The notes under the pieces are model-generated. The model worked only from the letters and a program-made list of their open reading frames with translations. It did not search any database and was not told where the DNA came from. Both the position numbers and the translations under genes were made by a program. A stretch of 64,000 bases of DNA, from contig JAPLNI010000042.1 of NCBI GenBank assembly GCA_026692865.1, positions 69,382 through 133,381 on the forward strand, in the 5' to 3' direction. Origin of the DNA: Planctomycetota bacterium. GTDB taxonomy: Bacteria > Planctomycetota > Planctomycetia > Pirellulales > Pirellulaceae. Positions within the stretch are counted from its first letter, which is position 1, and each line of letters begins with the position of its first letter. This document shows positions 1 to 64,000 of the stretch, piece after piece.

Positions 1-491
1 GTCGCGTCCGACATATCGTTGACTCGCATCCCCGTAAAGGTGATCACACTGGGGGCTCCCACCTCAGATGCGATATCAATGCTCTTTGTCAGCTTATCAA
101 CACACTCGCGGTGGTGAGCAGTATCGGTTGGCCCCTTCAGAAATCCATGACTACCAACCAGAGCGATCTTCAGTCCCTTCTCCAAAGCAAGGGGGTAAAA
201 CTTTGGATCAATCCCCTCGATTGCTTCGATACCAATTGCAACACAATGGTTGATCAAGTCCGAAATTGGCATCGGATTGAAACACCACCCCATCACCGAT
301 TGGCGAATCTTACGATGTTGTATTTTATAGTCACTGGGGACAGAATCCTTGGGAGATTGTGCGAGCGAAGGCTGCGTCGTTGCCGCCAATAACGAAGCTC
401 CCGCGATACCAATCCCAGCTACTTGAGCGCTATTCGAGAGGAGTTCGCGGCGGGAAATACTGTTACATCGATTTAAATGAATATTTTCCAT
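1..491 (-). CDS. Tat-exported hydroxypyruvate isomerase-like TIM-barrel protein (partial, 3' end outside window)
   Basis: Only the first ~163 codons are inside the window; the gene runs off the left edge without a stop. Reading from ATG at 491, the N-terminus carries a twin-arginine signal (SRRELL) followed by a hydrophobic, Ala/Gly-rich stretch ending in a likely signal-peptidase site (SLAQ), so the product is probably exported folded. The mature part (MGWCFNPMPI, GIEAIEGIDP, KIALVGSHG, ASEVGAPSVITFTG) has the look of the AP-endonuclease-2 / sugar phosphate isomerase-epimerase fold, closest to hydroxypyruvate isomerase-like proteins of planctomycetes. In that family the enzyme interconverts hydroxypyruvate and tartronate semialdehyde; the true substrate of exported versions is unknown. 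Family assignment is by motif recognition, and the catalytic residues lie outside the window. Confidence 0.75.
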   Translation of the reverse strand, partial: MENIHLNRCNSISRRELLSNSAQVAGIGIAGASLLAATTQPSLAQSPKDSVPSDYKIQHRKIRQSVMGWCFNPMPISDLINHCVAIGIEAIEGIDPKFYPLALEKGLKIALVGSHGFLKGPTDTAHHRECVDKLTKSIDIASEVGAPSVITFTGMRVNDMSDA

Positions 492-761
492 CACAACACG
501 ATACTACACGATATTCCAAACCGCAACGGATGAAGAAAGACTAATCTAGACTCCCGGTGCTGAACGCAGCTTTTTGAATCAAAAAAACCTTTCCTTTTCC
601 AACGGTTCGTGCCATTTCGTTTGTTTAAACACGATGTGCACCTTCTGGTTCATTGAACCCACGGAGCAAAGCTAAATCTCATTGTTTACGCCGCTTGAGT
701 GCAAGTGGATTTATTGGAGTTCGGCCAAACGTGTCTTACTCGGTTGGCAAATCATCGTTTA

Positions 762-2186
762 TCAAAGTATTTCGATCGACAGAATCGAGACGTCATCGAG
801 CGGACCTTTCGGCTGGCACCAGCGATCTACAACCGCTCGAACATGAGCGACTTGATCAGCGACTGCTAGGTAGCGGCTAGCGTCGAGTTCACGCAGCATT
901 CGCTCGTTCGTAAGCTGTTCTAAATCGCTATCCATCGCTTCTGGTACGCCATCTGAGTACAACCACAAACGGTCGCCTGATTCTAACTGCAATTTGAATT
1001 CGTCGAACTCGACATCGTCCACCCAACCCACCGCAAGCCCATCCCCCGGCGCGAACCTCGCTGGCTCATTTTTTGGTTGATGAACGGGTTGAGGATGCCC
1101 GCCGCAAGCGTAGCGAAACAACTTCGTTCGAAGGTCAAGGAGTCCGTAGAGGATTGTGAAGTGAAGACCGCCTTGACTGTCCATCGGAAATCGACGGTTC
1201 AATTCTTCTACGACCGTTGTTGGAGGCGTGACAGCGCGTTTACCCGTGAAAGGATCAAGCCTCACCAGAAGCGACGTTGCAGACATCGACGAACTCAACA
1301 CTCTTCCGATTGCGACGGCAAGCAATGCTGACGCGGCTCCGTGTCCACTAACATCAACTACATACAATCCTAGGGTGTGGTCGTCTAGTCTGGCGTAGTT
1401 CAGGAAATCGCCTGCTAATTCTTCGCATGGTGTGTAGTCCCACGAAACGATAACCTCAGGGCAATCCAGCGGCTCGTTCGGCAATAGCGACTTTTGCATA
1501 TTGGCAGCCGCATGGAGATCGCGTTTCATGCGTTGATTAAAGTCGACTAATTGGCCATTCAACGATTCCAGTTGTGCGTTCCAAGATGAAAGCTTTTCTT
1601 TCGCGAGGATCAGTTGCTCATTGCTTCGGTGCAACTCTTTGTTCTTCTCAACAGCGTTCTCAAAGACAGAAATCAGTAGATTAAGCGTTTGCTTGCGTCC
1701 AGCGCTGACTTGGTATACTTGCTTTCCGAGTGTCACAGCGGTGGTGCTTACCGAGTCCTCATCGGCTTCTGACTCTCGGTTGGCTCTCAAATCTTCAACG
1801 CGAGCGATTAGATAATTAATGTCGTATGGTTTTGTAATGTAATTATCTGCCCTTGCAGCCAAACCACGTATGATGTCTTCCGCATCGTTGAGAGTGGAAA
1901 GCAGAATGACCGGGATGTGACGAAGTTCCGCATTCTGCTTAATAGCGCTGCACAACTCGTACCCTGTCATTTTAGGCATTTCAATGTCCGAAATGACAAT
2001 CTCTGGATTGAGACGCTTTACCAAGTCTAACGCTAATTCGCCATTTAGCCCGACATGAGCATCGTAGCCAGCCGCATTCAGTCGCTGCTGAAGGACCTTG
2101 CCTTGTACCCGACTGTCTTCTGCGATCACAACAACAGGTCGCGAGGCACTCCCATCACTTGAATACTTACTAGGTGTTATCGGCAT
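762..2186 (-). CDS. Response regulator with PP2C/SpoIIE-type serine phosphatase output
   Basis: 474 aa, last gene of the chemosensory operon and 5 bp behind cheB. Residues ~17-135 form a receiver domain (acidic pocket E23/D24, phospho-acceptor D67 in ISDIEMP, K119 in TKP). Residues ~165-225 are a long polar helix, likely coiled coil. Residues ~235-474 match SpoIIE/RsbU PP2C phosphatases (AGDF, VVDVSGHGAASAL, and YSDGVPEA near the end, supplying metal-binding Asp/Gly motifs). RsbU-type phosphatases dephosphorylate anti-anti-sigma (STAS) proteins in partner switches. The position directly after cheA/cheY/cheB suggests CheA phosphorylates this receiver, giving a non-flagellar output. No STAS or anti-sigma gene is in the window, so the target is unknown. 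Confidence 0.9.
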   Translation of the reverse strand: MPITPSKYSSDGSASRPVVVIAEDSRVQGKVLQQRLNAAGYDAHVGLNGELALDLVKRLNPEIVISDIEMPKMTGYELCSAIKQNAELRHIPVILLSTLNDAEDIIRGLAARADNYITKPYDINYLIARVEDLRANRESEADEDSVSTTAVTLGKQVYQVSAGRKQTLNLLISVFENAVEKNKELHRSNEQLILAKEKLSSWNAQLESLNGQLVDFNQRMKRDLHAAANMQKSLLPNEPLDCPEVIVSWDYTPCEELAGDFLNYARLDDHTLGLYVVDVSGHGAASALLAVAIGRVLSSSMSATSLLVRLDPFTGKRAVTPPTTVVEELNRRFPMDSQGGLHFTILYGLLDLRTKLFRYACGGHPQPVHQPKNEPARFAPGDGLAVGWVDDVEFDEFKLQLESGDRLWLYSDGVPEAMDSDLEQLTNERMLRELDASRYLAVADQVAHVRAVVDRWCQPKGPLDDVSILSIEIL

Positions 2187-2191
2187 TTGAT

Positions 2192-3310
2192 TTATCGACT
2201 TTTCTCAATCATACGAACAATCCAAGAAGCCATTTTTTCGATTGGCACGACGCGATCTGCAAGTCGCTCCTCGACAACTACCTTGGGCATCCCATAAACA
2301 GTGCAACCTTCCGGATGTTGCGCAATCACGGAACCACCTAAGTTTTTAATAAGTCGGCATCCCTCGGTACCATCTCGCCCCATACCTGTCAGAATCACCC
2401 CCAGAAGACCACCACCATAAACTCGAGCTAGGGAACGGATCGTGTAGTCCACGGAAGGTCGACAGTTATGCTCGGGCGGAGAGTCGGATGTTTGAATGAC
2501 TAATTTGCCTCGTTGCTGTGCGATTCCCATGTGAAGGCCGCCGGGCGCGATGAAAGCTCGATTTGTTTCGATGATCATTCCTTGTGCTGCTTCCCGTACC
2601 GGTATTTGGCTAATCTCATCTATTCGTTTTGCCAGTGACTTTGTGTACCCTTGCGGCATGTGCTGAACAACGAAGATGGGAACACCAATCGATGCGGGAA
2701 GCTTTGGAATCAGTTCTCGTAAAGCGACAGGACCGCCTGTTGATGTCCCAATGACAACTGCATCTATCCGTCTCGTTGCTAAACCGTCCGGTGAAATTGA
2801 GCTCCTATTGCCAAGGTCAGGCTTCAAAGAACCAAGCTCGTCTTCACACGCTCTAGTTGATATTGCACCCGGAGCGACAGCGTTCCGCTTCGGCATTGTG
2901 GCATTGCGACTCTCAAGGAATGCTGAAATTTTCTCTGCCAACAGACTGGTTAGGACGGTTCGATTATTGTCTGCATCTGAACTATTTGGTTTCTGGATCG
3001 CGTCAAAGGCACCCGCGAGCAACGCGTCGGTAGTCACCTGGGCCCCTCGCGCAGTTAAGCCACTCACCATGATCGTTTTGACACTCATGCGGCGCTTCTT
3101 GATTTCGATGAGCAACTCAAGCCCATTCATGTCCGGCATCTGAACGTCGAGTGTGAGTAAGTGCGGCTGAAGTTCGACTATCTTCGCCAGCGCCTCGACA
3201 CCTGTACAAGCCATCCCAACAACTTCTACACTTGGGATGTTACGAAGGATGTTTTTGACTAGCTGCCGGTAGAGCGCGGAGTCGTCTACGACCAATACTT
3301 TGAGTGTCAC
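2192..3310 (-). CDS. cheB: Chemotaxis protein-glutamate methylesterase CheB
   Basis: 372 aa, normal length for CheB. The N-terminal receiver has D9/D10 and phospho-acceptor D55. A linker of about 60 residues leads to the C-terminal methylesterase domain (~183-370) with the catalytic triad visible: S190 in GTSTGGP, H217 in VVQHMP, D313 in LTGMGRDG. CheB removes methyl groups from (and in many systems deamidates) chemoreceptor glutamates when phosphorylated by CheA, resetting receptor sensitivity. Its start overlaps the cheY stop by 4 bp (ATGA), indicating translational coupling. It is paired here with the methyltransferase cheR in the same operon, so reversible receptor methylation is expected. 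Confidence 0.96.
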   Translation of the reverse strand: MTLKVLVVDDSALYRQLVKNILRNIPSVEVVGMACTGVEALAKIVELQPHLLTLDVQMPDMNGLELLIEIKKRRMSVKTIMVSGLTARGAQVTTDALLAGAFDAIQKPNSSDADNNRTVLTSLLAEKISAFLESRNATMPKRNAVAPGAISTRACEDELGSLKPDLGNRSSISPDGLATRRIDAVVIGTSTGGPVALRELIPKLPASIGVPIFVVQHMPQGYTKSLAKRIDEISQIPVREAAQGMIIETNRAFIAPGGLHMGIAQQRGKLVIQTSDSPPEHNCRPSVDYTIRSLARVYGGGLLGVILTGMGRDGTEGCRLIKNLGGSVIAQHPEGCTVYGMPKVVVEERLADRVVPIEKMASWIVRMIEKSR

Positions 3311-3675
3311 TGTCTGCGTCCTTGTTTCTCAAAGAGACTTGCCAATCGAGATTTTTCGAAGGGTTTCACGATGAAATCAATGGCACCCAAGCGAATACAA
3401 TCGGACAGTTTTTCTCGCTGATTTAATGCACTGACCATACAAACTCGAGCGTTCGGTTCCTCTTCACGAATCACGCGAAGGGCTTCGACGCCATCCATCT
3501 GTGGCATCACAATATCCATGGTGACCAGATCCGGCTTCAGGCTTCGAAACATTTCTATGGCCTGCCCGCCACTGGCAGCCTCACCGACAACTTCCCAGCC
3601 TGATTGAGTCGCAATCTCGCGGATTCGTAAACGCATGATCATTGCGTCATCAACGATTAAAAGTCGATTACTCAC
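3307..3675 (-). CDS. cheY: Chemotaxis response regulator CheY
   Basis: 122 aa stand-alone receiver domain: D9/D10, phospho-acceptor D54 in VTMDIVMPQMDG, and conserved Lys in IVKPFEKS. The size and sequence (VDDAMIMRLRIREI) fit CheY or a CheY-like phosphate sink. It lies between cheD and cheB, 30 bp after cheD and overlapping cheB by 4 bp. In CheC/CheD systems phosphorylated CheY binds CheC, linking output to receptor adaptation. No flagellar switch genes are in the window, so whether it talks to a flagellar motor or to another machine cannot be said. Confidence 0.9.
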   Translation of the reverse strand: MSNRLLIVDDAMIMRLRIREIATQSGWEVVGEAASGGQAIEMFRSLKPDLVTMDIVMPQMDGVEALRVIREEEPNARVCMVSALNQREKLSDCIRLGAIDFIVKPFEKSRLASLFEKQGRRQ

Positions 3676-3705
3676 GAATAGTTCCTTGATGGACTTGAGA
3701 TTGTT

Positions 3706-4200
3706 TCACAGTTGAACCATCGACTTCCCAAGGATATGAATTTGGACATAGCCGCTTTCAACATCAATTACCATTCGCCGACCGGCTGTTCCACCAAGAT
3801 GTTTACCTAAAGTCGGAATCTGAAGAGACTCGAGAATCTTTTCTACCGCAGCGACATTTTGATCGCCAATCGCATTCGTGCTCCCTGGTGAAACATGTGC
3901 AAACATATTCGCACCACCAGCAATCTTAGCGGATAACGAAAGATGCAAAACGCCAGATAGACGCTTCATTTGTCGTATCGCTTCCGGAATGGCCGTATCA
4001 GCATACTTACCGACCGGTTGCTCTCGCCCCATGGAATCGGGCATCACAATATGGGTAAGCCCTACTAACTTCAGCTTTCGTTCGAACAACGCAACGCCGA
4101 TACACGAGCCCAGTAAAGTTCGTAACGTTCCACGATGTTGTGCTACCCCGATACCCGCCATCGCTACTAGCGTGTCGTCAATGTCAGCGGACTTACTCAT
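3706..4200 (-). CDS. cheD: Chemoreceptor glutamine deamidase CheD
   Basis: 164 aa, typical CheD length. The family signature is present: catalytic Cys in TLLGSCIGVALF, His in LTHIVMPDS, and the GGANMF motif. CheD deamidates specific glutamines of chemoreceptors to glutamate and forms a complex with CheC that stimulates CheC's CheY-P phosphatase activity (known from Bacillus and Thermotoga). Its start overlaps the cheC stop by 8 bp, consistent with the two proteins being made together. Start chosen is ATG at 4200. Confidence 0.94.
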   Translation of the reverse strand: MSKSADIDDTLVAMAGIGVAQHRGTLRTLLGSCIGVALFERKLKLVGLTHIVMPDSMGREQPVGKYADTAIPEAIRQMKRLSGVLHLSLSAKIAGGANMFAHVSPGSTNAIGDQNVAAVEKILESLQIPTLGKHLGGTAGRRMVIDVESGYVQIHILGKSMVQL

Positions 4201-4825
4201 AAGGTATTCCCACCAACTGTTTCAAACTCTCCGCATCAGGAATGAGCAGCAAACGCCAATTAACGGGTGTGATGTCAATCGTGAACTGAATCTCAACGAC
4301 AAGCACCCGATCTGACTCCGAAACTTGGTCGATCATCGCAAACTGCATAATCGATGCTGCAAAATCGCGTACAAATATTGGTGGTGTCGGAATCCAAGTG
4401 GCGTCTTTCTGACGTAGCTGGCCGTCAGGTACTTTTGGAAACACTTGAGCAATAGCATTCAAGAAAGCGCACCCAATGATGTTTGTTGTTTCCATCGCAG
4501 CAGACTTCTCTAGCTCGCCCCACTCCACTGACTTCATAGAACGTGACAACAATGCATCGCAAAGTTTTAGCCCGCTTGCGTCGTCGAATCCAAAAAGTAG
4601 CTTCCCATTGATCCCACCTGATATATGCATCCAACAAGCACATATCGTCATATCTCCAGGCCCTAACAGTTCGGTAACGATCTCCAGTGAAACTTGCTTG
4701 ACTTCCTCGGTTGCTACATGGACGTCACGCTGAAGCCAAATGGTTAACGAACGCGACGCCTCGGACATACCGACTCGAACGATCGATGACAACTCATGCA
4801 ATTGTTTCTCGCTTAGGGTATTCAT
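4193..4825 (-). CDS. cheC: CheC-type CheY-P phosphatase
   Basis: 210 aa, the usual size for CheC. The CheC/CheX/FliY phosphatase signature (E....N) is seen in EKSAAMETTNIIGCAFLNAI, around residues 100-120, with the preceding ISGGINGKLLFGFD strand typical of the fold. A second, weaker copy with D/N near the C-terminus cannot be confirmed by eye. CheC dephosphorylates CheY-P and acts together with CheD. The start overlaps the cheA stop by 4 bp (ATGA) and the stop overlaps cheD by 8 bp, so cheA-cheC-cheD is translationally coupled. CheX would be the alternative family; adjacency to cheD favours CheC. Confidence 0.85.
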   Translation of the reverse strand: MNTLSEKQLHELSSIVRVGMSEASRSLTIWLQRDVHVATEEVKQVSLEIVTELLGPGDMTICACWMHISGGINGKLLFGFDDASGLKLCDALLSRSMKSVEWGELEKSAAMETTNIIGCAFLNAIAQVFPKVPDGQLRQKDATWIPTPPIFVRDFAASIMQFAMIDQVSESDRVLVVEIQFTIDITPVNWRLLLIPDAESLKQLVGIPYE

Positions 4826-7317
4826 GTCGTCGATATGGTTCGGTGATGAGAGCGTTCACGTAGCCGTTGGCGTGCTAATTCTAAACAGGAGACAACGTCT
4901 AACAATAGACACACGGACCCATCGCCAAGTATGCTCGCCCCTGCTAGTCCACGAATGTGTGTGAAATTTTCGTCCAGCGACTTAACTACAATGTGCTGAC
5001 ATCCTTTCAACTCCGAGACCACCAATGCCATCGACTTGATGCCGGTTGTCATAATTAAAGCACTGGTTTCATCGACTCGAACATCGGCTTCAACCTCCGT
5101 ATTCTCGGCGTAGCGATATTGCGTTTGGTGCCAATCAAACACATCGTCGATTCTGACGAGAGGAATAAATTCACCCCGTACTTCGATCGAATCGCGGCCA
5201 TGTACCGTAAGAATGTCTCGCTTGTTTATAGATACAATCTCACGGACATTTTCTATCGGAGCCGCGAAAATTTCTTGATTAATTTTGAAAAGCAGGCTTC
5301 GTATAATCGCAAGGGTGAGCGGCAATCGGATTACAAACTTTGTACCGACACCGATCGTCGAATCTACTTCCACGGTTCCATTAAGCTCTCCGATGCGTGT
5401 CTTTACAATATCCATCCCAACACCCCGCCCCGAAATATCGGAGATCACGTCCGCGGTACTAAATCCAGGAGCCCATATGAATTGTGCAATCTCATAGTCC
5501 GACATCATCCCAACCTCAGCAGACGAAACAATTCCGCGTTCGATCGCTCGACACTTAACCTTTTCAGTATCGATACCACCACCATCATCACCAATGGTTA
5601 TCAAGACACTGTTACCACGGTGAACCGCTTCGAGTGTTAGCGTACCCTCCTGCGATTTCCCACGAATACGACGGACTGACTCGGACTCAAGTCCGTGGTC
5701 GATAGCATTACGAACAAGGTGAACCAGCGGATCCCCTAGCTCGTCAATCATTCGCTTGTCCAACTCGGTGTCCTCACCACGGATCACCAAATTTACTTTC
5801 TTTCCTAACTCATTCGAGATATCGCGGACGGTCCGCTTAAATCGGTTGAACAAGGGCCCCACAGGAACCATTCGAGTATCCAAGACACCTCGCTGAAGGC
5901 GATCCGAGACTCGCGAGAATTGATCGATTGCCTCATTCAGTTGAAGGAAACTACGCCGCCCGCGTTCAAGCACCTGCAACTGCTCTTCAAACGCTACGAC
6001 GGTAGCTTGTATTTCAAGACGTTGTTTTCCAACTGGATCAGCATCGTTTTCTGTAAGCTCTTGGCAGGGAGTAGATGATAATGGAGTAGAGGATAATTGT
6101 TCGCGAAGCACGTCGCATAAGTCTCGTAACTGCGATAGCAACCCGGACTTCTTGAATGTCTCGGTCATCTGTGACGCTAGTTGAAGAAATCGCGCACGGT
6201 TAACGACAAGTTCTCCCGCTAAATTCATTAATTGGTCAAGCCTTTGAATATCGACTCGAACGGTTTCCACCACGCGGGAAGATTGCTCGCTTCCTGTGGA
6301 GGAAGCAACAGAAGAAGCAACATTCTCCCGCGACGGATCGACCGAGTTCGCGATTGTCGTCGCCTCTACCAATTGCGACGCTGGCTTTGCGTTGTTTTCG
6401 GTGACTAATACGACAGGCACAGAACGACCTGAAGACGCCGCAGAAAGGCCAGATGATTCCGATTCAACCTTCGTCAAAGATTCGATATGCTCAACTTCGT
6501 GACGGTCGCTATCCTCGCTTTCGTCAAGTCCACAGTCGTCTATCTCAATAAGATCCACTCCAACAATATCCGCCGCTATCCGAAGTGAATCGTCGCTGCT
6601 AGAGGACTCCAGCCATACTTGTAGCGTTCTAAGTTCGTATAGGCTTGCAAGCTCTTCCGAAGCGGGACTTATACGAGTTACGATCCCCAGTTCGCTCAAT
6701 CTCGCAAGAATCAACTCCGATTTCAATTCGGGAAGGTCAATACTACGATCGAAGTAAATCACCATGCGCTTTCGAATCTGCACGTCGATACTTGGTGGGT
6801 GAACTTCATCACTCGATGGAACAATCGAAGTCGACTCGGCTGGCTCGCTACTAGGATTTGCACTTACGACGGCGCGCGTCAATATAGGCGGCGGCTTGGC
6901 GGTGTCTGCAACGGCATTGGAAAGCTGCTCAATCAACTCTGGCGCGCTGACTAAAGGACGCCCCTCGCGAATCGTTTCGACAGCACCACGAAGGAAATCG
7001 ACGCACCGAAGAATCAGATCGATCATTGGACGATCGAGCGACTTGATTCCTGACCGTAAGCATTCGAAATGGTTTTCGAGATGATGAGTCAACAGCGTTA
7101 TGCTATCGAGCCCCATCATTGCAGCGGCACCTTTAATTGAGTGAATCAATCGAAATGACTCATTCAGATGACCAATGCTATCAGGTGCCGATTCGAGCAC
7201 TAACAGAACTTCCACCAAATCGTCTAATTGCTCTGAAGTTTCGTCAACGAACATCTGCAGATATTCACCCATATCGTCAGCGGGCATCCCCGTCGAAAAA
7301 TTGAGGTCTTCAGTCAC
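4822..7317 (-). CDS. cheA: Chemotaxis histidine kinase CheA
   Basis: 831 aa, longer than the ~650 aa enteric CheA. Domains in order: HPt (residues ~15-120, phospho-acceptor H59 in RLIHSIKGAA); a linker and compact domain ~170-270 at the place of the CheY/CheB-binding P2 domain; acidic/Ser-rich linker 270-350; dimerisation helices ~353-480, which carry a long polar insert at ~385-440; HATPase ~500-660 (N box VRNAIDH with N536, GDDGGGID at 575, GRGVGMDIV at 629); and a CheW-like domain ~665-815. It autophosphorylates on H59 and passes phosphate to CheY, CheB and probably the REC-PP2C protein. It follows cheR by 14 bp. The extended linker and helix insert are unusual but do not touch catalytic motifs. 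Confidence 0.95.
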   Translation of the reverse strand: MTEDLNFSTGMPADDMGEYLQMFVDETSEQLDDLVEVLLVLESAPDSIGHLNESFRLIHSIKGAAAMMGLDSITLLTHHLENHFECLRSGIKSLDRPMIDLILRCVDFLRGAVETIREGRPLVSAPELIEQLSNAVADTAKPPPILTRAVVSANPSSEPAESTSIVPSSDEVHPPSIDVQIRKRMVIYFDRSIDLPELKSELILARLSELGIVTRISPASEELASLYELRTLQVWLESSSSDDSLRIAADIVGVDLIEIDDCGLDESEDSDRHEVEHIESLTKVESESSGLSAASSGRSVPVVLVTENNAKPASQLVEATTIANSVDPSRENVASSVASSTGSEQSSRVVETVRVDIQRLDQLMNLAGELVVNRARFLQLASQMTETFKKSGLLSQLRDLCDVLREQLSSTPLSSTPCQELTENDADPVGKQRLEIQATVVAFEEQLQVLERGRRSFLQLNEAIDQFSRVSDRLQRGVLDTRMVPVGPLFNRFKRTVRDISNELGKKVNLVIRGEDTELDKRMIDELGDPLVHLVRNAIDHGLESESVRRIRGKSQEGTLTLEAVHRGNSVLITIGDDGGGIDTEKVKCRAIERGIVSSAEVGMMSDYEIAQFIWAPGFSTADVISDISGRGVGMDIVKTRIGELNGTVEVDSTIGVGTKFVIRLPLTLAIIRSLLFKINQEIFAAPIENVREIVSINKRDILTVHGRDSIEVRGEFIPLVRIDDVFDWHQTQYRYAENTEVEADVRVDETSALIMTTGIKSMALVVSELKGCQHIVVKSLDENFTHIRGLAGASILGDGSVCLLLDVVSCLELARQRLRERSHHRTISTT

Positions 7318-7331
7318 TGTATGGTCCTATC

Positions 7332-8177
7332 CTATGGCTTCTGATAGAGAAAAGTGCCGCGTTTCCTAAGCATGCCCAGCATGTCATAAACGCCCTCTGA
7401 AGGCCCCACAACAAGATATCCGCCACTTACGAGTGAACGAACGATGTTGTCGATAACCGTTGTTTTCGATTCGCGATCAAAGTAAATCAATACATTTCGG
7501 AGCCAAACACAATCAAAGGGTGGTTCATTAATCGCACGCATGAGATTGTGATGCTTGAACCGGACCATCTCAGCGATACTTGGACGAAGTTTATAGCGAT
7601 CAGGCGCTTCTTCAGTGAAGTAACGACGAACCCTTGCCTCATCGAATTCCTGCATCGTTCGTTTGCGATAGACTGCCGATCTGGACAGTTTTAATGTGTG
7701 CTCACTGATGTCTGTGCCGAGAATGTCGATCGACCACCCACACAATGGAACACTTAATTCTGACAAGCACATGGCGATTGAATATGGTTCTTCCCCTGAG
7801 CTACAAGCTGCCGACCATACTCGCAAGGATGCCGCTCGCTTCCCATCGGCCTTCTCTTTAAGGAGCTCTTTAACATACTCGTTCTTAAGCCAGTCAAAAT
7901 TCGTTGGTGTACGAAAAAACGAAGTTTCGTTCGTTGTTATTGCGTCTAGAAAACTCGTTACTTCAATCTCTCCGGCTTTCGATTTAAGAAACTGATAGTA
8001 GGAATCAAAGTCCGGATGAGAACTAGCGGTCAAACGCCTACGAATACGATTACTTACAAGCGTGACCTTCGAGATATCGATCTTGATTCCAGATCGATCG
8101 TAAATGAACTTTTGGAACAACTCGAATTGTTTTGGTGTAAGTCGTTCCACTTCCATCATGGTGCTAGTCTGCCACAT
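7332..8177 (-). CDS. cheR: Chemotaxis protein methyltransferase CheR
   Basis: 281 aa with the two-part CheR layout: an N-terminal helical domain (TPKQFELFQKFIYDRSGI) and a C-terminal SAM-dependent methyltransferase domain (TNETSFFR, then LRVWSAACSSGEEPYSIAM as SAM-binding loop, DILGTDIS, RNVLIYFD). It methylates glutamates of chemoreceptors. The first codon overlaps the stop of the receptor gene as TAATG (8177), which argues for coupling and for this start; ATG at 8159 (MMEVERL, six codons in) is a possible alternative. There is no C-terminal receptor-tethering pentapeptide partner on the neighbouring receptor. Confidence 0.95.
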   Translation of the reverse strand: MWQTSTMMEVERLTPKQFELFQKFIYDRSGIKIDISKVTLVSNRIRRRLTASSHPDFDSYYQFLKSKAGEIEVTSFLDAITTNETSFFRTPTNFDWLKNEYVKELLKEKADGKRAASLRVWSAACSSGEEPYSIAMCLSELSVPLCGWSIDILGTDISEHTLKLSRSAVYRKRTMQEFDEARVRRYFTEEAPDRYKLRPSIAEMVRFKHHNLMRAINEPPFDCVWLRNVLIYFDRESKTTVIDNIVRSLVSGGYLVVGPSEGVYDMLGMLRKRGTFLYQKP

Positions 8178-9604
8178 TAGATTTTGAATTTCGCAACCAA
8201 GTCACGCAAGCTTTGTGCCTGAGCGCCAAGTTGCTCCGCGCTAGCAGCCATTTCCTCTGAAGCCGCAGCATTGGATTCTGTTGTGTCCGATACACTTCGA
8301 ATTGCAATCTTGACCTCTTGAGCACTAGCAGATTGAGCTTCTGTCGATGCTGCAATCTGAGCGATGCCTTCTGCCGTATCATCGACCGATTCTACAATCA
8401 ATCTCAAAGACTCGCCAACCTTCTTGGACAAGCTTGCCCCTTCCTCAACGCGTCGGGAAGACTCTTTGATCAACTTCGTAATTTCTTTGGCCGCCTCGCT
8501 CGATCGTTCTGCAAGTTTGCGGACCTCATCTGCGACGACTGCGAAGCCAAGACCATGTTCACCGGCGCGGGCTGCTTCGATTGCCGCATTGAGCGCGAGT
8601 AGATTTGTCTGGCTTGCAATCTCGCTTATCACTTGAATGATTTCGTTAATTTGCTCGCTGGACTTTTGAATCATCTTCATGGCGTTGACCGCTTCATCAA
8701 CCGTTGCCCCGCCACCCTTTGCAAGCCGCGAAGTCTCTATCGCTTTGACTTTGGCAGTACTAGCGTTTTCAGTTATGACCTGCATCGAATCGAACATTTG
8801 TGCGACGCTTGCAGTCATCTCTTCGACCGATGCGGCTTGGGTTTGTGCTCCTTCGCTCAGGTTTGCGCTACTCTCAGCAATTGTGCGAGCACCCTCGTTT
8901 TGCTGTTGCGCGGCTGCCATGACTTCCCCGATAATCGTTCGAAGATCGCAAATCATCTTTCGAAGACTACTTCCTAATCGCCCCATATCATCTTCGCCTT
9001 GGACAGCGACTTGCTGAGTCAAATCACCTTGAGAGGCAGCGTCGACATTAGTGGACAGCTCGTTTACTTTGCTTTCAAGCTCCAATTTATCATCAGTTTG
9101 TTTTTGCTGGATCGCGTTCTCACGCTCCTGAGCACGTAATTCTCGCATCGCGTCTTCAGTCACGTTGGCGGCAAGCTTAACGATCTTGACCGTGGTTCCA
9201 TTTGCGTCGATCACTGGACTGTAAGCAGCTTGCAGATAGACTTCGCGACCACCCTTGCCATAGCGTTTGAAGCGTCCGACTTTCGCAATGCCTTGCCCGA
9301 GTTCATACCAAAAGTCGCGATATGCTTGCGAAGTTCGATACTCGGAGTCGACGAACAAGCTGTGATGCCTTCCACGGATATCGTCGAGCGTATAACCGAT
9401 CGTGTTCAAAAAGTTTTCGTTAGCCCATATGATCATCCCATCGGTCGTGAACTCAATCATCGCCATCGCTCGACAAAAAGCGTCGAACATTGCAGGTTTG
9501 GATGTATGTGCCTGGATTGGATTCATTGTATCCACTTTTGGTGTAGTCGTCTTTGGACTGCGTACTGCAGGCTTGGTCGTCGTTTGCTTTTTGTCAATGG
9601 CCAT
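8177..9604 (-). CDS. Soluble PAS-domain methyl-accepting chemotaxis protein
   Basis: 475 aa receptor with no membrane segment. Residues ~42-155 form a PAS domain ([41 protein letters not shown]) of the Aer/BdlA type, in which FAD or haem may be bound. A HAMP-like/coiled-coil part (~170-245) leads to the MCP signalling domain, with the conserved hairpin tip around residues 345-385 ([31 protein letters not shown]). It should sense an intracellular cue such as redox state or oxygen and control CheA through CheW. It is the only receptor gene in this operon. Gln/Glu-rich methylation-type segments flank the tip. The ligand is unknown. Confidence 0.92.
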
Positions 9605-9686
9605 CGCGGCATGAACTCCAGTTAGGCATGTTTAAAAGTGAATTGAAAAAATTCGGTATAGAATTGATTAAGCTCTTCTACCCTGT

Positions 9687-10208
9687 TTATTTTTGCGACA
9701 GGCTATTTGGAAATCTGGGCATTGAAATCTGGCTTACCCGTTCGAGTTTTTGAGGATCTAACAAATCATCCACTTCAAGTAGTACTATCAATTGATCTTG
9801 GACACGGGCAAAACCTGCGATGTAACTCGCACCGTGCCCTGTGACTGTATCTGGAGCTGCGTGAAGATCGTCTTTCCCAATGCGAATGACTTGCGTCACA
9901 GTATCCACCGTACACCCGATAACTCGTTTTCCAACGTTGACCACGATCGTACGAGTTTCCGTATCGTATGCCTTTTGTTCGAGACCAAAAAGCGTTCTGA
10001 GGTTTACGATCGGAATGATCGATCCGCGCAGATTCGCGACCCCTTCCACGTAGTCGGGAACTTGTGGTGTTCGGGTTACTTGGCTCAAGATTACGATTTC
10101 TTGAATCTGTTCGATCCGAAATGCGTACGTTTGGTTTTCAATTCGGAAAGCAACGAACTGAGCGACATTCCGAGAAAGATTGTTTGTCAACACGTTGGAG
10201 GATTTCAC
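9687..10208 (-). CDS. cheW: Chemotaxis coupling protein CheW
   Basis: 173 aa from a GTG at 10208, first gene of the chemosensory operon. The single CheW domain is clear (QFVAFRIENQTYAFRIEQIQEI, VEGVANLRGSIIPIVNLR, RTIVVNVGKRVIGCTVDTV, SYIAGFARVQDQLIVLLEVDDLL). CheW bridges receptor and CheA. The frame stays open back to a TTG at 10304, but those extra ~32 residues are hydrophobic and are encoded by a 13-bp tandem repeat, so the shorter start is preferred; no strong Shine-Dalgarno decides between them. The gap to the receptor gene is 82 bp. Confidence 0.93.
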   Translation of the reverse strand: MKSSNVLTNNLSRNVAQFVAFRIENQTYAFRIEQIQEIVILSQVTRTPQVPDYVEGVANLRGSIIPIVNLRTLFGLEQKAYDTETRTIVVNVGKRVIGCTVDTVTQVIRIGKDDLHAAPDTVTGHGASYIAGFARVQDQLIVLLEVDDLLDPQKLERVSQISMPRFPNSLSQK

Positions 10209-10256
10209 TGTTGTAGAAACTCTGCCTGGAAAAAGTATTGGCTTCAAAATAGTCAG

Positions 10257-10321
10257 GCCAGCAAATAAAGCCAGCAAATAAAGCCAGCAAACTAAGCCGG
10301 CCAATTAAGCCAACCAGTCAA
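10257..10321. repeat. 13-bp tandem repeat, five units, in the che operon leader
   Basis: Five consecutive units of exactly 13 bp: GCCAGCAAATAAA (10257), an identical copy (10270), GCCAGCAAACTAA (10283), then GCCGGCCAATTAA (10296) and GCCAACCAGTCAA (10309). The units nearest cheW are identical and the others progressively diverged. It sits between the promoter candidate and the cheW start, so it should be transcribed as 5' leader. Confidence 0.85.
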
Positions 10322-10339
10322 GCCGAAAAGCCTCGACCG

Positions 10340-10367
10340 ATCATAGTCCATTACGCTGCTATCTCAA
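10340..10367 (-). promoter_or_regulatory. Candidate sigma-70 promoter of the chemosensory operon
   Basis: On the minus strand, TTGAGA (10367-10362) and TATGAT (10345-10340) are separated by 16 bp; each hexamer matches the consensus at five of six positions. It lies about 130 bp upstream of the preferred cheW start, with the 13-bp tandem repeat in between. Sequence match only; no transcript data. Confidence 0.5.
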
Positions 10368-10450
10368 GAAACAGTAGCCATTTGGGCACAAAGTTTCAGT
10401 TCGCAATAAGAATCTATGAGAAGAATCTCGGAACCACCGAGAATCCGCCG

Positions 10451-10477
10451 CCCCGGATGGCTCACGCCAAGCCTTAA
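10451..10477. repeat. Divergent copy of the GC-rich dispersed repeat
   Basis: CCCCGGATGGCTCACGCCAA aligns with ACCCGTGGCTGACGCCATCGG of the intergenic copy at 33436. TGGCTxACGCCA matches at 11 of 12 positions and keeps the small TGGC/GCCA stem. The rest is diverged, so this copy is less certain than the other three. Confidence 0.4.
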
Positions 10478-10508
10478 TTCGGGACCGGCAGGCCCTTATG
10501 CCGTGGTT

Positions 10509-11483
10509 TTATTTTGCCCAAACCAAATTCCAATCCTTTTCCATATCGACAACTGACCAGCCGCGAACCGGAGCATCCGATAAAGCTTCGATCAATTTCC
10601 CTGAACTCTTCGGGGCCTTGTCGTAAGCATACTCGCGTTGGGCATCAGTGTGATGCACGATCAATCCAAAACTGGGACGGGGATTGTTCACAGTTGTATA
10701 CTCGAGCATCGCCTTGTCACCATCGCTATTTCCGAAGCAAGCGATAGGACGACGACCAATAAACTGATGAATACCGACTGGTTTCCCTTCTTTGTCGTCA
10801 ACGAATAAATGTTCCAATGTCTTCACGAGGGCGGGGCCATTTTCCCGAAGTTCAAACTTGGTGCGGGAAGACGAGCCCACAACCTGTTCAGGTGGAATTC
10901 CATAGACGCGTTCAGACCAAACTCGCATGAAATCAGCTCCACCTCCCGAAACAATGTATGTCTTGAAACCGTTGGCTCGCAGATAGCTCAATACTTCTTG
11001 CATCGGCTGATAGGTCAGTTGATCGTAGCCTTTCTCGAATCGCGGATGCTTTGCCGTTTTGAGCCACCCCTCAACGCTTGCTTTGAATTCATCCGTGGTC
11101 ATACCAGCATGCGTCAATGCTATGATCTGCATGAGTCCATCATGGTGTGCGCCTTCAAGGAGCTTTGCGAAGTCACCTGAGTTCGCCGCTTGTACCATGG
11201 GATCGGCGGCAAGTTTCGAATCCGTCGATGTACGCTGCTTGAGAACGTCCAGTGCATAAGCCAATTGAAACGGCACCGGATTCTCAGGCCACAACGCGCC
11301 GTCATTATCGAATACGGCAATGCGTTCGGGAACGGGAACGTAGTCTGCTGTTCCTTCTGCAGTTACTTTTCGAACGAAAGCAATAATAGCTTTCTTCGAT
11401 GCCGAATCATTCCACGAAGGGAGAGCGTCCGTGGCCCTAACAAAATCGCACAAGAATAGAAAACAAAAAAAGCATCTAAGCAT
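10509..11483 (-). CDS. Exported HAD-family hydrolase
   Basis: 324 aa from ATG at 11483 (AGGAG ten bases upstream; a TTG directly before it is an alternative). A signal peptide (MLRCFFCFLFLCDFVRATDA) sends it to the periplasm. HAD motifs are visible: motif I as FDNDGALWPENP, motif II as IVSGGGADFM, motif III/IV as CFGNSDGDKAMLEY. Such proteins are phosphatases or phosphonatases in general; this subgroup resembles phosphoserine-phosphatase-like HADs often found beside arylsulfatases. The position downstream of three sulfatases suggests a role in the same glycan or ester degradation pathway. The substrate is not predictable. Confidence 0.85.
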   Translation of the reverse strand: MLRCFFCFLFLCDFVRATDALPSWNDSASKKAIIAFVRKVTAEGTADYVPVPERIAVFDNDGALWPENPVPFQLAYALDVLKQRTSTDSKLAADPMVQAANSGDFAKLLEGAHHDGLMQIIALTHAGMTTDEFKASVEGWLKTAKHPRFEKGYDQLTYQPMQEVLSYLRANGFKTYIVSGGGADFMRVWSERVYGIPPEQVVGSSSRTKFELRENGPALVKTLEHLFVDDKEGKPVGIHQFIGRRPIACFGNSDGDKAMLEYTTVNNPRPSFGLIVHHTDAQREYAYDKAPKSSGKLIEALSDAPVRGWSVVDMEKDWNLVWAK

Positions 11484-11517
11484 CAAAAAGTTGCTCCTGG
11501 GATAGTATTCGTTATGT

Positions 11518-11578
11518 GTGGCATAGCCTTCTAGCCTGTGAGCATGCCACGTTTACACGGTCTGGAAGCCTATGCCAC
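11518..11578. repeat. 23-bp imperfect inverted repeat, copy 1
   Basis: Left arm 11518-11540 (GTGGCATAGCCTTCTAGCCTGTG) and right arm 11556-11578, whose complement differs at four positions, with a 15-bp loop. It lies between the sulfatase stop (11599) and the HAD start. A second copy is found at 16436-16494 in the equivalent place behind another sulfatase. It may act as transcription terminator or mRNA-end hairpin. Confidence 0.75.
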
Positions 11579-11598
11579 TTTTGAAGTCAGCTTCGCAA

Positions 11599-13923
11599 CT
11601 ATTTCGACAACTCGAATTGCACCTTTTCGATCGTGCCGGTAAACGCGTAGGAACCTTTGCTTTGGTAAGCAGGATCTACTGGCGTGATCGAATCGCGACC
11701 GATCTCGAACGGTTCTAAACCGTGTCGGAATGCAGATCGCGTAAGCTTGCCTTGGCCAGCAGGCTTACCGTTAACGAATAGCTTTAAGGTTCCGCCTCCC
11801 TCTCTGCTTCCATCAGGTACGAACTCCGTTTTGATAACGGCCTTACCCTCAGGAAGACTTTCCGTTCCCGGAATGGTGACATCGGCCACGTCGAAGTACG
11901 TGTAGCGAAACGCGGGTTTCTGATCTTTGACGTAAAGTGACCAACCGGCCGAGAACGCTCCCGCGCATGCAACCACACCTTCGGCTCCACTCTTGGGAAT
12001 GTTTAGCTCGGCGGTAATCGTGTGTGAGCGCGGGAATAGTTGTGGTCCAATTGGCTCTGGAAGCCAAACGTTGTTTCCGAAGTAGGTCCAACTCTTCTTC
12101 GGTTCACCGGCGATTCGCAACTTAGGATCCATTCGCTCCGAGAAGCGAGAGTCGAGCGGAAATACATCGAACTTCTTGGCTTCTTCCATGAACTTAGCTT
12201 TGAGTTCAATAAGTTTCTTTGGGTTCTTCGCGGCCAAATCTTCTGCCTGACTAAAGTCTTCGTTCACATTGTATAACTCCCAGGAAGCATTCACAAATCC
12301 GTCGCCGCGCCCAGCAGTTTCCCAAGGCAATCCGTACTTGCTGCATGCTACCCAGCCGTCGTGATAAATCGCGCGGTTCGTCGCCAGTTCAAAATATTGC
12401 GTCGTCCTCCGATCCTTTGCCGAGTTTTCGTCAAAAGAGTAGAGCATAGATACGCCTTCAATAGGCTTCTGTGCGATGCCGTTCACAACTTTTGGTTCCG
12501 GTATCTTGCATGCTTCGAGAATCGTCGGCACCACATCAATCACATGATGAAACTGATTGCGTATCTCGCCTTTTGCGTTGATCCCCTGTGGCCAGTGGAC
12601 GACCATTGGGTTACGTGTACCACCAAAATGGCTAGCGACTTGCTTGGTCCACTGGAACGGTGCGTTCATCGCCCAGGCCCAACCAACGGGCACGTGCGGC
12701 TCACTGGTTGGCCCACCGATCTCATCGATTCGCTTCAATGAGCTTTCAAGACCAAGCTGCACGCCAAGCAAACTTGCAATCTCGCTAAACGTCCCTTCCA
12801 AACCACCTTCCGCGCTCGCACCATTGTCGCCAACGATGTACATCAATAACGTATTGTCGAGTTCACCCGACTCGCGAAGGCTCTCGATCAAGCGACCAAC
12901 TTCATAATCCGTGTAGGCCATATAGGCAGCGTAGTTCTCCATCAATCTAGTATAGACTTTTTTAGCGTCCGCCGATTGACTGTCCCATGACGGTACTTCC
13001 TTAGGCCTTGGAGTCAGTTTGGTTCCTTTGGGAACAATCCCCATCTCGATCTGCTTGGCATGTGTTAACACGCGTTGTTTGTCCCACCCGTGATCGAACT
13101 TGCCGATATACTTTGCAAGCCATTCTTTCGGGGCATGATGTGGTGCATGAACGCCAGATGTGCTGAAGTAATTGAACCAAGGTTTATCCGGATCGGCGGC
13201 ACGAATATTGCGAGTCCAAGCGATCGCTTCGTCGGTCATGTCCGCTGTGAAGTGGTAGCCTTGTTCGGGCGTTTTGGGCTGCGGCACCCACGATGTGTTG
13301 CGATAGATCACCGGATAGAACTGATGCGTTTCACCTTGGTTAAACCCGTAGAAATAATCAAAGCCAAGCCCAGTCGGCCAGCGGTCGAATGGGCCAGCTG
13401 GACTGATATCTGGCTCGGGCGTATTGTGCCATTTTCCAAACATACCTGTCGCATAGCCATTGTCGCGCAGCATCTGAGAAACGAGTGCCGTACTCCTTGG
13501 TATCACGCCTGTATAGCCAGGGTAACCGGTGCCCATTTCGATAATCACACCGGTCGCAATCGAGTGATGATTTCGACCTGCGAGCAACGCCCCTCGCGTC
13601 GGACTGCATAGCGCTGTCGTATGAAACCGATTGTACTTAAGTCCATTTCTACCAAGCTCATCCATGTGCGGAGTAGGCACTGGCCCACCATAGGTCGAGC
13701 ACATCCCAAAACCAACGTCGTCGAGCAAGATAAGCAAAACGTTTGGGCTTCCTTTCGCAGCCTTGACCGGCATCGGGAAGCTTGGTGTTGAGTCTTTGTA
13801 CGTCTCGCCGATCTTGCCTTTGAAAGCCGGATCAGGCTGGGGCAATTGCGATTGCCCGTACGCGGTGGATACAGTGCTGAATGCAAAGCAAAGCAGTGCG
13901 GCGAATGTGGAGCGAATTTTCAT
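11599..13923 (-). CDS. Arylsulfatase (S1 family) with C-terminal jelly-roll-like domain
   Basis: 774 aa from ATG at 13923, preceded by AAGG and followed by a signal peptide (MKIRSTFAALLCFAFSTVSTAYGQ); the longer open frame to 14106 would overlap the upstream gene and bury the signal. The S1 sulfatase core spans ~57-560: metal-binding D68/D69 in LLILLDDVGFG, and the formylglycine site C106 in ALCSPTRGALLAGRNHH. The last ~130 residues (HTITAELNIP ... LFVNGKPAGQGKLTR) look like a LamG/jelly-roll fold, possibly carbohydrate-binding. It hydrolyses sulfate esters in the periplasm or outside. It is a clear paralogue of the next gene (same FDRWxxGLGFDYFYGFN and WTKQVASHFGGTRNPM motifs), so a tandem duplication is likely. 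Confidence 0.95.
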   Translation of the reverse strand: MKIRSTFAALLCFAFSTVSTAYGQSQLPQPDPAFKGKIGETYKDSTPSFPMPVKAAKGSPNVLLILLDDVGFGMCSTYGGPVPTPHMDELGRNGLKYNRFHTTALCSPTRGALLAGRNHHSIATGVIIEMGTGYPGYTGVIPRSTALVSQMLRDNGYATGMFGKWHNTPEPDISPAGPFDRWPTGLGFDYFYGFNQGETHQFYPVIYRNTSWVPQPKTPEQGYHFTADMTDEAIAWTRNIRAADPDKPWFNYFSTSGVHAPHHAPKEWLAKYIGKFDHGWDKQRVLTHAKQIEMGIVPKGTKLTPRPKEVPSWDSQSADAKKVYTRLMENYAAYMAYTDYEVGRLIESLRESGELDNTLLMYIVGDNGASAEGGLEGTFSEIASLLGVQLGLESSLKRIDEIGGPTSEPHVPVGWAWAMNAPFQWTKQVASHFGGTRNPMVVHWPQGINAKGEIRNQFHHVIDVVPTILEACKIPEPKVVNGIAQKPIEGVSMLYSFDENSAKDRRTTQYFELATNRAIYHDGWVACSKYGLPWETAGRGDGFVNASWELYNVNEDFSQAEDLAAKNPKKLIELKAKFMEEAKKFDVFPLDSRFSERMDPKLRIAGEPKKSWTYFGNNVWLPEPIGPQLFPRSHTITAELNIPKSGAEGVVACAGAFSAGWSLYVKDQKPAFRYTYFDVADVTIPGTESLPEGKAVIKTEFVPDGSREGGGTLKLFVNGKPAGQGKLTRSAFRHGLEPFEIGRDSITPVDPAYQSKGSYAFTGTIEKVQFELSK

Positions 13924-13996
13924 TGGGTTACCTTGAGTTGTACGGGAGGAGAATAACGAACTCCGAACAAGGAAAAGCGAACGTCGAAGTGGATTA

Positions 13997-16387
13997 CTAC
14001 TTGAGTTCAACCACAACCTTTTCAATCTTACCTGTGAAATTGAATGGAAGCTTGTAACTGAAATCAACGGCAGAACCGGTATCGGTTCCAACGTCGATGC
14101 CTTCACCGAGTGAATACTGAAGCGGAATAGTCCTTGGCAATTTGCCTTGACCTATCTGCTTGCCATTGGCACTCAAGGTTACTGTCGCCGATTTACCGAA
14201 TTCACCTTGCTTGCCGTCATAGGCTACATCCGCGACTAACGCCACTTTCCCAGTTGGCAACGCATCGGACGTAATCGTATACCGATCAATGGCAAGCATG
14301 TTATAGATGAAATGAGCTTTCCCATCGCGAAGATACAAACCGTATCCGCCCGCTAAGCCGCCTTGGTTAAAGACCATTCCTTCGGCTCCAGAAACAGGAA
14401 CCTCTATGTTCGCTGTGATCGAGAAAGACTTGTTCAACGTTGGCGGACAAGCCCCGTCAGGCAATGCAACTTGACCAGGATAATAAGTGTACTTGCTACT
14501 CTTGCCTGCTAAACGAGGACGACCTTGCAGTTCGCCGTTCAATCGCTCAACAGCTCGCCAATCGAGCGGTAGTACGTTATAGGTCGCGGCTTCCTTCCAA
14601 AACAATTCTTCCATTTCTTTGAGCTTCTCAGGGTGCTGTGCGGCAAGATTATTCGCTTGGCTAAAGTCCTGATCCACGTTGTATAGTTCCCATTTCGCCG
14701 TCATCGGATCAAACGCGCCGCGAACGGGTGTCCAAGGCACGAAGCTGCGACTGGAAGCCATCCAACCTTCGTGATAGATCCCGCGGTTGACTAACAATTC
14801 GAAGTACTGCGTCGTCCGAGTTTCGGGAGCCTTCGGGTCTTCCAATGCAGCAAGAAAGCTCTTGCCTTCGATTGGCTTTTGCTCAATTCCATTGATCATC
14901 GTCGGTGGTGTGATCCCGATGGCTTCATAGAGTGTTGGAGTAATATCGATCACATGAAGAAACTGCGAGCGTAATCCGCCACCCTTCTTGATCTTGGCAG
15001 GCCACGAAATAATCATAGGGTTGCGAGTTCCACCAAAGTGGCTCGCAACTTGTTTGGTCCATTGGAACGGCGTGTTCATCGCGTGGGCCCATGCCGATGG
15101 GAAGTGATTAAACCACTTCGGGCCGCCGATCTCATCGATATGCTCTAGGTTTTCTTCCCAATTTTCGGGAAAGCCATTGAAGAACAGGTTCTCATTGATG
15201 CTACCTTCAAGGCCCCCTTCGGCGCTCGAACCGTTGTCGCCAACGATGTAGATAAAGATTGTATTGTCGGCTCCATCCATCTCCTTGACTGCGTCGATCA
15301 CTCTTCCCATATGATGGTCGACGTGAGCGGCAAACCCTGCAAAAACCTCCATCATGCGCGAGTAGATTTTCTTCTGACCAGGTACCAATGAATCCCAAGC
15401 AGGAAGGCCTTCGCTTCGCTCGGTGAGTTTCGTATCCGCAGGTACAATGCCCATCGCGATCTGTCGCTTAAGGGTTGTAGCGCGGTAAGTATCCCAACCA
15501 TCATCGAATTGTCCTTTGAACTTCGCGATCCAATCTGCCGGCGCATGATGCGGTGAGTGATTGGCACCTGGTGCAACGTACAAGAAGAATGGTTTGTCAG
15601 GTGCAATACTTTTGACCTTTCGAGTCCAATCGATTGCTTTGTCGGCTAAATCTTCTGTCAGGTGGTAATCGGGATTATCGCTTTTCGGAACAAGATTTCT
15701 ATTCTCGAATAGTAGCGGATTCCAATGATTCACATCACCAGCATTGAAACCATAGAAGTAGTCGAAACCCAGACCATTTGCCCAGCGATCGAACGGACCA
15801 GCGGCACTGGTTTCCCAAGCCGGAGTATTATGGTTCTTGCCGATCCAAGCTGTCATGTATCCATTTTGTCGAAGCACTTCACCAATCGTTCCGCAGCTTC
15901 GGGGAAGTACACAGGTGTATCCCTCGTAACCAGTAGCGGCTTCGGTGATAACGCCTGTTGCTGCTGAGTGATGATTGCGTCCAGTAATGAGTGCAGCTCG
16001 GGTCGGCGAGCAAAGTGCGGTCGTATGAAACCGATTGAATCGGAGCCCTTCCGACGACAACTTATCCAGCGTTGGTGAAGGGACTCCCCCACCGAATGCG
16101 TTGTACTGCCCAAAGCCAGAATCATCTAACAAAATCAACACAACATTTGGCGCACCAGCAGGTGCTTTTGTCGGCTGCGGAAACTCAGGAGGGCTCGATT
16201 CCAAGTAAGTCTTGCCAACTTTTCCTTCGAACTTGAAGTCGGGAGTCGGCAGCACTGTCGGATTTCCGATGGGCTTATCGTTGGACTGTTGCGCGATGGA
16301 TGGTTGGCAACAAGCGACGGTTATTAAAACGATCGCGGTGGCAACGATTCGCTTGATCGTGTTGAAGCGTGGTAGCTGCATTTCCAT
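13997..16387 (-). CDS. Arylsulfatase (S1 family), paralogue of the neighbour
   Basis: 796 aa; AGGAA eight bases before ATG at 16387 supports this start. The N-terminal signal (IVATAIVLITVACCQPSIAQ) has two cysteines near the cleavage region; a lipoprotein is possible but the lipobox is poor. The sulfatase core has D88/D89 (LLILLDDSGFG) and formylglycine site C126 in ALCSPTRAALITGRNHH. The C-terminal ~140 residues (FSITANIEVPVSGAEGMV ... LSANGKQIGQGKLPR) repeat the jelly-roll-like domain of the 774-aa paralogue. It ends 73 bp before that gene's start, so both are likely in one transcript. Together they point to growth on sulfated polysaccharides. Confidence 0.95.
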   Translation of the reverse strand: MEMQLPRFNTIKRIVATAIVLITVACCQPSIAQQSNDKPIGNPTVLPTPDFKFEGKVGKTYLESSPPEFPQPTKAPAGAPNVVLILLDDSGFGQYNAFGGGVPSPTLDKLSSEGLRFNRFHTTALCSPTRAALITGRNHHSAATGVITEAATGYEGYTCVLPRSCGTIGEVLRQNGYMTAWIGKNHNTPAWETSAAGPFDRWANGLGFDYFYGFNAGDVNHWNPLLFENRNLVPKSDNPDYHLTEDLADKAIDWTRKVKSIAPDKPFFLYVAPGANHSPHHAPADWIAKFKGQFDDGWDTYRATTLKRQIAMGIVPADTKLTERSEGLPAWDSLVPGQKKIYSRMMEVFAGFAAHVDHHMGRVIDAVKEMDGADNTIFIYIVGDNGSSAEGGLEGSINENLFFNGFPENWEENLEHIDEIGGPKWFNHFPSAWAHAMNTPFQWTKQVASHFGGTRNPMIISWPAKIKKGGGLRSQFLHVIDITPTLYEAIGITPPTMINGIEQKPIEGKSFLAALEDPKAPETRTTQYFELLVNRGIYHEGWMASSRSFVPWTPVRGAFDPMTAKWELYNVDQDFSQANNLAAQHPEKLKEMEELFWKEAATYNVLPLDWRAVERLNGELQGRPRLAGKSSKYTYYPGQVALPDGACPPTLNKSFSITANIEVPVSGAEGMVFNQGGLAGGYGLYLRDGKAHFIYNMLAIDRYTITSDALPTGKVALVADVAYDGKQGEFGKSATVTLSANGKQIGQGKLPRTIPLQYSLGEGIDVGTDTGSAVDFSYKLPFNFTGKIEKVVVELK

Positions 16388-16435
16388 TCTGAAGTTCCTG
16401 AATAGTCCATGAGAAGCAAGTAGTTGACGGAAAAT

Positions 16436-16494
16436 GTGGTATAGGCTTCCAGCCTGTGATTATTTCTTTCACACAGGCTTGGTAGCCAATGCCA
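16436..16494. repeat. 23-bp imperfect inverted repeat, copy 2
   Basis: Left arm 16436-16458 (GTGGTATAGGCTTCCAGCCTGTG) and right arm 16472-16494 (reverse complement TGGCATTGGCTACCAAGCCTGTG) with a loop of 13 bp. The arm consensus is shared with the copy at 11518-11578. Again it lies between the 3' end of a sulfatase (stop at 16614) and the next start. Confidence 0.75.
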
Positions 16495-16613
16495 GGGCGA
16501 AACCGAGGCAATTATTAGGAGTTCCTGGTTCGATATCCGTTATTCGATTGCACGAGACAAGAATACCGAACAAGGAATGTTGAATGTCGAATTGGATTGT
16601 CGCGGCCAGTCGG

Positions 16614-18200
16614 CTACTTGCCTTCCGCTGTCATACCTTTGATTTGTCTCTCAAGAGATTGAAGGCTCCAATCTCCAGGCGATTGACTGGGTGGAAAATC
16701 CTTCAGTGTCATCAGGAAACGACTTGCAATTACTTGCATTGGTCCGAGAACAAAAGCGCGATCAATCATCCAATCGTGATATGTATTGGAATTTTCTTGC
16801 GCTCGCTCGAACGGATCACGACGAAGATTAAAGAGGAGCGGGAGCCTTAGCTGAATAAACGGTTCACGCCAAACTTGAAGCTGTTTCGCTCTGTTCTCAA
16901 GATAAACCGCCTTCCAATCACCGACGCGGATCGCAACAACTTCGGCAGCATCATTCAAGTAGATAAACTCATTCCGAGCCGAGGTCTCGGTTTTGCCGCT
17001 CAGATAGTCAAGCTGGTTATACCCGTCGAGGTGATTCTTGTAGCTGCGGCCATTGAGCTGAACGCCCTTGAGAAGCTTCTCTTTGATGTCCGGAGCACCC
17101 GCCACGGCAGCGAAAGTAGGCAGCCAATCTTCGTGAGAGACAATACCATTAAGCGTTACACCAGCCGGAAAATGATTTGGCCACTTGATGAAACACGGAG
17201 CTCGAAAAGCACCTTCCCAATTGGAGTTCTTCTCACCGCGAAACGGCATCGTACCTGCATCTGGCCAGGTGTTGTAGTGTGGACCGTTATCGGTCGAGTA
17301 TTGAATTATCGTATTGTCGGCGAGTCCAAGTTCATCGATCAGTTTAAGCAACTCTCCAACGTGACCATCGTGTTCAATCATGCCATCTGTGTATTCATCG
17401 TTGCCTTCGTGTCGATTTTCCTTCTTAACATGCGTTCGGAAGTGCATGCGTGTCCCATTCCACCAGCAAAAGAACGGCTTGCCTGCGGCATTCTGACGTT
17501 TGATAAAATCTTTCGCAGCTGCGAGCGTTTCTTCATCGATTGTCTCCATACGCTTTTTCGTAAGCGGGCCCGTGTTCTCGATCGTTTGACCACCGCGACC
17601 ATCGGACTTCGATCTAATGACACCGCGTGGTCCGAAAACTTCGCGGAAAGTCTTCCCGTTCGCCAGCTTCATATCACCCGGGTAGTCTTCGTTCTCTGGC
17701 TCCTCTTCGGCATTGAGATGGTATAGATTTCCGAGAAACTCATCGAAGCCGTGCATGGTCGGCAGATGCTCGTCGCGATCTCCTTGATGGTTCTTCCCAA
17801 ACTGCCCAGTTGCATAGCCTTGGCTCTTCATGACCGTCGCCATCGTCACGTCGGTCTTCTGCCAGCCTTCCTTTGCGCCAGGCATTCCAACTTTAGTCAT
17901 ACCAGATCGAACAGGAACGCTACCGCTAATAAAAGCAGCACGGCCAGCAGTACAACTCTGCTGTGCATAATAGTCAGTAAACGAAACGCCTTCCCTCGCG
18001 ACACGATCGATATTAGGAGTTTTATATCCCATCATGCCGTGATTGTTATGGCTGATATTCCAATAGCCAATATCGTCACCCCAGATGACCAGAACATTGG
18101 GCTTCTTTTGCTGCGCCGAAGCCGAATCGACGGCTCCGTAAACAAATACAAGCGAGAGGACCGCAGTCGTGATTTTCGACCACGAGGGGGAAAAACTCAT
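16614..18200 (-). CDS. Arylsulfatase with CTAGR-type formylglycine motif
   Basis: 528 aa; GGAG six bases before the ATG fixes the start and a signal peptide follows (LSLVFVYGAVDSASAQ). The sulfatase core shows D42/D43 (VIWGDDIGYW), formylglycine site C83 in QSCTAGRAAFISGSVPVRSG, and the later H/D motifs (GKNHQGDR, YSTDNGPH). The site is CxAxR rather than CxPxR, which is an accepted bacterial variant. It belongs to a different sulfatase subfamily from its two downstream neighbours and has no C-terminal extension. It is the first gene of the sulfatase cluster, 226 bp upstream of the next start, so it may be separately transcribed. Confidence 0.93.
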   Translation of the reverse strand: MSFSPSWSKITTAVLSLVFVYGAVDSASAQQKKPNVLVIWGDDIGYWNISHNNHGMMGYKTPNIDRVAREGVSFTDYYAQQSCTAGRAAFISGSVPVRSGMTKVGMPGAKEGWQKTDVTMATVMKSQGYATGQFGKNHQGDRDEHLPTMHGFDEFLGNLYHLNAEEEPENEDYPGDMKLANGKTFREVFGPRGVIRSKSDGRGGQTIENTGPLTKKRMETIDEETLAAAKDFIKRQNAAGKPFFCWWNGTRMHFRTHVKKENRHEGNDEYTDGMIEHDGHVGELLKLIDELGLADNTIIQYSTDNGPHYNTWPDAGTMPFRGEKNSNWEGAFRAPCFIKWPNHFPAGVTLNGIVSHEDWLPTFAAVAGAPDIKEKLLKGVQLNGRSYKNHLDGYNQLDYLSGKTETSARNEFIYLNDAAEVVAIRVGDWKAVYLENRAKQLQVWREPFIQLRLPLLFNLRRDPFERAQENSNTYHDWMIDRAFVLGPMQVIASRFLMTLKDFPPSQSPGDWSLQSLERQIKGMTAEGK

Positions 18201-18721
18201 GAAGATCTCCAGAACGTTTAAAAGGGTGCATACCGGTGCAAAATTGAAACATAACGATCGAGAGCCGTTGCACTTCGGTTATTGATCGTGGTTGGAAAGC
18301 ATAGCAAAACGACTATGATTTTGACAGCATGGTCACGACAATTCAGATTGATTGCGTCAAGCGCAATAGACATAAATTGGGGTGCACTAAAGGCTAATCA
18401 GAACGGTTGATTTTTCCAGCCAGTATTTTAGTTTACCGGAATTTGTTAGCCACAAAAGTTAAGACAAATCAATGATAAGAGTCCGATTTTCTTAAAATTT
18501 TTCGACTTCTACTACCACGAGACAACCTTGGAAACGAACCTGATCACGCACTCCCACGAATCCAGACATTGGCAAAGCTTATCGACTGTGTGGATATTCC
18601 AGTCCTACGGAAACCCGAATCGTACTTTACGGCACTAGAGTCCTTATTTCCGGAAATACTCGACCGATACAACCTTAGCTTATTTTTCTCTCAGTCGATT
18701 CAATAACAGGAAAAATCGACG
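18201..18721. other. Intergenic region between divergent sulfatase and beta-barrel genes
   Basis: About 520 bp with no convincing open frame on either strand. It must hold the promoters for the sulfatase cluster (minus) and the beta-barrel gene (plus). It is AT-rich around 18480-18520. No clear operator or strong consensus promoter was seen. Confidence 0.55.
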
Positions 18722-19588
18722 ATGAATCAGTTTTTTAAAATCATTTGCTTGGTAGCTACATCGTGCTGGGGTTTTGCCTCAAACGTTTCAGCACAATCCT
18801 CGGCCAGAGGGATCATCCAAGGATTTCTACCTTTTGAAGCAAACGAAAACGAGTCGCCTGAAGAGGACGAGATAGCAACCGACCGCGACTCATTCACGCC
18901 GTCTACCAGTGTGGTTGGCCGTAAGCGGTTGGTGATCGAATCTGGCTATTCGCTCATCGACAATCGCCAAGTTGCAGAAACGCACAGCCTTCCAGAACTC
19001 ATCACGCGATACGGCATCAACGATTTGCTTGAAATCCGATTTGGGTTCAATTACGAGATCGGTGGAGCGAGCAATCCAATCTCCGGTAACGTCCCAGGCG
19101 ACTTCGAAGAGGAACCTGTTATCGAGGAAGAAGCTAGGCTTCTTTATGGTACCAAGATGTTACTGACAGACCAACGGAATTGGATTCCGGAAAGTAGTAT
19201 CATCATTCAAGGTTTTACTCCAACAAGCGGTGAAGCGACAGCGACTACATTTTCATCTTCGTACATCTTCGGTTGGAAGCTACGTAACGGAAGTATTTGG
19301 GACTCGGGTATTCGCTACAGCACCAATAGCGTCGAAGAAGACCACTTCAATGTTTGGTCCCCTTCGACTGTTCTAAAGATTCCAGTGGGCGAGCGATGGA
19401 AGGCACACGCTGAATACTTTGGTGTCTTTTCAGAAGGCAGAGAACACGAAAGTACGCAACATTTCTTCAGCCCTGGCATTCACTACCTCATCTCGCAAGA
19501 CCTGGAAGTCGGAACGCGGGTCGGATGGGGACTGAACGATCAATCGCCCAATTTTTTCAGTAACGTCGGTATCGGCATTAGATTTTAA
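18722..19588 (+). CDS. Outer-membrane beta-barrel protein of the phenol-degradation MetA (PF13557) type
   Basis: 288 aa with AGGAAA upstream of ATG and a signal peptide (IICLVATSCWGFASNVSAQ). The mature chain begins with TDRDSFTPSTSVVGRKRLVIESGYS, typical of the 'MetA-pathway of phenol degradation' outer-membrane family common in planctomycetes. It continues in alternating beta-strands (LLEIRFGFNYE, WKLRNGSIWDSGIRYS, WKAHAEYFGVFSEG) and ends in Phe (GIGIRF), as outer-membrane barrels do. It probably serves as a porin or solute channel. It is divergent from the sulfatase cluster, so co-regulation for glycan uptake is possible but unproven. Confidence 0.75.
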   Translation: MNQFFKIICLVATSCWGFASNVSAQSSARGIIQGFLPFEANENESPEEDEIATDRDSFTPSTSVVGRKRLVIESGYSLIDNRQVAETHSLPELITRYGINDLLEIRFGFNYEIGGASNPISGNVPGDFEEEPVIEEEARLLYGTKMLLTDQRNWIPESSIIIQGFTPTSGEATATTFSSSYIFGWKLRNGSIWDSGIRYSTNSVEEDHFNVWSPSTVLKIPVGERWKAHAEYFGVFSEGREHESTQHFFSPGIHYLISQDLEVGTRVGWGLNDQSPNFFSNVGIGIRF

Positions 19589-19804
19589 AAGCTTGGCGTT
19601 TAGTTTAAAACGGAGGACTTCGGATGCTGGAGTTTCTTCTGTTACGGGTTCAAGATCAGTAATCATCGCTCTACGTACCCAAAACAGTTACACGCAGTCA
19701 TCCCCGAATTTGTTGAAATCCAACGTCGGCATGCAGTGACGATACGCTGACTTTCTGAATTAATAAGTTTGGCAGATAAGCCCTCCAGTCGGTATAGTTG
19801 AATA

Positions 19805-20404
19805 ATGGAATCGATACTTCAAGTTGCCAAGCGAGCGGATCTGTTTTTTATGGAAGCGTCGCCGATTCACGAAACGATGCGTCGATTGTCTAAGACGCTC
19901 AACGAGATGCAGATCTCGTTCGCAATTGCGGGTGCGATGGCTGCGAACGCTCACGGACACAAGCGAACCACTTCGGATGTCGATATTCTTATACGTCGTG
20001 AAGATCTACTCCGATTTAAAGAACGCTGGATCGGACGTGGCTGGGTCGACAAATTCGAGGGATCGAAGAATTTTCGCGATGCGGTAACCAACATCAATGT
20101 GGACACGTTGATCGTGGGTGATTTCCCCGGAGATGGACTTCCCAAGCCAATTGCATTTCCAACCCCCGAATCGGTCTCGGAGCACAATGCCGAGGGTCTT
20201 CCTTTCATTTCGCTGAAGACTCTCATCGAGCTAAAATTAGCCAGCGGAATGACGGCAACACATCGGATGCAAGATATGGCCGACGTCATGAACTTGATTC
20301 GCATAAACAAGCTGGCAACAAGCTACAGTCAATCGCTCAACCCCTACGTTGCCACCAAGTTCGAAGAACTTTGGAAAGCCGCTCAGATTAACGAAGACTA
20401 TTAA
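19805..20404 (+). CDS. Nucleotidyltransferase-like protein
   Basis: 199 aa. The region FAIAGAMAANAHGHKRTTSDVDILIR (residues ~38-64) matches the nucleotidyltransferase-fold pattern G(G/A)-x-A...TxDxD, with the two metal-binding Asp in SDVDIL; a further acidic residue is expected near INVDTLIVGD. The C-terminal half (LIELKLASGMTATHRMQDMADVMNLI) is like AbiEii/DUF6036-type proteins. Members include toxins of toxin-antitoxin pairs and housekeeping transferases. No partner antitoxin or HEPN gene is adjacent, so no defence role is claimed. Confidence 0.65.
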   Translation: MESILQVAKRADLFFMEASPIHETMRRLSKTLNEMQISFAIAGAMAANAHGHKRTTSDVDILIRREDLLRFKERWIGRGWVDKFEGSKNFRDAVTNINVDTLIVGDFPGDGLPKPIAFPTPESVSEHNAEGLPFISLKTLIELKLASGMTATHRMQDMADVMNLIRINKLATSYSQSLNPYVATKFEELWKAAQINEDY

Positions 20405-20578
20405 CTTCGAAACTCTTGAGTATTTCTTGAAAAGATTCGGTCGGGATGGACGCTTCGGATTTGCAGACTTTGCGTGACGATTCGTCATCTTCCGACCAGC
20501 CAATAGTTGCCGACTGCGATCTGTTGTGATGTACAGTTCATCGGAAACTGAAACTGACTTGCGCAATCGGCTCGCGAC

Positions 20579-22369
20579 ATGCATCTGCAATCGAGATCTC
20601 TTCACGTACTCGCCTTCAGCATCGCAATATTGTCTTGCGTTGCCGGTGGCTGCGCGTCGCTATGCCATCACCACAGGTGGCCTGAGCCAACGCAAGTGAT
20701 CGCTGATCCAGATATCATCGATCAAGCACTCTCGCCGAAGTGCTTCATTCGACCTGAAAGCGTCGAACTCTCCCGAGCCGAGGTGGCTTATGCATTGGCC
20801 GAGTTAGCAAGCGAGTGCGAGGACGAGCGATGCGTTGACCATTACTTTGAATCGGCTTCTTTCGCTTGGCAAGAGATACAGTCGCAGATTCGATGCCGAG
20901 GCAAATTCGACGGAAGAGCAGACGAAATTTATCGCTCGTCTCTGAATGCACTGTTGATCCAGGGGCAGCGATACCAACGATTCGACCCAACCTACGGTCT
21001 TCGGATCAGAGACATGGATGACTGGAGCGTAATCCCTTGTACCTACCATGGATTTTACCAGAGCCCTAAAGAGTTTAATTCTCTTGTCCCTGTTGGCAAC
21101 TATTCGGCGAAGGATCTTGAAAACGTCTATCGCCAGGAGGGGTTAGGCGTTCCAACCGTTGTAATGAGGACAGAGACCGTAAGCGGTCCATTTCAACGCA
21201 CCCGTGGTGCATTTGTAGCAACTTTGCTTCTTAAGTCCTCAAACGAACAAGACACAACGACTTCGGCTCACCCCTTTGTTTTAGAACTTCATAATCCAAT
21301 CGGAGCGTCTACGATCCTGGTTGAGGATAAAGAAGTTCCCCTCGCAGTTGACAAATCTGCTGCGGTTGCTCGAGTCCTAGCGACGACTCAGCGAAGATAT
21401 TTCGAATCCTTCATCCAACCGGGGGCGGCGAATCCGCAAGAGGATGGGCTGTTCATGCTCGAACCTTATCAGCCAGGTAAGATTCCGCTCGTGTTTATTC
21501 ATGGATTGCTTTCGGATCGTCTGACTTGGGCGAATATGATCAATGAACTAAAAGCGTGCCCGTTTGCAAACGAAAACTTTCAGATTTGGGGATTTCAGTA
21601 TCCGACTGGTGAACCATTCCTTCAGAGCGCTGCGAATCTGCGCAGACAACTCGCGCTTTTGGCTCATCTCGTTGATCCTGATGGAGCAGATTTGGCATTG
21701 CAAAACATTGTCTTAGTCGGACACAGCATGGGTGGATTGGTTAGTAAATTGTTAATTGCGGATAGTGACGATACGCTTTGGAACTCCATTGCAAAGTGCC
21801 CGTTTGAAAGCGTTATAATGGATTCCCATACACGAGACCAGTTCCGACAAGCGGTCTTCTTCGAACGCTCGCCGATGGTTTCCAGAGTGATCTTCATCGG
21901 CACGCCCCATCGCGGTTCGGTTATCGCACAACGTTCGATTGGCCGCTTGGGTTCTTTCTTAGTAGAACAACCTATCGACCTAAAACTATCGCATCGAAAA
22001 CTCCTTTGCGACAACCCGGACGTATTCTCGCGAGAGTTCTCGAACCGAACACCAACTAGCATTGATATCCTTGAACCTAGCAGTCCGTTACTTCTAGCAA
22101 TTGATTCGCTGACTGTAGATCCGAGCGTTCGTATGCACTCCATTATCGGGCATGGTCGCTGGATGCCGGGAAGCGGTGACTCTGACGGTGTCGTACCAGT
22201 ATCGAGTGCAAGAAAATACGGTGTAGATAGCGAAAAACTTGTACACGACAAACACACAGACTTGCCAGCAGACCCAATGGCGATTGAAGAAGTAATCTCG
22301 ATTTTGCGCGAGCACGGGAGAGCCACCTCATTTGCTCCAGTTGGGCCAACGGACCAAGACAATCGGTAA
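20579..22369 (+). CDS. Lipoprotein alpha/beta hydrolase (lipase/esterase-like)
   Basis: 596 aa with a lipoprotein signal (SIAILSCVAGGCAS; lipid attachment at the Cys). The first ~290 residues are unassigned, rich in charged residues, and include CxxxxCxxH-like spacing. The second half is an alpha/beta hydrolase: oxyanion strand PLVFIHGLLSDRLTW, nucleophile elbow VLVGHSMGGLVSK (GHSMG), IGTPHRGS, and a C-terminal His candidate in HDKHTDLP. The PGAP1/lipase-like GTPHRG motif suggests a lipid or acyl-ester substrate at the membrane. All catalytic motifs look intact, in contrast to the hydrolase at 59701. Confidence 0.85.
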   Translation: MHLQSRSLHVLAFSIAILSCVAGGCASLCHHHRWPEPTQVIADPDIIDQALSPKCFIRPESVELSRAEVAYALAELASECEDERCVDHYFESASFAWQEIQSQIRCRGKFDGRADEIYRSSLNALLIQGQRYQRFDPTYGLRIRDMDDWSVIPCTYHGFYQSPKEFNSLVPVGNYSAKDLENVYRQEGLGVPTVVMRTETVSGPFQRTRGAFVATLLLKSSNEQDTTTSAHPFVLELHNPIGASTILVEDKEVPLAVDKSAAVARVLATTQRRYFESFIQPGAANPQEDGLFMLEPYQPGKIPLVFIHGLLSDRLTWANMINELKACPFANENFQIWGFQYPTGEPFLQSAANLRRQLALLAHLVDPDGADLALQNIVLVGHSMGGLVSKLLIADSDDTLWNSIAKCPFESVIMDSHTRDQFRQAVFFERSPMVSRVIFIGTPHRGSVIAQRSIGRLGSFLVEQPIDLKLSHRKLLCDNPDVFSREFSNRTPTSIDILEPSSPLLLAIDSLTVDPSVRMHSIIGHGRWMPGSGDSDGVVPVSSARKYGVDSEKLVHDKHTDLPADPMAIEEVISILREHGRATSFAPVGPTDQDNR

Positions 22370-22391
22370 CATAGCTCGCTTCTTAAGTCGC

Positions 22392-22733
22392 TTACTTCTT
22401 TAGATGCTCCAATAAATCGCCAATGCGACGATGCGATTCTAGTGGATGACGGAGCGTCTTCTTTACATGGATTTTATAGGTATTTTTCCTGCCTACCTTA
22501 AACACGTCCATAAAGCCGGACTCCACCAGTTCAGCGACAATCTTCTGGACCATTCTTTCAGTAATACCAACCAATGCAGCGACTTCGCGAGTAGTCGAAT
22601 CAGGAGCACGATAGAGACACAGAAGCACATGGGTGTGATTGGATAAAAATGTCCACGCACCACCAGGTGCGGCGATATCCTTTGCGTTTTCACGGACGAC
22701 CGATGGAGGGATCGACTTTTTGCTGGCAGTCAT
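22392..22733 (-). CDS. Winged-helix transcriptional regulator, probable regulator of sbtAB
   Basis: 113 aa from ATG at 22733, preceded by AAGGGTG; the frame is open further upstream to 22811, but that would place the start inside the promoter/operator. Residues ~32-95 form a winged helix ([41 protein letters not shown] followed by a [10 protein letters not shown] wing). It is divergent from sbtA-sbtB with a perfect palindrome over its own predicted -10, which argues for autoregulation and control of bicarbonate uptake. It shares no similarity with LysR-type CcmR/CmpR regulators of cyanobacterial sbtA as far as can be seen. Confidence 0.8.
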
Positions 22734-22774
22734 AGGTGACACCCTTGCAGGCAGACAGAAACAACGATAACATT

Positions 22775-22796
22775 TACACGAATTATATTTCGTGTA
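22775..22796. promoter_or_regulatory. Palindromic operator candidate between the regulator and sbtA
   Basis: TACACGAA (22775-22782) and TTCGTGTA (22789-22796) are perfect inverted 8-bp arms around TTATAT. The site covers a perfect minus-strand TATAAT (22787-22782), the likely -10 of the regulator gene, and follows a plus-strand TTTACA (22773-22778) that could be the -35 of sbtA. A half-site-like TTATATTCGCACA follows at ~22798. Confidence 0.65.
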
Positions 22797-22829
22797 TTTA
22801 TATTCGCACAATTAAAGACGTTCTATTCT

Positions 22830-23861
22830 ATGTTCGATATCCTGAAGATCAACCTGTGTTCTCCATTAACCCTGGCATTTGCTCTTGGGGTCTTTGCGAG
22901 AATAGTCAAGAGCGAACTAGCTTTACCGCGTGACCTTTATACCTCTCTCTCGATCTATCTGTTGTTCGCTCTAGGGTTGAAGGGCGGCGTCGAGCTTTCA
23001 CACAGTTCATTCTCAGAGATCTCAGGACCGGCGTTTGTCACAATATTGCTGGGGATTATTACCCCAGTTACGTCCTACCTTGTGCTCCGGAAACTAGGTC
23101 GATTCAGTATTGCCGATGCGGCTGGTATTGCCGCTCACTATGGCTCGGTTTCGGCTGTCACGTTCATTGCAGCACAGCAGTTTGTTACGTCGGCAGGTTC
23201 TCCTGCGGAGGGATTCATGCCTACACTGCTTACCCTCCTGGAGATACCAGGAATTCAGATAGCCTTGGCCATTGGTGCCTTTCAAATGGCGAGGAGCAAA
23301 GCCAATTCTCAAGCCGTGAGTAAGGCTGATGGCAGCGTGGAACCCGTGGCTAGCGTTATCGGCTCAGGAAGAAAAACTAGCGAGTTGATGCATGAGCTAC
23401 TAACCTCACGATCGATGATCCTCCTTGTAGGCGGACTAGTGATTGGCGCTTCGGTAGGCGACTCGGGCTGGGCGATGGTTCAGCCAGTTTTCGAGGGACT
23501 TTTTAAGGGACTCCTGACGATCTTTTTGCTGGAAATGGGACTGGCTGCGGGATCGCGTTTAGGAGACTTGCGTCATGCGGGCCTATTCCTACTTGGCTTC
23601 GGAATCATCATGCCAATATTTCACGGTACACTTGGAGCTTACTTAGGATCACTCGCCGGTCTCTCCGTTGGTGGCTGCACTGTGTTGGGAACGATGGCTG
23701 CAAGTGCATCCTACATCGCGGCACCACCTGCAGTCCGAATGACATTGCCGGAAGCCAATCCAACATTTTACCTTACAGCCGCCTTGGCGATTACATTTCC
23801 GTTCAATCTAGTATTTGGCATACCAATTTACTTCGCTATTTCCAAAGCCCTTTGCTCCTAA
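22830..23861 (+). CDS. sbtA: Sodium-dependent bicarbonate transporter SbtA
   Basis: 343 aa, about ten hydrophobic helices, normal length for SbtA. Family hallmarks: FALGVFARIVKSELALP, LFALGLKGGVELS, DAAGIAAHYGSVSAVTFIAA, LLEIPGIQIALAIG, and the second half FLLEMGLAAGSRLGDLR with MAASASYIAAPPAVRMTLPEANP. SbtA imports HCO3- with Na+. The cytoplasmic linker between the two halves (residues ~157-185) contains VEPVASVIGSG, which is encoded by a copy of the dispersed GC-rich repeat (23337-23368). It is followed 33 bp later by the PII-like sbtB, as in cyanobacteria. Planctomycetes are mostly heterotrophs, so the carbon likely supports carboxylation reactions or pH balance. Confidence 0.92.
   Translation: MFDILKINLCSPLTLAFALGVFARIVKSELALPRDLYTSLSIYLLFALGLKGGVELSHSSFSEISGPAFVTILLGIITPVTSYLVLRKLGRFSIADAAGIAAHYGSVSAVTFIAAQQFVTSAGSPAEGFMPTLLTLLEIPGIQIALAIGAFQMARSKANSQAVSKADGSVEPVASVIGSGRKTSELMHELLTSRSMILLVGGLVIGASVGDSGWAMVQPVFEGLFKGLLTIFLLEMGLAAGSRLGDLRHAGLFLLGFGIIMPIFHGTLGAYLGSLAGLSVGGCTVLGTMAASASYIAAPPAVRMTLPEANPTFYLTAALAITFPFNLVFGIPIYFAISKALCS
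23337..23368. repeat. Dispersed GC-rich repeat copy inside sbtA
   Basis: GTGGAACCCGTGGCTAGCGTTATCGGCTCAGG matches the intergenic copy at 33436-33467 over its whole core, with few substitutions. Here it is read in frame as the peptide VEPVASVIGSG in the cytoplasmic linker of SbtA. Confidence 0.75.
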
Positions 23862-23894
23862 AACTATCCTCCGCCAGCCCAAGGAAGTTCGCCC

Positions 23895-24197
23895 GTGAAG
23901 ACAACCCCACTTTGTTTGATCACCATCATCGCAGAAGCGATCTTAAAGGAACGAATCATCAGTGTGATTCGCGACTCAGGAAGTCACGGACATACAATCA
24001 CAGATGCTCAAGGAGAAGGAAGTCGACAACGACGCGTTGGCGAAATATTTGGTGAGAACTTTCGACTGGAAACAATCGTTTCCCAAGAAGTCGCGGATCG
24101 CATTCTACACGTTCTATCGACCGACTACTTTGATCGTTATGCCGTAATCGCTTATCTTTCAACTGTCAATGTGATTCGCGGCGAAAAGTATGTTTAA
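23895..24197 (+). CDS. sbtB: SbtB-like PII signalling protein
   Basis: 100 aa from GTG at 23895 with AAGGAAG eight bases upstream. It has the PII-like ferredoxin fold pattern (LCLITIIAEAILKERIISVIRDSGSHGHTITDAQGEGS, T-loop region RQRRVGEIFGENFRLETIVSQEVADRILHVL). It lacks the C-terminal Cys-containing extension of some cyanobacterial SbtB proteins, ending in RGEKYV. SbtB binds adenine nucleotides and gates SbtA. Its placement 33 bp behind sbtA makes the pair clear. Confidence 0.88.
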   Translation: MKTTPLCLITIIAEAILKERIISVIRDSGSHGHTITDAQGEGSRQRRVGEIFGENFRLETIVSQEVADRILHVLSTDYFDRYAVIAYLSTVNVIRGEKYV

Positions 24198-24314
24198 AAC
24201 ACTTTGCACCGGCACCCCACGCGCTTCACGCATTAGATAGAATGCTTGAATCGGTAATCCGCGAATTCCGAAATCCCACCGGTTAAACCTACCTCCCACC
24301 TACTAGGAAGCATC

Positions 24315-25361
24315 ATGTCTCAACGAACAAATTTGTCTATCCGTTTCTTTCGTTTGTGGATATCGTCCTCAGCTTGCTTATCCTTAATAAGCTATTTTGG
24401 AATTGTTGCACCGAACTGTTGTATAGCAGCAGATGATGCTCCAACCATACGCGTTGGCGTCATTGGCTTAGACACTTCTCACTCAGCAGCCTTTACAAAA
24501 GAGCTCAACAAAAGCGAAGCGACCGATGCAGGGCCGCGATTGCGAGTTGTTGCTGCCTATCCTTTTGGCAGCCGTGATATCGAATCAAGTGCATCGCGAA
24601 TCCCGTCAATCACAGCAGAGATGAAAGCTCTAGATGTTGAGATAGTGGACTCGGTTGCCGATCTTCTCAAACGGGTCGATTGCGTTCTACTTGAGACCAA
24701 CGACGGCAAGCTACATCTACAACAAGCCATGGAGGTATTCGCATCCAAGAAACCTGTATTTATCGACAAACCAGTCGCCGCCTCGTTGGCTGATGTGTTA
24801 GCTATATTCCAAGCCGCCAAGGACTCCGGGACTCCGATGTTCAGTAGCTCATCCCTTCGCTACGGTGGAAACGTCCAAGCCATTCGCAACGGTCTTGTCG
24901 GAAAAGTCCTTGGATGTGATGCCTTCAGCCCGTGTGCACTCGAACCCAGTCATAGCGACCTCTACTGGTACGGAATACATGGTGTTGAATCTCTTTTTAC
25001 ATGCATGGGGCCCGGATGCGAAAGCGTAACTCGGGTTTCCACAGAAAACTTTGACTTCGTTACGGGTAAGTGGTCTGATGGTCGCATAGGAACTTTTCGG
25101 GGAATTCGTTCTGGAACGAGTGGATACGGAGGAACTGCGTTCGGCGATAAGGGGATCGTCGCACTAGAAAAATTCCAAGGCTACAAGCCGCTGGTACTTG
25201 TGATTTCCGAGTTCTTTCGGACGAAGCAGCAGCCCGTTTCCGCCGAAGAAACGATCGAAATCTATGCCTTTATGGAAGCGGCCGCCGAAAGCAAAAGACA
25301 AGGCGGAATTCCAGTTTCGCTCGAATCCGTAATAGCCAAATCCCAAAAGAGTGCAAATTAA
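24315..25361 (+). CDS. Exported Gfo/Idh/MocA-family oxidoreductase
   Basis: 348 aa. GGAAG lies just before ATG. A hydrophobic signal (ACLSLISYFGIVAPNCCIAADD) precedes the Rossmann start IRVGVIGLDTSHSAAF; the loop is GLDTSH instead of the usual GxGxxG, typical of a planctomycete subgroup. The NAD-binding half continues with VLLETNDGKLHLQQAMEVFASKKPVFIDKPVA, containing the family's EKP-like motif as DKP. The second half would bind a sugar-type substrate. No twin-arginine motif is seen, which is unusual for an exported NAD(P) enzyme. Substrate unknown. Confidence 0.85.
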   Translation: MSQRTNLSIRFFRLWISSSACLSLISYFGIVAPNCCIAADDAPTIRVGVIGLDTSHSAAFTKELNKSEATDAGPRLRVVAAYPFGSRDIESSASRIPSITAEMKALDVEIVDSVADLLKRVDCVLLETNDGKLHLQQAMEVFASKKPVFIDKPVAASLADVLAIFQAAKDSGTPMFSSSSLRYGGNVQAIRNGLVGKVLGCDAFSPCALEPSHSDLYWYGIHGVESLFTCMGPGCESVTRVSTENFDFVTGKWSDGRIGTFRGIRSGTSGYGGTAFGDKGIVALEKFQGYKPLVLVISEFFRTKQQPVSAEETIEIYAFMEAAAESKRQGGIPVSLESVIAKSQKSAN

Positions 25362-25504
25362 CGGTCGATGAAGAGTTGCAGGATAACAAGCGGCAATCAG
25401 GCACTCGCGGATTTGAAGCTAGAATGTTGCCCTGTTGGCGTATAAACTAAGAAGGACCTTTTCAACCTTCTCAGCCAAACTTTCGCAACGGACATCTAGC
25501 TTTC

Positions 25505-28500
25505 ATGACGAATTTTAGGCTTGTACGGTTGCTTTCGAATCTGGGCAGTTTCTTAGCAGTTGCCGTGATTGTTTACGCGGTGGTCTGCGACTCACTTACG
25601 ACATCAACCGTCCGCGGTGAAGAACGTCCCAATGCGGAGGCAGCCCCAAATCCCGGAAATCCAGAAAGCAAATCAAGCGGAAAGCCAGATGGAAAACCGG
25701 ATGGAAAACCGGATGCAAAATCACCCGTGCCGTCGGATGAAGCGAAGCCTGCTGACGGAACACCGCCGACTTCCGATTTAGTGAAGCGTCCCGTATCGCC
25801 TCCCGAACCACCTAATAAACGTGAACTTGATATTCGTCCTGATCAAGATGGAATGGTTCAGTTTCAGTTCCGCAATCAAGCTTGGCCAGACGTATTGAAG
25901 TGGCTCGCCGAGACCTCGCAAATGTCTTTGGACTGGCAAGAGCTACCCGGCGATTACATCAATCTTTCAACGCAGCGTCCATACTCGATTGTCGAAACAC
26001 GTGACCTCTTTAATCGTCACCTTCTTGCTCGTGGATTTACCTTGCTTGAAATCGATGGCATGCTTCAAGTGGGAAAAACCGACAAGATTAATTCGGCCTT
26101 GGTTCCTAAAGTACTCCCTGAGGAGCTTGATGCATTACCTCCACATCGTTTTGTCCGTTGTTCATTTCCACTCGACACATTATTGGTGGAGGAGATTGTT
26201 GAAGAATTCAAGTCTCTTCTCAGCACAAACGGAAAGCTTATTCCGTTACATTCGACCAATCGACTCGAAGCAATGGATGCGGCGGGTAACCTTCAGGAAA
26301 TCAAAAGAGTCCTCATTGATGAGCAATCCGAGGACGTTCGGCAACAACTTGCAAAAGAGTTTTTGCTTGAGCATGTCCGTTCCGATGAAGTAAAAATCCA
26401 ACTTGAGGGCTTCCTCGGCATTGCAAAACAAGCGACTCCAGCGATCTCTAACAATCGACAAATGGAAGCCATGCAACAGCAAATGATGCAGCAGCAGCAA
26501 CAAATGATGCAGCAGCAAATGCAAAATGCAGGAAAAGTACAAGGGCAGGGGCAGGGAGGGAACTCGAAAAAACGAGAAACCGACATCTACTTGGTTTCTA
26601 ATCCGCGACAAAACAGCATCATCGTTCATGCGCCTCCAAACAAAATGGCGATCGTCGCCGCCTTCATTCAACGGATCGACGTCCCCAATGAGGGAGCTAA
26701 CAGCTTCAGGCAACTCGAACAACGATTGAAAGTGTATCGACTCGCTTCTTTGTCCCCGAAACAACTAGTCGCATCCTTGATAGCGATGGACGCACTGGAG
26801 CCCACAACGCGACTCGAAGTCGACGAAGAAAACAATGCGATCATCGCACATGCTTCGTTGGCTGACCAATATGCGATCCAACAGGTGATTGAGCGACTTG
26901 ACGGGTCCGCTCGAACCTTCGATGTCTTGCAACTTCGTCGACTAAGAGCCGAAGATGTTGCTGGTACTATCAAGTTCCTTATGGGTGTCAAAGACAGCAA
27001 GGACGATAATAAGAGCTCACGTCGAAGCTTTTCTTACTATGACCCATTCGGTCAAGGAAACGATGAAAAGAAGAAGAAAGAAGACTCTTTTAGAGTGGGT
27101 GCGAATATTGAAGACAATCAAATTTTACTTTGGGCCAATGAAGTAGAACTTGAGGAAATAAACAAGCTACTTATAAAACTTGGCGAGATCCCTCCTGAAG
27201 GCTCGCAAGGGAACCCATTCCGTATCATTGAAGGATCACGTGCTGCAGAAACAAAGGACTATCTGGAAGCCATCAAGAAAAAATGGCAAAGCATCGCACC
27301 AGGCTCGCAGCTCATATTGCCTGATGATTCCGAATACGAAACACCGTACATAGGACCTACCGATAAGCCACAGATTGACCCGAAGAAATCTGAAGAACAA
27401 CCAGCTCCGGAAGGCAAATCCAACGACACTCCAAAGAATGAGAGTTCGTCCGAGAAAAAGAGCGATGCCCCCAAGGCAGGACCGGCATCGTCAACCGCAC
27501 CAACCGCATCGTCTGAGCGTTCCGAAAACGCCGCTCTTGCAGGAACTACCACCGGTAAATCGAAACACTACCCAACCGAAAGGTTAGTTCAAACTGAGAA
27601 TCCATCATCGAATTCGCCCGTCGAGATTGATTTTGACGTGGATGGTAACCTAGTTCTCAAAAGCCAGGATATCGACGCGCTCAATAAACTTGAATCGCTG
27701 ATGCTGCGTGATACACCACCGAAGAAACCCTACGATGTTTTTGAAGTGAAAAACACACGGGCCACGTGGATCGTGCTTAATCTCGAGGACTACTTCAAGG
27801 AAGAAAAGAAGAAAGACAATGATCGCGATTCCTTTTATCGCTTTCTCTTTTTTGATGAGACGCCTGACAAAAAAAACGAAGATCCCCAACTCGGTAAAAA
27901 GCGAGCGATGCGATTCATTTCCGATAACGACACGAACACAATCGTCGCGATTGGAGCTTCCAATGCCGATCGGCAGTTGATCAAGGAGTTGATTGAGTTG
28001 TGGGATACCCCTGACACGAAGAAAGCAAAGGACGCTCGCTATACAAAACTGGTACCGATTCAGTACTCGCGAGCTGAAGCCATTGAACAAGCAATCAAAG
28101 ATGCATACCGCGATTTCCTAAGTCAAAACGACAAAGCATTCGATCGAGGTTCCGATCAAAGCGGAAAAGGTCGTGAGGAGAAACGCGACACAGGAAGTAG
28201 CACTCGAAAGTTTTCATTGGGCGTCGACACCCTTACTAATACGATCGTCGTCTCCGCCGAGGGGGAAGATTTCTTAAAGGTTATTTGCGACATGATCAAC
28301 GAACTCGATATGGCCGCGAAGCCATCCGGAGTCGTTCAAGTATTAGAACTCAACGGCAACGGCCCCAGTACCAAGTCCATGGAGAAGGCACTCAAAGCAT
28401 TGCTTGAAAGTGCGAAGAAAAACCCCAACCCCAACGCAAACCAAAACAACCAGGGCCAACCGAATCAAAACGGCGGCCAACAAAATTCGGGCGAGGGCAG

Positions 28501-28522
28501 GGGGAGGAGCTCCAGAGATTAA
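25505..28522 (+). CDS. Large exported protein with repeated secretin N-modules, no secretin barrel
   Basis: 1005 aa with an N-terminal signal/anchor (LGSFLAVAVIVYAVVCDSLT) and a Pro/Lys/Asp-rich repeat (KPDGKPDGKPD). Residues ~112-200 look like an STN/N0 domain, followed by at least five N1/N2-like modules. These are recognised by the pattern 'xVxxLxxxxA..I...L......I..D...N.IIV.A......I...I..LD' (NPRQNSIIVHAPPNKMAIVAAFIQRID; NNAIIAHASLADQYAIQQVIERLDG; DNQILLWANEVELEEINKLL; NTIVAIGASNADRQLIKELIELWD; TNTIVVSAEGEDFLKVICDMINELD). A Gln/Met stretch (~320-340) and an Asn/Gln/Pro tail are low complexity. No C-terminal secretin beta-domain is visible. A periplasmic scaffold or partner of a secretin is possible. 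It ends overlapping the convergent regulator's stop. Confidence 0.8.
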   Translation: MTNFRLVRLLSNLGSFLAVAVIVYAVVCDSLTTSTVRGEERPNAEAAPNPGNPESKSSGKPDGKPDGKPDAKSPVPSDEAKPADGTPPTSDLVKRPVSPPEPPNKRELDIRPDQDGMVQFQFRNQAWPDVLKWLAETSQMSLDWQELPGDYINLSTQRPYSIVETRDLFNRHLLARGFTLLEIDGMLQVGKTDKINSALVPKVLPEELDALPPHRFVRCSFPLDTLLVEEIVEEFKSLLSTNGKLIPLHSTNRLEAMDAAGNLQEIKRVLIDEQSEDVRQQLAKEFLLEHVRSDEVKIQLEGFLGIAKQATPAISNNRQMEAMQQQMMQQQQQMMQQQMQNAGKVQGQGQGGNSKKRETDIYLVSNPRQNSIIVHAPPNKMAIVAAFIQRIDVPNEGANSFRQLEQRLKVYRLASLSPKQLVASLIAMDALEPTTRLEVDEENNAIIAHASLADQYAIQQVIERLDGSARTFDVLQLRRLRAEDVAGTIKFLMGVKDSKDDNKSSRRSFSYYDPFGQGNDEKKKKEDSFRVGANIEDNQILLWANEVELEEINKLLIKLGEIPPEGSQGNPFRIIEGSRAAETKDYLEAIKKKWQSIAPGSQLILPDDSEYETPYIGPTDKPQIDPKKSEEQPAPEGKSNDTPKNESSSEKKSDAPKAGPASSTAPTASSERSENAALAGTTTGKSKHYPTERLVQTENPSSNSPVEIDFDVDGNLVLKSQDIDALNKLESLMLRDTPPKKPYDVFEVKNTRATWIVLNLEDYFKEEKKKDNDRDSFYRFLFFDETPDKKNEDPQLGKKRAMRFISDNDTNTIVAIGASNADRQLIKELIELWDTPDTKKAKDARYTKLVPIQYSRAEAIEQAIKDAYRDFLSQNDKAFDRGSDQSGKGREEKRDTGSSTRKFSLGVDTLTNTIVVSAEGEDFLKVICDMINELDMAAKPSGVVQVLELNGNGPSTKSMEKALKALLESAKKNPNPNANQNNQGQPNQNGGQQNSGEGRGRSSRD

Positions 28523-30006
28523 CGGCTGACTTCTAAAGAAAGTGGTTGGTCTTCGAGTCCGAGTTTCTTCATTTTCTTATAAAGCGTTGTTCGATTGATA
28601 CCGAGCTGAAGGGCCGTCTCGTTGCGGTTACCATTTCGTTGCCGAAGCGTTTCAAGAATGATCTGACGTTCTGGCTCTTCAAGGGCTTCGCTGAGCGTTT
28701 TTCCATTCCACGCATGCAAACCGGTTTCAATAGGTTTGGTAGCATGATTTGTTGCAAGCCCAAGATTGGAACGAACTGCAGAATTGCTACGACAATCGGG
28801 GATTCGGCTCATCGCAGTGTTATGTACTTTACCCATCATGCTTGGTGGAAGAACATCGACGTCGATTTCCGGCTTTTTGGTAAGCAAGACAGCCCGCTGC
28901 ACAACGTTTTCAAGCTCGCGAATATTCCCTGGCCAAGCATGATTGACCAAGTGATCCATCGCATCGCGAGTGAATCCATCTACGGTTCTTCCAAACTCTT
29001 TTGAAGCCGACTGCAGGAAATGTTCGACCAGCAACGGAATATCATCGCGACGTTCTCGAAGAGCAGGTAGCTCGATGCGAATAACATTAATCCGATAGTA
29101 AAGGTCCTGACGAAACGAGCCTTCTTCGACACGTGCTTCGAGATTCTCATTGGTTGCGAGAACAACACGCGTATCAACAGAAACGGTTTCGGTTCCTCCC
29201 AACGGCTCGAACTGAAGTTCCTGTAACACTCGCAACAATTTGACTTGCAAAGCTTGAGAAGCCGTTCCAACTTCATCTAGAAACAAGGTCCCCGAGTCCG
29301 ACAGCTGAAACTTGCCAACCTTATTTGTAGTCGCCCCGGTAAACGCGCCAGCAACGTGACCAAACAATTCACTCTCAAGTAGGCTATCTGGAAGCGCACC
29401 GCAGGCAACCTCGATAAATGGGCGACTGCGACGGCGTGACCGTTGGTGAATAGCTCGTGCAATCATGCTCTTACCGGTTCCATTTTCCCCGGTGATTAGA
29501 ACTGTAGCCCGAGCGTCCGCAACCGAATCAATCGTGTCGAAGATTCGAGCCATTCTCAGGTCATGCCCCAAGATATTTTCCATCCCAAAGCGTTTATCGA
29601 GCTGAGCCTTGAGTTGCTCATTTTCTTGTGCAATTTGATTTTGCTCCAAAGCGCGATTGAATGCGAGCAGAAGCTCTTGATCGATGACTGGCTTGGTTAA
29701 AAGGTCAAACGCTCCAGCCGCAATTGCTTCCGCACCTGCATCAGGCCCACCGTATCCGGTCATCATGATGACTGGAACCTGTTTATGTTTCTTTTTCGCC
29801 CAACGCAGGAGATCCATCCCGTCGCCGGTCTCTAAGCGAACGTCACACAGGGCAAGGCCAATCTTCGATTGATCTAAGATTCGTTTCGCTTGGGAAACGG
29901 TAGACGCAGCGTGTACTTCAAACTCTTCGCTTCTTAACCAATCGCACATGGATTCAAGAAGCCATCGATCGTCATCAAGAATTAGAAGAGTTGGTTTAGC
30001 CGTCAT
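28519..30006 (-). CDS. Sigma-54-dependent response regulator (NtrC family)
   Basis: 495 aa. Receiver domain 1-120 (DDD at 11-13, phospho-acceptor D55, K105); AAA+ domain ~140-385 with Walker A GENGTGKS (173-180), the sigma-54-contacting GAFTGA (220-225), Walker B GTLFLDEVG (239-247) and Arg-finger region; and a Fis-type HTH at ~450-488 (NRNETALQLGINRTTLYKKMKKLGL). It activates transcription from sigma-54 promoters when phosphorylated. No cognate histidine kinase is adjacent. Its stop overlaps that of the convergent secretin-module gene. Confidence 0.95.
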   Translation of the reverse strand: MTAKPTLLILDDDRWLLESMCDWLRSEEFEVHAASTVSQAKRILDQSKIGLALCDVRLETGDGMDLLRWAKKKHKQVPVIMMTGYGGPDAGAEAIAAGAFDLLTKPVIDQELLLAFNRALEQNQIAQENEQLKAQLDKRFGMENILGHDLRMARIFDTIDSVADARATVLITGENGTGKSMIARAIHQRSRRRSRPFIEVACGALPDSLLESELFGHVAGAFTGATTNKVGKFQLSDSGTLFLDEVGTASQALQVKLLRVLQELQFEPLGGTETVSVDTRVVLATNENLEARVEEGSFRQDLYYRINVIRIELPALRERRDDIPLLVEHFLQSASKEFGRTVDGFTRDAMDHLVNHAWPGNIRELENVVQRAVLLTKKPEIDVDVLPPSMMGKVHNTAMSRIPDCRSNSAVRSNLGLATNHATKPIETGLHAWNGKTLSEALEEPERQIILETLRQRNGNRNETALQLGINRTTLYKKMKKLGLEDQPLSLEVSR

Positions 30007-30208
30007 GTGGATTTTCTAAATTTCGATTTCAGTGAATTGCGAAGCACCTTTGATGCATGAATTAAACCTAGGTTGCTTTTTCGCAACATGGATGGCAAAG
30101 CACGATCCTCACCAGAAATGCGAAGGCATCACACGTTATCGAGTCGTTATGACCGGTATAATAGGCACAACTTCCAAGAAGTTTTTGCGAAGAAGGCCTC
30201 GTGGGGTG

Positions 30209-31276
30209 CTAATTGATCGTTATCGAAATAGGCCGATGATCGGATAGTCCCGTGTCTGGCAAAACACTGCGTTCAAGAACCTTCACATTCGGACTCACCA
30301 GAGCATGGTCGATCTGGATGGCCCACATTTTCAAACCAGCAGGCCAGCTTGGAAAGTAGCCACGATACCAAGTCGAATCAACCAACCGACCATTGGTTAG
30401 TAGCCTCCAAAATGGTGGTGACCAAGGGGTGATGTTTAAATCGCCGATGACAATTACATCCGACGTTTTTTCAGAAGCCCATTGCGCTATTCCTGCAAGC
30501 TGCTGATTCCGTCTTACGATTCTCATTCCATTATCCAGTTGGGGCGAAAAAGTGTGAACTCCAATAATCGACAAATCAGGTCTCAGATTCGTATCTCCCT
30601 CGTTAGAACGTTTTACATTCAGCTCAATCGCGGGCATCGGCAAGTCACCAGGATAGAGCGTCTTAAACTCCGAATTGGGAAGCTTCGAATAAATAGCGAT
30701 TCCACTGCTAGCACGATGCGTTTTGATCAGATGGTTTGGATAGATTGCTTTAAGTCGTTCGACTTGAACTGCAATCGATGGCGTTATTTCGATCAGCACA
30801 AGCACATCAGGTGACTCACGTTTAACAAGGTCTAAAACATAGCTGGGATTATCGTTTCCAATCTGAACATTCCAGGACAAAACTTTAATAGCACGATCCG
30901 CGACTCGATCTTCGCGAAGCGGCAAAAGTCGCCAAGGTGTAGTCACCCAACCGTAAAACAGTAACGGCACCAGTAACGCAAAAAACCTTCGCCTCCATCG
31001 ATCACCGCTAAAGCTGGAATGACGTCGTATAAGCCAAAATAGCCAAGAAATAACAAGCAAAAAAAATGTCAATACAAAAAGATGCAGTGACGGATGACAC
31101 GTAATCTCGCATAGAGAGGATCTGTCGCTCATGCTTCTAAGAAACATCATGCACCACACGCCCAGCATCGCTGATCCCACCAAAAGTAACGCGAACCTTT
31201 CGATTGCATGAACCGCTTGTTTTGCGGAATCGATCGGCTCGCGCCGATGCTCAGGTTTGAGCGATTGGTCACTCAC
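30209..31276 (-). CDS. Membrane-anchored endonuclease/exonuclease/phosphatase-family protein
   Basis: 355 aa from GTG at 31276. The N-terminal ~125 residues carry three membrane helices (FALLLVGSAMLGVWCMMFL, LFVLTFFLLVISWLFWLI, FFALLVPLLFYGWVTTPW). The EEP domain (~130-355) shows VLSWNVQIGN, DVLVLIEITPS, VIGDLNITPWSP and the C-terminal LSDHRPI motif, matching metal and catalytic His/Asp positions. The layout resembles YafD-type proteins. The catalytic domain probably lies outside the cytoplasm. It starts 5 bp after the upstream LPG-synthase-like gene, so the two are co-transcribed. Confidence 0.85.
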   Translation of the reverse strand: MSDQSLKPEHRREPIDSAKQAVHAIERFALLLVGSAMLGVWCMMFLRSMSDRSSLCEITCHPSLHLFVLTFFLLVISWLFWLIRRHSSFSGDRWRRRFFALLVPLLFYGWVTTPWRLLPLREDRVADRAIKVLSWNVQIGNDNPSYVLDLVKRESPDVLVLIEITPSIAVQVERLKAIYPNHLIKTHRASSGIAIYSKLPNSEFKTLYPGDLPMPAIELNVKRSNEGDTNLRPDLSIIGVHTFSPQLDNGMRIVRRNQQLAGIAQWASEKTSDVIVIGDLNITPWSPPFWRLLTNGRLVDSTWYRGYFPSWPAGLKMWAIQIDHALVSPNVKVLERSVLPDTGLSDHRPISITIN

Positions 31277-31281
31277 TCGGA

Positions 31282-32418
31282 CTACTCACTTTTGTTGCCC
31301 GTGGGGGTTGTCATTTCGATGTACAAAAAGAGGAGGCCGGCGAACGCTCCTGGGATCAGATAGTAGATGACCCGGTAAAGGACTAATGCCGCTGTAACTT
31401 CAACAACCGCATGCGACGGCATCAAATGCAAGATAGTCGCCTCCAAGACACCAATTCCACCGGGAACGTGCAAAATGACGACAACAATCATCGCTGCCAG
31501 ATACGACACCAACACCGTGCTGAAGTTGATCGCCTCTGGTCCACGAACGCTCGTCGGAAGAAGCACGTAGAGAACGAGGGACGCAAGCACAAAGTCGCCG
31601 GCAGAAACCAAAAGCTGCATCGTTGAAAGTCTTAGCGGTGGTAGCGAGAATCGATACTCGTTCCAGTGAATTGGTTTTCGCAAAAACGCGGACGCCAACA
31701 GATACAAACCAACCACTGCGAGAAAAATCCATCCCCAGGACCTAGGACTCAAGATCAATTCGTCGGCATACTCTTCCGGCAGATGCACTGGGAAGGCGAC
31801 GAACGCGAGCCCTGCCAGCAGAAACATCCCCAACCAAAAGGTCATAGAGAGGATAGAAATAAAGGCAACTATTTCGACCATCGAGAATCCCCATTTGCTG
31901 TAGAGTCGATATCGAACGGCAGTGCCTCCAAAGAGCCATCCTAAGATATTGCTTAACGCATATCCAATAATGGCACCACTCATCACTCGATGTAGCGGAA
32001 GGGATTTTTTCAGGTAGCGTACTGCTATCAGATCATACCCAGTGAGCACGAAGAAATTCGCGATCGTTATGGCTACCGCAATTGCTATACTGCCGTACGA
32101 GACTGTGGATATCGAGTTTTGAACATCGCTCCAGGTGATCCCCATTTTTTGGATCTTGCTCCGCACTAGATATAGTGCGAAAAGCATGACCGCAAAAACA
32201 GCGGTGTACTTTACCGATTCCCCCAACCGCTTAATGACAACGCTACCACTCCCGGTTGCAGTAAGCTCTTTTGGATTTTCGTCGATAAGAACTGGGGATA
32301 CTTCACCAGCTTTCGCTGAGACGCCATTATGTGACTCACCCAGCGAATTTCCGACTAAGGAATCTGACGAGTTAGAAGAGGAGTCCATTGACGAATGAGA
32401 TTCGGGCAATTGCATCAT
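31282..32418 (-). CDS. Integral membrane protein of the LPG synthase TM (UPF0104) family
   Basis: 378 aa, a polar Ser-rich N-terminus of ~65 residues then about eight membrane helices. The family pattern is seen in LKKSLPLHRVMSGAIIGYALSNILGWLFGGTAVRYRLY (residues ~135-172) and VLHVPGGIGVLEATIL near the C-terminus. These proteins are related to the flippase part of MprF, which moves lysyl-phosphatidylglycerol, and to glycosyl-lipid biosynthesis proteins. No aminoacyl-transferase domain is fused. It is in an apparent operon with the EEP protein; a lipid or glycolipid role is likely but not specified by sequence. Confidence 0.82.
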   Translation of the reverse strand: MMQLPESHSSMDSSSNSSDSLVGNSLGESHNGVSAKAGEVSPVLIDENPKELTATGSGSVVIKRLGESVKYTAVFAVMLFALYLVRSKIQKMGITWSDVQNSISTVSYGSIAIAVAITIANFFVLTGYDLIAVRYLKKSLPLHRVMSGAIIGYALSNILGWLFGGTAVRYRLYSKWGFSMVEIVAFISILSMTFWLGMFLLAGLAFVAFPVHLPEEYADELILSPRSWGWIFLAVVGLYLLASAFLRKPIHWNEYRFSLPPLRLSTMQLLVSAGDFVLASLVLYVLLPTSVRGPEAINFSTVLVSYLAAMIVVVILHVPGGIGVLEATILHLMPSHAVVEVTAALVLYRVIYYLIPGAFAGLLFLYIEMTTPTGNKSE

Positions 32419-32599
32419 GTCCTAAGAAAAGATTCCGTGTCCAAACTAACCCAAGCCAGCGAGAAGCCCACTCTTTGCTTCTAACCGATTTGTCGATCTC
32501 GGTTGCAACCGAATCGATCACATCGAACACGTGAAAATAACTTAGTCTATTGTTCACCATTTTTGCCAAGTCACAAGGTCTGGCAACAGACCCGAAACC

Positions 32600-32616
32600 T
32601 CCGAGTGCACCTCGGA
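32600..32616 (-). terminator. Small hairpin behind the ICMT-like gene
   Basis: TCCGAG - 5-nt loop - CTCGGA is a perfect 6-bp stem, 29 bp after the stop of the methyltransferase gene (minus strand), followed by GGTTTC. The T-run is poor, so termination is only possible. The surrounding 32419-32644 contains no convincing gene. Confidence 0.3.
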
Positions 32617-32644
32617 AACTTGCCCGAAGCGTCATCGACATCCG

Positions 32645-33349
32645 TTAAAACAGCCCTGGCACGAGCCGATAGCGGACAATTTTCTGATAATCGCGATACT
32701 TGGCGTCTTGGCTCAGCAAACGCTCCTCGGCAAGAATCCGGGGGATTTTCAGCGCATAAAGCGTTGCGAAGAGGGCCAAGTTCCACAAAGCGGGACTCAA
32801 CATACAGAAGCCAATATGGGAAATCAGGTAGCCCATGTAGATTGGGTGCCGAACCAATCGATATGGCCCTGCGATACAAATTCCGCGATTCGCCGCGACC
32901 ACGCCGAATCGTCTTCCCAATGTAAATTTTGAAAGTACTTGAACAACTAAACCTGCGAAAGTTAAAAGAACCGCAACAGCATTCCAAACAGGCCATTGCG
33001 ACTGGCCGAGTTGGGGAACTGCCAGCAGCGGAAGACTCGTCGCAGCAAATGCTAAGAACCAATCTCCAAAGCGAAGCGACAGATCGTTAGTCGCCTTTCG
33101 GCACAAAACAAATCCAACCAAGATGGACTCGGTAACCAGCATCAACAAGTTGCCAATGTTCCCCGTTTGCCAGTACGCACCAAACATCCGGCTTAAGAAA
33201 AACGAATAAAGCAAGACGATCGAGATACGCTCCACGCCGTCCAAGAAACGCGGAAGCTTAGACTTGGATTGAACACTCAAATCTAAATCGGACTTGCTTG
33301 CAGCGTACGGATCTGATGGCGTGTCGGAAGAACTATCGAGTTGCGGCAT
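32645..33349 (-). CDS. Isoprenylcysteine carboxyl methyltransferase-like membrane protein
   Basis: 234 aa from ATG at 33349. The frame is open to 33421, but the extra 24 codons are translated repeat sequence (PGGTRGYRLRPR), so the shorter start is preferred. Five or so membrane helices are followed by the ICMT/PEMT core near the C-terminus: GPYRLVRHPIYMGYLIS and a Glu-rich RILAEERLLSQDAKYRDYQKIVRYRLVPGLF segment, both typical of this methyltransferase superfamily. It would methylate a membrane-embedded or lipid-like substrate using SAM. The substrate is unknown in bacteria. Confidence 0.85.
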   Translation of the reverse strand: MPQLDSSSDTPSDPYAASKSDLDLSVQSKSKLPRFLDGVERISIVLLYSFFLSRMFGAYWQTGNIGNLLMLVTESILVGFVLCRKATNDLSLRFGDWFLAFAATSLPLLAVPQLGQSQWPVWNAVAVLLTFAGLVVQVLSKFTLGRRFGVVAANRGICIAGPYRLVRHPIYMGYLISHIGFCMLSPALWNLALFATLYALKIPRILAEERLLSQDAKYRDYQKIVRYRLVPGLF

Positions 33350-33382
33350 AGTGTAGACCTGGGGGTTGAAAAGGGCATTTTT

Positions 33383-33418
33383 CCTGGGCCGTAGGCGATA
33401 GCCTCGGGTGCCACCTGG
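33383..33418. repeat. GC-rich repeat module B upstream of the ICMT-like gene
   Basis: CCTGGGCCGTAGGCGATAGC followed by CTCGGGTGCCACCTGG; it is bounded by CCTGG at both ends and contains GGC-GATA-GCC. It lies directly next to the dispersed-repeat copy at 33436. Open on the minus strand, it creates a false N-terminal extension of the ICMT-like gene. Confidence 0.5.
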
Positions 33419-33435
33419 CAAATTGTGGCAAAGTT

Positions 33436-33474
33436 GAAACCCGTGGCTGACGCCATCGGCTCAGGTTTCATAAG
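33436..33474. repeat. Dispersed GC-rich repeat, intergenic copy
   Basis: Core GAAACCCGTGGCTGACGCCA continuing TCGGCTCAGGTTTCATAAG. The same core occurs at 63679-63720 and 23337-23368, and in diverged form at 10451-10477. TGGC-TGAC-GCCA can form a short stem. Here it is in non-coding DNA. Confidence 0.8.
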
Positions 33475-33681
33475 CCCTGTGCGGGCCTGGCGCGAAGCCA
33501 TAGAAAGGAGAATGATTTGCGAGACACCGATTAACCGGGACGAAGACGAGAAATCGCCTCCCTGAAGATTACCTCCCAAGCAAGCGTCTGCGCGAAAATT
33601 CCTTATCGCCCTTCCTCAACTATGCTCTCGTTCGTCCTTGTTCTTCAGTACCAACGTTTCAATCAGATTAATCGCTACCAC

Positions 33682-34767
33682 TCACTCGCGGTCTAATGGG
33701 ACTGGTCGCTCTTTCATCACCGGTAATGAAGCCTCCCACTCCGTAGCTTTCTCCTCTTCGCTGGGCTCGACCAACGGGCGTACAACTCGAAAACCGACAT
33801 GAAGAGCGTCTGTGAGATACCAGATACTCACGGGCTCCTGCGGATCTTGAGCGATCCAGTCTTCAGTAGAACCTTCGCGTGAGGCGCTTCGAAGAGCTGC
33901 TGCGTCTTGGCTGAAGCCCCCACCACGAACCACGCGCGGATAAAGCGTTTCTGGTATCGCCAGCGGATTTCGCTTGGTCGCACCGGCAAGTCCCGGATAC
34001 CCGTTGGGATCATGTTGATCCAATACCCATTCCGCGACATTTCCATGCATATCGAAGAGGCCAAATGCGTTCGGCTTTTTCTTTCCTACTTTCGAATACT
34101 TTTCCTCTTCGCTGTTATCTGCAAACCATCCGAAGTCTTCCAACTCACTTGGATCGTCCCCGAACGAGTAAGCTGTTTTCGTTCCGGCTCGACAAGCATA
34201 TTCCCATTCGGCTTCAGTTGGCAATCGATAATAGCGACCTGTCTTAGCGGTGAGCCACTTACAAAAAGTCCTTGCGGCATGCTGAGTCATACAAACAGCT
34301 GGATAGCCACGTTTTCCCATGCCAAATGACATATCCATGTAAGGCTTCGTCGGTTGGCTGACTTGGTAGACATCGGCTAGTGTGTCGCGTTTGTTCGGCT
34401 CGGTACTTTTTTGCCGCCGAATAAACAAGTCTAAATCTGCAGCCCAAACGTCATACACGTCCCAAGTCATCTCATACTTCCCCATCCAGAACGGGTCGAC
34501 TTCCACCTCTCGTTGAGGCCCTTCGTCACTCTTGCGGTTAGCTTCGTCTTCTGGGCTTCCCATCAGGAACCGACCGCCGGGTATCGGCACCATATCCAGC
34601 TTCGCCTCTGTGTGCTCGATCAACTCGCGATACGGCTTCATCTCCGCAGGAGACGCTGCGGACGAGTCCGCGACAGGAAGCGGGTCTCGCTCCACGTCAG
34701 CTCCAACGGTCATGCTTATACCGAATAGAAAAAAAACTGCGAATTGTAATGAATACTTGGCTAACAT
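33682..34767 (-). CDS. FGE/SUMF1-domain protein lacking the FGE cysteines
   Basis: 361 aa with a signal peptide (LQFAVFFLFGISMTVGAD). The SUMF1 domain runs from ~58 to ~350: MVPIPGGRFLMGSPEDE, FWMGKYEMTWDVYDVW, RLPTEAEWEYACRAG, NAFGLFDMHGNVAEWVLD, RVVRGGGFSQDAAALRSASREG and HVGFRVVRP. True formylglycine-generating enzymes carry two copper-binding cysteines in the segment after RGGSW; here that segment reads SQDAAALRSASRE with none. It is therefore more likely a structural or otherwise adapted family member than the activator of the nearby sulfatases. It is exported and divergent from apbE. Confidence 0.88.
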   Translation of the reverse strand: MLAKYSLQFAVFFLFGISMTVGADVERDPLPVADSSAASPAEMKPYRELIEHTEAKLDMVPIPGGRFLMGSPEDEANRKSDEGPQREVEVDPFWMGKYEMTWDVYDVWAADLDLFIRRQKSTEPNKRDTLADVYQVSQPTKPYMDMSFGMGKRGYPAVCMTQHAARTFCKWLTAKTGRYYRLPTEAEWEYACRAGTKTAYSFGDDPSELEDFGWFADNSEEEKYSKVGKKKPNAFGLFDMHGNVAEWVLDQHDPNGYPGLAGATKRNPLAIPETLYPRVVRGGGFSQDAAALRSASREGSTEDWIAQDPQEPVSIWYLTDALHVGFRVVRPLVEPSEEEKATEWEASLPVMKERPVPLDRE

Positions 34768-34895
34768 ACTTAATTCTACTTAATCAGTTAAACTCTAGTT
34801 CCCACGGACTTTACATCTTCAAAAGCAGTATTGAGCGTAAACTGAATAGTTCTAGTAAGCAACCCTGAACAGCAAGACCTCGTCGACAACATCCA

Positions 34896-36053
34896 ATGCA
34901 TTCCCAAGCCCCAATCATTTTTCTCTCGTCAAAGAATGCAACGTTTCCCGTGAGAAAAATGCTTTCAGTCCCATTTTTATTGGTCTCTAGCCTTTTGTTA
35001 GCGAGTGCGGTGGCTGAAGAGGTCTCGCCAGAATCTGCTCCTCGACAAATCTCAGTGACAGAAATTCAGGACGGTTATGAGACAACCTTCCCAGCCATGG
35101 GATCGACCATGTCCATCATCGCCTATGCCCCAAACGAATCACAAGCGACGAAGGCTTTCGAAGAGGCTCAACAAGAAGTCGAAAGACTCAACAGCATCAT
35201 GACTGACTACGAATCGGATAGTGAGCTGAATCTATTCGTGAAAAGCTCGCCAACGCCAACGCCCTTGTCCAAAGACTTGTGGAATGTGCTTGTCGCGAGC
35301 CAGAGTTGGTATCAACGAACCGATGGAGCCTTTGACGCTTCGATCGGTGCATTGACTCGAATGTGGCGTGCGGCGCGACGAGCGAAATCGGAACCGAGTT
35401 CGGATCAAATCGCGAGGGCTGTTAGTCTTTGCGGGTGGCAACATATCTCGCTCGATAATAAAACGCATGCAGGCACGATAGACAAGCAAGAAGTGAAGAT
35501 AGACCTCGGAGGAATCGCCGCAGGATACATCATCGATGCAACCTTTGACATCATGATCAAACATGGACTCTCTAAATGTCTGATCAACGCGGGTGGTGAC
35601 ATTCGATGTGGCGACTCACCACCCGGAAGAATCGGATGGCGAATAGAAATCGCACCGCTTGCCGACATGCCTAAGTCAGAAACGAGTGCAGGAAATGAAA
35701 ACAATCAGAAGCTACCGCTGAGGCGAATCCACTTATCGAACGCTTCCATTGTCACCTCGGGCGATCTTTGGCAGTTCTATGAATTCAATGGCATTAGACG
35801 CAGCCACATCCTCGATCCCAAAACAGGCATCGGCGTTCCTGGCCCTACGGTCGTGGCCGTGATCGCTTCGAAATGTATCGACGCAGACGCAGCGGCAACC
35901 GCCATCAGCGTCATGGGAATCAAAGAAGGAATGCTCTTCGCATCACTCCAGAGCGATATCCAAGCCATGATGGTCACACGCGACCGAAGAACAAATGAAC
36001 TTCAATATCGTGTCACAGATGACTTTCCAACCGGCATCTACGATCCCAACTAA
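34896..36053 (+). CDS. apbE: FAD:protein FMN transferase ApbE
   Basis: 385 aa as the longest frame; internal starts GTG at 34950 or ATG at 34959 would place a cleaner signal peptide (MLSVPFLLVSSLLLASAVAEE) first and are probably real. ApbE motifs: AMGSTMSI, LNSIMTDYESDSELN, DGAFDASIG, KIDLGGIAAGYIID, INAGGDIRCG, RSHILDPKTG and DADAAATAISVMG. ApbE attaches FMN from FAD to Thr residues of proteins such as NqrB/NqrC and RnfG in the periplasm. No Nqr/Rnf gene is in the window, so targets lie elsewhere. Confidence 0.93.
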   Translation: MHSQAPIIFLSSKNATFPVRKMLSVPFLLVSSLLLASAVAEEVSPESAPRQISVTEIQDGYETTFPAMGSTMSIIAYAPNESQATKAFEEAQQEVERLNSIMTDYESDSELNLFVKSSPTPTPLSKDLWNVLVASQSWYQRTDGAFDASIGALTRMWRAARRAKSEPSSDQIARAVSLCGWQHISLDNKTHAGTIDKQEVKIDLGGIAAGYIIDATFDIMIKHGLSKCLINAGGDIRCGDSPPGRIGWRIEIAPLADMPKSETSAGNENNQKLPLRRIHLSNASIVTSGDLWQFYEFNGIRRSHILDPKTGIGVPGPTVVAVIASKCIDADAAATAISVMGIKEGMLFASLQSDIQAMMVTRDRRTNELQYRVTDDFPTGIYDPN

Positions 36054-36158
36054 GGCGAAAACAAGACCATCGCTCCAAGATCGAATAACCCAGCACTAAG
36101 AAACATAACTGCTGAACAAAAACCGCAAATCTTGATCTCGTCAAACGGCACGCGTTCA

Positions 36159-36192
36159 TTCAGATCGCGATTGGGTGTGAGGTAGATCTGAA
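36159..36192. terminator. Inverted repeat between convergent apbE and methyltransferase genes
   Basis: TTCAGATC (36159-36166) and GATCTGAA (36185-36192) are perfect 8-bp inverted arms with an 18-nt loop; the outer bases CATT/AATG nearly extend it. It lies between the convergent stops at 36053 and 36246, so a bidirectional end-of-transcript hairpin is plausible, but there is no T-run. Confidence 0.4.
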
Positions 36193-36245
36193 ATGCAACT
36201 TCGATCTCTAGACGGGGCTGCTGAATGACTATTGTCGAATTAATT

Positions 36246-37172
36246 CTACGCGGCTATGCGTCGGCTTATACTGCGCATTGATTGGTCTATTTGAATAGAT
36301 CCGGCAAGTGACTTCAAACTCTCGCCGACGCGGTAACAAAAATCGATTGCGACTTCTTGTCCTTCTTCAACCAGTATCGGTTCATCGATTGGAAGAATCA
36401 GAAACTGATTGGGCCATGGATACGAAAGCTGCTTTTCAGTATCGATGGCAATCAAGTTTTGCGTTATGAATCGAATTGCCGACAATTGACCCGACTGGCT
36501 TGCCGTCACCTTGTCGGACCATCCAAATTGCATCGGGATCGATTCGTCATAAATGACTTGTCCGTATGTTTGAAGCTCTGAAAGTTCAATACCGACTTGG
36601 TTCGGAGTTGGCTGCTGAAATACAGGGACCGGAACATGATACCCCGAAAAGAGGAAAGGGTACTCGAGTAATTGAAACGTTAAGATTGATGCTTCTGGAA
36701 GGAATCGCGGTAAACGATCTCCGAATCTTTTACGATAGTTTTCCTTGAAAGCATGGATGACTTGCGCCTGCTTTTCGCGGAGCAAAGCCACATGCAACAT
36801 TTCGCAGATGACAGCATCCACTGGCTCGGGAGGAATAAACTCGGTTGCGTCTTCGTGGATGACGGTGATCATCGATTCGAAACCGTTACTTCGAATCGCT
36901 TTGCGTGCGACTTTTACCAGCTCGCTATTACGCTCAACACACCAAACTTTCGCACCGTACCTAGCCGCAAGGAACGATAGAACCCCGGTGCCGCCGCCAA
37001 GCTCAACAACTCGCATTCCCGGTCGAATTACGGCCTGTATCGCGCTGCGAAAGGCTTCCATTCGCTGCTCGTCAAGCAGCATGTTGTAGTGATAATGAAC
37101 CGGAATAAATTGACCAAGAACGTTCGATTCTTGGACATTTAACTCTTGATGAAGCGAAAGCTTTGGGCGCAC
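36246..37172 (-). CDS. SAM-dependent methyltransferase, PRMT-like
   Basis: 308 aa. Class I methyltransferase core: VVELGGGTGVLSFLAARYGAKVWCVERN (motif I and acidic post-I), IHEDATEF (post-II) and VDAVICEMLHVALLREKQ, which has the layout of the double-E-type loop of protein arginine methyltransferases. The prefix HYHYNMLLDEQRMEAFRSAI also fits the PRMT-like start. The C-terminal ~130 residues form a beta-rich domain of the kind PRMTs carry. The substrate is not known; small-molecule or protein methylation are both possible. Single gene, convergent with apbE. Confidence 0.8.
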   Translation of the reverse strand: MRPKLSLHQELNVQESNVLGQFIPVHYHYNMLLDEQRMEAFRSAIQAVIRPGMRVVELGGGTGVLSFLAARYGAKVWCVERNSELVKVARKAIRSNGFESMITVIHEDATEFIPPEPVDAVICEMLHVALLREKQAQVIHAFKENYRKRFGDRLPRFLPEASILTFQLLEYPFLFSGYHVPVPVFQQPTPNQVGIELSELQTYGQVIYDESIPMQFGWSDKVTASQSGQLSAIRFITQNLIAIDTEKQLSYPWPNQFLILPIDEPILVEEGQEVAIDFCYRVGESLKSLAGSIQIDQSMRSISRRIAA

Positions 37173-37379
37173 GAAAATTCCGATCCGTGGAAAAGTTGAT
37201 TATCGACCCGTCGGAGAATATGCGTTCATTTTGTTCGTCGCAAGTTCAATTCAGTGAACGTTTCGCCGCGACGACCGACAGCCAGAATATACAACTTTGG
37301 AATGAAGCATACTCTTTGCAATTATTTGATTAATTGCCCTGAGGCGTTAGCCGACTTGCTTGGTCACCGCGACATATCT

Positions 37380-37607
37380 TTATTTTTGCTTCAACTGAAT
37401 ATTCACCATCGGAGGAGTTGCCCCGGAACCATTCTTGCAGCCCAAGCAATTGCCGCATCCACCATTGTTTGACTGCGACGAAAACAACTTCCAAACGCGA
37501 GGGACCATCGCTACGGCGGCAAGGAAAACGATGGCTAATGCGACTGCCGTCTGCCAATCCGACACAATCGCAGTCCAATCGAACCAATTCCCAATGAGGA
37601 TCGGCAT
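37380..37607 (-). CDS. Small Cys-rich membrane protein, FeoB-associated type
   Basis: 75 aa from ATG at 37607 (a TTG precedes it). One membrane helix (WQTAVALAIVFLAAVAMVPRVW) is followed by a Cys cluster SNNGGCGNCLGCKNGSG (C-x2-C-x2-C). This is the arrangement of FeoB-associated Cys-rich membrane proteins (PF12669). In other bacteria they sit beside feoB and are thought to help ferrous iron transport; no feoA/feoB is within this window. The cysteines would lie on one membrane face and could bind iron. Assignment is by layout only. Confidence 0.6.
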   Translation of the reverse strand: MPILIGNWFDWTAIVSDWQTAVALAIVFLAAVAMVPRVWKLFSSQSNNGGCGNCLGCKNGSGATPPMVNIQLKQK

Positions 37608-37768
37608 CAAATTTAATACTCTTTCAATGAAAAACCAACCAACACATCACTCCGTTCACTGTAACCAAAATCCTCGGAAAAGACCAAGTAATTGAGACCA
37701 AGACGGGCGAAATCCATCTAACGCGACGCCCAAAGGCGCCTACTGCTACTTCGCACTGAAGCCCGTGT

Positions 37769-38638
37769 CTACCTCGCTCCCGCTGGCAGCTTTCCCTTTC
37801 GAAGCAGATCCAGATGAACCCGAGCCGCGTCTGGCATATACCCGGGAAGCTTTTCGTCGACCGCTTTAACTAGAAAGGCCTCGGCACGTTCTTTCTGGCC
37901 CAACGAATCTAGATAGAGCCCAAGATAATAGTTGCCATAAAATCTATCGTTCGCATTCTGCTTCGATTCCTTGTCGATAGCGCCGACAATCTGGGCAACT
38001 TCTTCGAAGGTCTTTGCGCCTCGAATGAGCTCCAGGATATCCATTAGCGGAGCTCGGCCGTCATAACCGCAGGGAAGAATTTTCTTTTGCGCCGAATCGA
38101 CACCTTCCATTTTTGCGACGCACAGGAAATGCCAAAACGGATTTTCAACGTCGCTAGAGTTGACCGTTCTGTGAAGCTCAAACTGCTCGCGTCCGGCCTG
38201 AAATTTCCCGGCATAGTAAAGTGACAATCCTCGCTGCCAAAAAGAAGCCGCCATAGCAGGATTCAATTCCAAGCTCTTATCGAAGTCGATCAACGACTCG
38301 GTAATCTTTCCAGCACGGAAACGAAGCTCGCCTCTTTGTAAATAAGCCCTCCAATCTTCAGGAAATGCCTCCACCCGCTTGGTCGCAAGCTCATCCGCTT
38401 GCTCATAGCGATGGGAAGCTTTCGCATCTTCTACCGCTAGTGGCGAATCTGTCTCCTGGGCAATTGAAATGCCAGAGAAACATAAAATGCCGGAGACGCA
38501 AAGCCCGCTACAAAACACCGACAAAAACAAAGACCGTTTTCGATGAAAGAACGGACATGTAATTAAGTGCTGGTACAAACAATTCGATGGTCGCGTGGAT
38601 AACATTTCCGAGGTTGCCTTTCTGGCGTTTAGAATCAT
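37769..38638 (-). CDS. TPR-repeat protein, exported
   Basis: 289 aa from ATG at 38638; the frame is open to 38725 and ATG at 38605 is also possible, as no Shine-Dalgarno decides. A hydrophobic signal (RSLFLSVFCSGLCVSGILCFSGISIAQ) is followed by tetratricopeptide repeats: DWRAYLQRGELRFRAGKITESLIDFDKSLELNP, then MAASFWQRGLSLYYAGKFQAGREQFELHRTV, and another helical pair at FYGNYYLGLYLDSLGQKERAEAFLVKAV. It probably acts as a periplasmic protein-interaction scaffold. It is divergent from pyrC; no functional link is evident. Confidence 0.78.
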   Translation of the reverse strand: MILNARKATSEMLSTRPSNCLYQHLITCPFFHRKRSLFLSVFCSGLCVSGILCFSGISIAQETDSPLAVEDAKASHRYEQADELATKRVEAFPEDWRAYLQRGELRFRAGKITESLIDFDKSLELNPAMAASFWQRGLSLYYAGKFQAGREQFELHRTVNSSDVENPFWHFLCVAKMEGVDSAQKKILPCGYDGRAPLMDILELIRGAKTFEEVAQIVGAIDKESKQNANDRFYGNYYLGLYLDSLGQKERAEAFLVKAVDEKLPGYMPDAARVHLDLLRKGKLPAGAR

Positions 38639-38784
38639 TGCTTGATGACCGAAGCGTAGTCCCTTATATGTGTCGCTTAGCTTACGGTGCTGGTGGCATC
38701 TCTGGCTACTTGCAAGTGTAATCATTTTATGCGAGCTTTTAGACGGTTCGGTAAGTCATACCCTTCGTTCGAGAGCTTCCCTCA

Positions 38785-40149
38785 ATGAAACGCACGTTGC
38801 TTCGTGGCGGCATCTCCATTCTACCCAGTGGTCGGGCTTACACAAACTTGTTGCTAGAAGACGGTAAGATTGTTTCCACTGATGCATCGTACGAGACAGC
38901 CGCCGACGAGATTATCGATTGCGATTCCCATATCATCTTGCCTGGGGCGATCGATGACCAAGTTCACTTTCGCGAGCCTGGCCTGACGCACAAAGAGGAT
39001 CTCGCAACAGCCTCGCGTGCCTGTGCTGCAGGTGGTGTGACAAGTTTCTTGGAAATGCCTAACACGAAACCTTCGGCAATCACCATCGATTTATTGGAAG
39101 CGAAGTACACGATTGCAGCGACCAAGTCCATTGTCAATTTTGGCTTCTACATGGGTGCCACGTGCTCGAACTTGGACCAACTAAAACTGGCTGACAATGT
39201 TCCCGGCATCAAAATCTTTTTAGGTTCGAGCACTGGCGATTTATTGGTCGACGAACAAGCCGCCCTCGAACGAATCTTCGCTGAAACAAAACTTCCGATA
39301 TGCGCTCACTGTGAAGATGAAACCACCGTTCGCGAAAACCAACAGCGATTTGGGCCTAACCTCAAGCTATCCGATCATTCGCGAATCCGAGACCACAAGG
39401 CTGCAGTCATCGCAACCAAGCGGGCGTTCGAACTCGCGAAACGTCATCGTCATCGTTTTCATCTTTTGCACACTAGCACGGCGGATGAGCTTCCTCTTCT
39501 TGAAGACGCATCGCCTTACATTACCGCGGAAGTATGCCCGCATCATTTATACTTCTCGATCGATGATTACGAACGCTTGGGATCGTTGATTCAAATGAAC
39601 CCATCGATCAAAACAGTTCGTGACAACGAAGCCTTGTGGGCAGCTCTGTTGGCTGGGACGATTCAAGTTGTCGCAACAGACCATGCCCCACACACACTGG
39701 AGGAAAAAAACGCAGCATATCCTGCGTCGCCTAGTGGGCTTCCGGCAGTCGAGAATTACCTAGCGCTACTCTGCGACGAAGCAAATCGCGGTCGATGCAC
39801 GTGGGAGCAAATCGCTAGTTGGACATCCGATGCACCGGCTCGCGTTTGGGGGCTTGTCGGTAAAGGTCGAATTGCAGTTGGCTACGATGCCGATCTTGCA
39901 ATCATCAATCCTATTCGCGCAAAAGAAATTCGAAATGAGCTCCAATTCACGAAGTCCAAGTGGTCTCCATGGAACGGCGTGACTCTAACAGGTTGGCCCG
40001 TACGAACAATCGTCAACGGACAAACTGTCTACATCGACGACTGCGAGAGCGACCAAGGAAAGATTATCTCGACTCAACCCCAACGTCGTTTACGTTGCGA
40101 TCATCATCGCGGCGGATTCTGGGCAACAAAGGACGGCATCGGTCTGTAA
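38785..40149 (+). CDS. pyrC: Dihydroorotase
   Basis: 454 aa amidohydrolase of the pyrimidine pathway, cyclising carbamoyl-aspartate to dihydroorotate. Motifs: [17 protein letters not shown] (residues 57-73), [11 protein letters not shown] with the carboxylated-Lys candidate, [25 protein letters not shown] and ATDHAPH. The first His of the usual DxHxH metal motif is Gln (Q59) and only H61 remains; this [10 protein letters not shown] form is known from a dihydroorotase subgroup (for example in Bacteroidetes), so activity is still expected. Length suits class I enzymes. The end carries a ~25-residue basic/His-rich tail ([19 protein letters not shown]). Confidence 0.93.
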
Positions 40150-40252
40150 GCTAACGAAACGAATCTATTGGCTGTGCCTGTATTCAAACTAGCCAAGATT
40201 GACCTGTGAATAACGCACATGATCTTTTCACAAATTCATTCTTCTAAACAGC

Positions 40253-40287
40253 TTCGGGACAAAAGCATTTTCATGGAACGTCCCGAA
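40253..40287 (-). terminator. Stem-loop directly behind the DUF1559 gene
   Basis: TTCGGGAC (40253-40260) and GTCCCGAA (40280-40287) are perfect 8-bp inverted arms; the loop itself contains AAAA-GCA-TTTT. It starts 8 bp after the minus-strand stop at 40295 and lies in the convergent gap with pyrC. It is a likely transcript-end hairpin, without a long T-run. Confidence 0.5.
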
Positions 40288-40294
40288 AGAATGG

Positions 40295-41332
40295 CTATTC
40301 GACATTAACGATCTCGCCTTTTGCACGAGTCCCGAGTGCTCGCCATGCGGTGAGATCAATCTCGTTATTTATCGTACGCACCGAGCCATCCAAAAATGCA
40401 CTGTTCACCATCCCAACATGAAAGCTTCGAGAGGTTAGAACCGCATAACTTGGGCGAGTCGTACTCGTTCCTTCTTGCCGAGAGTTGTAATCGATGTTGT
40501 AGTTGACTCCGTTGAATGTGTAAGGCACTTTTGTGTTGGGCGTTAATGTCGTTGTGAAACCGCTGTGATGGCAGTGGCCGTTGGCCCACTCCGTATGCCC
40601 AGAACCGGTCCCATCAGCAAAAATCCGATCCTTTAGCCCGCTTTCTGCAATGGTAGCCACTTCTGAGGGAAGCGAAGGTGTTGCGGTGGTTGGAGGTCCA
40701 CCGTTCCTTGTGTACGCTTGCCATGCATGCACTTCGGATGCTAAAAGCGTATTGCTTGAGCCATCTGGAACGCCTGCAAAACCAAAGGAACTATTTGGAA
40801 AGGTGACCCCATCTCCGCCTTGGTTCGTAACCGGATCATAAACAAACCAAGTTCCAAAGTTGAAACCGTATGTGGTCGGGTAAAGGAAGATGCTACTAGT
40901 ACTTCCAGTCAGACCTGTATCGCGAATAGTTGTTCCTTTCGGATCGGAAGGACACGCGTAGATAGGCACGCGGAATCGACTAATCTGCGGATAGTTCGAC
41001 CAAGCAACACTCAAGTTAATCTCGTTGTAAAGATTGCCTTGTTCCAAGTAAGGAAGCAGACGACCATGAATACTCCACGAACTATTCGTTGAGATCTTAG
41101 GGTTGATACACATACTTGGCGGCAACTTCTTGTTCGCAGCCTCGTAGTTATGAACTGCCAAAACAATCTGTCTCAGATTACTGCTACACGACATCCGCCG
41201 CGCGGCTTCTCGCGCCGACTGGATAGCAGGGAGAAGCAATCCCGCCAAAATTCCGATGATCGCAATTACTACAAGGAGCTCGACCAGCGTAAATGCCGGT
41301 CGATGCGGAACCATCTTCAGATTTTGATGCAC
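40295..41332 (-). CDS. DUF1559 protein with type IV pilin-like N-terminus
   Basis: 345 aa from GTG at 41332, chosen because GAGGAG lies six bases upstream; the frame is open to 41446. The prepilin peptidase/methylation site is at residues ~8-30: [36 protein letters not shown]. The body carries DUF1559 hallmarks ([87 protein letters not shown]). This family is hugely expanded in planctomycetes; a surface pseudopilin-like role is assumed. Single gene; a basal promoter was not identified. Confidence 0.93.
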
Positions 41333-41516
41333 GGAAAACTCCTCGTTCTCAGGTGTAGGAACAGATTTCATAAAGCCTGTACCTACACGATATTTTCCTT
41401 GTAGCATCCATTCAATAGTTGAACAAAAAACGATCGAAGCGATCAAAAAACCGCCATGAAGCTAGTTCTTGTGAACTGCTTCATTCCCGCAAAGACCTCG
41501 CGAATCACGCTTAAGA

Positions 41517-42959
41517 TTAAACGATTTCCGGCACGACAAACGGCGCGCGATATTCGCGTTTGAGGAGCTGATTCGCTTGGTCCGCATTCTCGCCGATGAA
41601 AACTTCTTTTTCTGGGTCGATAGAAAGCATCGGGCCGAGCTTCATTCCGCATTCATTGATATCTAGCGAATGAGCAGCCATGTGCTGCTTCATCTCGTCG
41701 ACCATTCCACGCCATTCTTTGTTGTCTAGCTGATTTGCCTTGTCCATGTCGAACGCCGCTCCGGTTCGATAAGCAATATTCGCAAGATTACACCATCCGG
41801 TTGAGTAGTGGCCAACTTCTACATCCGTATTGAGGATGGATGCATCGCCTTTGCGAACAGCATCAATAAAGTTCTTATGATGCAGGCTATTGCCTCCACC
41901 ACCTTTAAACTTCTTGATCTGTTTCCCGTCCTTATCATAGGCAACGGCGCTCCCGCGTTGGCCTTCCAAGCGACCACCCTCGCAGTACGCGACATAACCG
42001 CTGTTAGGACCAGCCGGCTTGGGAGGCTTGCTGCTTTTAGGTGACTCTGGCAAGTTCGAAAGACCGATCACTACAGGAATCGATCCGGTATCAAAGTAAA
42101 CAAAATGAACGTTCGGAGTCTCGCCTGCATCGTTCCATACAACTCGCCCACCACCTCCAAAGATGCGCTTTGGAAGGGTGACTTTATCTTCGAAAACATT
42201 GTTCCGAAGATCGTCCAAAACGTGAACTCCCCAATTACCCATCTCTCCCGATCCAGTGTTCCAATCCCAGTGCCAATCGTAGTGTAGCTTCTCGCGATAG
42301 ATTGGTTTGTCTTGAGCGGGTCCTAACCACAAGTCATAGTCAAGGTTTGGATCGATCGTGAGAGGCGTGTCGCGCTTGCCAATAGAAGCTCGGACTCCAT
42401 AACGATTCACCCTCGCGGAGAGTATCTCGCCGAGCCCTTTTTCTTTGTGCAAGAATTGCTTGATCTCCGCTTGCATCGGATCGGACCGCTGCTGTGTTCC
42501 AACTTGACATACGCGATTGTATTTTCGAGCTGCCGCAACAGTTTGCCGGCCTTCCCATTGACTATGCGACAACGGCTTTTCAACATACACATGCTTGCCA
42601 GCTTGCATTGCCCAAATCGCGGCTAGACAGTGCCAGTGATTGCATGCTGCGACAACCACTGCATCGATATCTTTATCATCTAGAAGAGCACGCAAATCGC
42701 TAAATGTTTTAGCATCAGGTCCAATCGATTTAGCCGCATTGACTTTGGACGCATCTGGATCACACAAACCTGCGATCTTGATCCCATCAAGCTTAGAAAA
42801 GTATTGGAGGTGCTCTCCAGCGCGACTTCCGCAACCAATGAATCCAAGCCGAACTTCATTGCTGGATTGGGCGTGAGCTCTTGTGGAAATTGAAGTTGTG
42901 AGAACGCTGGCCGCTGATACGGTTTGGACGAACCGTCGACGTGAGAGGTTTAATGTCAT
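41517..42959 (-). CDS. Tat-exported Gfo/Idh/MocA-family oxidoreductase
   Basis: 480 aa. A twin-arginine signal (LSRRRFVQTVSAASVLTTSISTRAHAQ) shows export in folded form with cofactor. Rossmann start RLGFIGCGSRAGEHLQYF; EKP motif in GKHVYVEKPLSHSQWEGR; the C-terminal half (WHWDWNTGSGEMGNWGVHVLDDLRN) is typical of the large planctomycete subgroup of glycan-related oxidoreductases. It likely oxidises or rearranges a sugar using NAD(P). Upstream of it lies a short hairpin region. No operon partner. Confidence 0.92.
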   Translation of the reverse strand: MTLNLSRRRFVQTVSAASVLTTSISTRAHAQSSNEVRLGFIGCGSRAGEHLQYFSKLDGIKIAGLCDPDASKVNAAKSIGPDAKTFSDLRALLDDKDIDAVVVAACNHWHCLAAIWAMQAGKHVYVEKPLSHSQWEGRQTVAAARKYNRVCQVGTQQRSDPMQAEIKQFLHKEKGLGEILSARVNRYGVRASIGKRDTPLTIDPNLDYDLWLGPAQDKPIYREKLHYDWHWDWNTGSGEMGNWGVHVLDDLRNNVFEDKVTLPKRIFGGGGRVVWNDAGETPNVHFVYFDTGSIPVVIGLSNLPESPKSSKPPKPAGPNSGYVAYCEGGRLEGQRGSAVAYDKDGKQIKKFKGGGGNSLHHKNFIDAVRKGDASILNTDVEVGHYSTGWCNLANIAYRTGAAFDMDKANQLDNKEWRGMVDEMKQHMAAHSLDINECGMKLGPMLSIDPEKEVFIGENADQANQLLKREYRAPFVVPEIV

Positions 42960-43087
42960 CGCGAATTGATTACTTGGCAGGAGGGAAAACTTGGAAAGAA
43001 CGCTCGCTCCTTATTGTAGCCTCAAAGAAGTTCAACCTGTAGAACAGCAGCAAAAGTTTAGCTGACTGTTGAAATGCCAATTCGAAA

Positions 43088-43105
43088 ACGAGGTTTCTGC
43101 CTCGT
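43088..43105 (-). terminator. Candidate intrinsic terminator of the PIN-TRAM gene
   Basis: On the minus strand ACGAGG - CAGAAA - CCTCGT forms a 6-bp stem followed by TTTTCG, about 120 bp after the stop at 43225. A second hairpin, GATGTC-type stem ATGTC-GCAA-GACAT (43111-43124), with a GNRA tetraloop, sits directly upstream. The pair is a plausible transcript end or 5' leader element of the oxidoreductase gene downstream. Confidence 0.4.
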
Positions 43106-43224
43106 AGCAAATGTCGCAAGACATCTGAAGCCCACCGACTGATCCCGCAACGTCAATTGGCGTTTCCAGCGACTTCCGAATTCTTACGAATGCGGCTACC
43201 TCATAATGCAGACTTGGCAAAGCA

Positions 43225-44319
43225 CTACGCTTGGCTGGTTTCCATATCTTCTATTCGCGTGAAGATCATTCGCCCGGATTGTGTCTGGAGAGTGCTAGTC
43301 ACAACTACCGTAACGGTACGACTGATGTTGTCGCGGCCGCCTTCGACGACCACCATCGTGCCATCATCCAAGTACCCGATCCCTTGATCTTGGCCTTCAC
43401 CCGGCTTGACGACCTTTAGCTGGAATGCCTCGCCGGGCAAGAATTGCGGTCTCATCGCCTTCGCGATTTCGTTAACATTGATGACCTCTACATTGTGAAG
43501 CTTTGCGACTTTGTTCAGATTAAAATCACCGGTGACCAGCTTGCCATCCATGTGTTTTGCAAGAAGAACCAACTTCATATCGACCGGTTGACCGGCAAAC
43601 TCCGGTAGCTCCCGATCAAACAACAAAAAATCCACTTTATCATGCGACCGAAGTCGATTCAAAATATCAAGCCCACGACGCCCTCGAACCCGACGTAGTT
43701 TGTCGCTGCTATCGGCGATGGCTTGAAGCTCGAGCAACACAAACCGTGGCATGATCAACTGGCTATCGACAATAGCAGTGTCAGCTAATTCAGCTAGACG
43801 ACCATCGATCACCGCGCTTGTATCCAAGATCAATGGTCGAATCCCCTTTAAGTCGCGAGCAAACTCGACGTAGGGAATGATAAATCGAAAGTCGTCTTTG
43901 GTTTGGATAAGTAGAGAAATACAGCCGTAGCAGAGAATCACGGAAATCATTAGCATAATCCGTTCGGAGCCAGCTACATTCTTAAGCAATGGCCCAAGTC
44001 CAATCGACAACAAAAATGTGAGCAACATACCAACCAGGAGCCCGAAGTAGACCGCCGAGATGATCTCAATCCGCTTCCTTTCGAAAAACATATCCAGCGC
44101 GATAACAGCAGCGGCTGAGAGTAGGACGCCGCTGAAGATCATATACGGCATGTAAATTGGGCCGTCGGTTTCGATGTCAGCAGGGACCAAAAATGTCCCC
44201 ACGCCGCCCGCCACGAAGATAAACACCATCCGCAGAATCAGCATGGCTCCAGTTTCGGCCTGACGCCTGGTGGTTGATGCTCTTGGGCTTTTTGACGATT
44301 CGTTGCTCAATGGATCCAC
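43225..44319 (-). CDS. PIN-TRAM membrane protein (YacL-like)
   Basis: 364 aa from GTG at 44319 (GAAAGGG about nine bases upstream); the open frame reaches 44415. Four membrane helices (~27-150) precede a PIN nuclease-fold domain with acidic residues in LILDTSAVIDGRLAELADT, LLELQAIAD, DILNRLR and LVTGDFNLNKVA, and a C-terminal TRAM domain (FQLKVVKPGEGQDQGIGYLDDGTMVVVEGG). The order TM-PIN-TRAM is that of Bacillus YacL. PIN domains cut RNA and TRAM binds it; the cellular target is unknown. Divergent from EF-G. Confidence 0.92.
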   Translation of the reverse strand: MDPLSNESSKSPRASTTRRQAETGAMLILRMVFIFVAGGVGTFLVPADIETDGPIYMPYMIFSGVLLSAAAVIALDMFFERKRIEIISAVYFGLLVGMLLTFLLSIGLGPLLKNVAGSERIMLMISVILCYGCISLLIQTKDDFRFIIPYVEFARDLKGIRPLILDTSAVIDGRLAELADTAIVDSQLIMPRFVLLELQAIADSSDKLRRVRGRRGLDILNRLRSHDKVDFLLFDRELPEFAGQPVDMKLVLLAKHMDGKLVTGDFNLNKVAKLHNVEVINVNEIAKAMRPQFLPGEAFQLKVVKPGEGQDQGIGYLDDGTMVVVEGGRDNISRTVTVVVTSTLQTQSGRMIFTRIEDMETSQA

Positions 44320-44736
44320 TTTAAAATGCCCTTTCAAACTTGCCCCAATCGGACTCGATTCCGGGATTATTGTAACTACAACCAACCGGTTGAGAGAAGG
44401 CAAGATCCCGAACAACGTCGATTCAGATGCAAGACAACCTGAAAAATGATGACGATCCAGACAATCGTCAGGTTCAGGTTAAAGACGATTTTTCTCCTGG
44501 AAGTACTCTTGAATCGCCGCAAAAATAGAGGTGACCATTAACTTATTGCACAAATTGAGATAAGCCCATCGCCACGCAGACCCGTTTTGCCGCTGCCACC
44601 GAAGGTTCGCTAGTACCGCAGGTTGTTTGGGGGCCCGCAGGTTGTTTGGGGGCCCCCCCTTATCGATCGTAAGTGCTAGATCGCTTACACTTTCGCAACT
44701 ATTGCAATCCGCTCCAACATTTAAATCGCCTGAACC
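44320..44736. other. Divergent intergenic region between PIN-TRAM and EF-G genes
   Basis: About 415 bp. An open frame on the minus strand exists but has no protein-like character. The only structured element is the 19-bp duplicated GC-rich unit at 44618-44655 close to EF-G. No clear promoter consensus was found. Confidence 0.5.
44618..44655. repeat. Perfect 19-bp tandem duplication upstream of EF-G
   Basis: GCAGGTTGTTTGGGGGCCC occurs at 44618-44636 and again at 44637-44655, followed by CCCC. The second unit can fold GGGGG-CCCCC. It lies 82 bp upstream of the EF-G start codon, inside the likely promoter or leader region. Confidence 0.9.
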
Positions 44737-46830
44737 ATGTCCCGCGAACTCAAAACACTCCGCAACATAGGCATTATAGCCCACATCGACGCTGGAAAAA
44801 CGACCGTCACCGAGCAAATGCAATACATGAGCGGCGCAAAACACCGCGCCGGTTCGGTCGACTCTGGCACCACCGAAACAGATGACGACCCCGAGGAGCA
44901 GCAGCGCGGCATCACCATTTACGCTGCCTGCATCACTTTTCGATGGAAAGATATCACAATCAACCTCCTGGACACTCCAGGACACGTCGATTTCACGGCA
45001 GAAGTGGAAAGATGCTTGCGAGTTCTAGACGGCGCCGTGGTTGTTTTTAGTGCTCGCGAAGGCGTTGAAGCACAAAGCGAAACCGTTTGGCGGCAGGCTA
45101 CAAAGTACAGCGTACCGCGAATTGTTTTCATCAACAAACTCGATCGCGAAGGAGCTGATTTTTATCGCGTTCTTGAGGAGATAGGGCCTCGGCTGCACGC
45201 AGATCCTGTTGCAATTCAGATCCCGGTAGGGCAGGGCCCCTCACACACCAGCGATCCGTTCAAAGGAGTAATCGACCTTATCGATATGCAGATGATTACC
45301 TTCGATGCCGCAGATAAGGGCAAGACTTTACATGTCAGCGAAATCCCGCCCGAACTTTTGGAAGACGCTCGAGGATGGCGGAATGAAATGCTTGAGAAGC
45401 TCTACCCGCTCGATGAGACACTCTTTGCCCTTGCGATGGAAGAGAAACCGATTCCAGCCGAAGCGATTCGAGCAGCACTACGACAAGCATGTATCGACAT
45501 CAAGCTGCAACCAGTCCTTTGCGGTTCGGCTCTTCACGGTGCCGGAGTCCAGCCACTCTTAGACGGCGTCGCATCATACCTTCCCAGCCCACTGGACCGA
45601 CCACCTGTCGAAGGCGTCGATCCCAAGAAACGGGACAAGGTCCTAATCCGAAAGCCCGACCCAAAAGAACCGTTCTGTGGTTTGGTCTTTAAAATTCTAC
45701 CAGCCAAAACCGGCGACCTTTATTGGATCCGAGTTTACAGCGGCTCCTTGGAAGCAAACTCACGAGTCTACAGCCCCAACCGAGACAAGAAAGAAAACGT
45801 CGCTCAACTCTGGCAAATTCATGCGACCAAAAAAGAACGTCAGGGCCAAATCAATATGCTTCAGTGTGGTGACATCGCATGCGCCATCGGGCCACGCGAC
45901 GCAATCACCGGTGACACTATTTGTGACACGCGAGACATGATTGAACTTCCTTCCATTCAGTTCGCTCAAGCTGTTATCTCGATGGCTATTGAACCCGAGA
46001 ATGCGACTGAACGCAAAAAGCTATCCGAAGTCTTGGAAATGCTCAAACGACAAGACCCAACGTTTCGTGCTCGCGAGAACGAAGAATCGGGGCAGACTCT
46101 TATTAGCGGCATGGGCGAGCTCCACTTGGATGTGATCAAGAACCGACTTGTCCGCGATTTCAACCTCAGCGTTAAGTTTTACAAACCACGAGTTAGTTAT
46201 CGCGAGACGATTGGCAACGCCACCACGGTTCACGGACAATGCAATCGTATGGTCGGTGCAAGCCAGATGTTTGCAAGACTGGATGTTCGCTTCGAGCCAC
46301 TTGAAGATCCTTCGGCGGAAGCCATCGTCTTGGATCGATCGCCACCCGATAAGATTTTGCCTGAAAATCTCCGGCAAGCTGCACTAGAAGAACTTCGTAA
46401 TCGCGCGGCAGGCGGCGGCGTTATCGGTTCGTTCCCGCTGACTGGAATCAAGATCTCGTTGCTCTCCAGCGAAATAGCGGAAGTTGGCTCCGACGAAGTC
46501 GCTTTTCGTATCGCAGCCAACGACGCATTCGATCTAGGCCTTCAAGCAGGCACACCAACTTTGCTAGAGCCGATTATGAAGATGGAAATCACGACACCCG
46601 ATGACTACATGGGTGAAATTGTCGGTGATTTACAACAACGACGCGCTATCATCGAAAGGACTGAGAATCGCGGCGCAGGAACACTCATTGTTGCCCTCGC
46701 ACCACTCAAGGAACTCTTCGGCTACAGCAGCGCAATTCGCTCGCTAAGCCAAGGCCGCGCAAGCTGCTCGATGGAACCCAGCGGCTACCAAGCAGCACCA
46801 GCCCAAGACGCAGACGCCTTTGGTATGTAG
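44737..46830 (+). CDS. fusA: Translation elongation factor G paralogue
   Basis: 697 aa, full EF-G length. G1 AHIDAGKTTVTEQ (15-27), G3 LLDTPGHVDFTAEV, G4 INKLDREGADF, G5 CGSALHGAGVQPLLDGV; domains II-V follow (FCGLVFKILPAKTGDLYWIRVYSGSL; SGMGELHLDVIKNRL; GVIGSFPLTGIKI; LLEPIMKMEITTPDDYMGEIVGDLQQRR). The switch-I/effector region GSVDSGTTETDDDPEEQQRGITIYAACITF differs from the classical DWMEQEQERGITI form, so it may be one of the specialised EF-G lineages (spdEFG-type, mitochondrial-like) described in planctomycetes and spirochaetes rather than the main str-operon copy. No ribosomal-protein genes are next to it, which supports a dispersed paralogue. The symbol is by family. Confidence 0.92.
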   Translation: MSRELKTLRNIGIIAHIDAGKTTVTEQMQYMSGAKHRAGSVDSGTTETDDDPEEQQRGITIYAACITFRWKDITINLLDTPGHVDFTAEVERCLRVLDGAVVVFSAREGVEAQSETVWRQATKYSVPRIVFINKLDREGADFYRVLEEIGPRLHADPVAIQIPVGQGPSHTSDPFKGVIDLIDMQMITFDAADKGKTLHVSEIPPELLEDARGWRNEMLEKLYPLDETLFALAMEEKPIPAEAIRAALRQACIDIKLQPVLCGSALHGAGVQPLLDGVASYLPSPLDRPPVEGVDPKKRDKVLIRKPDPKEPFCGLVFKILPAKTGDLYWIRVYSGSLEANSRVYSPNRDKKENVAQLWQIHATKKERQGQINMLQCGDIACAIGPRDAITGDTICDTRDMIELPSIQFAQAVISMAIEPENATERKKLSEVLEMLKRQDPTFRARENEESGQTLISGMGELHLDVIKNRLVRDFNLSVKFYKPRVSYRETIGNATTVHGQCNRMVGASQMFARLDVRFEPLEDPSAEAIVLDRSPPDKILPENLRQAALEELRNRAAGGGVIGSFPLTGIKISLLSSEIAEVGSDEVAFRIAANDAFDLGLQAGTPTLLEPIMKMEITTPDDYMGEIVGDLQQRRAIIERTENRGAGTLIVALAPLKELFGYSSAIRSLSQGRASCSMEPSGYQAAPAQDADAFGM

Positions 46831-47219
46831 CTGTTCGTACCAACAATTTCATTTCGAATCATCGCAATGCGTGCAATGCAAAATCGTTTATAATTAGTTG
46901 CTCGACAATCTGAGTACCAAGCTGTAAAAATGATCCCAAAATTGCTTTAAACTCGCTATTAAGGTTTCTATAACTTGAATTGCTTTTGATTGATTAGCAA
47001 GTGGGTCGATCGTTGCTATATTCCATTTAGTCTTCGCTGCCATTCCATCGGCAACTTCGATTTGATCGATCTGAAAAGATATTTCTGCAATCGTCGCACT
47101 TTGGTGACAGCAGCGTATCGTGTTACTTTTGAGTGCCCCGAATTAGTAATCGCCGACGCGCCTGAGTACCACCGTTTCTGATAATCGCTTTGCTGTGGGA
47201 ACACCTTGAAAACTTCAAC
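46831..47219. other. AT-rich intergenic region after EF-G
   Basis: About 390 bp with no recognisable gene, repeat or hairpin. Short open frames on both strands overlap each other and look non-coding. Confidence 0.5.
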
Positions 47220-47504
47220 TTATGAGCTTTTAATCACGGACGAAATAATCATGACGGGACTTGGCATTACGATTCCAACACGAGTTCCGACTTGGAATGG
47301 ATCTTTTACTTGGTAGATCTGTTGTGAGCCCGAAAGTTCGGCTCCAGGGAATGGATGACTCAACAAAAGCACTTGCGAATGATCAAAGCTATTCTCCGGT
47401 CGCAGCACTCGAAAGAAGAATTCAGGTAAGAACGGATAAAACCCGTGACCGCAAGCCTTTTCTGCGATGCGAAAGTAACACTCGAAGATTGCCGCAAATA
47501 AATC
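47220..47504 (-). pseudogene. Open, protein-like stretch without a proper start; possible gene remnant
   Basis: From a TAG at ~47507 down to the TAA at 47220 the minus strand stays open for 94 codons. The translation looks protein-like (FECYFRIAEKACGHGFYPF, LPEFFFRVLRPENSF, LLLSHPFPGAELSG, QVKDPFQVGTRVGIVM). There is no ATG; the only candidate start is GTG at 47408, without a Shine-Dalgarno. It lies 39 bp behind the desaturase stop on the same strand. The family was not recognised. It may be the 3' remains of a lost gene, or a small hypothetical gene starting at 47408. Confidence 0.3.
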
Positions 47505-47543
47505 CTATTTCGATTTTATGTCAACGTTGCGAAGCCTCGATGA

Positions 47544-48554
47544 TCAGGCGGCTGTATCAGAAGACACTTTCTGCCGAACAGCCTCGCGAATATGCCTTGG
47601 CGGGACAATATGCGAAGCAAGGCCGATTCGCTCGAGCAACTTAATCGCATAAAAACTGAGATCGATTTCCCACCAACGAATCTGAACGGTCGCACTTGCT
47701 TGATCCGCGTGGTGGTTATTGTGCCAACCTTCGCCGCCGGTGAGGACGGTTACAAACCAGTTATTGCGACTACCGTCAGGCGTATCAAAGTTTCGGTAGC
47801 CAAACAAATGCGTAAGCGAGTTTACCGCCCAAGTAATATGCCACACCCAAACCGTTCGAGCGATCACACCCCAAACAAAAATACTTGCCGACAATTGCAG
47901 TGCAGTCATTCCCCACCCGTAGATGGCGACTGTTACCAATCCCGTGATGGCAGCATAAACGACGGCATGTGCCATAAAGAAAATGGGAGATGCGTAACGA
48001 ATCTTTTCAAGCCACATGTAATAAGGGTCACGAAGAATATCCCGGGCATATTTCTCGTAACGAGCAAAGGTCTTGCCGCTTCCGTTACTCTCGTGGACCA
48101 ACCAATTCATATGCGACCAAAAGAAACTTACTAATGGGGAATGTGGATCTTCATGATGATCAGAGTGTTGATGATGAATTCGATGCCAAGCAACCCAACG
48201 AGCCGGTGTCTCTTGACCAGAACACATCGCGAGCGTCGCAATCGTTCGTTCGAACCACTTGGGTGCTCGAAAGCTTTTGTGCGTGAGCAAACGATGATAG
48301 CCGATCGGTATCGCAAGCTGTCCGAAAACCAACACGCCTAAGAAAAACGCTATAAATCCAGCCCAGCTAAAGAACCACGGAACGAACACTAACAATGCAA
48401 GACCGTGAAGAACCAGAAACGTCCCTGCATAGGGCCAATTGATTCGAGTCAAATCCGTGCCAGGTGGGGCTGGCAACCTCGTTCCCAGTGGCAGGGCATC
48501 TTTCGCAAAAGTCTCGTCCGCGCCTGATTGAACTCTTTCAATAGTTGTTGACAA
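47544..48554 (-). CDS. Fatty acid desaturase (acyl-CoA delta-9 type)
   Basis: 336 aa from TTG at 48554 with GAGG eight bases upstream, so TTG is a credible start. Membrane-bound desaturase with the three His boxes: GYHRLLTH, WHRIHHQHSDHH and EGWHNNHH, plus four hydrophobic helices around them. Such enzymes insert a cis double bond into acyl chains with a di-iron centre and need electrons from a ferredoxin or cytochrome b5. The Rieske-type ferredoxin gene ~0.5 kb upstream on the same strand could supply these. It adjusts membrane fluidity. Confidence 0.93.
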   Translation of the reverse strand: MSTTIERVQSGADETFAKDALPLGTRLPAPPGTDLTRINWPYAGTFLVLHGLALLVFVPWFFSWAGFIAFFLGVLVFGQLAIPIGYHRLLTHKSFRAPKWFERTIATLAMCSGQETPARWVAWHRIHHQHSDHHEDPHSPLVSFFWSHMNWLVHESNGSGKTFARYEKYARDILRDPYYMWLEKIRYASPIFFMAHAVVYAAITGLVTVAIYGWGMTALQLSASIFVWGVIARTVWVWHITWAVNSLTHLFGYRNFDTPDGSRNNWFVTVLTGGEGWHNNHHADQASATVQIRWWEIDLSFYAIKLLERIGLASHIVPPRHIREAVRQKVSSDTAA

Positions 48555-49062
48555 ACGACAAACCTCTTTAGCAATCTATGACAGTCCAAACCAGGAAGAT
48601 CCCACGGTATGCGCTATCACATGAAACCAATAAGATACCATGATTTAGCATTCACGATACGGTCAACTTGAACTTAGACGGATGAAACTTCAACCCAATA
48701 AATGGTCTACACGTCAAAATCGGCCTGCTTGCGATATTTGACTGCTACTTGGGGGTACGACAACGACTAGGCGTTACACTTTAACAACATAGCCAACCGG
48801 TCTTACATGCTTACGTTTCTTCGAAGCTTTGACTCGTCATTCATCCTGCCTTTCGACAAGCGTTTTGTTTGATAAAGCGTTCGACAAAACTGATGATGAT
48901 TTACCATCTCCGCATTCGAGGCTATGCTTGCACAGGAACTTCTTGCATGGGTCTTGCAAATGCAGGCACATTGCAAACGGCAGACTATTCGTGTCTGTAA
49001 TTCTTAACCAATTGTTTATTTCCCTAGCATCTCAAACGTGTATGCTAGAAGAAACTTTAAGC
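48555..49062. other. Intergenic region between Rieske ferredoxin and desaturase genes
   Basis: About 510 bp. No coding region was supported on either strand; one plus-strand frame overlaps the ferredoxin gene and is a shadow. No hairpin or promoter consensus stands out. Confidence 0.5.
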
Positions 49063-49380
49063 TCAAGTCATCGGCGTCGGGTTCACTTCGATTCTGTTGC
49101 CCACCACCCTCACGGCAAACTTGGCGGCTTTGATTTTCGGGTTATCCAACCACGCTCCATCGGATAATTGAAATCGCCAAGCATGCCAAGGACACGCGAC
49201 ACACCCTTTTTCTAACCACCCGTCCGCCAAAGACGCACCCATGTGGGGGCAAAAGTCGTCGATTGCGACAAAGATGCCATCGTCATTAAAAATTGCGATC
49301 ATTTTCCCATCGACAGGGAACGCGCGTCCCTCTCCATTGGGAATCGAATCCGTGTCTGTCACGTCGATAAAATCAGCCAT
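49063..49380 (-). CDS. Rieske-type ferredoxin (NirD/BphF-like)
   Basis: 105 aa, the length of small soluble Rieske ferredoxins. The [2Fe-2S] ligands are in CPHMGASLADG and CPWHAWRFQLSDG (CxH ... CxxH). The N-terminus FIDVTDTDSIPNGEGRAFPVDGKMIAIF fits the NirD/BphF family. It passes electrons to an oxygenase or other redox partner; the desaturase downstream on the same strand is a candidate. It is divergent from the kinase gene. Confidence 0.93.
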   Translation of the reverse strand: MADFIDVTDTDSIPNGEGRAFPVDGKMIAIFNDDGIFVAIDDFCPHMGASLADGWLEKGCVACPWHAWRFQLSDGAWLDNPKIKAAKFAVRVVGNRIEVNPTPMT

Positions 49381-49521
49381 AGTTCTGTTAGATTATGTTT
49401 AATCGATACAATCGCTATAAAGCCCGCACCTGATGGTTGTAGTGGATGCCTAGCGAAAACGGGAGCCCCTTGAAAAAGTCCTCCCAAAGCGACCTCAAGC
49501 CCGTTTGATTTCGTTGACGCG

Positions 49522-52500
49522 ATGACTTGGCGTGGATACCGTAGAAGTGTGACTAATTCGATCGACGGAAATACGCAGGATCCAGTTTATATTCCCGCCA
49601 ATCACGCTGGTGACGGACCAACACCTTCGTTGAAATCGGAAAAGCTTGTTTCAAGTGAACCATCGCAACAGAATCGTTTGAAAAGCGATGTCCCTCAAAG
49701 CTCGGAACCGCTTGCAGCTGGCTCTTTCCAATCCATTGCGACAGACTTTTCGTCCGATCATTTCGAGTCTATTCCGCAACAATCGCAATCCACTCAAGAG
49801 CCGACCCAACAACCCGCTGACTCCAAAGCTCCTTTATCCTCAGCCGAGTCCGATCGCACAGTCGTCAGTGCGTCGCCAATTGCTGAGGCTCAAGAATTCT
49901 ATCCAGCTGGTTCGGTCGCATCTCTGGCGCGTGTTCTCGTAGGACAACAGCTCGACCATTATCAGCTCCATGAGCTTGTCGGTGGCGGTGGAATGGGGGC
50001 CGTATTCAAAGCCTCTGATACTCGATTGGATCGTATTGTCGCTGTCAAAGTAATTCCGAATCTTGGTCGCGACCAAGAGTCTTTGAAACGCTTCCGCGTC
50101 GAGGCACAAAGTGCCGCCAAACTCGATCATCCAAATATCGCTCGCGTTTATTATGTTGGCGAAACAGCGGCATGGAGCTATATCGTCTTTGAATTTGTCG
50201 AGGGGGTAAACCTTCGCGACTTGGTCATTCGAAATGCGGCGGTATCTATCGACGAAGCCATTCACTACACGATACAAATCGCACAAGCTCTACAGCATGC
50301 GAGCGAACGCGGGATAGTACACCGAGATATCAAACCCTCCAACGCGCTTGTCACTTCCTCAGACGATGTAAAGGTCGTCGATATGGGACTCGCGAGAACA
50401 ACATCGCTTGATCAATCAACAAACGATTTAACAGCGAGCGGAGTTACGCTTGGCACCTTCGATTACATTTCCCCTGAACAGGCTCGTGACCCACGAGCGG
50501 CAGATGTTCGCAGTGACCTCTACTCGCTTGGATGTACTCTCTACTACCTTCTGTCTGGACGCCCTCCTTATTATCAAGGAACCGCGATCCAGAAGTTATT
50601 GATGCACGGAGAAACTCCACCAGAAGACCCCAGGCATTTCCGAGACGATATACCCGCAGAGCTATTGACGGTTATTCGCAAGCTCATGTCGAAGCGCCCC
50701 CGCGATCGCTATCAGCAACCAGTCGACTTAGTTTTAGACCTCCAGTCAATCGCTCGGGCTTACGACCTGCCAAAGTCGCAGATAGGCAACAACGCACCAG
50801 TCACAGCCCCTGTTGCGTCGTCGCGTTGGTTCCATCAAGCGTTCCCTTGGCTTGTAAGCTTGACCTTTCTTTTAGCATCTTCGTTCTATCTCTATCGAAA
50901 GCACTTAGATTCCAGCGATTTTTCTATCACCCAAGAAATTATCACTGAAGCGACTCCGATTGACGAGCCGCTTACGAATAATGCTGACAAGGTTTTACTC
51001 GACTCGACACAGGTTATAACGCAGGCCATTCCACAAGCGATTTCAGCGCACATTGCCAATTTAAATATCACGCCATCCCCCGTCGCGCCGACTCCTGTTA
51101 TTGCACCACGCTCAGCTTCGAGGGCAAACCTCCCACCAAGCACCGAAAATATTGAGCCTCCAGCCCTCGGTTCAACTAATAGCGACAAAACCACTAACGA
51201 AACGGTGCTTTCTGTTGCCGCGATTGTTGATTCGGAGAACATGCTTCAGCAACCGGATGCTGGATTGGTTGTGCCTCGTCCGCAACCAACAGCAATAACA
51301 AATAATGAGCTTAGCGCTGATGAAATCGGATCTAAGTTACTCTCACCAGATGCAATTTACACCACATCCAATCAGGGTACTTTCGGGCTTTCAACGATTG
51401 GAGAAGGTTCGAATAGGACTGACCCGAAACTCAGTATGATAGGGACCCAGCCTACAGGTATTAAGGTTGCCATCGCCCCCCCCAACGTTGTGATCGTAAG
51501 ACGAACGCCATCACCACCACAACAACAAATTGAAAGCTTCAGTAGCATCATAGATCCACCAGTGGTCGCAAGCCTTTCGGACGCGATCAATTTAGCTAAC
51601 ACCAACTTTGAAATTGACGAGATATGGATTGATGAAGACCAGATAGTGTTCGCGCAAGGCATCAAAGTTCGTAGTCCCAGACTAGTTATTCGTAGCAAAA
51701 GTGGGCAATTGAGTCGAATAATTTGGCATCCCGTCGCGTCACCGCAAATCGAATCAGAATTGAACAATGCTACGCCATCATCGATATACGAAGACGATGC
51801 GATGAAGTCACGTATCGCGATGATCGAATTGGAAAATTCCAAGCTTACACTCCAAGATGTCGACATCCAAGTTTCATCGCCAGAATCAGGCGAGGGGAAG
51901 TTAAGCTTTGCCTCGTTGACTGCCGGTAGCCAACTGAAGCTTGCAAATTCTGCTGTCACGCTTTTACCGAATGTGGGAGATTGGAAAGTAGCTTTTGCTT
52001 TTGTCGGAAGTAAACCTTCGAGTGATCCTCCACAAATTACGCTTGAAAATGCAATCGTTCGAGGCACCGGTAGCCTAGTTCAAATGGATGCAGGCACGCG
52101 GAGTGAACTTCGCTGGTCCAATGGATTACTTTCGATAGATGGATGGCTACTAGAGACTAACGGGGCGACCGTCGCATCGAAGACTCCGCAAACCATTCGA
52201 ATGGACTTGCAAGACTTGACGATGGACGCTCAACTCGGACTTGCACGAGTGAACTTGACACATGACGATCCACACCCGCTGTGCATCTCGCGCGATGCGA
52301 AAAACTGTACCTTCATCTGCAGCGCCGACGCTCCGTTAGTTTCTATTGAGGGCGTATCCTGGAACGATTCAAGTGAGCTAACAGCGATTCTTCCAAGCTG
52401 GATAGATCTTCGCGGAGCCGATAATGCATACGATGAACAAGTCAATACGATCATCCGTTTACAAGGCATGTCCGGCATAACTAAACAGATAGGCTTTGAA

Positions 52501-52674
52501 GCAAGTTCGCTCGGTATCTTTTCAGAACGAGCCCCGGAAACAACAGTAAGGTGGTCCGACAGTTTTGATTCAAACAAACCTTTTGATCAACGTATCCCGA
52601 ATGACTATCGGCAAGAAACTAGCACTTCTTTTAGATCGGGAATGCGAATCGATGCACTCCCACTTCTCCAGTAA
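49522..52674 (+). CDS. Transmembrane Ser/Thr protein kinase with large extracytoplasmic domain
   Basis: 1050 aa. Residues 1-135 are Ser/Gln/Pro-rich and disordered. The Hanks-type kinase domain (~147-412) has the Gly loop VGGGGMGAVF, K176 in VAVKVI, HRDIKPSN (D269), DMGLAR (D287, DMG for DFG), GTFDYISPEQ and DLYSLGCTLYYLLSGRPPY, all consistent with activity. One membrane helix follows at ~440-457 (FPWLVSLTFLLASSFYLY). The remaining ~590 residues are extracytoplasmic: first a Pro/Thr-rich stalk, then a beta-rich part (~690-1020) with right-handed beta-helix character (IVIRSK, LENSKLTLQDVDIQV, ITLENAIVRGTG). It probably senses an envelope signal. Followed by a UbiA-type gene after 10 bp. Confidence 0.92.
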   Translation: MTWRGYRRSVTNSIDGNTQDPVYIPANHAGDGPTPSLKSEKLVSSEPSQQNRLKSDVPQSSEPLAAGSFQSIATDFSSDHFESIPQQSQSTQEPTQQPADSKAPLSSAESDRTVVSASPIAEAQEFYPAGSVASLARVLVGQQLDHYQLHELVGGGGMGAVFKASDTRLDRIVAVKVIPNLGRDQESLKRFRVEAQSAAKLDHPNIARVYYVGETAAWSYIVFEFVEGVNLRDLVIRNAAVSIDEAIHYTIQIAQALQHASERGIVHRDIKPSNALVTSSDDVKVVDMGLARTTSLDQSTNDLTASGVTLGTFDYISPEQARDPRAADVRSDLYSLGCTLYYLLSGRPPYYQGTAIQKLLMHGETPPEDPRHFRDDIPAELLTVIRKLMSKRPRDRYQQPVDLVLDLQSIARAYDLPKSQIGNNAPVTAPVASSRWFHQAFPWLVSLTFLLASSFYLYRKHLDSSDFSITQEIITEATPIDEPLTNNADKVLLDSTQVITQAIPQAISAHIANLNITPSPVAPTPVIAPRSASRANLPPSTENIEPPALGSTNSDKTTNETVLSVAAIVDSENMLQQPDAGLVVPRPQPTAITNNELSADEIGSKLLSPDAIYTTSNQGTFGLSTIGEGSNRTDPKLSMIGTQPTGIKVAIAPPNVVIVRRTPSPPQQQIESFSSIIDPPVVASLSDAINLANTNFEIDEIWIDEDQIVFAQGIKVRSPRLVIRSKSGQLSRIIWHPVASPQIESELNNATPSSIYEDDAMKSRIAMIELENSKLTLQDVDIQVSSPESGEGKLSFASLTAGSQLKLANSAVTLLPNVGDWKVAFAFVGSKPSSDPPQITLENAIVRGTGSLVQMDAGTRSELRWSNGLLSIDGWLLETNGATVASKTPQTIRMDLQDLTMDAQLGLARVNLTHDDPHPLCISRDAKNCTFICSADAPLVSIEGVSWNDSSELTAILPSWIDLRGADNAYDEQVNTIIRLQGMSGITKQIGFEASSLGIFSERAPETTVRWSDSFDSNKPFDQRIPNDYRQETSTSFRSGMRIDALPLLQ

Positions 52675-52684
52675 GAATTAGCGA

Positions 52685-53737
52685 ATGACTTTAGATAACG
52701 TTGATAGCTTGGAACACTCGGGGCCTCCAGATCGCTTCGTAACGCGACTTTATTTGTGGGCACAACTGGTACGTATTCCTAACACCTTTACAGCCGTCGC
52801 GGATGTGCTTGCGGGTGCAGCGATCGCGGGTGCATTATCTCCAGCAGCCATCAGCCAATCTTGGCCGATTATTGCCGCCCTCGTTTTGGTTGTCGTTTCG
52901 CTGTATTGGACAGGAATGATCTGGAATGATCTGAACGATGTGGAACAAGACCGCCAACAGAAGCGAAACAGACCACTGCCCAACAGCCAAATCTCCGTCA
53001 GTGCTGCAACCACGGCATATTGGCTTCTTGTGACTCTCGCATTCGGAATAACGGTTTCAATCGCAGCGACTCAAGGATCTTGGTACCTTCCAGGAGTCGA
53101 ATTTAAAAACGATTTATGGCGCGGTTTTCGGTTCTACTCGCCTCTATTGATCACCGCTCTTCTTGCTTGCTGTGCAAGACTCTACAACAGTCGTTGGAAA
53201 CTATCGACTGTGGGGCCAATTTTGATGGGAATGTGTCGATCAGGCAGCCTTTTGCTAGGCATCTCTAGCGGGTGGTACGTGGGAAGCTCGACAGTGTATG
53301 AGGTACCACATGGTTGGATGGCGGTCTTAGGCCACGGGCTCTATGTCGCCGGATTCACCTTCGCAGGGCGGCGAGAAGCAGAAGAAAACAATTCTCTTCC
53401 GGTCGCAATCGGCTGGATCGTTTCAGCAGTCGGACTCATCGCATTGGCATTCGCACCTTGGTTCGCTCCGAATGAGATACCACTACGCATGGACGCTTTA
53501 CCGACTTATCCGATCGTCTTTGCTTTGATGGCGCTGCCTCTAATTCGACGAGCGTGGACTTCTATCGTTGACCCTAGCCCAAAGTCGATTCAACTCGCAA
53601 TCAAGCAAGCAATTTTTTCGATTATCTTCTTCGACGCGATTCTTACTCTTCAGTTCGCTGGCCCCTGGCCAGCAATCGCGGTTTGCAGTCTTATTCTTCC
53701 ATCCACTCTTCTGAGCAAATACTTTCGCCCGACGTAG
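52685..53737 (+). CDS. UbiA-family prenyltransferase
   Basis: 350 aa, about eight or nine membrane helices. The first Asp-rich motif is NDLNDVEQDRQQKRNRPLP (residues ~80-98), matching NDxxDxxxD of UbiA enzymes, which transfer a prenyl chain to an aromatic or similar acceptor. The start QLVRIPNTFTAVADVLAGAAIAG resembles EboC-like members, but none of the other ebo genes is nearby. A second Asp motif is not obvious (AGRREAEENN stands where it is expected), so activity is uncertain. Likely co-transcribed with the kinase. Confidence 0.85.
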   Translation: MTLDNVDSLEHSGPPDRFVTRLYLWAQLVRIPNTFTAVADVLAGAAIAGALSPAAISQSWPIIAALVLVVVSLYWTGMIWNDLNDVEQDRQQKRNRPLPNSQISVSAATTAYWLLVTLAFGITVSIAATQGSWYLPGVEFKNDLWRGFRFYSPLLITALLACCARLYNSRWKLSTVGPILMGMCRSGSLLLGISSGWYVGSSTVYEVPHGWMAVLGHGLYVAGFTFAGRREAEENNSLPVAIGWIVSAVGLIALAFAPWFAPNEIPLRMDALPTYPIVFALMALPLIRRAWTSIVDPSPKSIQLAIKQAIFSIIFFDAILTLQFAGPWPAIAVCSLILPSTLLSKYFRPT

Positions 53738-53787
53738 TAAGCAACAAACAGCTTTCTATTTGATGCTTTCAATAATCGATAAAACAA

Positions 53788-55551
53788 ATGACAAAAACAC
53801 ATTTTCAGAAGGAAGTAAACCGATTCGCTATTGCTTCCAGCTTAGTGCTGCTCGTGACGTCGTCTCTCACCAGCATCGGTTGCAAAGAATCCAAACCGAA
53901 TCAAGAAAATCCCAACGTCGCTGATCCCACAACCGCAACCGATCCTTCAGTGTCGCAAACGACTACTACTCCTAATACTTCAGCGGTGATGGAAAGGTTG
54001 GGATTGAATGATTTAGCGATTGAAGCAAAAAAGGCTGACCCCAAAATTGCTGTCGCCAATGAGAAGGAGGAGAATCGCAAACGGAATACCATACTCGACA
54101 GGCAACGTCGATGGATTCAAGCACAAGAGCTACCGCGAGAAGTTTGGGAAGTTCAATATCTCGGCAACAAGCCAGTCGGCTACACGCATGAACGGACAAA
54201 GGGATCGGCGATTGGAAACGACGGCATTGTACGAATCGAATCGTCGGCATTAATGCGAATTTCAAAGGCAAAGGAGAAACTCGAACAGCGGCTAAACCTT
54301 ACTTCGATCGAGCAATTCGATGGCAAGCTTCGCTCTTTCGAGATGGAGTTTACCCAGGGCGATAAGAAAGAAAAAACGATTGGAAATGTGGTGCTTGACC
54401 GACTGCGGCTCCAAATCGAAAAGAACGGAGGTGTTCAAACTCGTGAGTTACCCTGGCGACCGGAAATCGGAGGTCCATTCGCGATCATGCAATCGCTACG
54501 CAGACGTCCTATGAAGCCTAATGAAACGCGTGAGTTGGAAATGATTGACCCACTGCTTGGAGATATCGTCGCGGTCACTTTGGTTGCCGGTGATTATCTC
54601 AGCACTCCACGTCTGGACGGCGAGCAGATATCCATGCTCGAAGTACGATCCACCGCAGTCTTCGACAAGCAACAGATAAAAGCGGTTCTTTGGGTAGATG
54701 AAAAGGGAGAGACACAAAAATCGCTGGCGAGTCAAATCGACATTCGCTCTTTCCGTTGCGAGGAATCGATGGTTGCACGTATTCGCGACGCTATCTTGAT
54801 GGAAAGCAAATCGTCCGAGCCAATCCCTTTAGCTGGTCAAACCAGCGGAATCGCAAGCTTGCCGGAGGTAACGTTCAAAATCACCCACACCGAAGGAGAT
54901 GCGTTTCGCGTCATTCCTCAAGATGAATATCAAGTTCTTAAATCAGCAGCCCCCTTTGATGTAACTATCCGCGTCGCAAGACCACCCGTTCTGAAGCTTG
55001 ATTTCAAACCTGTTTCTGAGCAGAAATTCCTATCGGATCCCTCCTACCGAGGCGGAACACCGATCTTGCAAATCAACGATATGATTATCAAGAGAATCGC
55101 AGATGAATCACTCGCCAATGACTCTCTAGGAACGAGTCCGGTGCAACGATTGGTTCTTGGAGTTGGAAAATGGCTTTCCACCAAAACCGAATTCTCTCCC
55201 GCCATGGAAACAGCATCCGAAACCGCTCGAGCCCGACGGGGTAGCGCCAACGAGCACGCTATCCTACTCGCAGCCGTTCTACGCTCACAAGGTATTCCAT
55301 CACGCGTAGTAACAGGATTCCGGTATCGACCCGGCAGCGAACCAGCTGCACTTGAATATCATGCCTGGACCGAATTTGAATACGATAAGCGATGGCTAGC
55401 CGTCGATGCCATGCAACCCACAGGCGAGGCGAATTCCACCTACCTCCGAATCACCGAAAGCGCCATGTCCAGCTTCAATCCATACGAGGTGATGCTGCAA
55501 ACTTTCGCTGTCCTTCCAAAGCTCACGTTTGCGATCGCTTTGCAGAAATAG
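53788..55551 (+). CDS. Transglutaminase-like exported protein with catalytic Cys replaced
   Basis: 587 aa. The signal ends at LTSSLTSIGCKES, which may be a lipoprotein site (lipobox not ideal). A long N-terminal part (100-430) has no recognised domain. The transglutaminase core is at ~475-560: ARRGSANEHAILLAAVLRSQGIPSRVVTGFRY, EYHAWTEFEY and WLAVDAMQPTGE. The usual GDCNEHA is GSANEHA here, so the nucleophilic Cys is Ala while the His and Asp are kept. The codon is GCC, so one base error would not make Cys. It may bind rather than cleave a peptide. It precedes two ABC exporter pairs, a pairing often seen in planctomycetes. Confidence 0.88.
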   Translation: MTKTHFQKEVNRFAIASSLVLLVTSSLTSIGCKESKPNQENPNVADPTTATDPSVSQTTTTPNTSAVMERLGLNDLAIEAKKADPKIAVANEKEENRKRNTILDRQRRWIQAQELPREVWEVQYLGNKPVGYTHERTKGSAIGNDGIVRIESSALMRISKAKEKLEQRLNLTSIEQFDGKLRSFEMEFTQGDKKEKTIGNVVLDRLRLQIEKNGGVQTRELPWRPEIGGPFAIMQSLRRRPMKPNETRELEMIDPLLGDIVAVTLVAGDYLSTPRLDGEQISMLEVRSTAVFDKQQIKAVLWVDEKGETQKSLASQIDIRSFRCEESMVARIRDAILMESKSSEPIPLAGQTSGIASLPEVTFKITHTEGDAFRVIPQDEYQVLKSAAPFDVTIRVARPPVLKLDFKPVSEQKFLSDPSYRGGTPILQINDMIIKRIADESLANDSLGTSPVQRLVLGVGKWLSTKTEFSPAMETASETARARRGSANEHAILLAAVLRSQGIPSRVVTGFRYRPGSEPAALEYHAWTEFEYDKRWLAVDAMQPTGEANSTYLRITESAMSSFNPYEVMLQTFAVLPKLTFAIALQK

Positions 55552-55640
55552 AAAGCTGCTACGAGCAGGGATGCCTCGAAAGTTTATCGAAAACCTCAGA
55601 GCGATCTTCATAGACCCTAACGCGTTGGATAGTGTAGAAT

Positions 55641-56714
55641 TTGGATGTTTGGCAAACATCTCTCGTTTCGAGTTTGGCCGCTCTGCGAAGTTCTATCTTG
55701 AATGCTCTACTCTTGAATCAGTCGCACACATCCGAGTCTTCCATTAACGCGTCCGAGATTCCAGGGCATTATGCTCCTATCATCGAGCTGCAGTCGATTA
55801 CAAAATCGTTTGGACGATTTGTAGCACTTCGGGGTGTTACGGTGTCGATGCCGTCGGGTGTTACGGGTTTGTTGGGACCTAATGGAGCTGGCAAAAGCAC
55901 TCTTATCAAGATCTTGCTCGGACTGCTGCGAGCAACGTCTGGGAAAGGCAGCGTACTGGGAATGCCACTTTCGGGTTCGAGTCGTGCAATTCGTCAGTTG
56001 GTCGGGTACATGCCCGAAGATGATTGCTACTTGCCGTCGCTATCTGGTGTGGAATGTGTCCAGTTCGCAGCTCGTCTCAATTGCATCCCAGCAGTCGAAG
56101 CCCTGCGCCGCTCGCATGAAATCTTAGATTTTTGTGGTGCTGGCCAGGAGCGTTATCGTAACGTCGAAACGTATTCGACTGGGATGCGACAGAAGCTAAA
56201 GTTTGCTCAAGCAATCGTACACGACCCGCCTCTTTTGATTCTCGACGAACCAACCGCAGGTCTTGATCCCGACGAACGCGACACTATGCTCGAGCGGATT
56301 CGAGGGCTTTCTAATCGGCATGGAAAGAGCATCGTAATCTGCACGCATATCCTGCCTGACGTGCAGCATGTGAGTGACTATGTAGTTATCCTGGCTGGAG
56401 GACGCGTCTCGGTTGCGAAACCGATGACCGAACTAGCACGACCAAGCGTCCCCGCGATGCAAATTCGAACGATAGGCCCAGTTGCAGTCTTACGCGAAGC
56501 CTTGGAACGGAAGGGTAAGATAGTAACGTTAAGCCAAACCGGGGTTTTAAATGTGCAAGGAAACACTGACGAGGATATTCGACTCATTTGGCACACTGCA
56601 GCCGAACACGATGTCGTCATTCGATCACTGTTGCCCGCGAGAAATTCGATGGAGACTATTTTCCTAGAAGCCATCCAAGCAATGCCGCAAGGAACAAATC
56701 ATGCCAATTCATAA
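55641..56714 (+). CDS. ABC transporter ATP-binding protein (ABC-2 export type)
   Basis: 357 aa from a TTG; there is no in-frame ATG or GTG before the domain and no clear Shine-Dalgarno, so the true start may be one of the later TTG codons. The ATPase starts at ~48: Walker A GLLGPNGAGKST, Q-loop region VGYMPEDD, signature YSTGMRQKLKFAQAI, Walker B LLILDEPTAGLDPDE, H-loop ICTHIL. The DrrA/CcmA-like C-terminal extension follows. Its stop overlaps the start of the permease gene by 14 bp, so the two form one exporter. Confidence 0.92.
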   Translation: MDVWQTSLVSSLAALRSSILNALLLNQSHTSESSINASEIPGHYAPIIELQSITKSFGRFVALRGVTVSMPSGVTGLLGPNGAGKSTLIKILLGLLRATSGKGSVLGMPLSGSSRAIRQLVGYMPEDDCYLPSLSGVECVQFAARLNCIPAVEALRRSHEILDFCGAGQERYRNVETYSTGMRQKLKFAQAIVHDPPLLILDEPTAGLDPDERDTMLERIRGLSNRHGKSIVICTHILPDVQHVSDYVVILAGGRVSVAKPMTELARPSVPAMQIRTIGPVAVLREALERKGKIVTLSQTGVLNVQGNTDEDIRLIWHTAAEHDVVIRSLLPARNSMETIFLEAIQAMPQGTNHANS

Positions 56715-57759
56715 CGCCGCCTACCGCAGCTGGAGCGGCCCTCGCGTGCGATGGTGGACACGTTGGACGACGATCGCTTCGATGGAGATAAAGAGGGCGA
56801 GTAAATCAAAACAGCTCAAGCGACTTTTGTTCGCAGTTTTGTTTCCACTCGTGTTCTTTGGGGTTCCGTTTTTCTTATTCGAACAATCGACTCGTGAGCC
56901 TGGTACTTGGCAAATATTCTCCCGCTTCGCATTAAGCATGCCTCAGGCCTCTATTCTTCGTGAATCGATCGCAGCGAAAGAACTGGGGGTCGATTTAGGC
57001 GAAAACGTTCAACAGGGGCGTCGTCGGTTTCCGCGAAACCTATGGATGGCACCTGCAAAGGACCCGACGCCCGAACAGTACGACGCCATTCGTCATGAAG
57101 TCTGGTCCTTCATGCTGCTCACATTTATGCGTTACCCGCAATCGATCTTGATGGTCTTAGTCGTCGGTATTGTTGCTCCGCCATTGATTTCACAAGACTT
57201 AAGAACTCGGGCCTATCTCATTTACTTCTCTCGGCCAATTACGCGACTAGAGTACATCGTGGGAAAGTTCGGAACAGTCGGTTTCTTTTTGTTATGCATA
57301 TCGGCGGTGCCAGCCCTGTTACTGTATGTTGTTGGTGTTTTTCTATCGCCGTCACTTACTGTCGTGCTGTCAACATGGGATCTGCCGATTCGCATTTTAG
57401 TGGGTGCTGCTTGCTTGATCGTTCCAACGACACTCGTCGCACTTGCGTTTTCTTCGTTGACCCTTGAAAGTCGTTATGCAGGATTTGCTTGGTTCGCGAT
57501 GTGGATCGTTGGACATGTGACCTACTCGTCACTTATCGCAATTCCTGCTTTGGAAGCGACACAAGACGGAAGCGTTTTCGAACCTGGATGGCGACTGTTA
57601 ATGTCGCCCTATCAGGTGCTTGGAATCGCGCAAGCGTATATCTTTGGCTTTACGGTAGACGACTCCATGATACTCCCAGCATTCCTGCTGCTAGGCGTCG
57701 CATCGATTGTGTCACTCATTGTTTTGTTTCGTCGCGTTGCAGCACCAATGTATGTTTAA
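56701..57759 (+). CDS. ABC-2 type transporter permease
   Basis: 352 aa with about six or seven membrane helices (LFAVLFPLVFFGVPFFLF; ILMVLVVGIVAPPLISQDL; FGTVGFFLLCISAVPALLLYVVGVFL; ILVGAACLIVPTTLVALAFS; AGFAWFAMWIVGHVTYSSLIAI; ILPAFLLLGVASIVSLIVLF). PPLISQDLRTRAYLIYFSRPITRLEYIVGK is the characteristic cytoplasmic segment of this exporter family. It begins inside the ATPase gene. A large extracytoplasmic loop lies between helices 1 and 2. Substrate unknown. Confidence 0.88.
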   Translation: MPIHNAAYRSWSGPRVRWWTRWTTIASMEIKRASKSKQLKRLLFAVLFPLVFFGVPFFLFEQSTREPGTWQIFSRFALSMPQASILRESIAAKELGVDLGENVQQGRRRFPRNLWMAPAKDPTPEQYDAIRHEVWSFMLLTFMRYPQSILMVLVVGIVAPPLISQDLRTRAYLIYFSRPITRLEYIVGKFGTVGFFLLCISAVPALLLYVVGVFLSPSLTVVLSTWDLPIRILVGAACLIVPTTLVALAFSSLTLESRYAGFAWFAMWIVGHVTYSSLIAIPALEATQDGSVFEPGWRLLMSPYQVLGIAQAYIFGFTVDDSMILPAFLLLGVASIVSLIVLFRRVAAPMYV

Positions 57760-57907
57760 GTGCGAGACAGGAATGCCTCAAAAAATGGTTGTCCCAACCT
57801 GGACCGGGAACAATATTAATAGCTTTTAAGAATTAGCCCCAATGTCTCTATACAATTTTTTCAAATAACAAAACGAACTTACTTTTAAATCTCGTTAGCT
57901 TTTATAA

Positions 57908-58840
57908 ATGCTTTTAGAACTCAAAAATGTTACTCGATTGTATGGAACGGTGATTGGCGTGAACGATGTTACGCTGTCTTTGGCGGCGGGGGCTCACGGT
58001 TTACTAGGACCCAATGGCGCGGGAAAGACGACGCTTCTAAACTTGATAACGGGTCAGCTGTCTCCGACGATTGGTTCGGTTCGAGTCCTTGGTATGGGCT
58101 CACGATCAAATCCAAATTTGTTACGACGAATTGGTTACTTACCAAGCACCGAGGGAATGTACGCCGACGTTTCCGCCTTGGAATGGGTTACGTATCTTAC
58201 AAGACTCCAAGGATTTAACGCCTACGAAGCAAATGGTTTGGCTCTTCAAGCTCTTGAAAGAGTCGATCTCATGGAGCACATGCATCGCAATATCTCAACG
58301 TACTCGCGAGGAATGAGACAGCGGACGCGACTGGCCCAAGCAATCGCTCACAATCCGGACCTGTTAATTTTAGACGAACCTTTTAGCGGTCTTGATCCAA
58401 TCGCGAGGCATTCGATGACCAGTCTCCTTGAAGGATGGATTGCGGAAGGAAGAAGTCTCATTATCGCCAGCCACGTCTTGCATGAGATCGAGTCTCTAAC
58501 GCGGTCGTTTCTCTTGCTGGGTAGTGGGCGATTGTTAGCCTCAGGTTCTACCGATGATATGAATGAACTTCTTGCTGACGTACCTTCGGAGGTTCGAATC
58601 CGGGTGAATAAGCCACGTGAGTTGGCCGCCGAATTATTGCGAGTCGGACTTGTGGACGCAGTCAAGCTCATCGGAACAGAAGACCTTTCTGTATCCACTG
58701 CATTGTCTGCGCAACTTGGACGTTTCCTGGGTAAAGCCGTGACGGAAGGCGAGTATGCTGTTTCCGAGTTACACGCGGTCGACGACTCTTTGCAAAATGT
58801 TTTTAACTCGCTAATGAAAATTCATCGAGGCTCTGTATGA
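57908..58840 (+). CDS. ABC transporter ATP-binding protein, second pair
   Basis: 310 aa. Walker A GLLGPNGAGKTT, signature YSRGMRQRTRLAQAI, Walker B LLILDEPFSGLDP, H-loop IIASHVL. It is paralogous to the ATPase at 55641 but without an N-terminal extension. The start is 148 bp after the first permease; the gap (57760-57907) contains a small GGTTG/CAACC hairpin and AT-rich DNA, so it could have its own promoter. Its stop overlaps the next start by 4 bp (ATGA). Confidence 0.94.
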   Translation: MLLELKNVTRLYGTVIGVNDVTLSLAAGAHGLLGPNGAGKTTLLNLITGQLSPTIGSVRVLGMGSRSNPNLLRRIGYLPSTEGMYADVSALEWVTYLTRLQGFNAYEANGLALQALERVDLMEHMHRNISTYSRGMRQRTRLAQAIAHNPDLLILDEPFSGLDPIARHSMTSLLEGWIAEGRSLIIASHVLHEIESLTRSFLLLGSGRLLASGSTDDMNELLADVPSEVRIRVNKPRELAAELLRVGLVDAVKLIGTEDLSVSTALSAQLGRFLGKAVTEGEYAVSELHAVDDSLQNVFNSLMKIHRGSV

Positions 58841-59679
58841 GTGTCGTCGACACGCGAAGTCCATCAGGAAATGCAGTCTTCAATTTGCTGGCTGGGACGA
58901 TCCAACGAATTCCACCAGTGGTTTGGTTCGAGTGGAGGCGAGCGTTCACTGTATCGAGAATGGCTTGGATGCTTTCGCTCATGGCGTTTCCACCTGGGCT
59001 ACTTTTGCTTGTACAGATGGCCGCGAGGAATGATCCTCGAGTTGAAGTGATTTCGATTCTGATTTTTATTCTTTGCGCCTGTGTCGTATGTATGATGAGC
59101 GTGTTCTTGTGGGCAACTCCAGTGCTTTCGTCAGAGTTAGAAGGACGAAGTTGGGTTTATCTTGCAGTACGACCCTACGGTCCGATGGCGGTGCTCATCG
59201 GGAAGTACATCGTCGCTGTGAGCTGGGCGATTCCTGTTGGACTGGTATCCGCAACACTATCGGTCTTTGTTTTCCCAACAGAAGAACCTGCACACTTGAT
59301 TGCCGTACATGGTGGACTGGTGTTGCTTTCGTGTTTGGCCTACTCGGCTTTGTTCTTGTTGATCGGCGTAATCGCTCCGAAGAAGTGTATGGTAGCTGGC
59401 ATCATCTACACGATTATCTTCGAGGTCGCTTTTGCGATGATACCTGCTGCAGTAAACATGCTTACGGTACAGTATCGATTGAGATGCCTTCTCATTCGAT
59501 GGATGGAATTCGACAAGGCACTCGCAGAACGTAATCCAGTTTTTTTGTCATACTTTGGGGACGAGTCTTCAGCGTGGCACGTGGGAGTACTGCTGGGAAT
59601 GACACTAGGCTACTTGATCGCGGCTGGAATCATTCTGAGATACCGCGAGTTCACGGCCGCTATCGAAACCGAGAGTTGA
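58837..59679 (+). CDS. ABC-2 type transporter permease, second pair
   Basis: 280 aa with about six helices (MLSLMAFPPGLLLLVQMA; VISILIFILCACVVCMMSVFLWATP; YIVAVSWAIPVGLVSATLSVFVF; LVLLSCLAYSALFLLIGVIA; MVAGIIYTIIFEVAFAMIP; VGVLLGMTLGYLIAAGIIL). The segment VLSSELEGRSWVYLAVRPYGPMAVLIGKY mirrors the matching part of the first permease. It is translationally coupled to the second ATPase. The two pairs may form a heteromeric exporter or two related ones. Confidence 0.87.
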   Translation: MSVVDTRSPSGNAVFNLLAGTIQRIPPVVWFEWRRAFTVSRMAWMLSLMAFPPGLLLLVQMAARNDPRVEVISILIFILCACVVCMMSVFLWATPVLSSELEGRSWVYLAVRPYGPMAVLIGKYIVAVSWAIPVGLVSATLSVFVFPTEEPAHLIAVHGGLVLLSCLAYSALFLLIGVIAPKKCMVAGIIYTIIFEVAFAMIPAAVNMLTVQYRLRCLLIRWMEFDKALAERNPVFLSYFGDESSAWHVGVLLGMTLGYLIAAGIILRYREFTAAIETES

Positions 59680-59700
59680 AAGCGTTTGACAGAGGAAGCT

Positions 59701-62136
59701 TTACTTTCCATCCACGTGAACTTTTGCCCAATAGGGATGTTTGCGGTCCGCCCGAGTTCGCACGTCTTCTAGCAATATCTCGAGGCTAGGCTGGACATCA
59801 AAGGTTTTTTTCTCACCTTTGAAATAGATTGAAATTCGTTTGCCAAAGTCGATTTCGCTGGAACTCATCCAAATGGTTGCTCCTTTTGCTGCAAGATTAC
59901 TGATTAGATAACCATTATCTGCTGCACTCATTTTTTTAGCTTCGATTTTTGTCTTTCCTGGCTTAAAGAGAATCGGATTGACGATCTTCTCAGAGGTTAA
60001 CGGATCGCATTCTAGCCACCAGTAGAAGCGGTCGGATGCGCGCGATGACCCGATGTCGAATTCCGCAGGAGGAGGCCCGCGACGGTGACTGGACAAGTTC
60101 ATCCATTCCATGATTCGGGGTAATTCTTCCTGAAAGTGATCGCGACCGCGTCCTTGATAAACAGTCAACAAACAATCGTAGCGTGCAGACTTTAAAAACT
60201 CATCTAAACGCTCGCCATTTCGACGCATTGGTGGCGGTGCCCCATCTAGCTCTCCAAATACAAAATACAACGGGACGTAGCGGGCGTTCGCTGTGTACTG
60301 CGTGGGATACTTGTCGCAGTCGCCCCCGACCGCAATCATGCCAGCCCACAAATCCGGATGTGCGAGAGCAAGATCCCAAGCAGCATCACCTCCCATATGG
60401 TGTCCACTGATGAAGATGCGGTCGACGTCAATACTCGATCTTCGCATTGCATGGCGTAAGCAACGAAGAATACGAGCGTGCTCTGACTCTGTATATCCGT
60501 AATACGGTTGCTTAGGCTTTGCCCACTCAGGAGTAATCACAATGAATCCGTGTCGAGAGGCTTCTCCTAAACACATTCCAAACGCTTCGTTGTAATCGCC
60601 AACCCACCAATCAAGTTGCTTTTTTGCACCAACAAACTGCCCGTGAAGAGAGACAACACAAGGGTACTGTCGCTTTGGATCATATTCAGGAGGTAGCTGA
60701 ATCCAGTATTTTGTTGGAATAACGTCAGGCGGGCTAACATTATCAACTTCGACGTAATGGCGGCCTTTTGGCAAAGGCGGAACGCTCGAATCCGGCTCGG
60801 GGAAGGGGAGGGGAGGGGACAGTTGTGCAATGAGCCTTGAAACGTATCGCGGAACTCCAGCTTCCATGTTTGCTAAGCGATCGCGAATACTTTCTCGCTC
60901 GCCTTGGTTGGGAGAGGCAAGATACTCCTGCACGAGGCTTCGAGCTTCCCATGCAGAGACCGCGACGGATAGATTCTTTTCTGCCTCACCACTTCCCATC
61001 AGCCACCCGCCGATTGCCATCGCTACGCATTGGTCCGGTGTCAGGGACTTGTCATCGCGAAGCCGAAGATAGTCTGCCAATCGAGGGCGACTGTTTGAGT
61101 TGAGTTTCTTATAGACTTCGTCAACGATCGGCGCGACCTGATCTCGCAGCTCTTGCGTTGGGAGAGCTGCAACATCTTTCTTTATCCAATCGATCGAGCT
61201 TTCAACATCGTTCTTAGCCGTCAAAATTTCACCAAGACGACGTTCAATCGTGAGTTGTGTTTCTGTTGCAAGTCGTTCCTTCTCGAAGCTATTCAAGATG
61301 GCTTCCGCGAGCAGAGGCTGACCAGCCGCAAGACGTTGTTTGGTTTCGTCGAGCATGAGCTGTGCGTTCAATTGATCAAGCTGCTTGATTTGTGACTTCT
61401 GGTTGTCGAGCTCCGGGTGCTGCTTGATTGCAAGGGTCAATACTTCGCGAGCTTCACGGTACCGCTGTGCCTGCTGATACAACGTTACGACGTCTAACCA
61501 AGCTTGCGGTTGTGTGCGGTCGATGTTGTTGAGAAGAATTTCGCGGAGCCTAGCTGGAGGGACCGCGTTCAGCCCGATGCGCATGTCCCATATGTAACTG
61601 CTAATCGCGTTCATACCCTCAACGCGAACATAGAGAGGCGAGATCTCCGTGATGCCTTGCAGCACGTCCTCGCGGCCTTTCGGCGTGAGCAACGAGTAAA
61701 GTCGTCGGCCGAATATATCAAACTCGGAGACTGTTAGAGCTGCAGAAACGGCCGCGATCCGAGCGTGGTTCCCGATCGCTTTTTCAGACGCATTTCCAGT
61801 TGTAATCTTTTGCAACGCGATTGGGCGAGGTGCTGGATTGAGCACTTTGTTTTGATTAACAAAGGTGAATCGCAACCCGTCATCCATCACGATGATAGGC
61901 TTGGCTGCAGCAGCATCAATCTGAATCGACGAAGGAGTGTTTTGATCAACTTGCGAAGTTTGCCCGATAAGTCCTGGCCCAATTGTCATGCCATTCTTGA
62001 GCGGAAGCATTACTTCTTGGCTGTAGAGACTGCTCGACTGATTCAGAACAAGAATTGAGACAATCAGCGTTCTGATAAGAAAACTTGTGCCTTGCTGATT
62101 TCTAAAGCACAAGAGCGAAAGACGATTGACGATCAT
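59701..62136 (-). CDS. Exported alpha/beta hydrolase (PHB-depolymerase/CE1-like) with His in place of nucleophile Ser
   Basis: 811 aa from ATG at 62136 (open frame to 62175), with a signal peptide (LIRTLIVSILVLNQSSSLYSQ). Residues ~110-420 are helical, TPR-like (DVVTLYQQAQRYREAREVLTLAIKQHPE). The hydrolase domain (~455-690) has PCVVSLHGQF, VITPEWAKP, DRIFISGHHMGGDAAWDLALAHPDLW, FVFGELDGAPP and RGRDHFQEELP. The usual GHSMGG nucleophile elbow reads GHHMGG, so the catalytic Ser is His, while the Asp and His of the triad remain. It may be a binding protein or a changed enzyme. The C-terminal ~130 residues are beta-rich. Convergent with the ABC genes (21-bp gap). Confidence 0.87.
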   Translation of the reverse strand: MIVNRLSLLCFRNQQGTSFLIRTLIVSILVLNQSSSLYSQEVMLPLKNGMTIGPGLIGQTSQVDQNTPSSIQIDAAAAKPIIVMDDGLRFTFVNQNKVLNPAPRPIALQKITTGNASEKAIGNHARIAAVSAALTVSEFDIFGRRLYSLLTPKGREDVLQGITEISPLYVRVEGMNAISSYIWDMRIGLNAVPPARLREILLNNIDRTQPQAWLDVVTLYQQAQRYREAREVLTLAIKQHPELDNQKSQIKQLDQLNAQLMLDETKQRLAAGQPLLAEAILNSFEKERLATETQLTIERRLGEILTAKNDVESSIDWIKKDVAALPTQELRDQVAPIVDEVYKKLNSNSRPRLADYLRLRDDKSLTPDQCVAMAIGGWLMGSGEAEKNLSVAVSAWEARSLVQEYLASPNQGERESIRDRLANMEAGVPRYVSRLIAQLSPPLPFPEPDSSVPPLPKGRHYVEVDNVSPPDVIPTKYWIQLPPEYDPKRQYPCVVSLHGQFVGAKKQLDWWVGDYNEAFGMCLGEASRHGFIVITPEWAKPKQPYYGYTESEHARILRCLRHAMRRSSIDVDRIFISGHHMGGDAAWDLALAHPDLWAGMIAVGGDCDKYPTQYTANARYVPLYFVFGELDGAPPPMRRNGERLDEFLKSARYDCLLTVYQGRGRDHFQEELPRIMEWMNLSSHRRGPPPAEFDIGSSRASDRFYWWLECDPLTSEKIVNPILFKPGKTKIEAKKMSAADNGYLISNLAAKGATIWMSSSEIDFGKRISIYFKGEKKTFDVQPSLEILLEDVRTRADRKHPYWAKVHVDGK

Positions 62137-62192
62137 TGAATCGGATCCAAACTCGGACCTTTCGCACGATGCCACAAACGACTCCCGGTTGA

Positions 62193-62912
62193 TTAGCGAC
62201 CGCCAAAGTATTTTTTCAAAGCGTCCGTTGCAGCGTCCTTGGAATTTTTCGTTGCGAGTCCCTGATGATGCTTTGGCAGTTTCATTGGGCTCTTTTTATC
62301 TGCGCGCCGCACGGCACCCGTCGCACTAGAGTCTTCTGCGTCATTATTCGCCTCAGGCTCGGAAACTTCGCTGTCTCGTGAACTAAGATCTATTCGCGAG
62401 GTATCGTCTAGATTGGTTGTCACCAGTTGAGTTTCAGGTTCGGGTGGTCGTTGACTGGAACGATCAAATTGATCTGGCTCACTAAGCCACGAATCAATGT
62501 CCAAAACCCCTGTTCCAGAATCGACTGTCTTAGAAATCGAACTACTCTCAGCGACGCGAGAGATTGCTTCTTGAACCGAATGGACTTCAGGACGCTTCGC
62601 ACCACCAAGTCCAACTTCGATGATAAGTTGAAACTCTAGTTGTCCGACTTTTAGAAGGTCACCAGCCTTCACGATCTTTGCTCTCTCTGGCTCGAGAAGC
62701 ACTCCGTTAATATAAGTTCCGTTTCTGCTCTTTAGGTCAGCGACCAAGACTCGGCCATCTTTCTGAACGATCGCGCAGTGCTTCCGACTGATGGATTCAC
62801 TCTTAGGACGCAATTGGCAAGATTCGCTTCTTCCGATAAAGAATTTTTCATCTTTTACGGCGATCTCTTTGCCTGCATGCGCTCCATCCATTACTTTTAA
62901 TCGCACTTGCAT
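62193..62912 (-). CDS. FHA-domain protein
   Basis: 239 aa from ATG at 62912 (AAAGGA upstream; the frame is open to 62957). The forkhead-associated domain occupies residues ~5-100: FFIGRSESCQLRPKSESISRKHCAIV, then VADLKSRNGTYINGVLL, with the Arg, Ser and Asn of the phospho-Thr pocket present. The rest is Ser/Asp-rich and disordered, ending in basic KKYFGGR. FHA domains bind phosphothreonine and usually work with Hanks-type kinases, so the kinase at 49522 is a possible partner. It precedes the hydrolase gene by 56 bp. Confidence 0.93.
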   Translation of the reverse strand: MQVRLKVMDGAHAGKEIAVKDEKFFIGRSESCQLRPKSESISRKHCAIVQKDGRVLVADLKSRNGTYINGVLLEPERAKIVKAGDLLKVGQLEFQLIIEVGLGGAKRPEVHSVQEAISRVAESSSISKTVDSGTGVLDIDSWLSEPDQFDRSSQRPPEPETQLVTTNLDDTSRIDLSSRDSEVSEPEANNDAEDSSATGAVRRADKKSPMKLPKHHQGLATKNSKDAATDALKKYFGGR

Positions 62913-62957
62913 CTCAATAATCCTTTGATTCGCAAAAACTTGCAGGCACCCAAACAA

Positions 62958-63157
62958 TTATGGAGCCTAGATAAGGTCGGTCGGCGTGCCCCTATCCGAT
63001 TTTTCGCATTTAAAACATTACTATATGATCGGCACACGGGCATGCAATTTCAAGCCCAATCTTTCGCTAAGGCGAATTTCGCGGCAATAACCGACTTAAT
63101 ACGGGTGGACTACAAACCACAATCCGAATCTGCCGATTGCTCGCTAATGTCCCGTTT
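62958..63157. other. Intergenic region between lipoate ligase and FHA genes
   Basis: About 200 bp, no coding region supported. AT-rich around 63005-63030, where the FHA gene promoter could lie; no clear consensus. Confidence 0.4.
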
Positions 63158-64000
63158 TCAAACTGATTTTTGACTAGCCGATCTCCGTAACGTCCACTCT
63201 TCCGTTCGGAATTTCTCATCGCAAATCGATCTGGCAAGTTGATTTACCGATTCGGTTTGCTCTTCGAACATCCAGTCGCAGTCCCAAATTTCATCCACAC
63301 TATCCTGTAAAACGCGACAAAAATCGATAGCCCAGCTCCATTTTTTTGCGTTAATCTTCGATAAATTTTTCGCGTCGCAACAGGTGGATTCCGTCGATCC
63401 AAGAACATCTAAACCAGACAGATGCGGCGCCGCAACAGATGGGCTAAGGAGTAGGCTTCCGTGCTGAAGCAAAGCACCGCTTGTACGCCGTTGAGCACTT
63501 CCTAGCACCTTTTGATTTTGGTTATCACTTCCCACAATAATGTCGACACTTGAACGACGGTCAAAACACAAAAACGACGTTGGATTCATGCTGGAACCTT
63601 TTGCTGCTTGCTGCAACCCTGTTTCGAAGCCTTCGAAATGACGGTTATTATCGATAGTTGGTATTATTGGGGCAGCGATGGCACCCGTGGCTAGCGCCCT
63701 CGGTTCAGGGTTTATCAAGCTCGAAAACGTTTTTGCGTCGAAGCCTAATCCTGTGAGCCAGTGAACCGTCTTGTCGTGAACCGCATTATAAAGCGTTTCC
63801 GAATGCCCCAATCTGGATTTCTTAACATTGTTCAGCGAAGAGTACGTGTGATCGGCTTCTTTACGAAGCTTCAACTGCATCGAACTTTCAAATAGCCTCG
63901 GAACAGCCACCGAGTAAGTTATCTCATGATCATGAACGATCGCCCCACCACCGGTTTCCCGACGTACGCAATCAATTTCTTCAAGCCCCGGAATTGTTAG
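63158..64000 (-). CDS. Lipoate-protein ligase-like (BPL/LPL family), 5' end outside window
   Basis: The frame is open to the right edge, so the start lies beyond position 64000; the part seen is ~280 codons. At the edge the lipoate ligase motif RRETGGGAIVHDHEITYSVAVP is present, followed by LYNAVHDKTVHWL, FLCFDRRSSVDIIVG and KVLGSAQRRTSGALLQHGSLLL, with the catalytic Lys in KVLGSAQRR. It would activate lipoate or octanoate and attach it to 2-oxoacid dehydrogenases or GcvH. Between the helix (VHWLTGLGFDAK) and FLCFDRR there is an extra segment of ~40 residues, part of which is encoded by the dispersed GC-rich repeat (63679-63720). C-terminal ~100 residues are less typical. Confidence 0.85.
   Translation of the reverse strand, partial: LTIPGLEEIDCVRRETGGGAIVHDHEITYSVAVPRLFESSMQLKLRKEADHTYSSLNNVKKSRLGHSETLYNAVHDKTVHWLTGLGFDAKTFSSLINPEPRALATGAIAAPIIPTIDNNRHFEGFETGLQQAAKGSSMNPTSFLCFDRRSSVDIIVGSDNQNQKVLGSAQRRTSGALLQHGSLLLSPSVAAPHLSGLDVLGSTESTCCDAKNLSKINAKKWSWAIDFCRVLQDSVDEIWDCDWMFEEQTESVNQLARSICDEKFRTEEWTLRRSASQKSV
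63679..63720. repeat. Dispersed GC-rich repeat copy inside the lipoate ligase gene
   Basis: ATGGCACCCGTGGCTAGCGC followed by CCTCGGTTCAGGGTTTATCAAG on the plus strand matches the copies at 33436 and 23337. The gene is on the minus strand, so it is read as NPEPRALATGAIA, in a different frame and strand from the sbtA copy. The reading frame is not broken. Confidence 0.78.

Follow-up and report, generated by a model that had tools for sequence, protein, structure and literature searches.

Related repeat families

Several described kinds of short palindromic repeat invite comparison with the one reported here. In Planctomycetes, GTAG and CGTC REPs are already known, both near convergent genes and inside genes, including those for replication and repair; section 15 of the same account lists RPE-4 and RPE-6 of Rickettsia as CGTC repeats (PMC3733652, in its accessible sections). 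The class 3 TnpA_Y1 HuH proteins have planctomycete hosts and carry the motifs NHVH and Y-x4-Q (stricter table consensus: YV[VI][AENY]EQ), and their flanking structures, with a 5' CnGA foot, reach up to hundreds of copies (PMC6006769, 2018, in the parts available). The enterobacterial RU-1, RU-2, and RU-3 repeats are 103-168 bp long and MITE-like, and have open frames inside genes (Delihas 2007, PMC2759123, in summary).

The repeat described below shares traits with each of these. Like the class 3 systems, it has a planctomycete host, a short Y1 protein with NHVH and Y-x4-Q, a high copy number (297), and in its own REPs, though not in those of all relatives, a foot of the CnGA type (CTGA); unlike class 3 in the description available, its protein reads YVIDCQ, and the repeats form inverted pairs of fixed spacing, with a 9-bp target duplication and copies in genes (PMC6006769). 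It shares with the REPIN/RAYT system inverted REP doublets, a preferred spacing, and a transposase gene beside its own REPs; it departs from the accessible account of that system in its foot, which is neither GTAG nor CGTC, in the outer ends and 9-bp duplication of its commonest unit (type A), and in the roughly one-fifth of sampled REPs that lie in genes (Bertels and Rainey 2011, PMC3116915). The tag CTGA likewise separates it from the GTAG and CGTC REPs as described in the sections cited (PMC3733652). The RU repeats are also MITE-like, open in frame, and found inside genes, but as summarised they differ from the present repeat, which has a REP hairpin pair and a class-3-like transposase (PMC2759123). 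Rickettsia palindromic elements, as excerpted, are alike in behaviour (palindromic repeats in frame in unrelated genes, with a recurrent peptide), and they differ in phylum and in that the present unit plus its duplication is a multiple of three in length (PMC10969869). A first-pass annotation of this DNA had drawn the Rickettsia parallel. It holds for in-frame palindromic inserts, but the known kind to which the repeat belongs is the REP/REPIN, which takes in some Rickettsia elements (PMC3733652, section cited).

REPs and in-frame palindromic inserts are known. The literature searched (planctomycete REPs, MITEs, and palindromes, and in-frame MITEs, for example PMC12306157; mostly papers outside subscription) yielded no published description of this repeat, and held neither the link to class 3, nor the frame-neutral length of 120 plus 9, nor a hybrid that bears target duplications.

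The repeat and its hairpin

The core, CCCGTGGCTNNCGNNNTCGGYTCAGG, occurs without mismatch at 23343-23368, 33440-33465, and 63684-63709, all on the plus strand of the window (the whole 64-kb stretch of DNA analysed) and each inside a stretch given in the first-pass annotation; 100 dinucleotide shuffles of the window gave no match. A fourth copy proposed at 10451-10477 did not survive: its best ungapped alignment to the core still has 10 mismatches, no better than chance. A 3-mismatch match to a looser pattern at 1045 was also taken as chance, since 20 Markov shuffles gave none (18 times) or one (twice). Across the genome (5,551,608 bases in 72 contigs) there are 297 copies with up to three mismatches, 142 on the plus strand and 155 on the minus, and a reversed-pattern control gave none. 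An Rfam scan of the window at the gathering score gave no match.

One window copy is intergenic and the other two lie within unrelated genes with the frame kept, as had been noticed. The first of these genes, at 22830-23861 on the plus strand, encodes an SbtA-like sodium-dependent bicarbonate transporter (PF05982, E 3.3e-110); its REP (23343-23368, plus strand) is read EPVASVIGSG and is interpreted as belonging to an old insert, by now partly decayed, within a mid-protein loop. The second is a lipoate/biotin ligase-like (lplA-like) ORF on the minus strand at 63158-63910 (PF03099, E 6.3e-5, 23.3 bits, cut-off 21), whose frame stays open upstream to the end of the window, so that the ORF runs off it. 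Its REP (63684-63709, plus strand) has the antisense reading NPEPRALATG and lies in a net insert of 66 bp relative to a congener, roughly at 63641-63712.

The intergenic copy proved to be half of a larger structure. A whole type A unit spans 33360-33478 (119 bp, consensus 120) and comprises an outer inverted end, a REP, a spacer, a second REP, and a second outer inverted end. The right REP, CCCGTGGCTGACGCCATCGGCTCAGG, is the exact core at 33440-33465 on the plus strand; the left, CCCGAGGCTATCGCCTACGGCCCAGG, lies inverted at 33383-33408 on the minus strand with three mismatches, and is absent from the first-pass annotation. The mini-element suggested there is too small: the mobile unit is an inverted pair of 120-126 bp, of which the core of about 30 bp is only a part. 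The unit is flanked by GTGTAGACC (33351-33359) and GTGCGGGCC (33479-33487), possible left and right copies of a 9-bp target duplication; they match at 6 of 9 positions, which is weak since about 8% of mismatched left-right pairs do as well (up to three mismatches, within one base of the offset).

Further description comes from a sample of 2,018,900 bases, or 36% of the genome: contigs C26, C25, C58, C50, C27 (minus its last 794 bases), and C29, the first 60 kb of C42, and the window. This sample is not random, since long contigs were chosen after the copy positions had been seen. REPs with up to two mismatches were counted (n = 154; another 32 with three mismatches were left out), and the reversed control of the looser REP pattern gave one match at this threshold in the first 1.25 Mb.

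The 24-base heart of the repeat can fold into a seven-pair stem that has a single bulged base, most often with the loop TAGC. Covariation bears out the TGGC-N4-GCCA stem proposed earlier. Among 122 distinct REPs of this genome (up to three mismatches), the outer pair 5-16 is T-A in 46, A-T in 23, C-G in 9, and G-C in 8 (C-A also occurs, in 15). The two positions pair in 75% of this set, compared with 40% (maximum 52%) for 500 shuffles, and in 96% of 24 distinct REPs taken from other genera, compared with 43% (maximum 67%). Pair 6-15 also exceeds its shuffles in the first set (82% against 74%, maximum 79%); no other stem pair does in either set. The consensus foot is CTGA, with no GTAG or CGTC tag, and for this reason the repeat is not filed under those REP super-families.

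Inverted pairs account for 101 of the 154 sampled REPs. A spacing of 55 is commonest (25 of 52 paired plus-strand REPs in the 2.0-Mb sample), followed by 61 and 74/75; units with these spacings are termed type A (55), type C (61), and type B (74/75). The doublets thus have a preferred spacing, as REPINs do, and with 297 copies, and 124 of 154 sampled REPs intergenic, the repeat is a high-copy short palindrome that is mainly extragenic, as REPs are. Its hairpin is of the REP type and shows compensatory changes in the stem; most copies are arranged in REPIN-like inverted pairs.

The type A unit and its target duplication

Type A, the commonest unit, is a 120-bp element that extends outward from the REPs to degenerate inverted ends of about TGGGCTGATGAAA. 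The REPs are better conserved than these ends, whose outermost 13 columns mostly agree in only 11-20 of 26 sequences. Inverted pairs of outer ends 60-4000 bp apart cluster at 119-121 bp in the sample, and no element of 1-3 kb with a convincing duplication was found between such ends there. Terminal inverted repeats of the kind that mark MITEs are present in type A and in one unit with a type B-like interior (C24:33861-33997, locus L248), and the latter implies that the outer ends are not bound to a single interior.

Of 28 elements (spacing 55, 56, or 58), 6 are flanked by identical 9-mers that lie no more than one base from the expected offset. A tandem cluster of three elements (C26:202880-203140) accounts for two of the six and was left out of the count because its direct repeats arise by tandem copying. 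Among the remaining 25 independent type A-like elements, four have an exact 9-bp target duplication: C26:35525, C25:70340, C58:199359, and C50:102735. Mismatched left-right pairs, with the tandem cluster included, gave identical 9-mers in 0.5%. At the strict offset, 3 of 26 spacing-55 elements are identical, and mismatched pairs never had fewer than two mismatches. The duplication has mostly faded (15 of 28 elements have at least four mismatches), and at the type A offset none of the 21 units of types C (7) and B (14) has two mismatches or fewer. A target duplication of constant length, 9 bp, is thus a property of type A-like units. The tandem cluster itself consists of three type A units with a period of about 130 bp, directly upstream of polA (C26:202880-203222).

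These duplications weigh on one account of the repeat, in which a class-3-like HuH transposase is the sole mover of REPINs, and repair or tandem slippage yields the outer ends and the 9-bp duplications as by-products. REPIN-like doublets, a transposase linked to REPs (below), and the better conservation of the REPs relative to the outer ends all agree with it. Four independent exact duplications within one base of a single offset, one of them at a site whose orthologue is empty with a net difference of 129 bp, are hard to reconcile with such by-products, and we regard this account as improbable.

Copies inside genes

Genes in the sample were called by an unvalidated codon-usage script (79% coding). 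By these calls, 124 REPs are intergenic and 30 lie in genes, a per-base density about 15-fold lower in genes. All 30 in-gene REPs are in one reading phase: 16 are read in sense, as P-x-A-S-A-x-G-S-G and variants, and 14 in antisense, as PEPMALATG and variants. The REP consensus has a second sense frame without stops (PWLAPSAQ), which is absent among the 30. The strands and frames counted in this 36% of the genome agree with the earlier idea that the repeats are tolerated as peptide inserts.

The 30 REPs are spread over 19 genes, and every blastp match between the encoded proteins (E up to 1e-5) takes in the insert. Insertion in frame into unrelated genes, familiar from the Rickettsia palindromic elements, is seen here as well. 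The genes include those for PolA, Mfd, a UvrD-type helicase with a PD-(D/E)XK domain, PurL, AcrB and its HlyD neighbour, a SpoU methylase, an M24 peptidase, a carboxyltransferase subunit, a protein kinase, a PSCyt/PSD1 protein, and SbtA. A Pfam scan covered 17 of the 19 proteins (the two left out, C25:117191 and C42:39890, cross loci); one has no family at all, and one has only a match below the cut-off. The lplA-like copy in the window is a twentieth gene, missed by the gene-calling script.

The uniform phase might be read as a sign of selection for the peptide, but this reading was dropped. Of the six frames of the type A consensus, only one is free of stops (simple shuffles of the consensus have at least one open frame in 75%). 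Since an insert has to keep the reading frame open, this phase is the only one available, and it is no evidence for a function of the peptide.

Intergenic REPs favour gaps between convergent genes (34 of 119 in the sample, against 18.7 expected by gap length), and the consensus unit folds strongly as RNA, at -68 kcal/mol (an absolute value, without a shuffled baseline). Both would suit hairpins that are selected as terminators or mRNA stabilisers and are not mobile elements at all. Given the copies in genes, the target duplications, and the presence or absence of inserts in orthologues, that account is very improbable, although a secondary regulatory role may exist at some sites.

Filled and empty sites in a congener

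A congener, G001, provided DNA matches for 19 of the 20 insert genes (orthology by best match). The insert site is empty in six, filled or bearing a remnant in 12, and unresolved in one. The empty sites are in the genes for the carboxyltransferase, PurL, the UvrD-type helicase, the M24 peptidase, the PSCyt/PSD1 protein, and the lplA-like protein; net insert lengths at the six are 129, 90, 90, 81, 135, and 66, all multiples of three. The value of 129 equals a 120-bp unit plus 9, and the empty site holds a single copy of the duplicated 9-mer. A 126-bp type C unit with 9 bp added would account for 135, although no duplication can be recognised there; from the shorter lengths we infer later in-frame deletions. 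The helicase gene of G001 retains a REP-like CCCTGAGCCGATTG, so its site may be a deletion rather than one never filled. Private insertions occur on both sides: G001 has insertions missing from the present sample at loci L266 (net 72) and L268 (net 152-153). In polA (C26:203289-206339, locus L084; L219 in G001) both congeners carry a REPIN at one shared site, with differing spacers, a pattern that would suit either a swap of interiors among copies or two separate insertions into that site.

At sbtA the site is filled in both congeners and decayed in G001. A search of 60 genomes for sbtA orthologues gave an SbtA match in 10, of which G103 and G033 aligned usably; the others aligned poorly and were left out. 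In the SbtA of G103 the loop lacks the motif yet is almost equally long, and for that reason sbtA alone is no proof of insertion. The motif itself was found only in the present genome and, decayed, in G001, which has 146 copies of the repeat, rather than kept in orthologues of species that lack intergenic copies.

Might the resemblance in the two window genes be accidental, with ordinary conserved protein motifs mistaken for the repeat? The variable sbtA loop, and its near-equal length in G103 without the motif, leave room for this. Against it stand the nucleotide identity to a 297-copy repeat, the empty lplA-like site in the congener, and the same type of peptide in 18 further sampled genes, and together these make coincidence hardly credible. 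The proposal that the repeat is mobile or spreading is supported by its 297 copies, the exact 9-bp duplications in 4 of 25 type A-like elements, and the six orthologous genes that are free of the insert in the congener.

The linked transposase

The genome has five PF01797 matches. One, P0001 (C24:48051-48536; 162 aa; PF01797, E 2.2e-6; below the cut-off of the NCBIfam IS200 model), has REPs on either side, the nearest 12 bp upstream and immediately downstream, with two on one side and three on the other (loci L033/L044), as expected of a transposase linked to its REPINs. It carries NHVH and Y-x4-Q, the latter as YVIDCQ, which falls outside the stricter class 3 consensus YV[VI][AENY]EQ.

P0001 has matches in 58 of 147 genomes, its own included, and 32 transposase loci were examined for flanking REPs (a second G056 match, at 56%, and matches without a locus were left out). 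With a loosened core (C.CG..GCT.GCGC...CGGCT.A) and no mismatches, five of the 32 have REPs on both sides: P0001 and loci in G082, G020, G144, and G056, whose transposases are 56-61% identical to P0001. These span two families and five genera, its own included, and all five transposases group together in a FastTree tree (midpoint-rooted, without support values). Among the other 27 loci, that of G102 has 3-mismatch matches on both sides, that of G028 has one such match, and 25 have none.

The four REP-flanked relatives read YVVEAQ, YVVEAQ, YVLEGQ, and YVTEAQ, and the feet of their repeats vary: against CTGA here, REPs of G144 have TTGAGCC, and those of G056 have GTTAGCC or CATCAGCC. Because YVIDCQ departs from the stricter consensus, and the feet in G056 and G144 are not CnGA, P0001 is termed class-3-like, and our confidence in the explanation preferred below was lowered slightly. 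Two further class-3-like loci were seen in G144. L151 (contig C7) has a variant hairpin, CCGAGGGCTCGCGCCC, on both sides, which suggests that REP and transposase diverge together; L153 has none. Both congeners also encode a second class-3-like protein (L032, C19:32306-32737; L144 in G001) without flanking REPs and without Y-x4-Q, possibly domesticated or dead.

Spread among relatives

Some core match with up to three mismatches occurs in 80 of the 147 genomes, most at control level. Besides the genome studied, clear excess is found in G066 (419 copies), G001 (146), G027 (81), G056 (60), G144 (57), and G038 (15). The repeat is thus abundant here but is not an element of this genome only, as had been supposed: six of 146 relatives have it in clear excess, and one of them, G144, belongs to another family of the same order. 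Exact consensus cores also occur in 16 stretches of the MAG H1_MAG_00040, several of which agree with G001 in contig number and position, and in one stretch of Rhodopirellula sp. Ww632.

Distribution of repeat and transposase do not coincide throughout. At E 1e-3, P0001 has no match in the REP-rich G066 and G027, and only a 39% match in G001 (draft genomes 95%, 92%, and 87% complete, respectively). This argues against strict dependence, or reflects loss or draft gaps. Other PF01797 proteins are present in G066 (three) and G027 (one), with no core at the loci examined. Sampling 396,200 bases of G066 gave 62 REPs, of which 5 lie in genes (two genes), so the in-gene share of the present genome is not general. 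Some G066 units have outer inverted ends of a different sequence, as judged by eye, and no clear target duplication was found among units of that genome.

Such observations suit a second alternative, that the units are purely DDE MITEs: remnants, shortened by deletion, of a cut-and-paste transposon that duplicates 9 bp of target. The hairpins would then be its subterminal repeats, and some copies would have landed beside a class-3-like gene. REP-rich genomes without a class-3 match, the differing outer ends in G066, the clustering of units at 120 bp with outer inverted ends and 9-bp duplications, and the type B-like interior between outer ends at C24:33861-33997 all speak for it. The core on both sides of five related transposases, in five genera and two families, is unlikely to result from chance landing, and the type B units at the REP-flanked transposase locus lack outer ends. 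Nor was a parent transposon with type A outer ends found in the two genomes searched: outer ends did not occur as an inverted pair at any of eight PF01609 loci (only as isolated 2-mismatch matches), and PF00872 had no match. A purely DDE origin is therefore unlikely, though less so than REPINs moved by a HuH enzyme alone.

A model for repeat mobility

The reading we consider probable combines the two systems: the repeats are REP hairpins of a class-3-like TnpA_Y1 (HuH) system, mostly in the form of REPINs, and the commonest unit of this genus, type A, has either developed into a 120-bp miniature element that duplicates 9 bp or been taken up by one. That these are mobile elements is supported by the data above. 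Y1 (HuH) transposases, such as those of IS200/IS605, would not be expected to leave a 9-bp target duplication, and for this reason two enzymes may be involved; most likely, the HuH-system hairpins lie inside a miniature element that is moved by another, candidate transposase.

Under this hybrid model, the class-3-like transposase would have made, or would still make, REPs and REPINs by single-strand chemistry. Some transposase would then cut at the outer ends with a 9-bp stagger and insert the unit fairly indiscriminately. Most insertions into genes would be lost. An insert in the right orientation and phase would add about 43-45 residues (PEPMALATG-spacer-PEASAYGSG) and could survive where the protein tolerates them, because 120 (or 126) plus 9 is a multiple of three and one frame of six is free of stops; later in-frame deletions would presumably shorten it. 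A stronger form of the model, which we hold tentatively as possible rather than probable, is that this selfish hybrid of HuH REP hairpins and a 9-bp-duplicating miniature element, frame-neutral and with one stop-free frame, acts as a mobile protein-insertion cassette, writing a peptide of 43-45 residues into tolerant sites of core proteins.

For the poorly studied class 3 TnpA_Y1 proteins, the repeat offers a concrete REP partner that tracks one related group of transposases across five genera. It also adds a planctomycete case to the bacterial repeats that write peptides into proteins, including the core proteins PolA, Mfd, PurL, and AcrB. Moreover, the filled and empty sites of two congeners can be used to study dating, tolerance, and selection on the frame-neutral length of a mobile element.

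Single REPs can also occur in direct tandem. In Rhodopirellula sp. Ww632, four exact 26-bp cores follow one another (L265, 7333-7436), and in G066 four REP-like units in direct tandem lie inside a gene (C8:37482-37577), where they encode PGASAHGS repeats.
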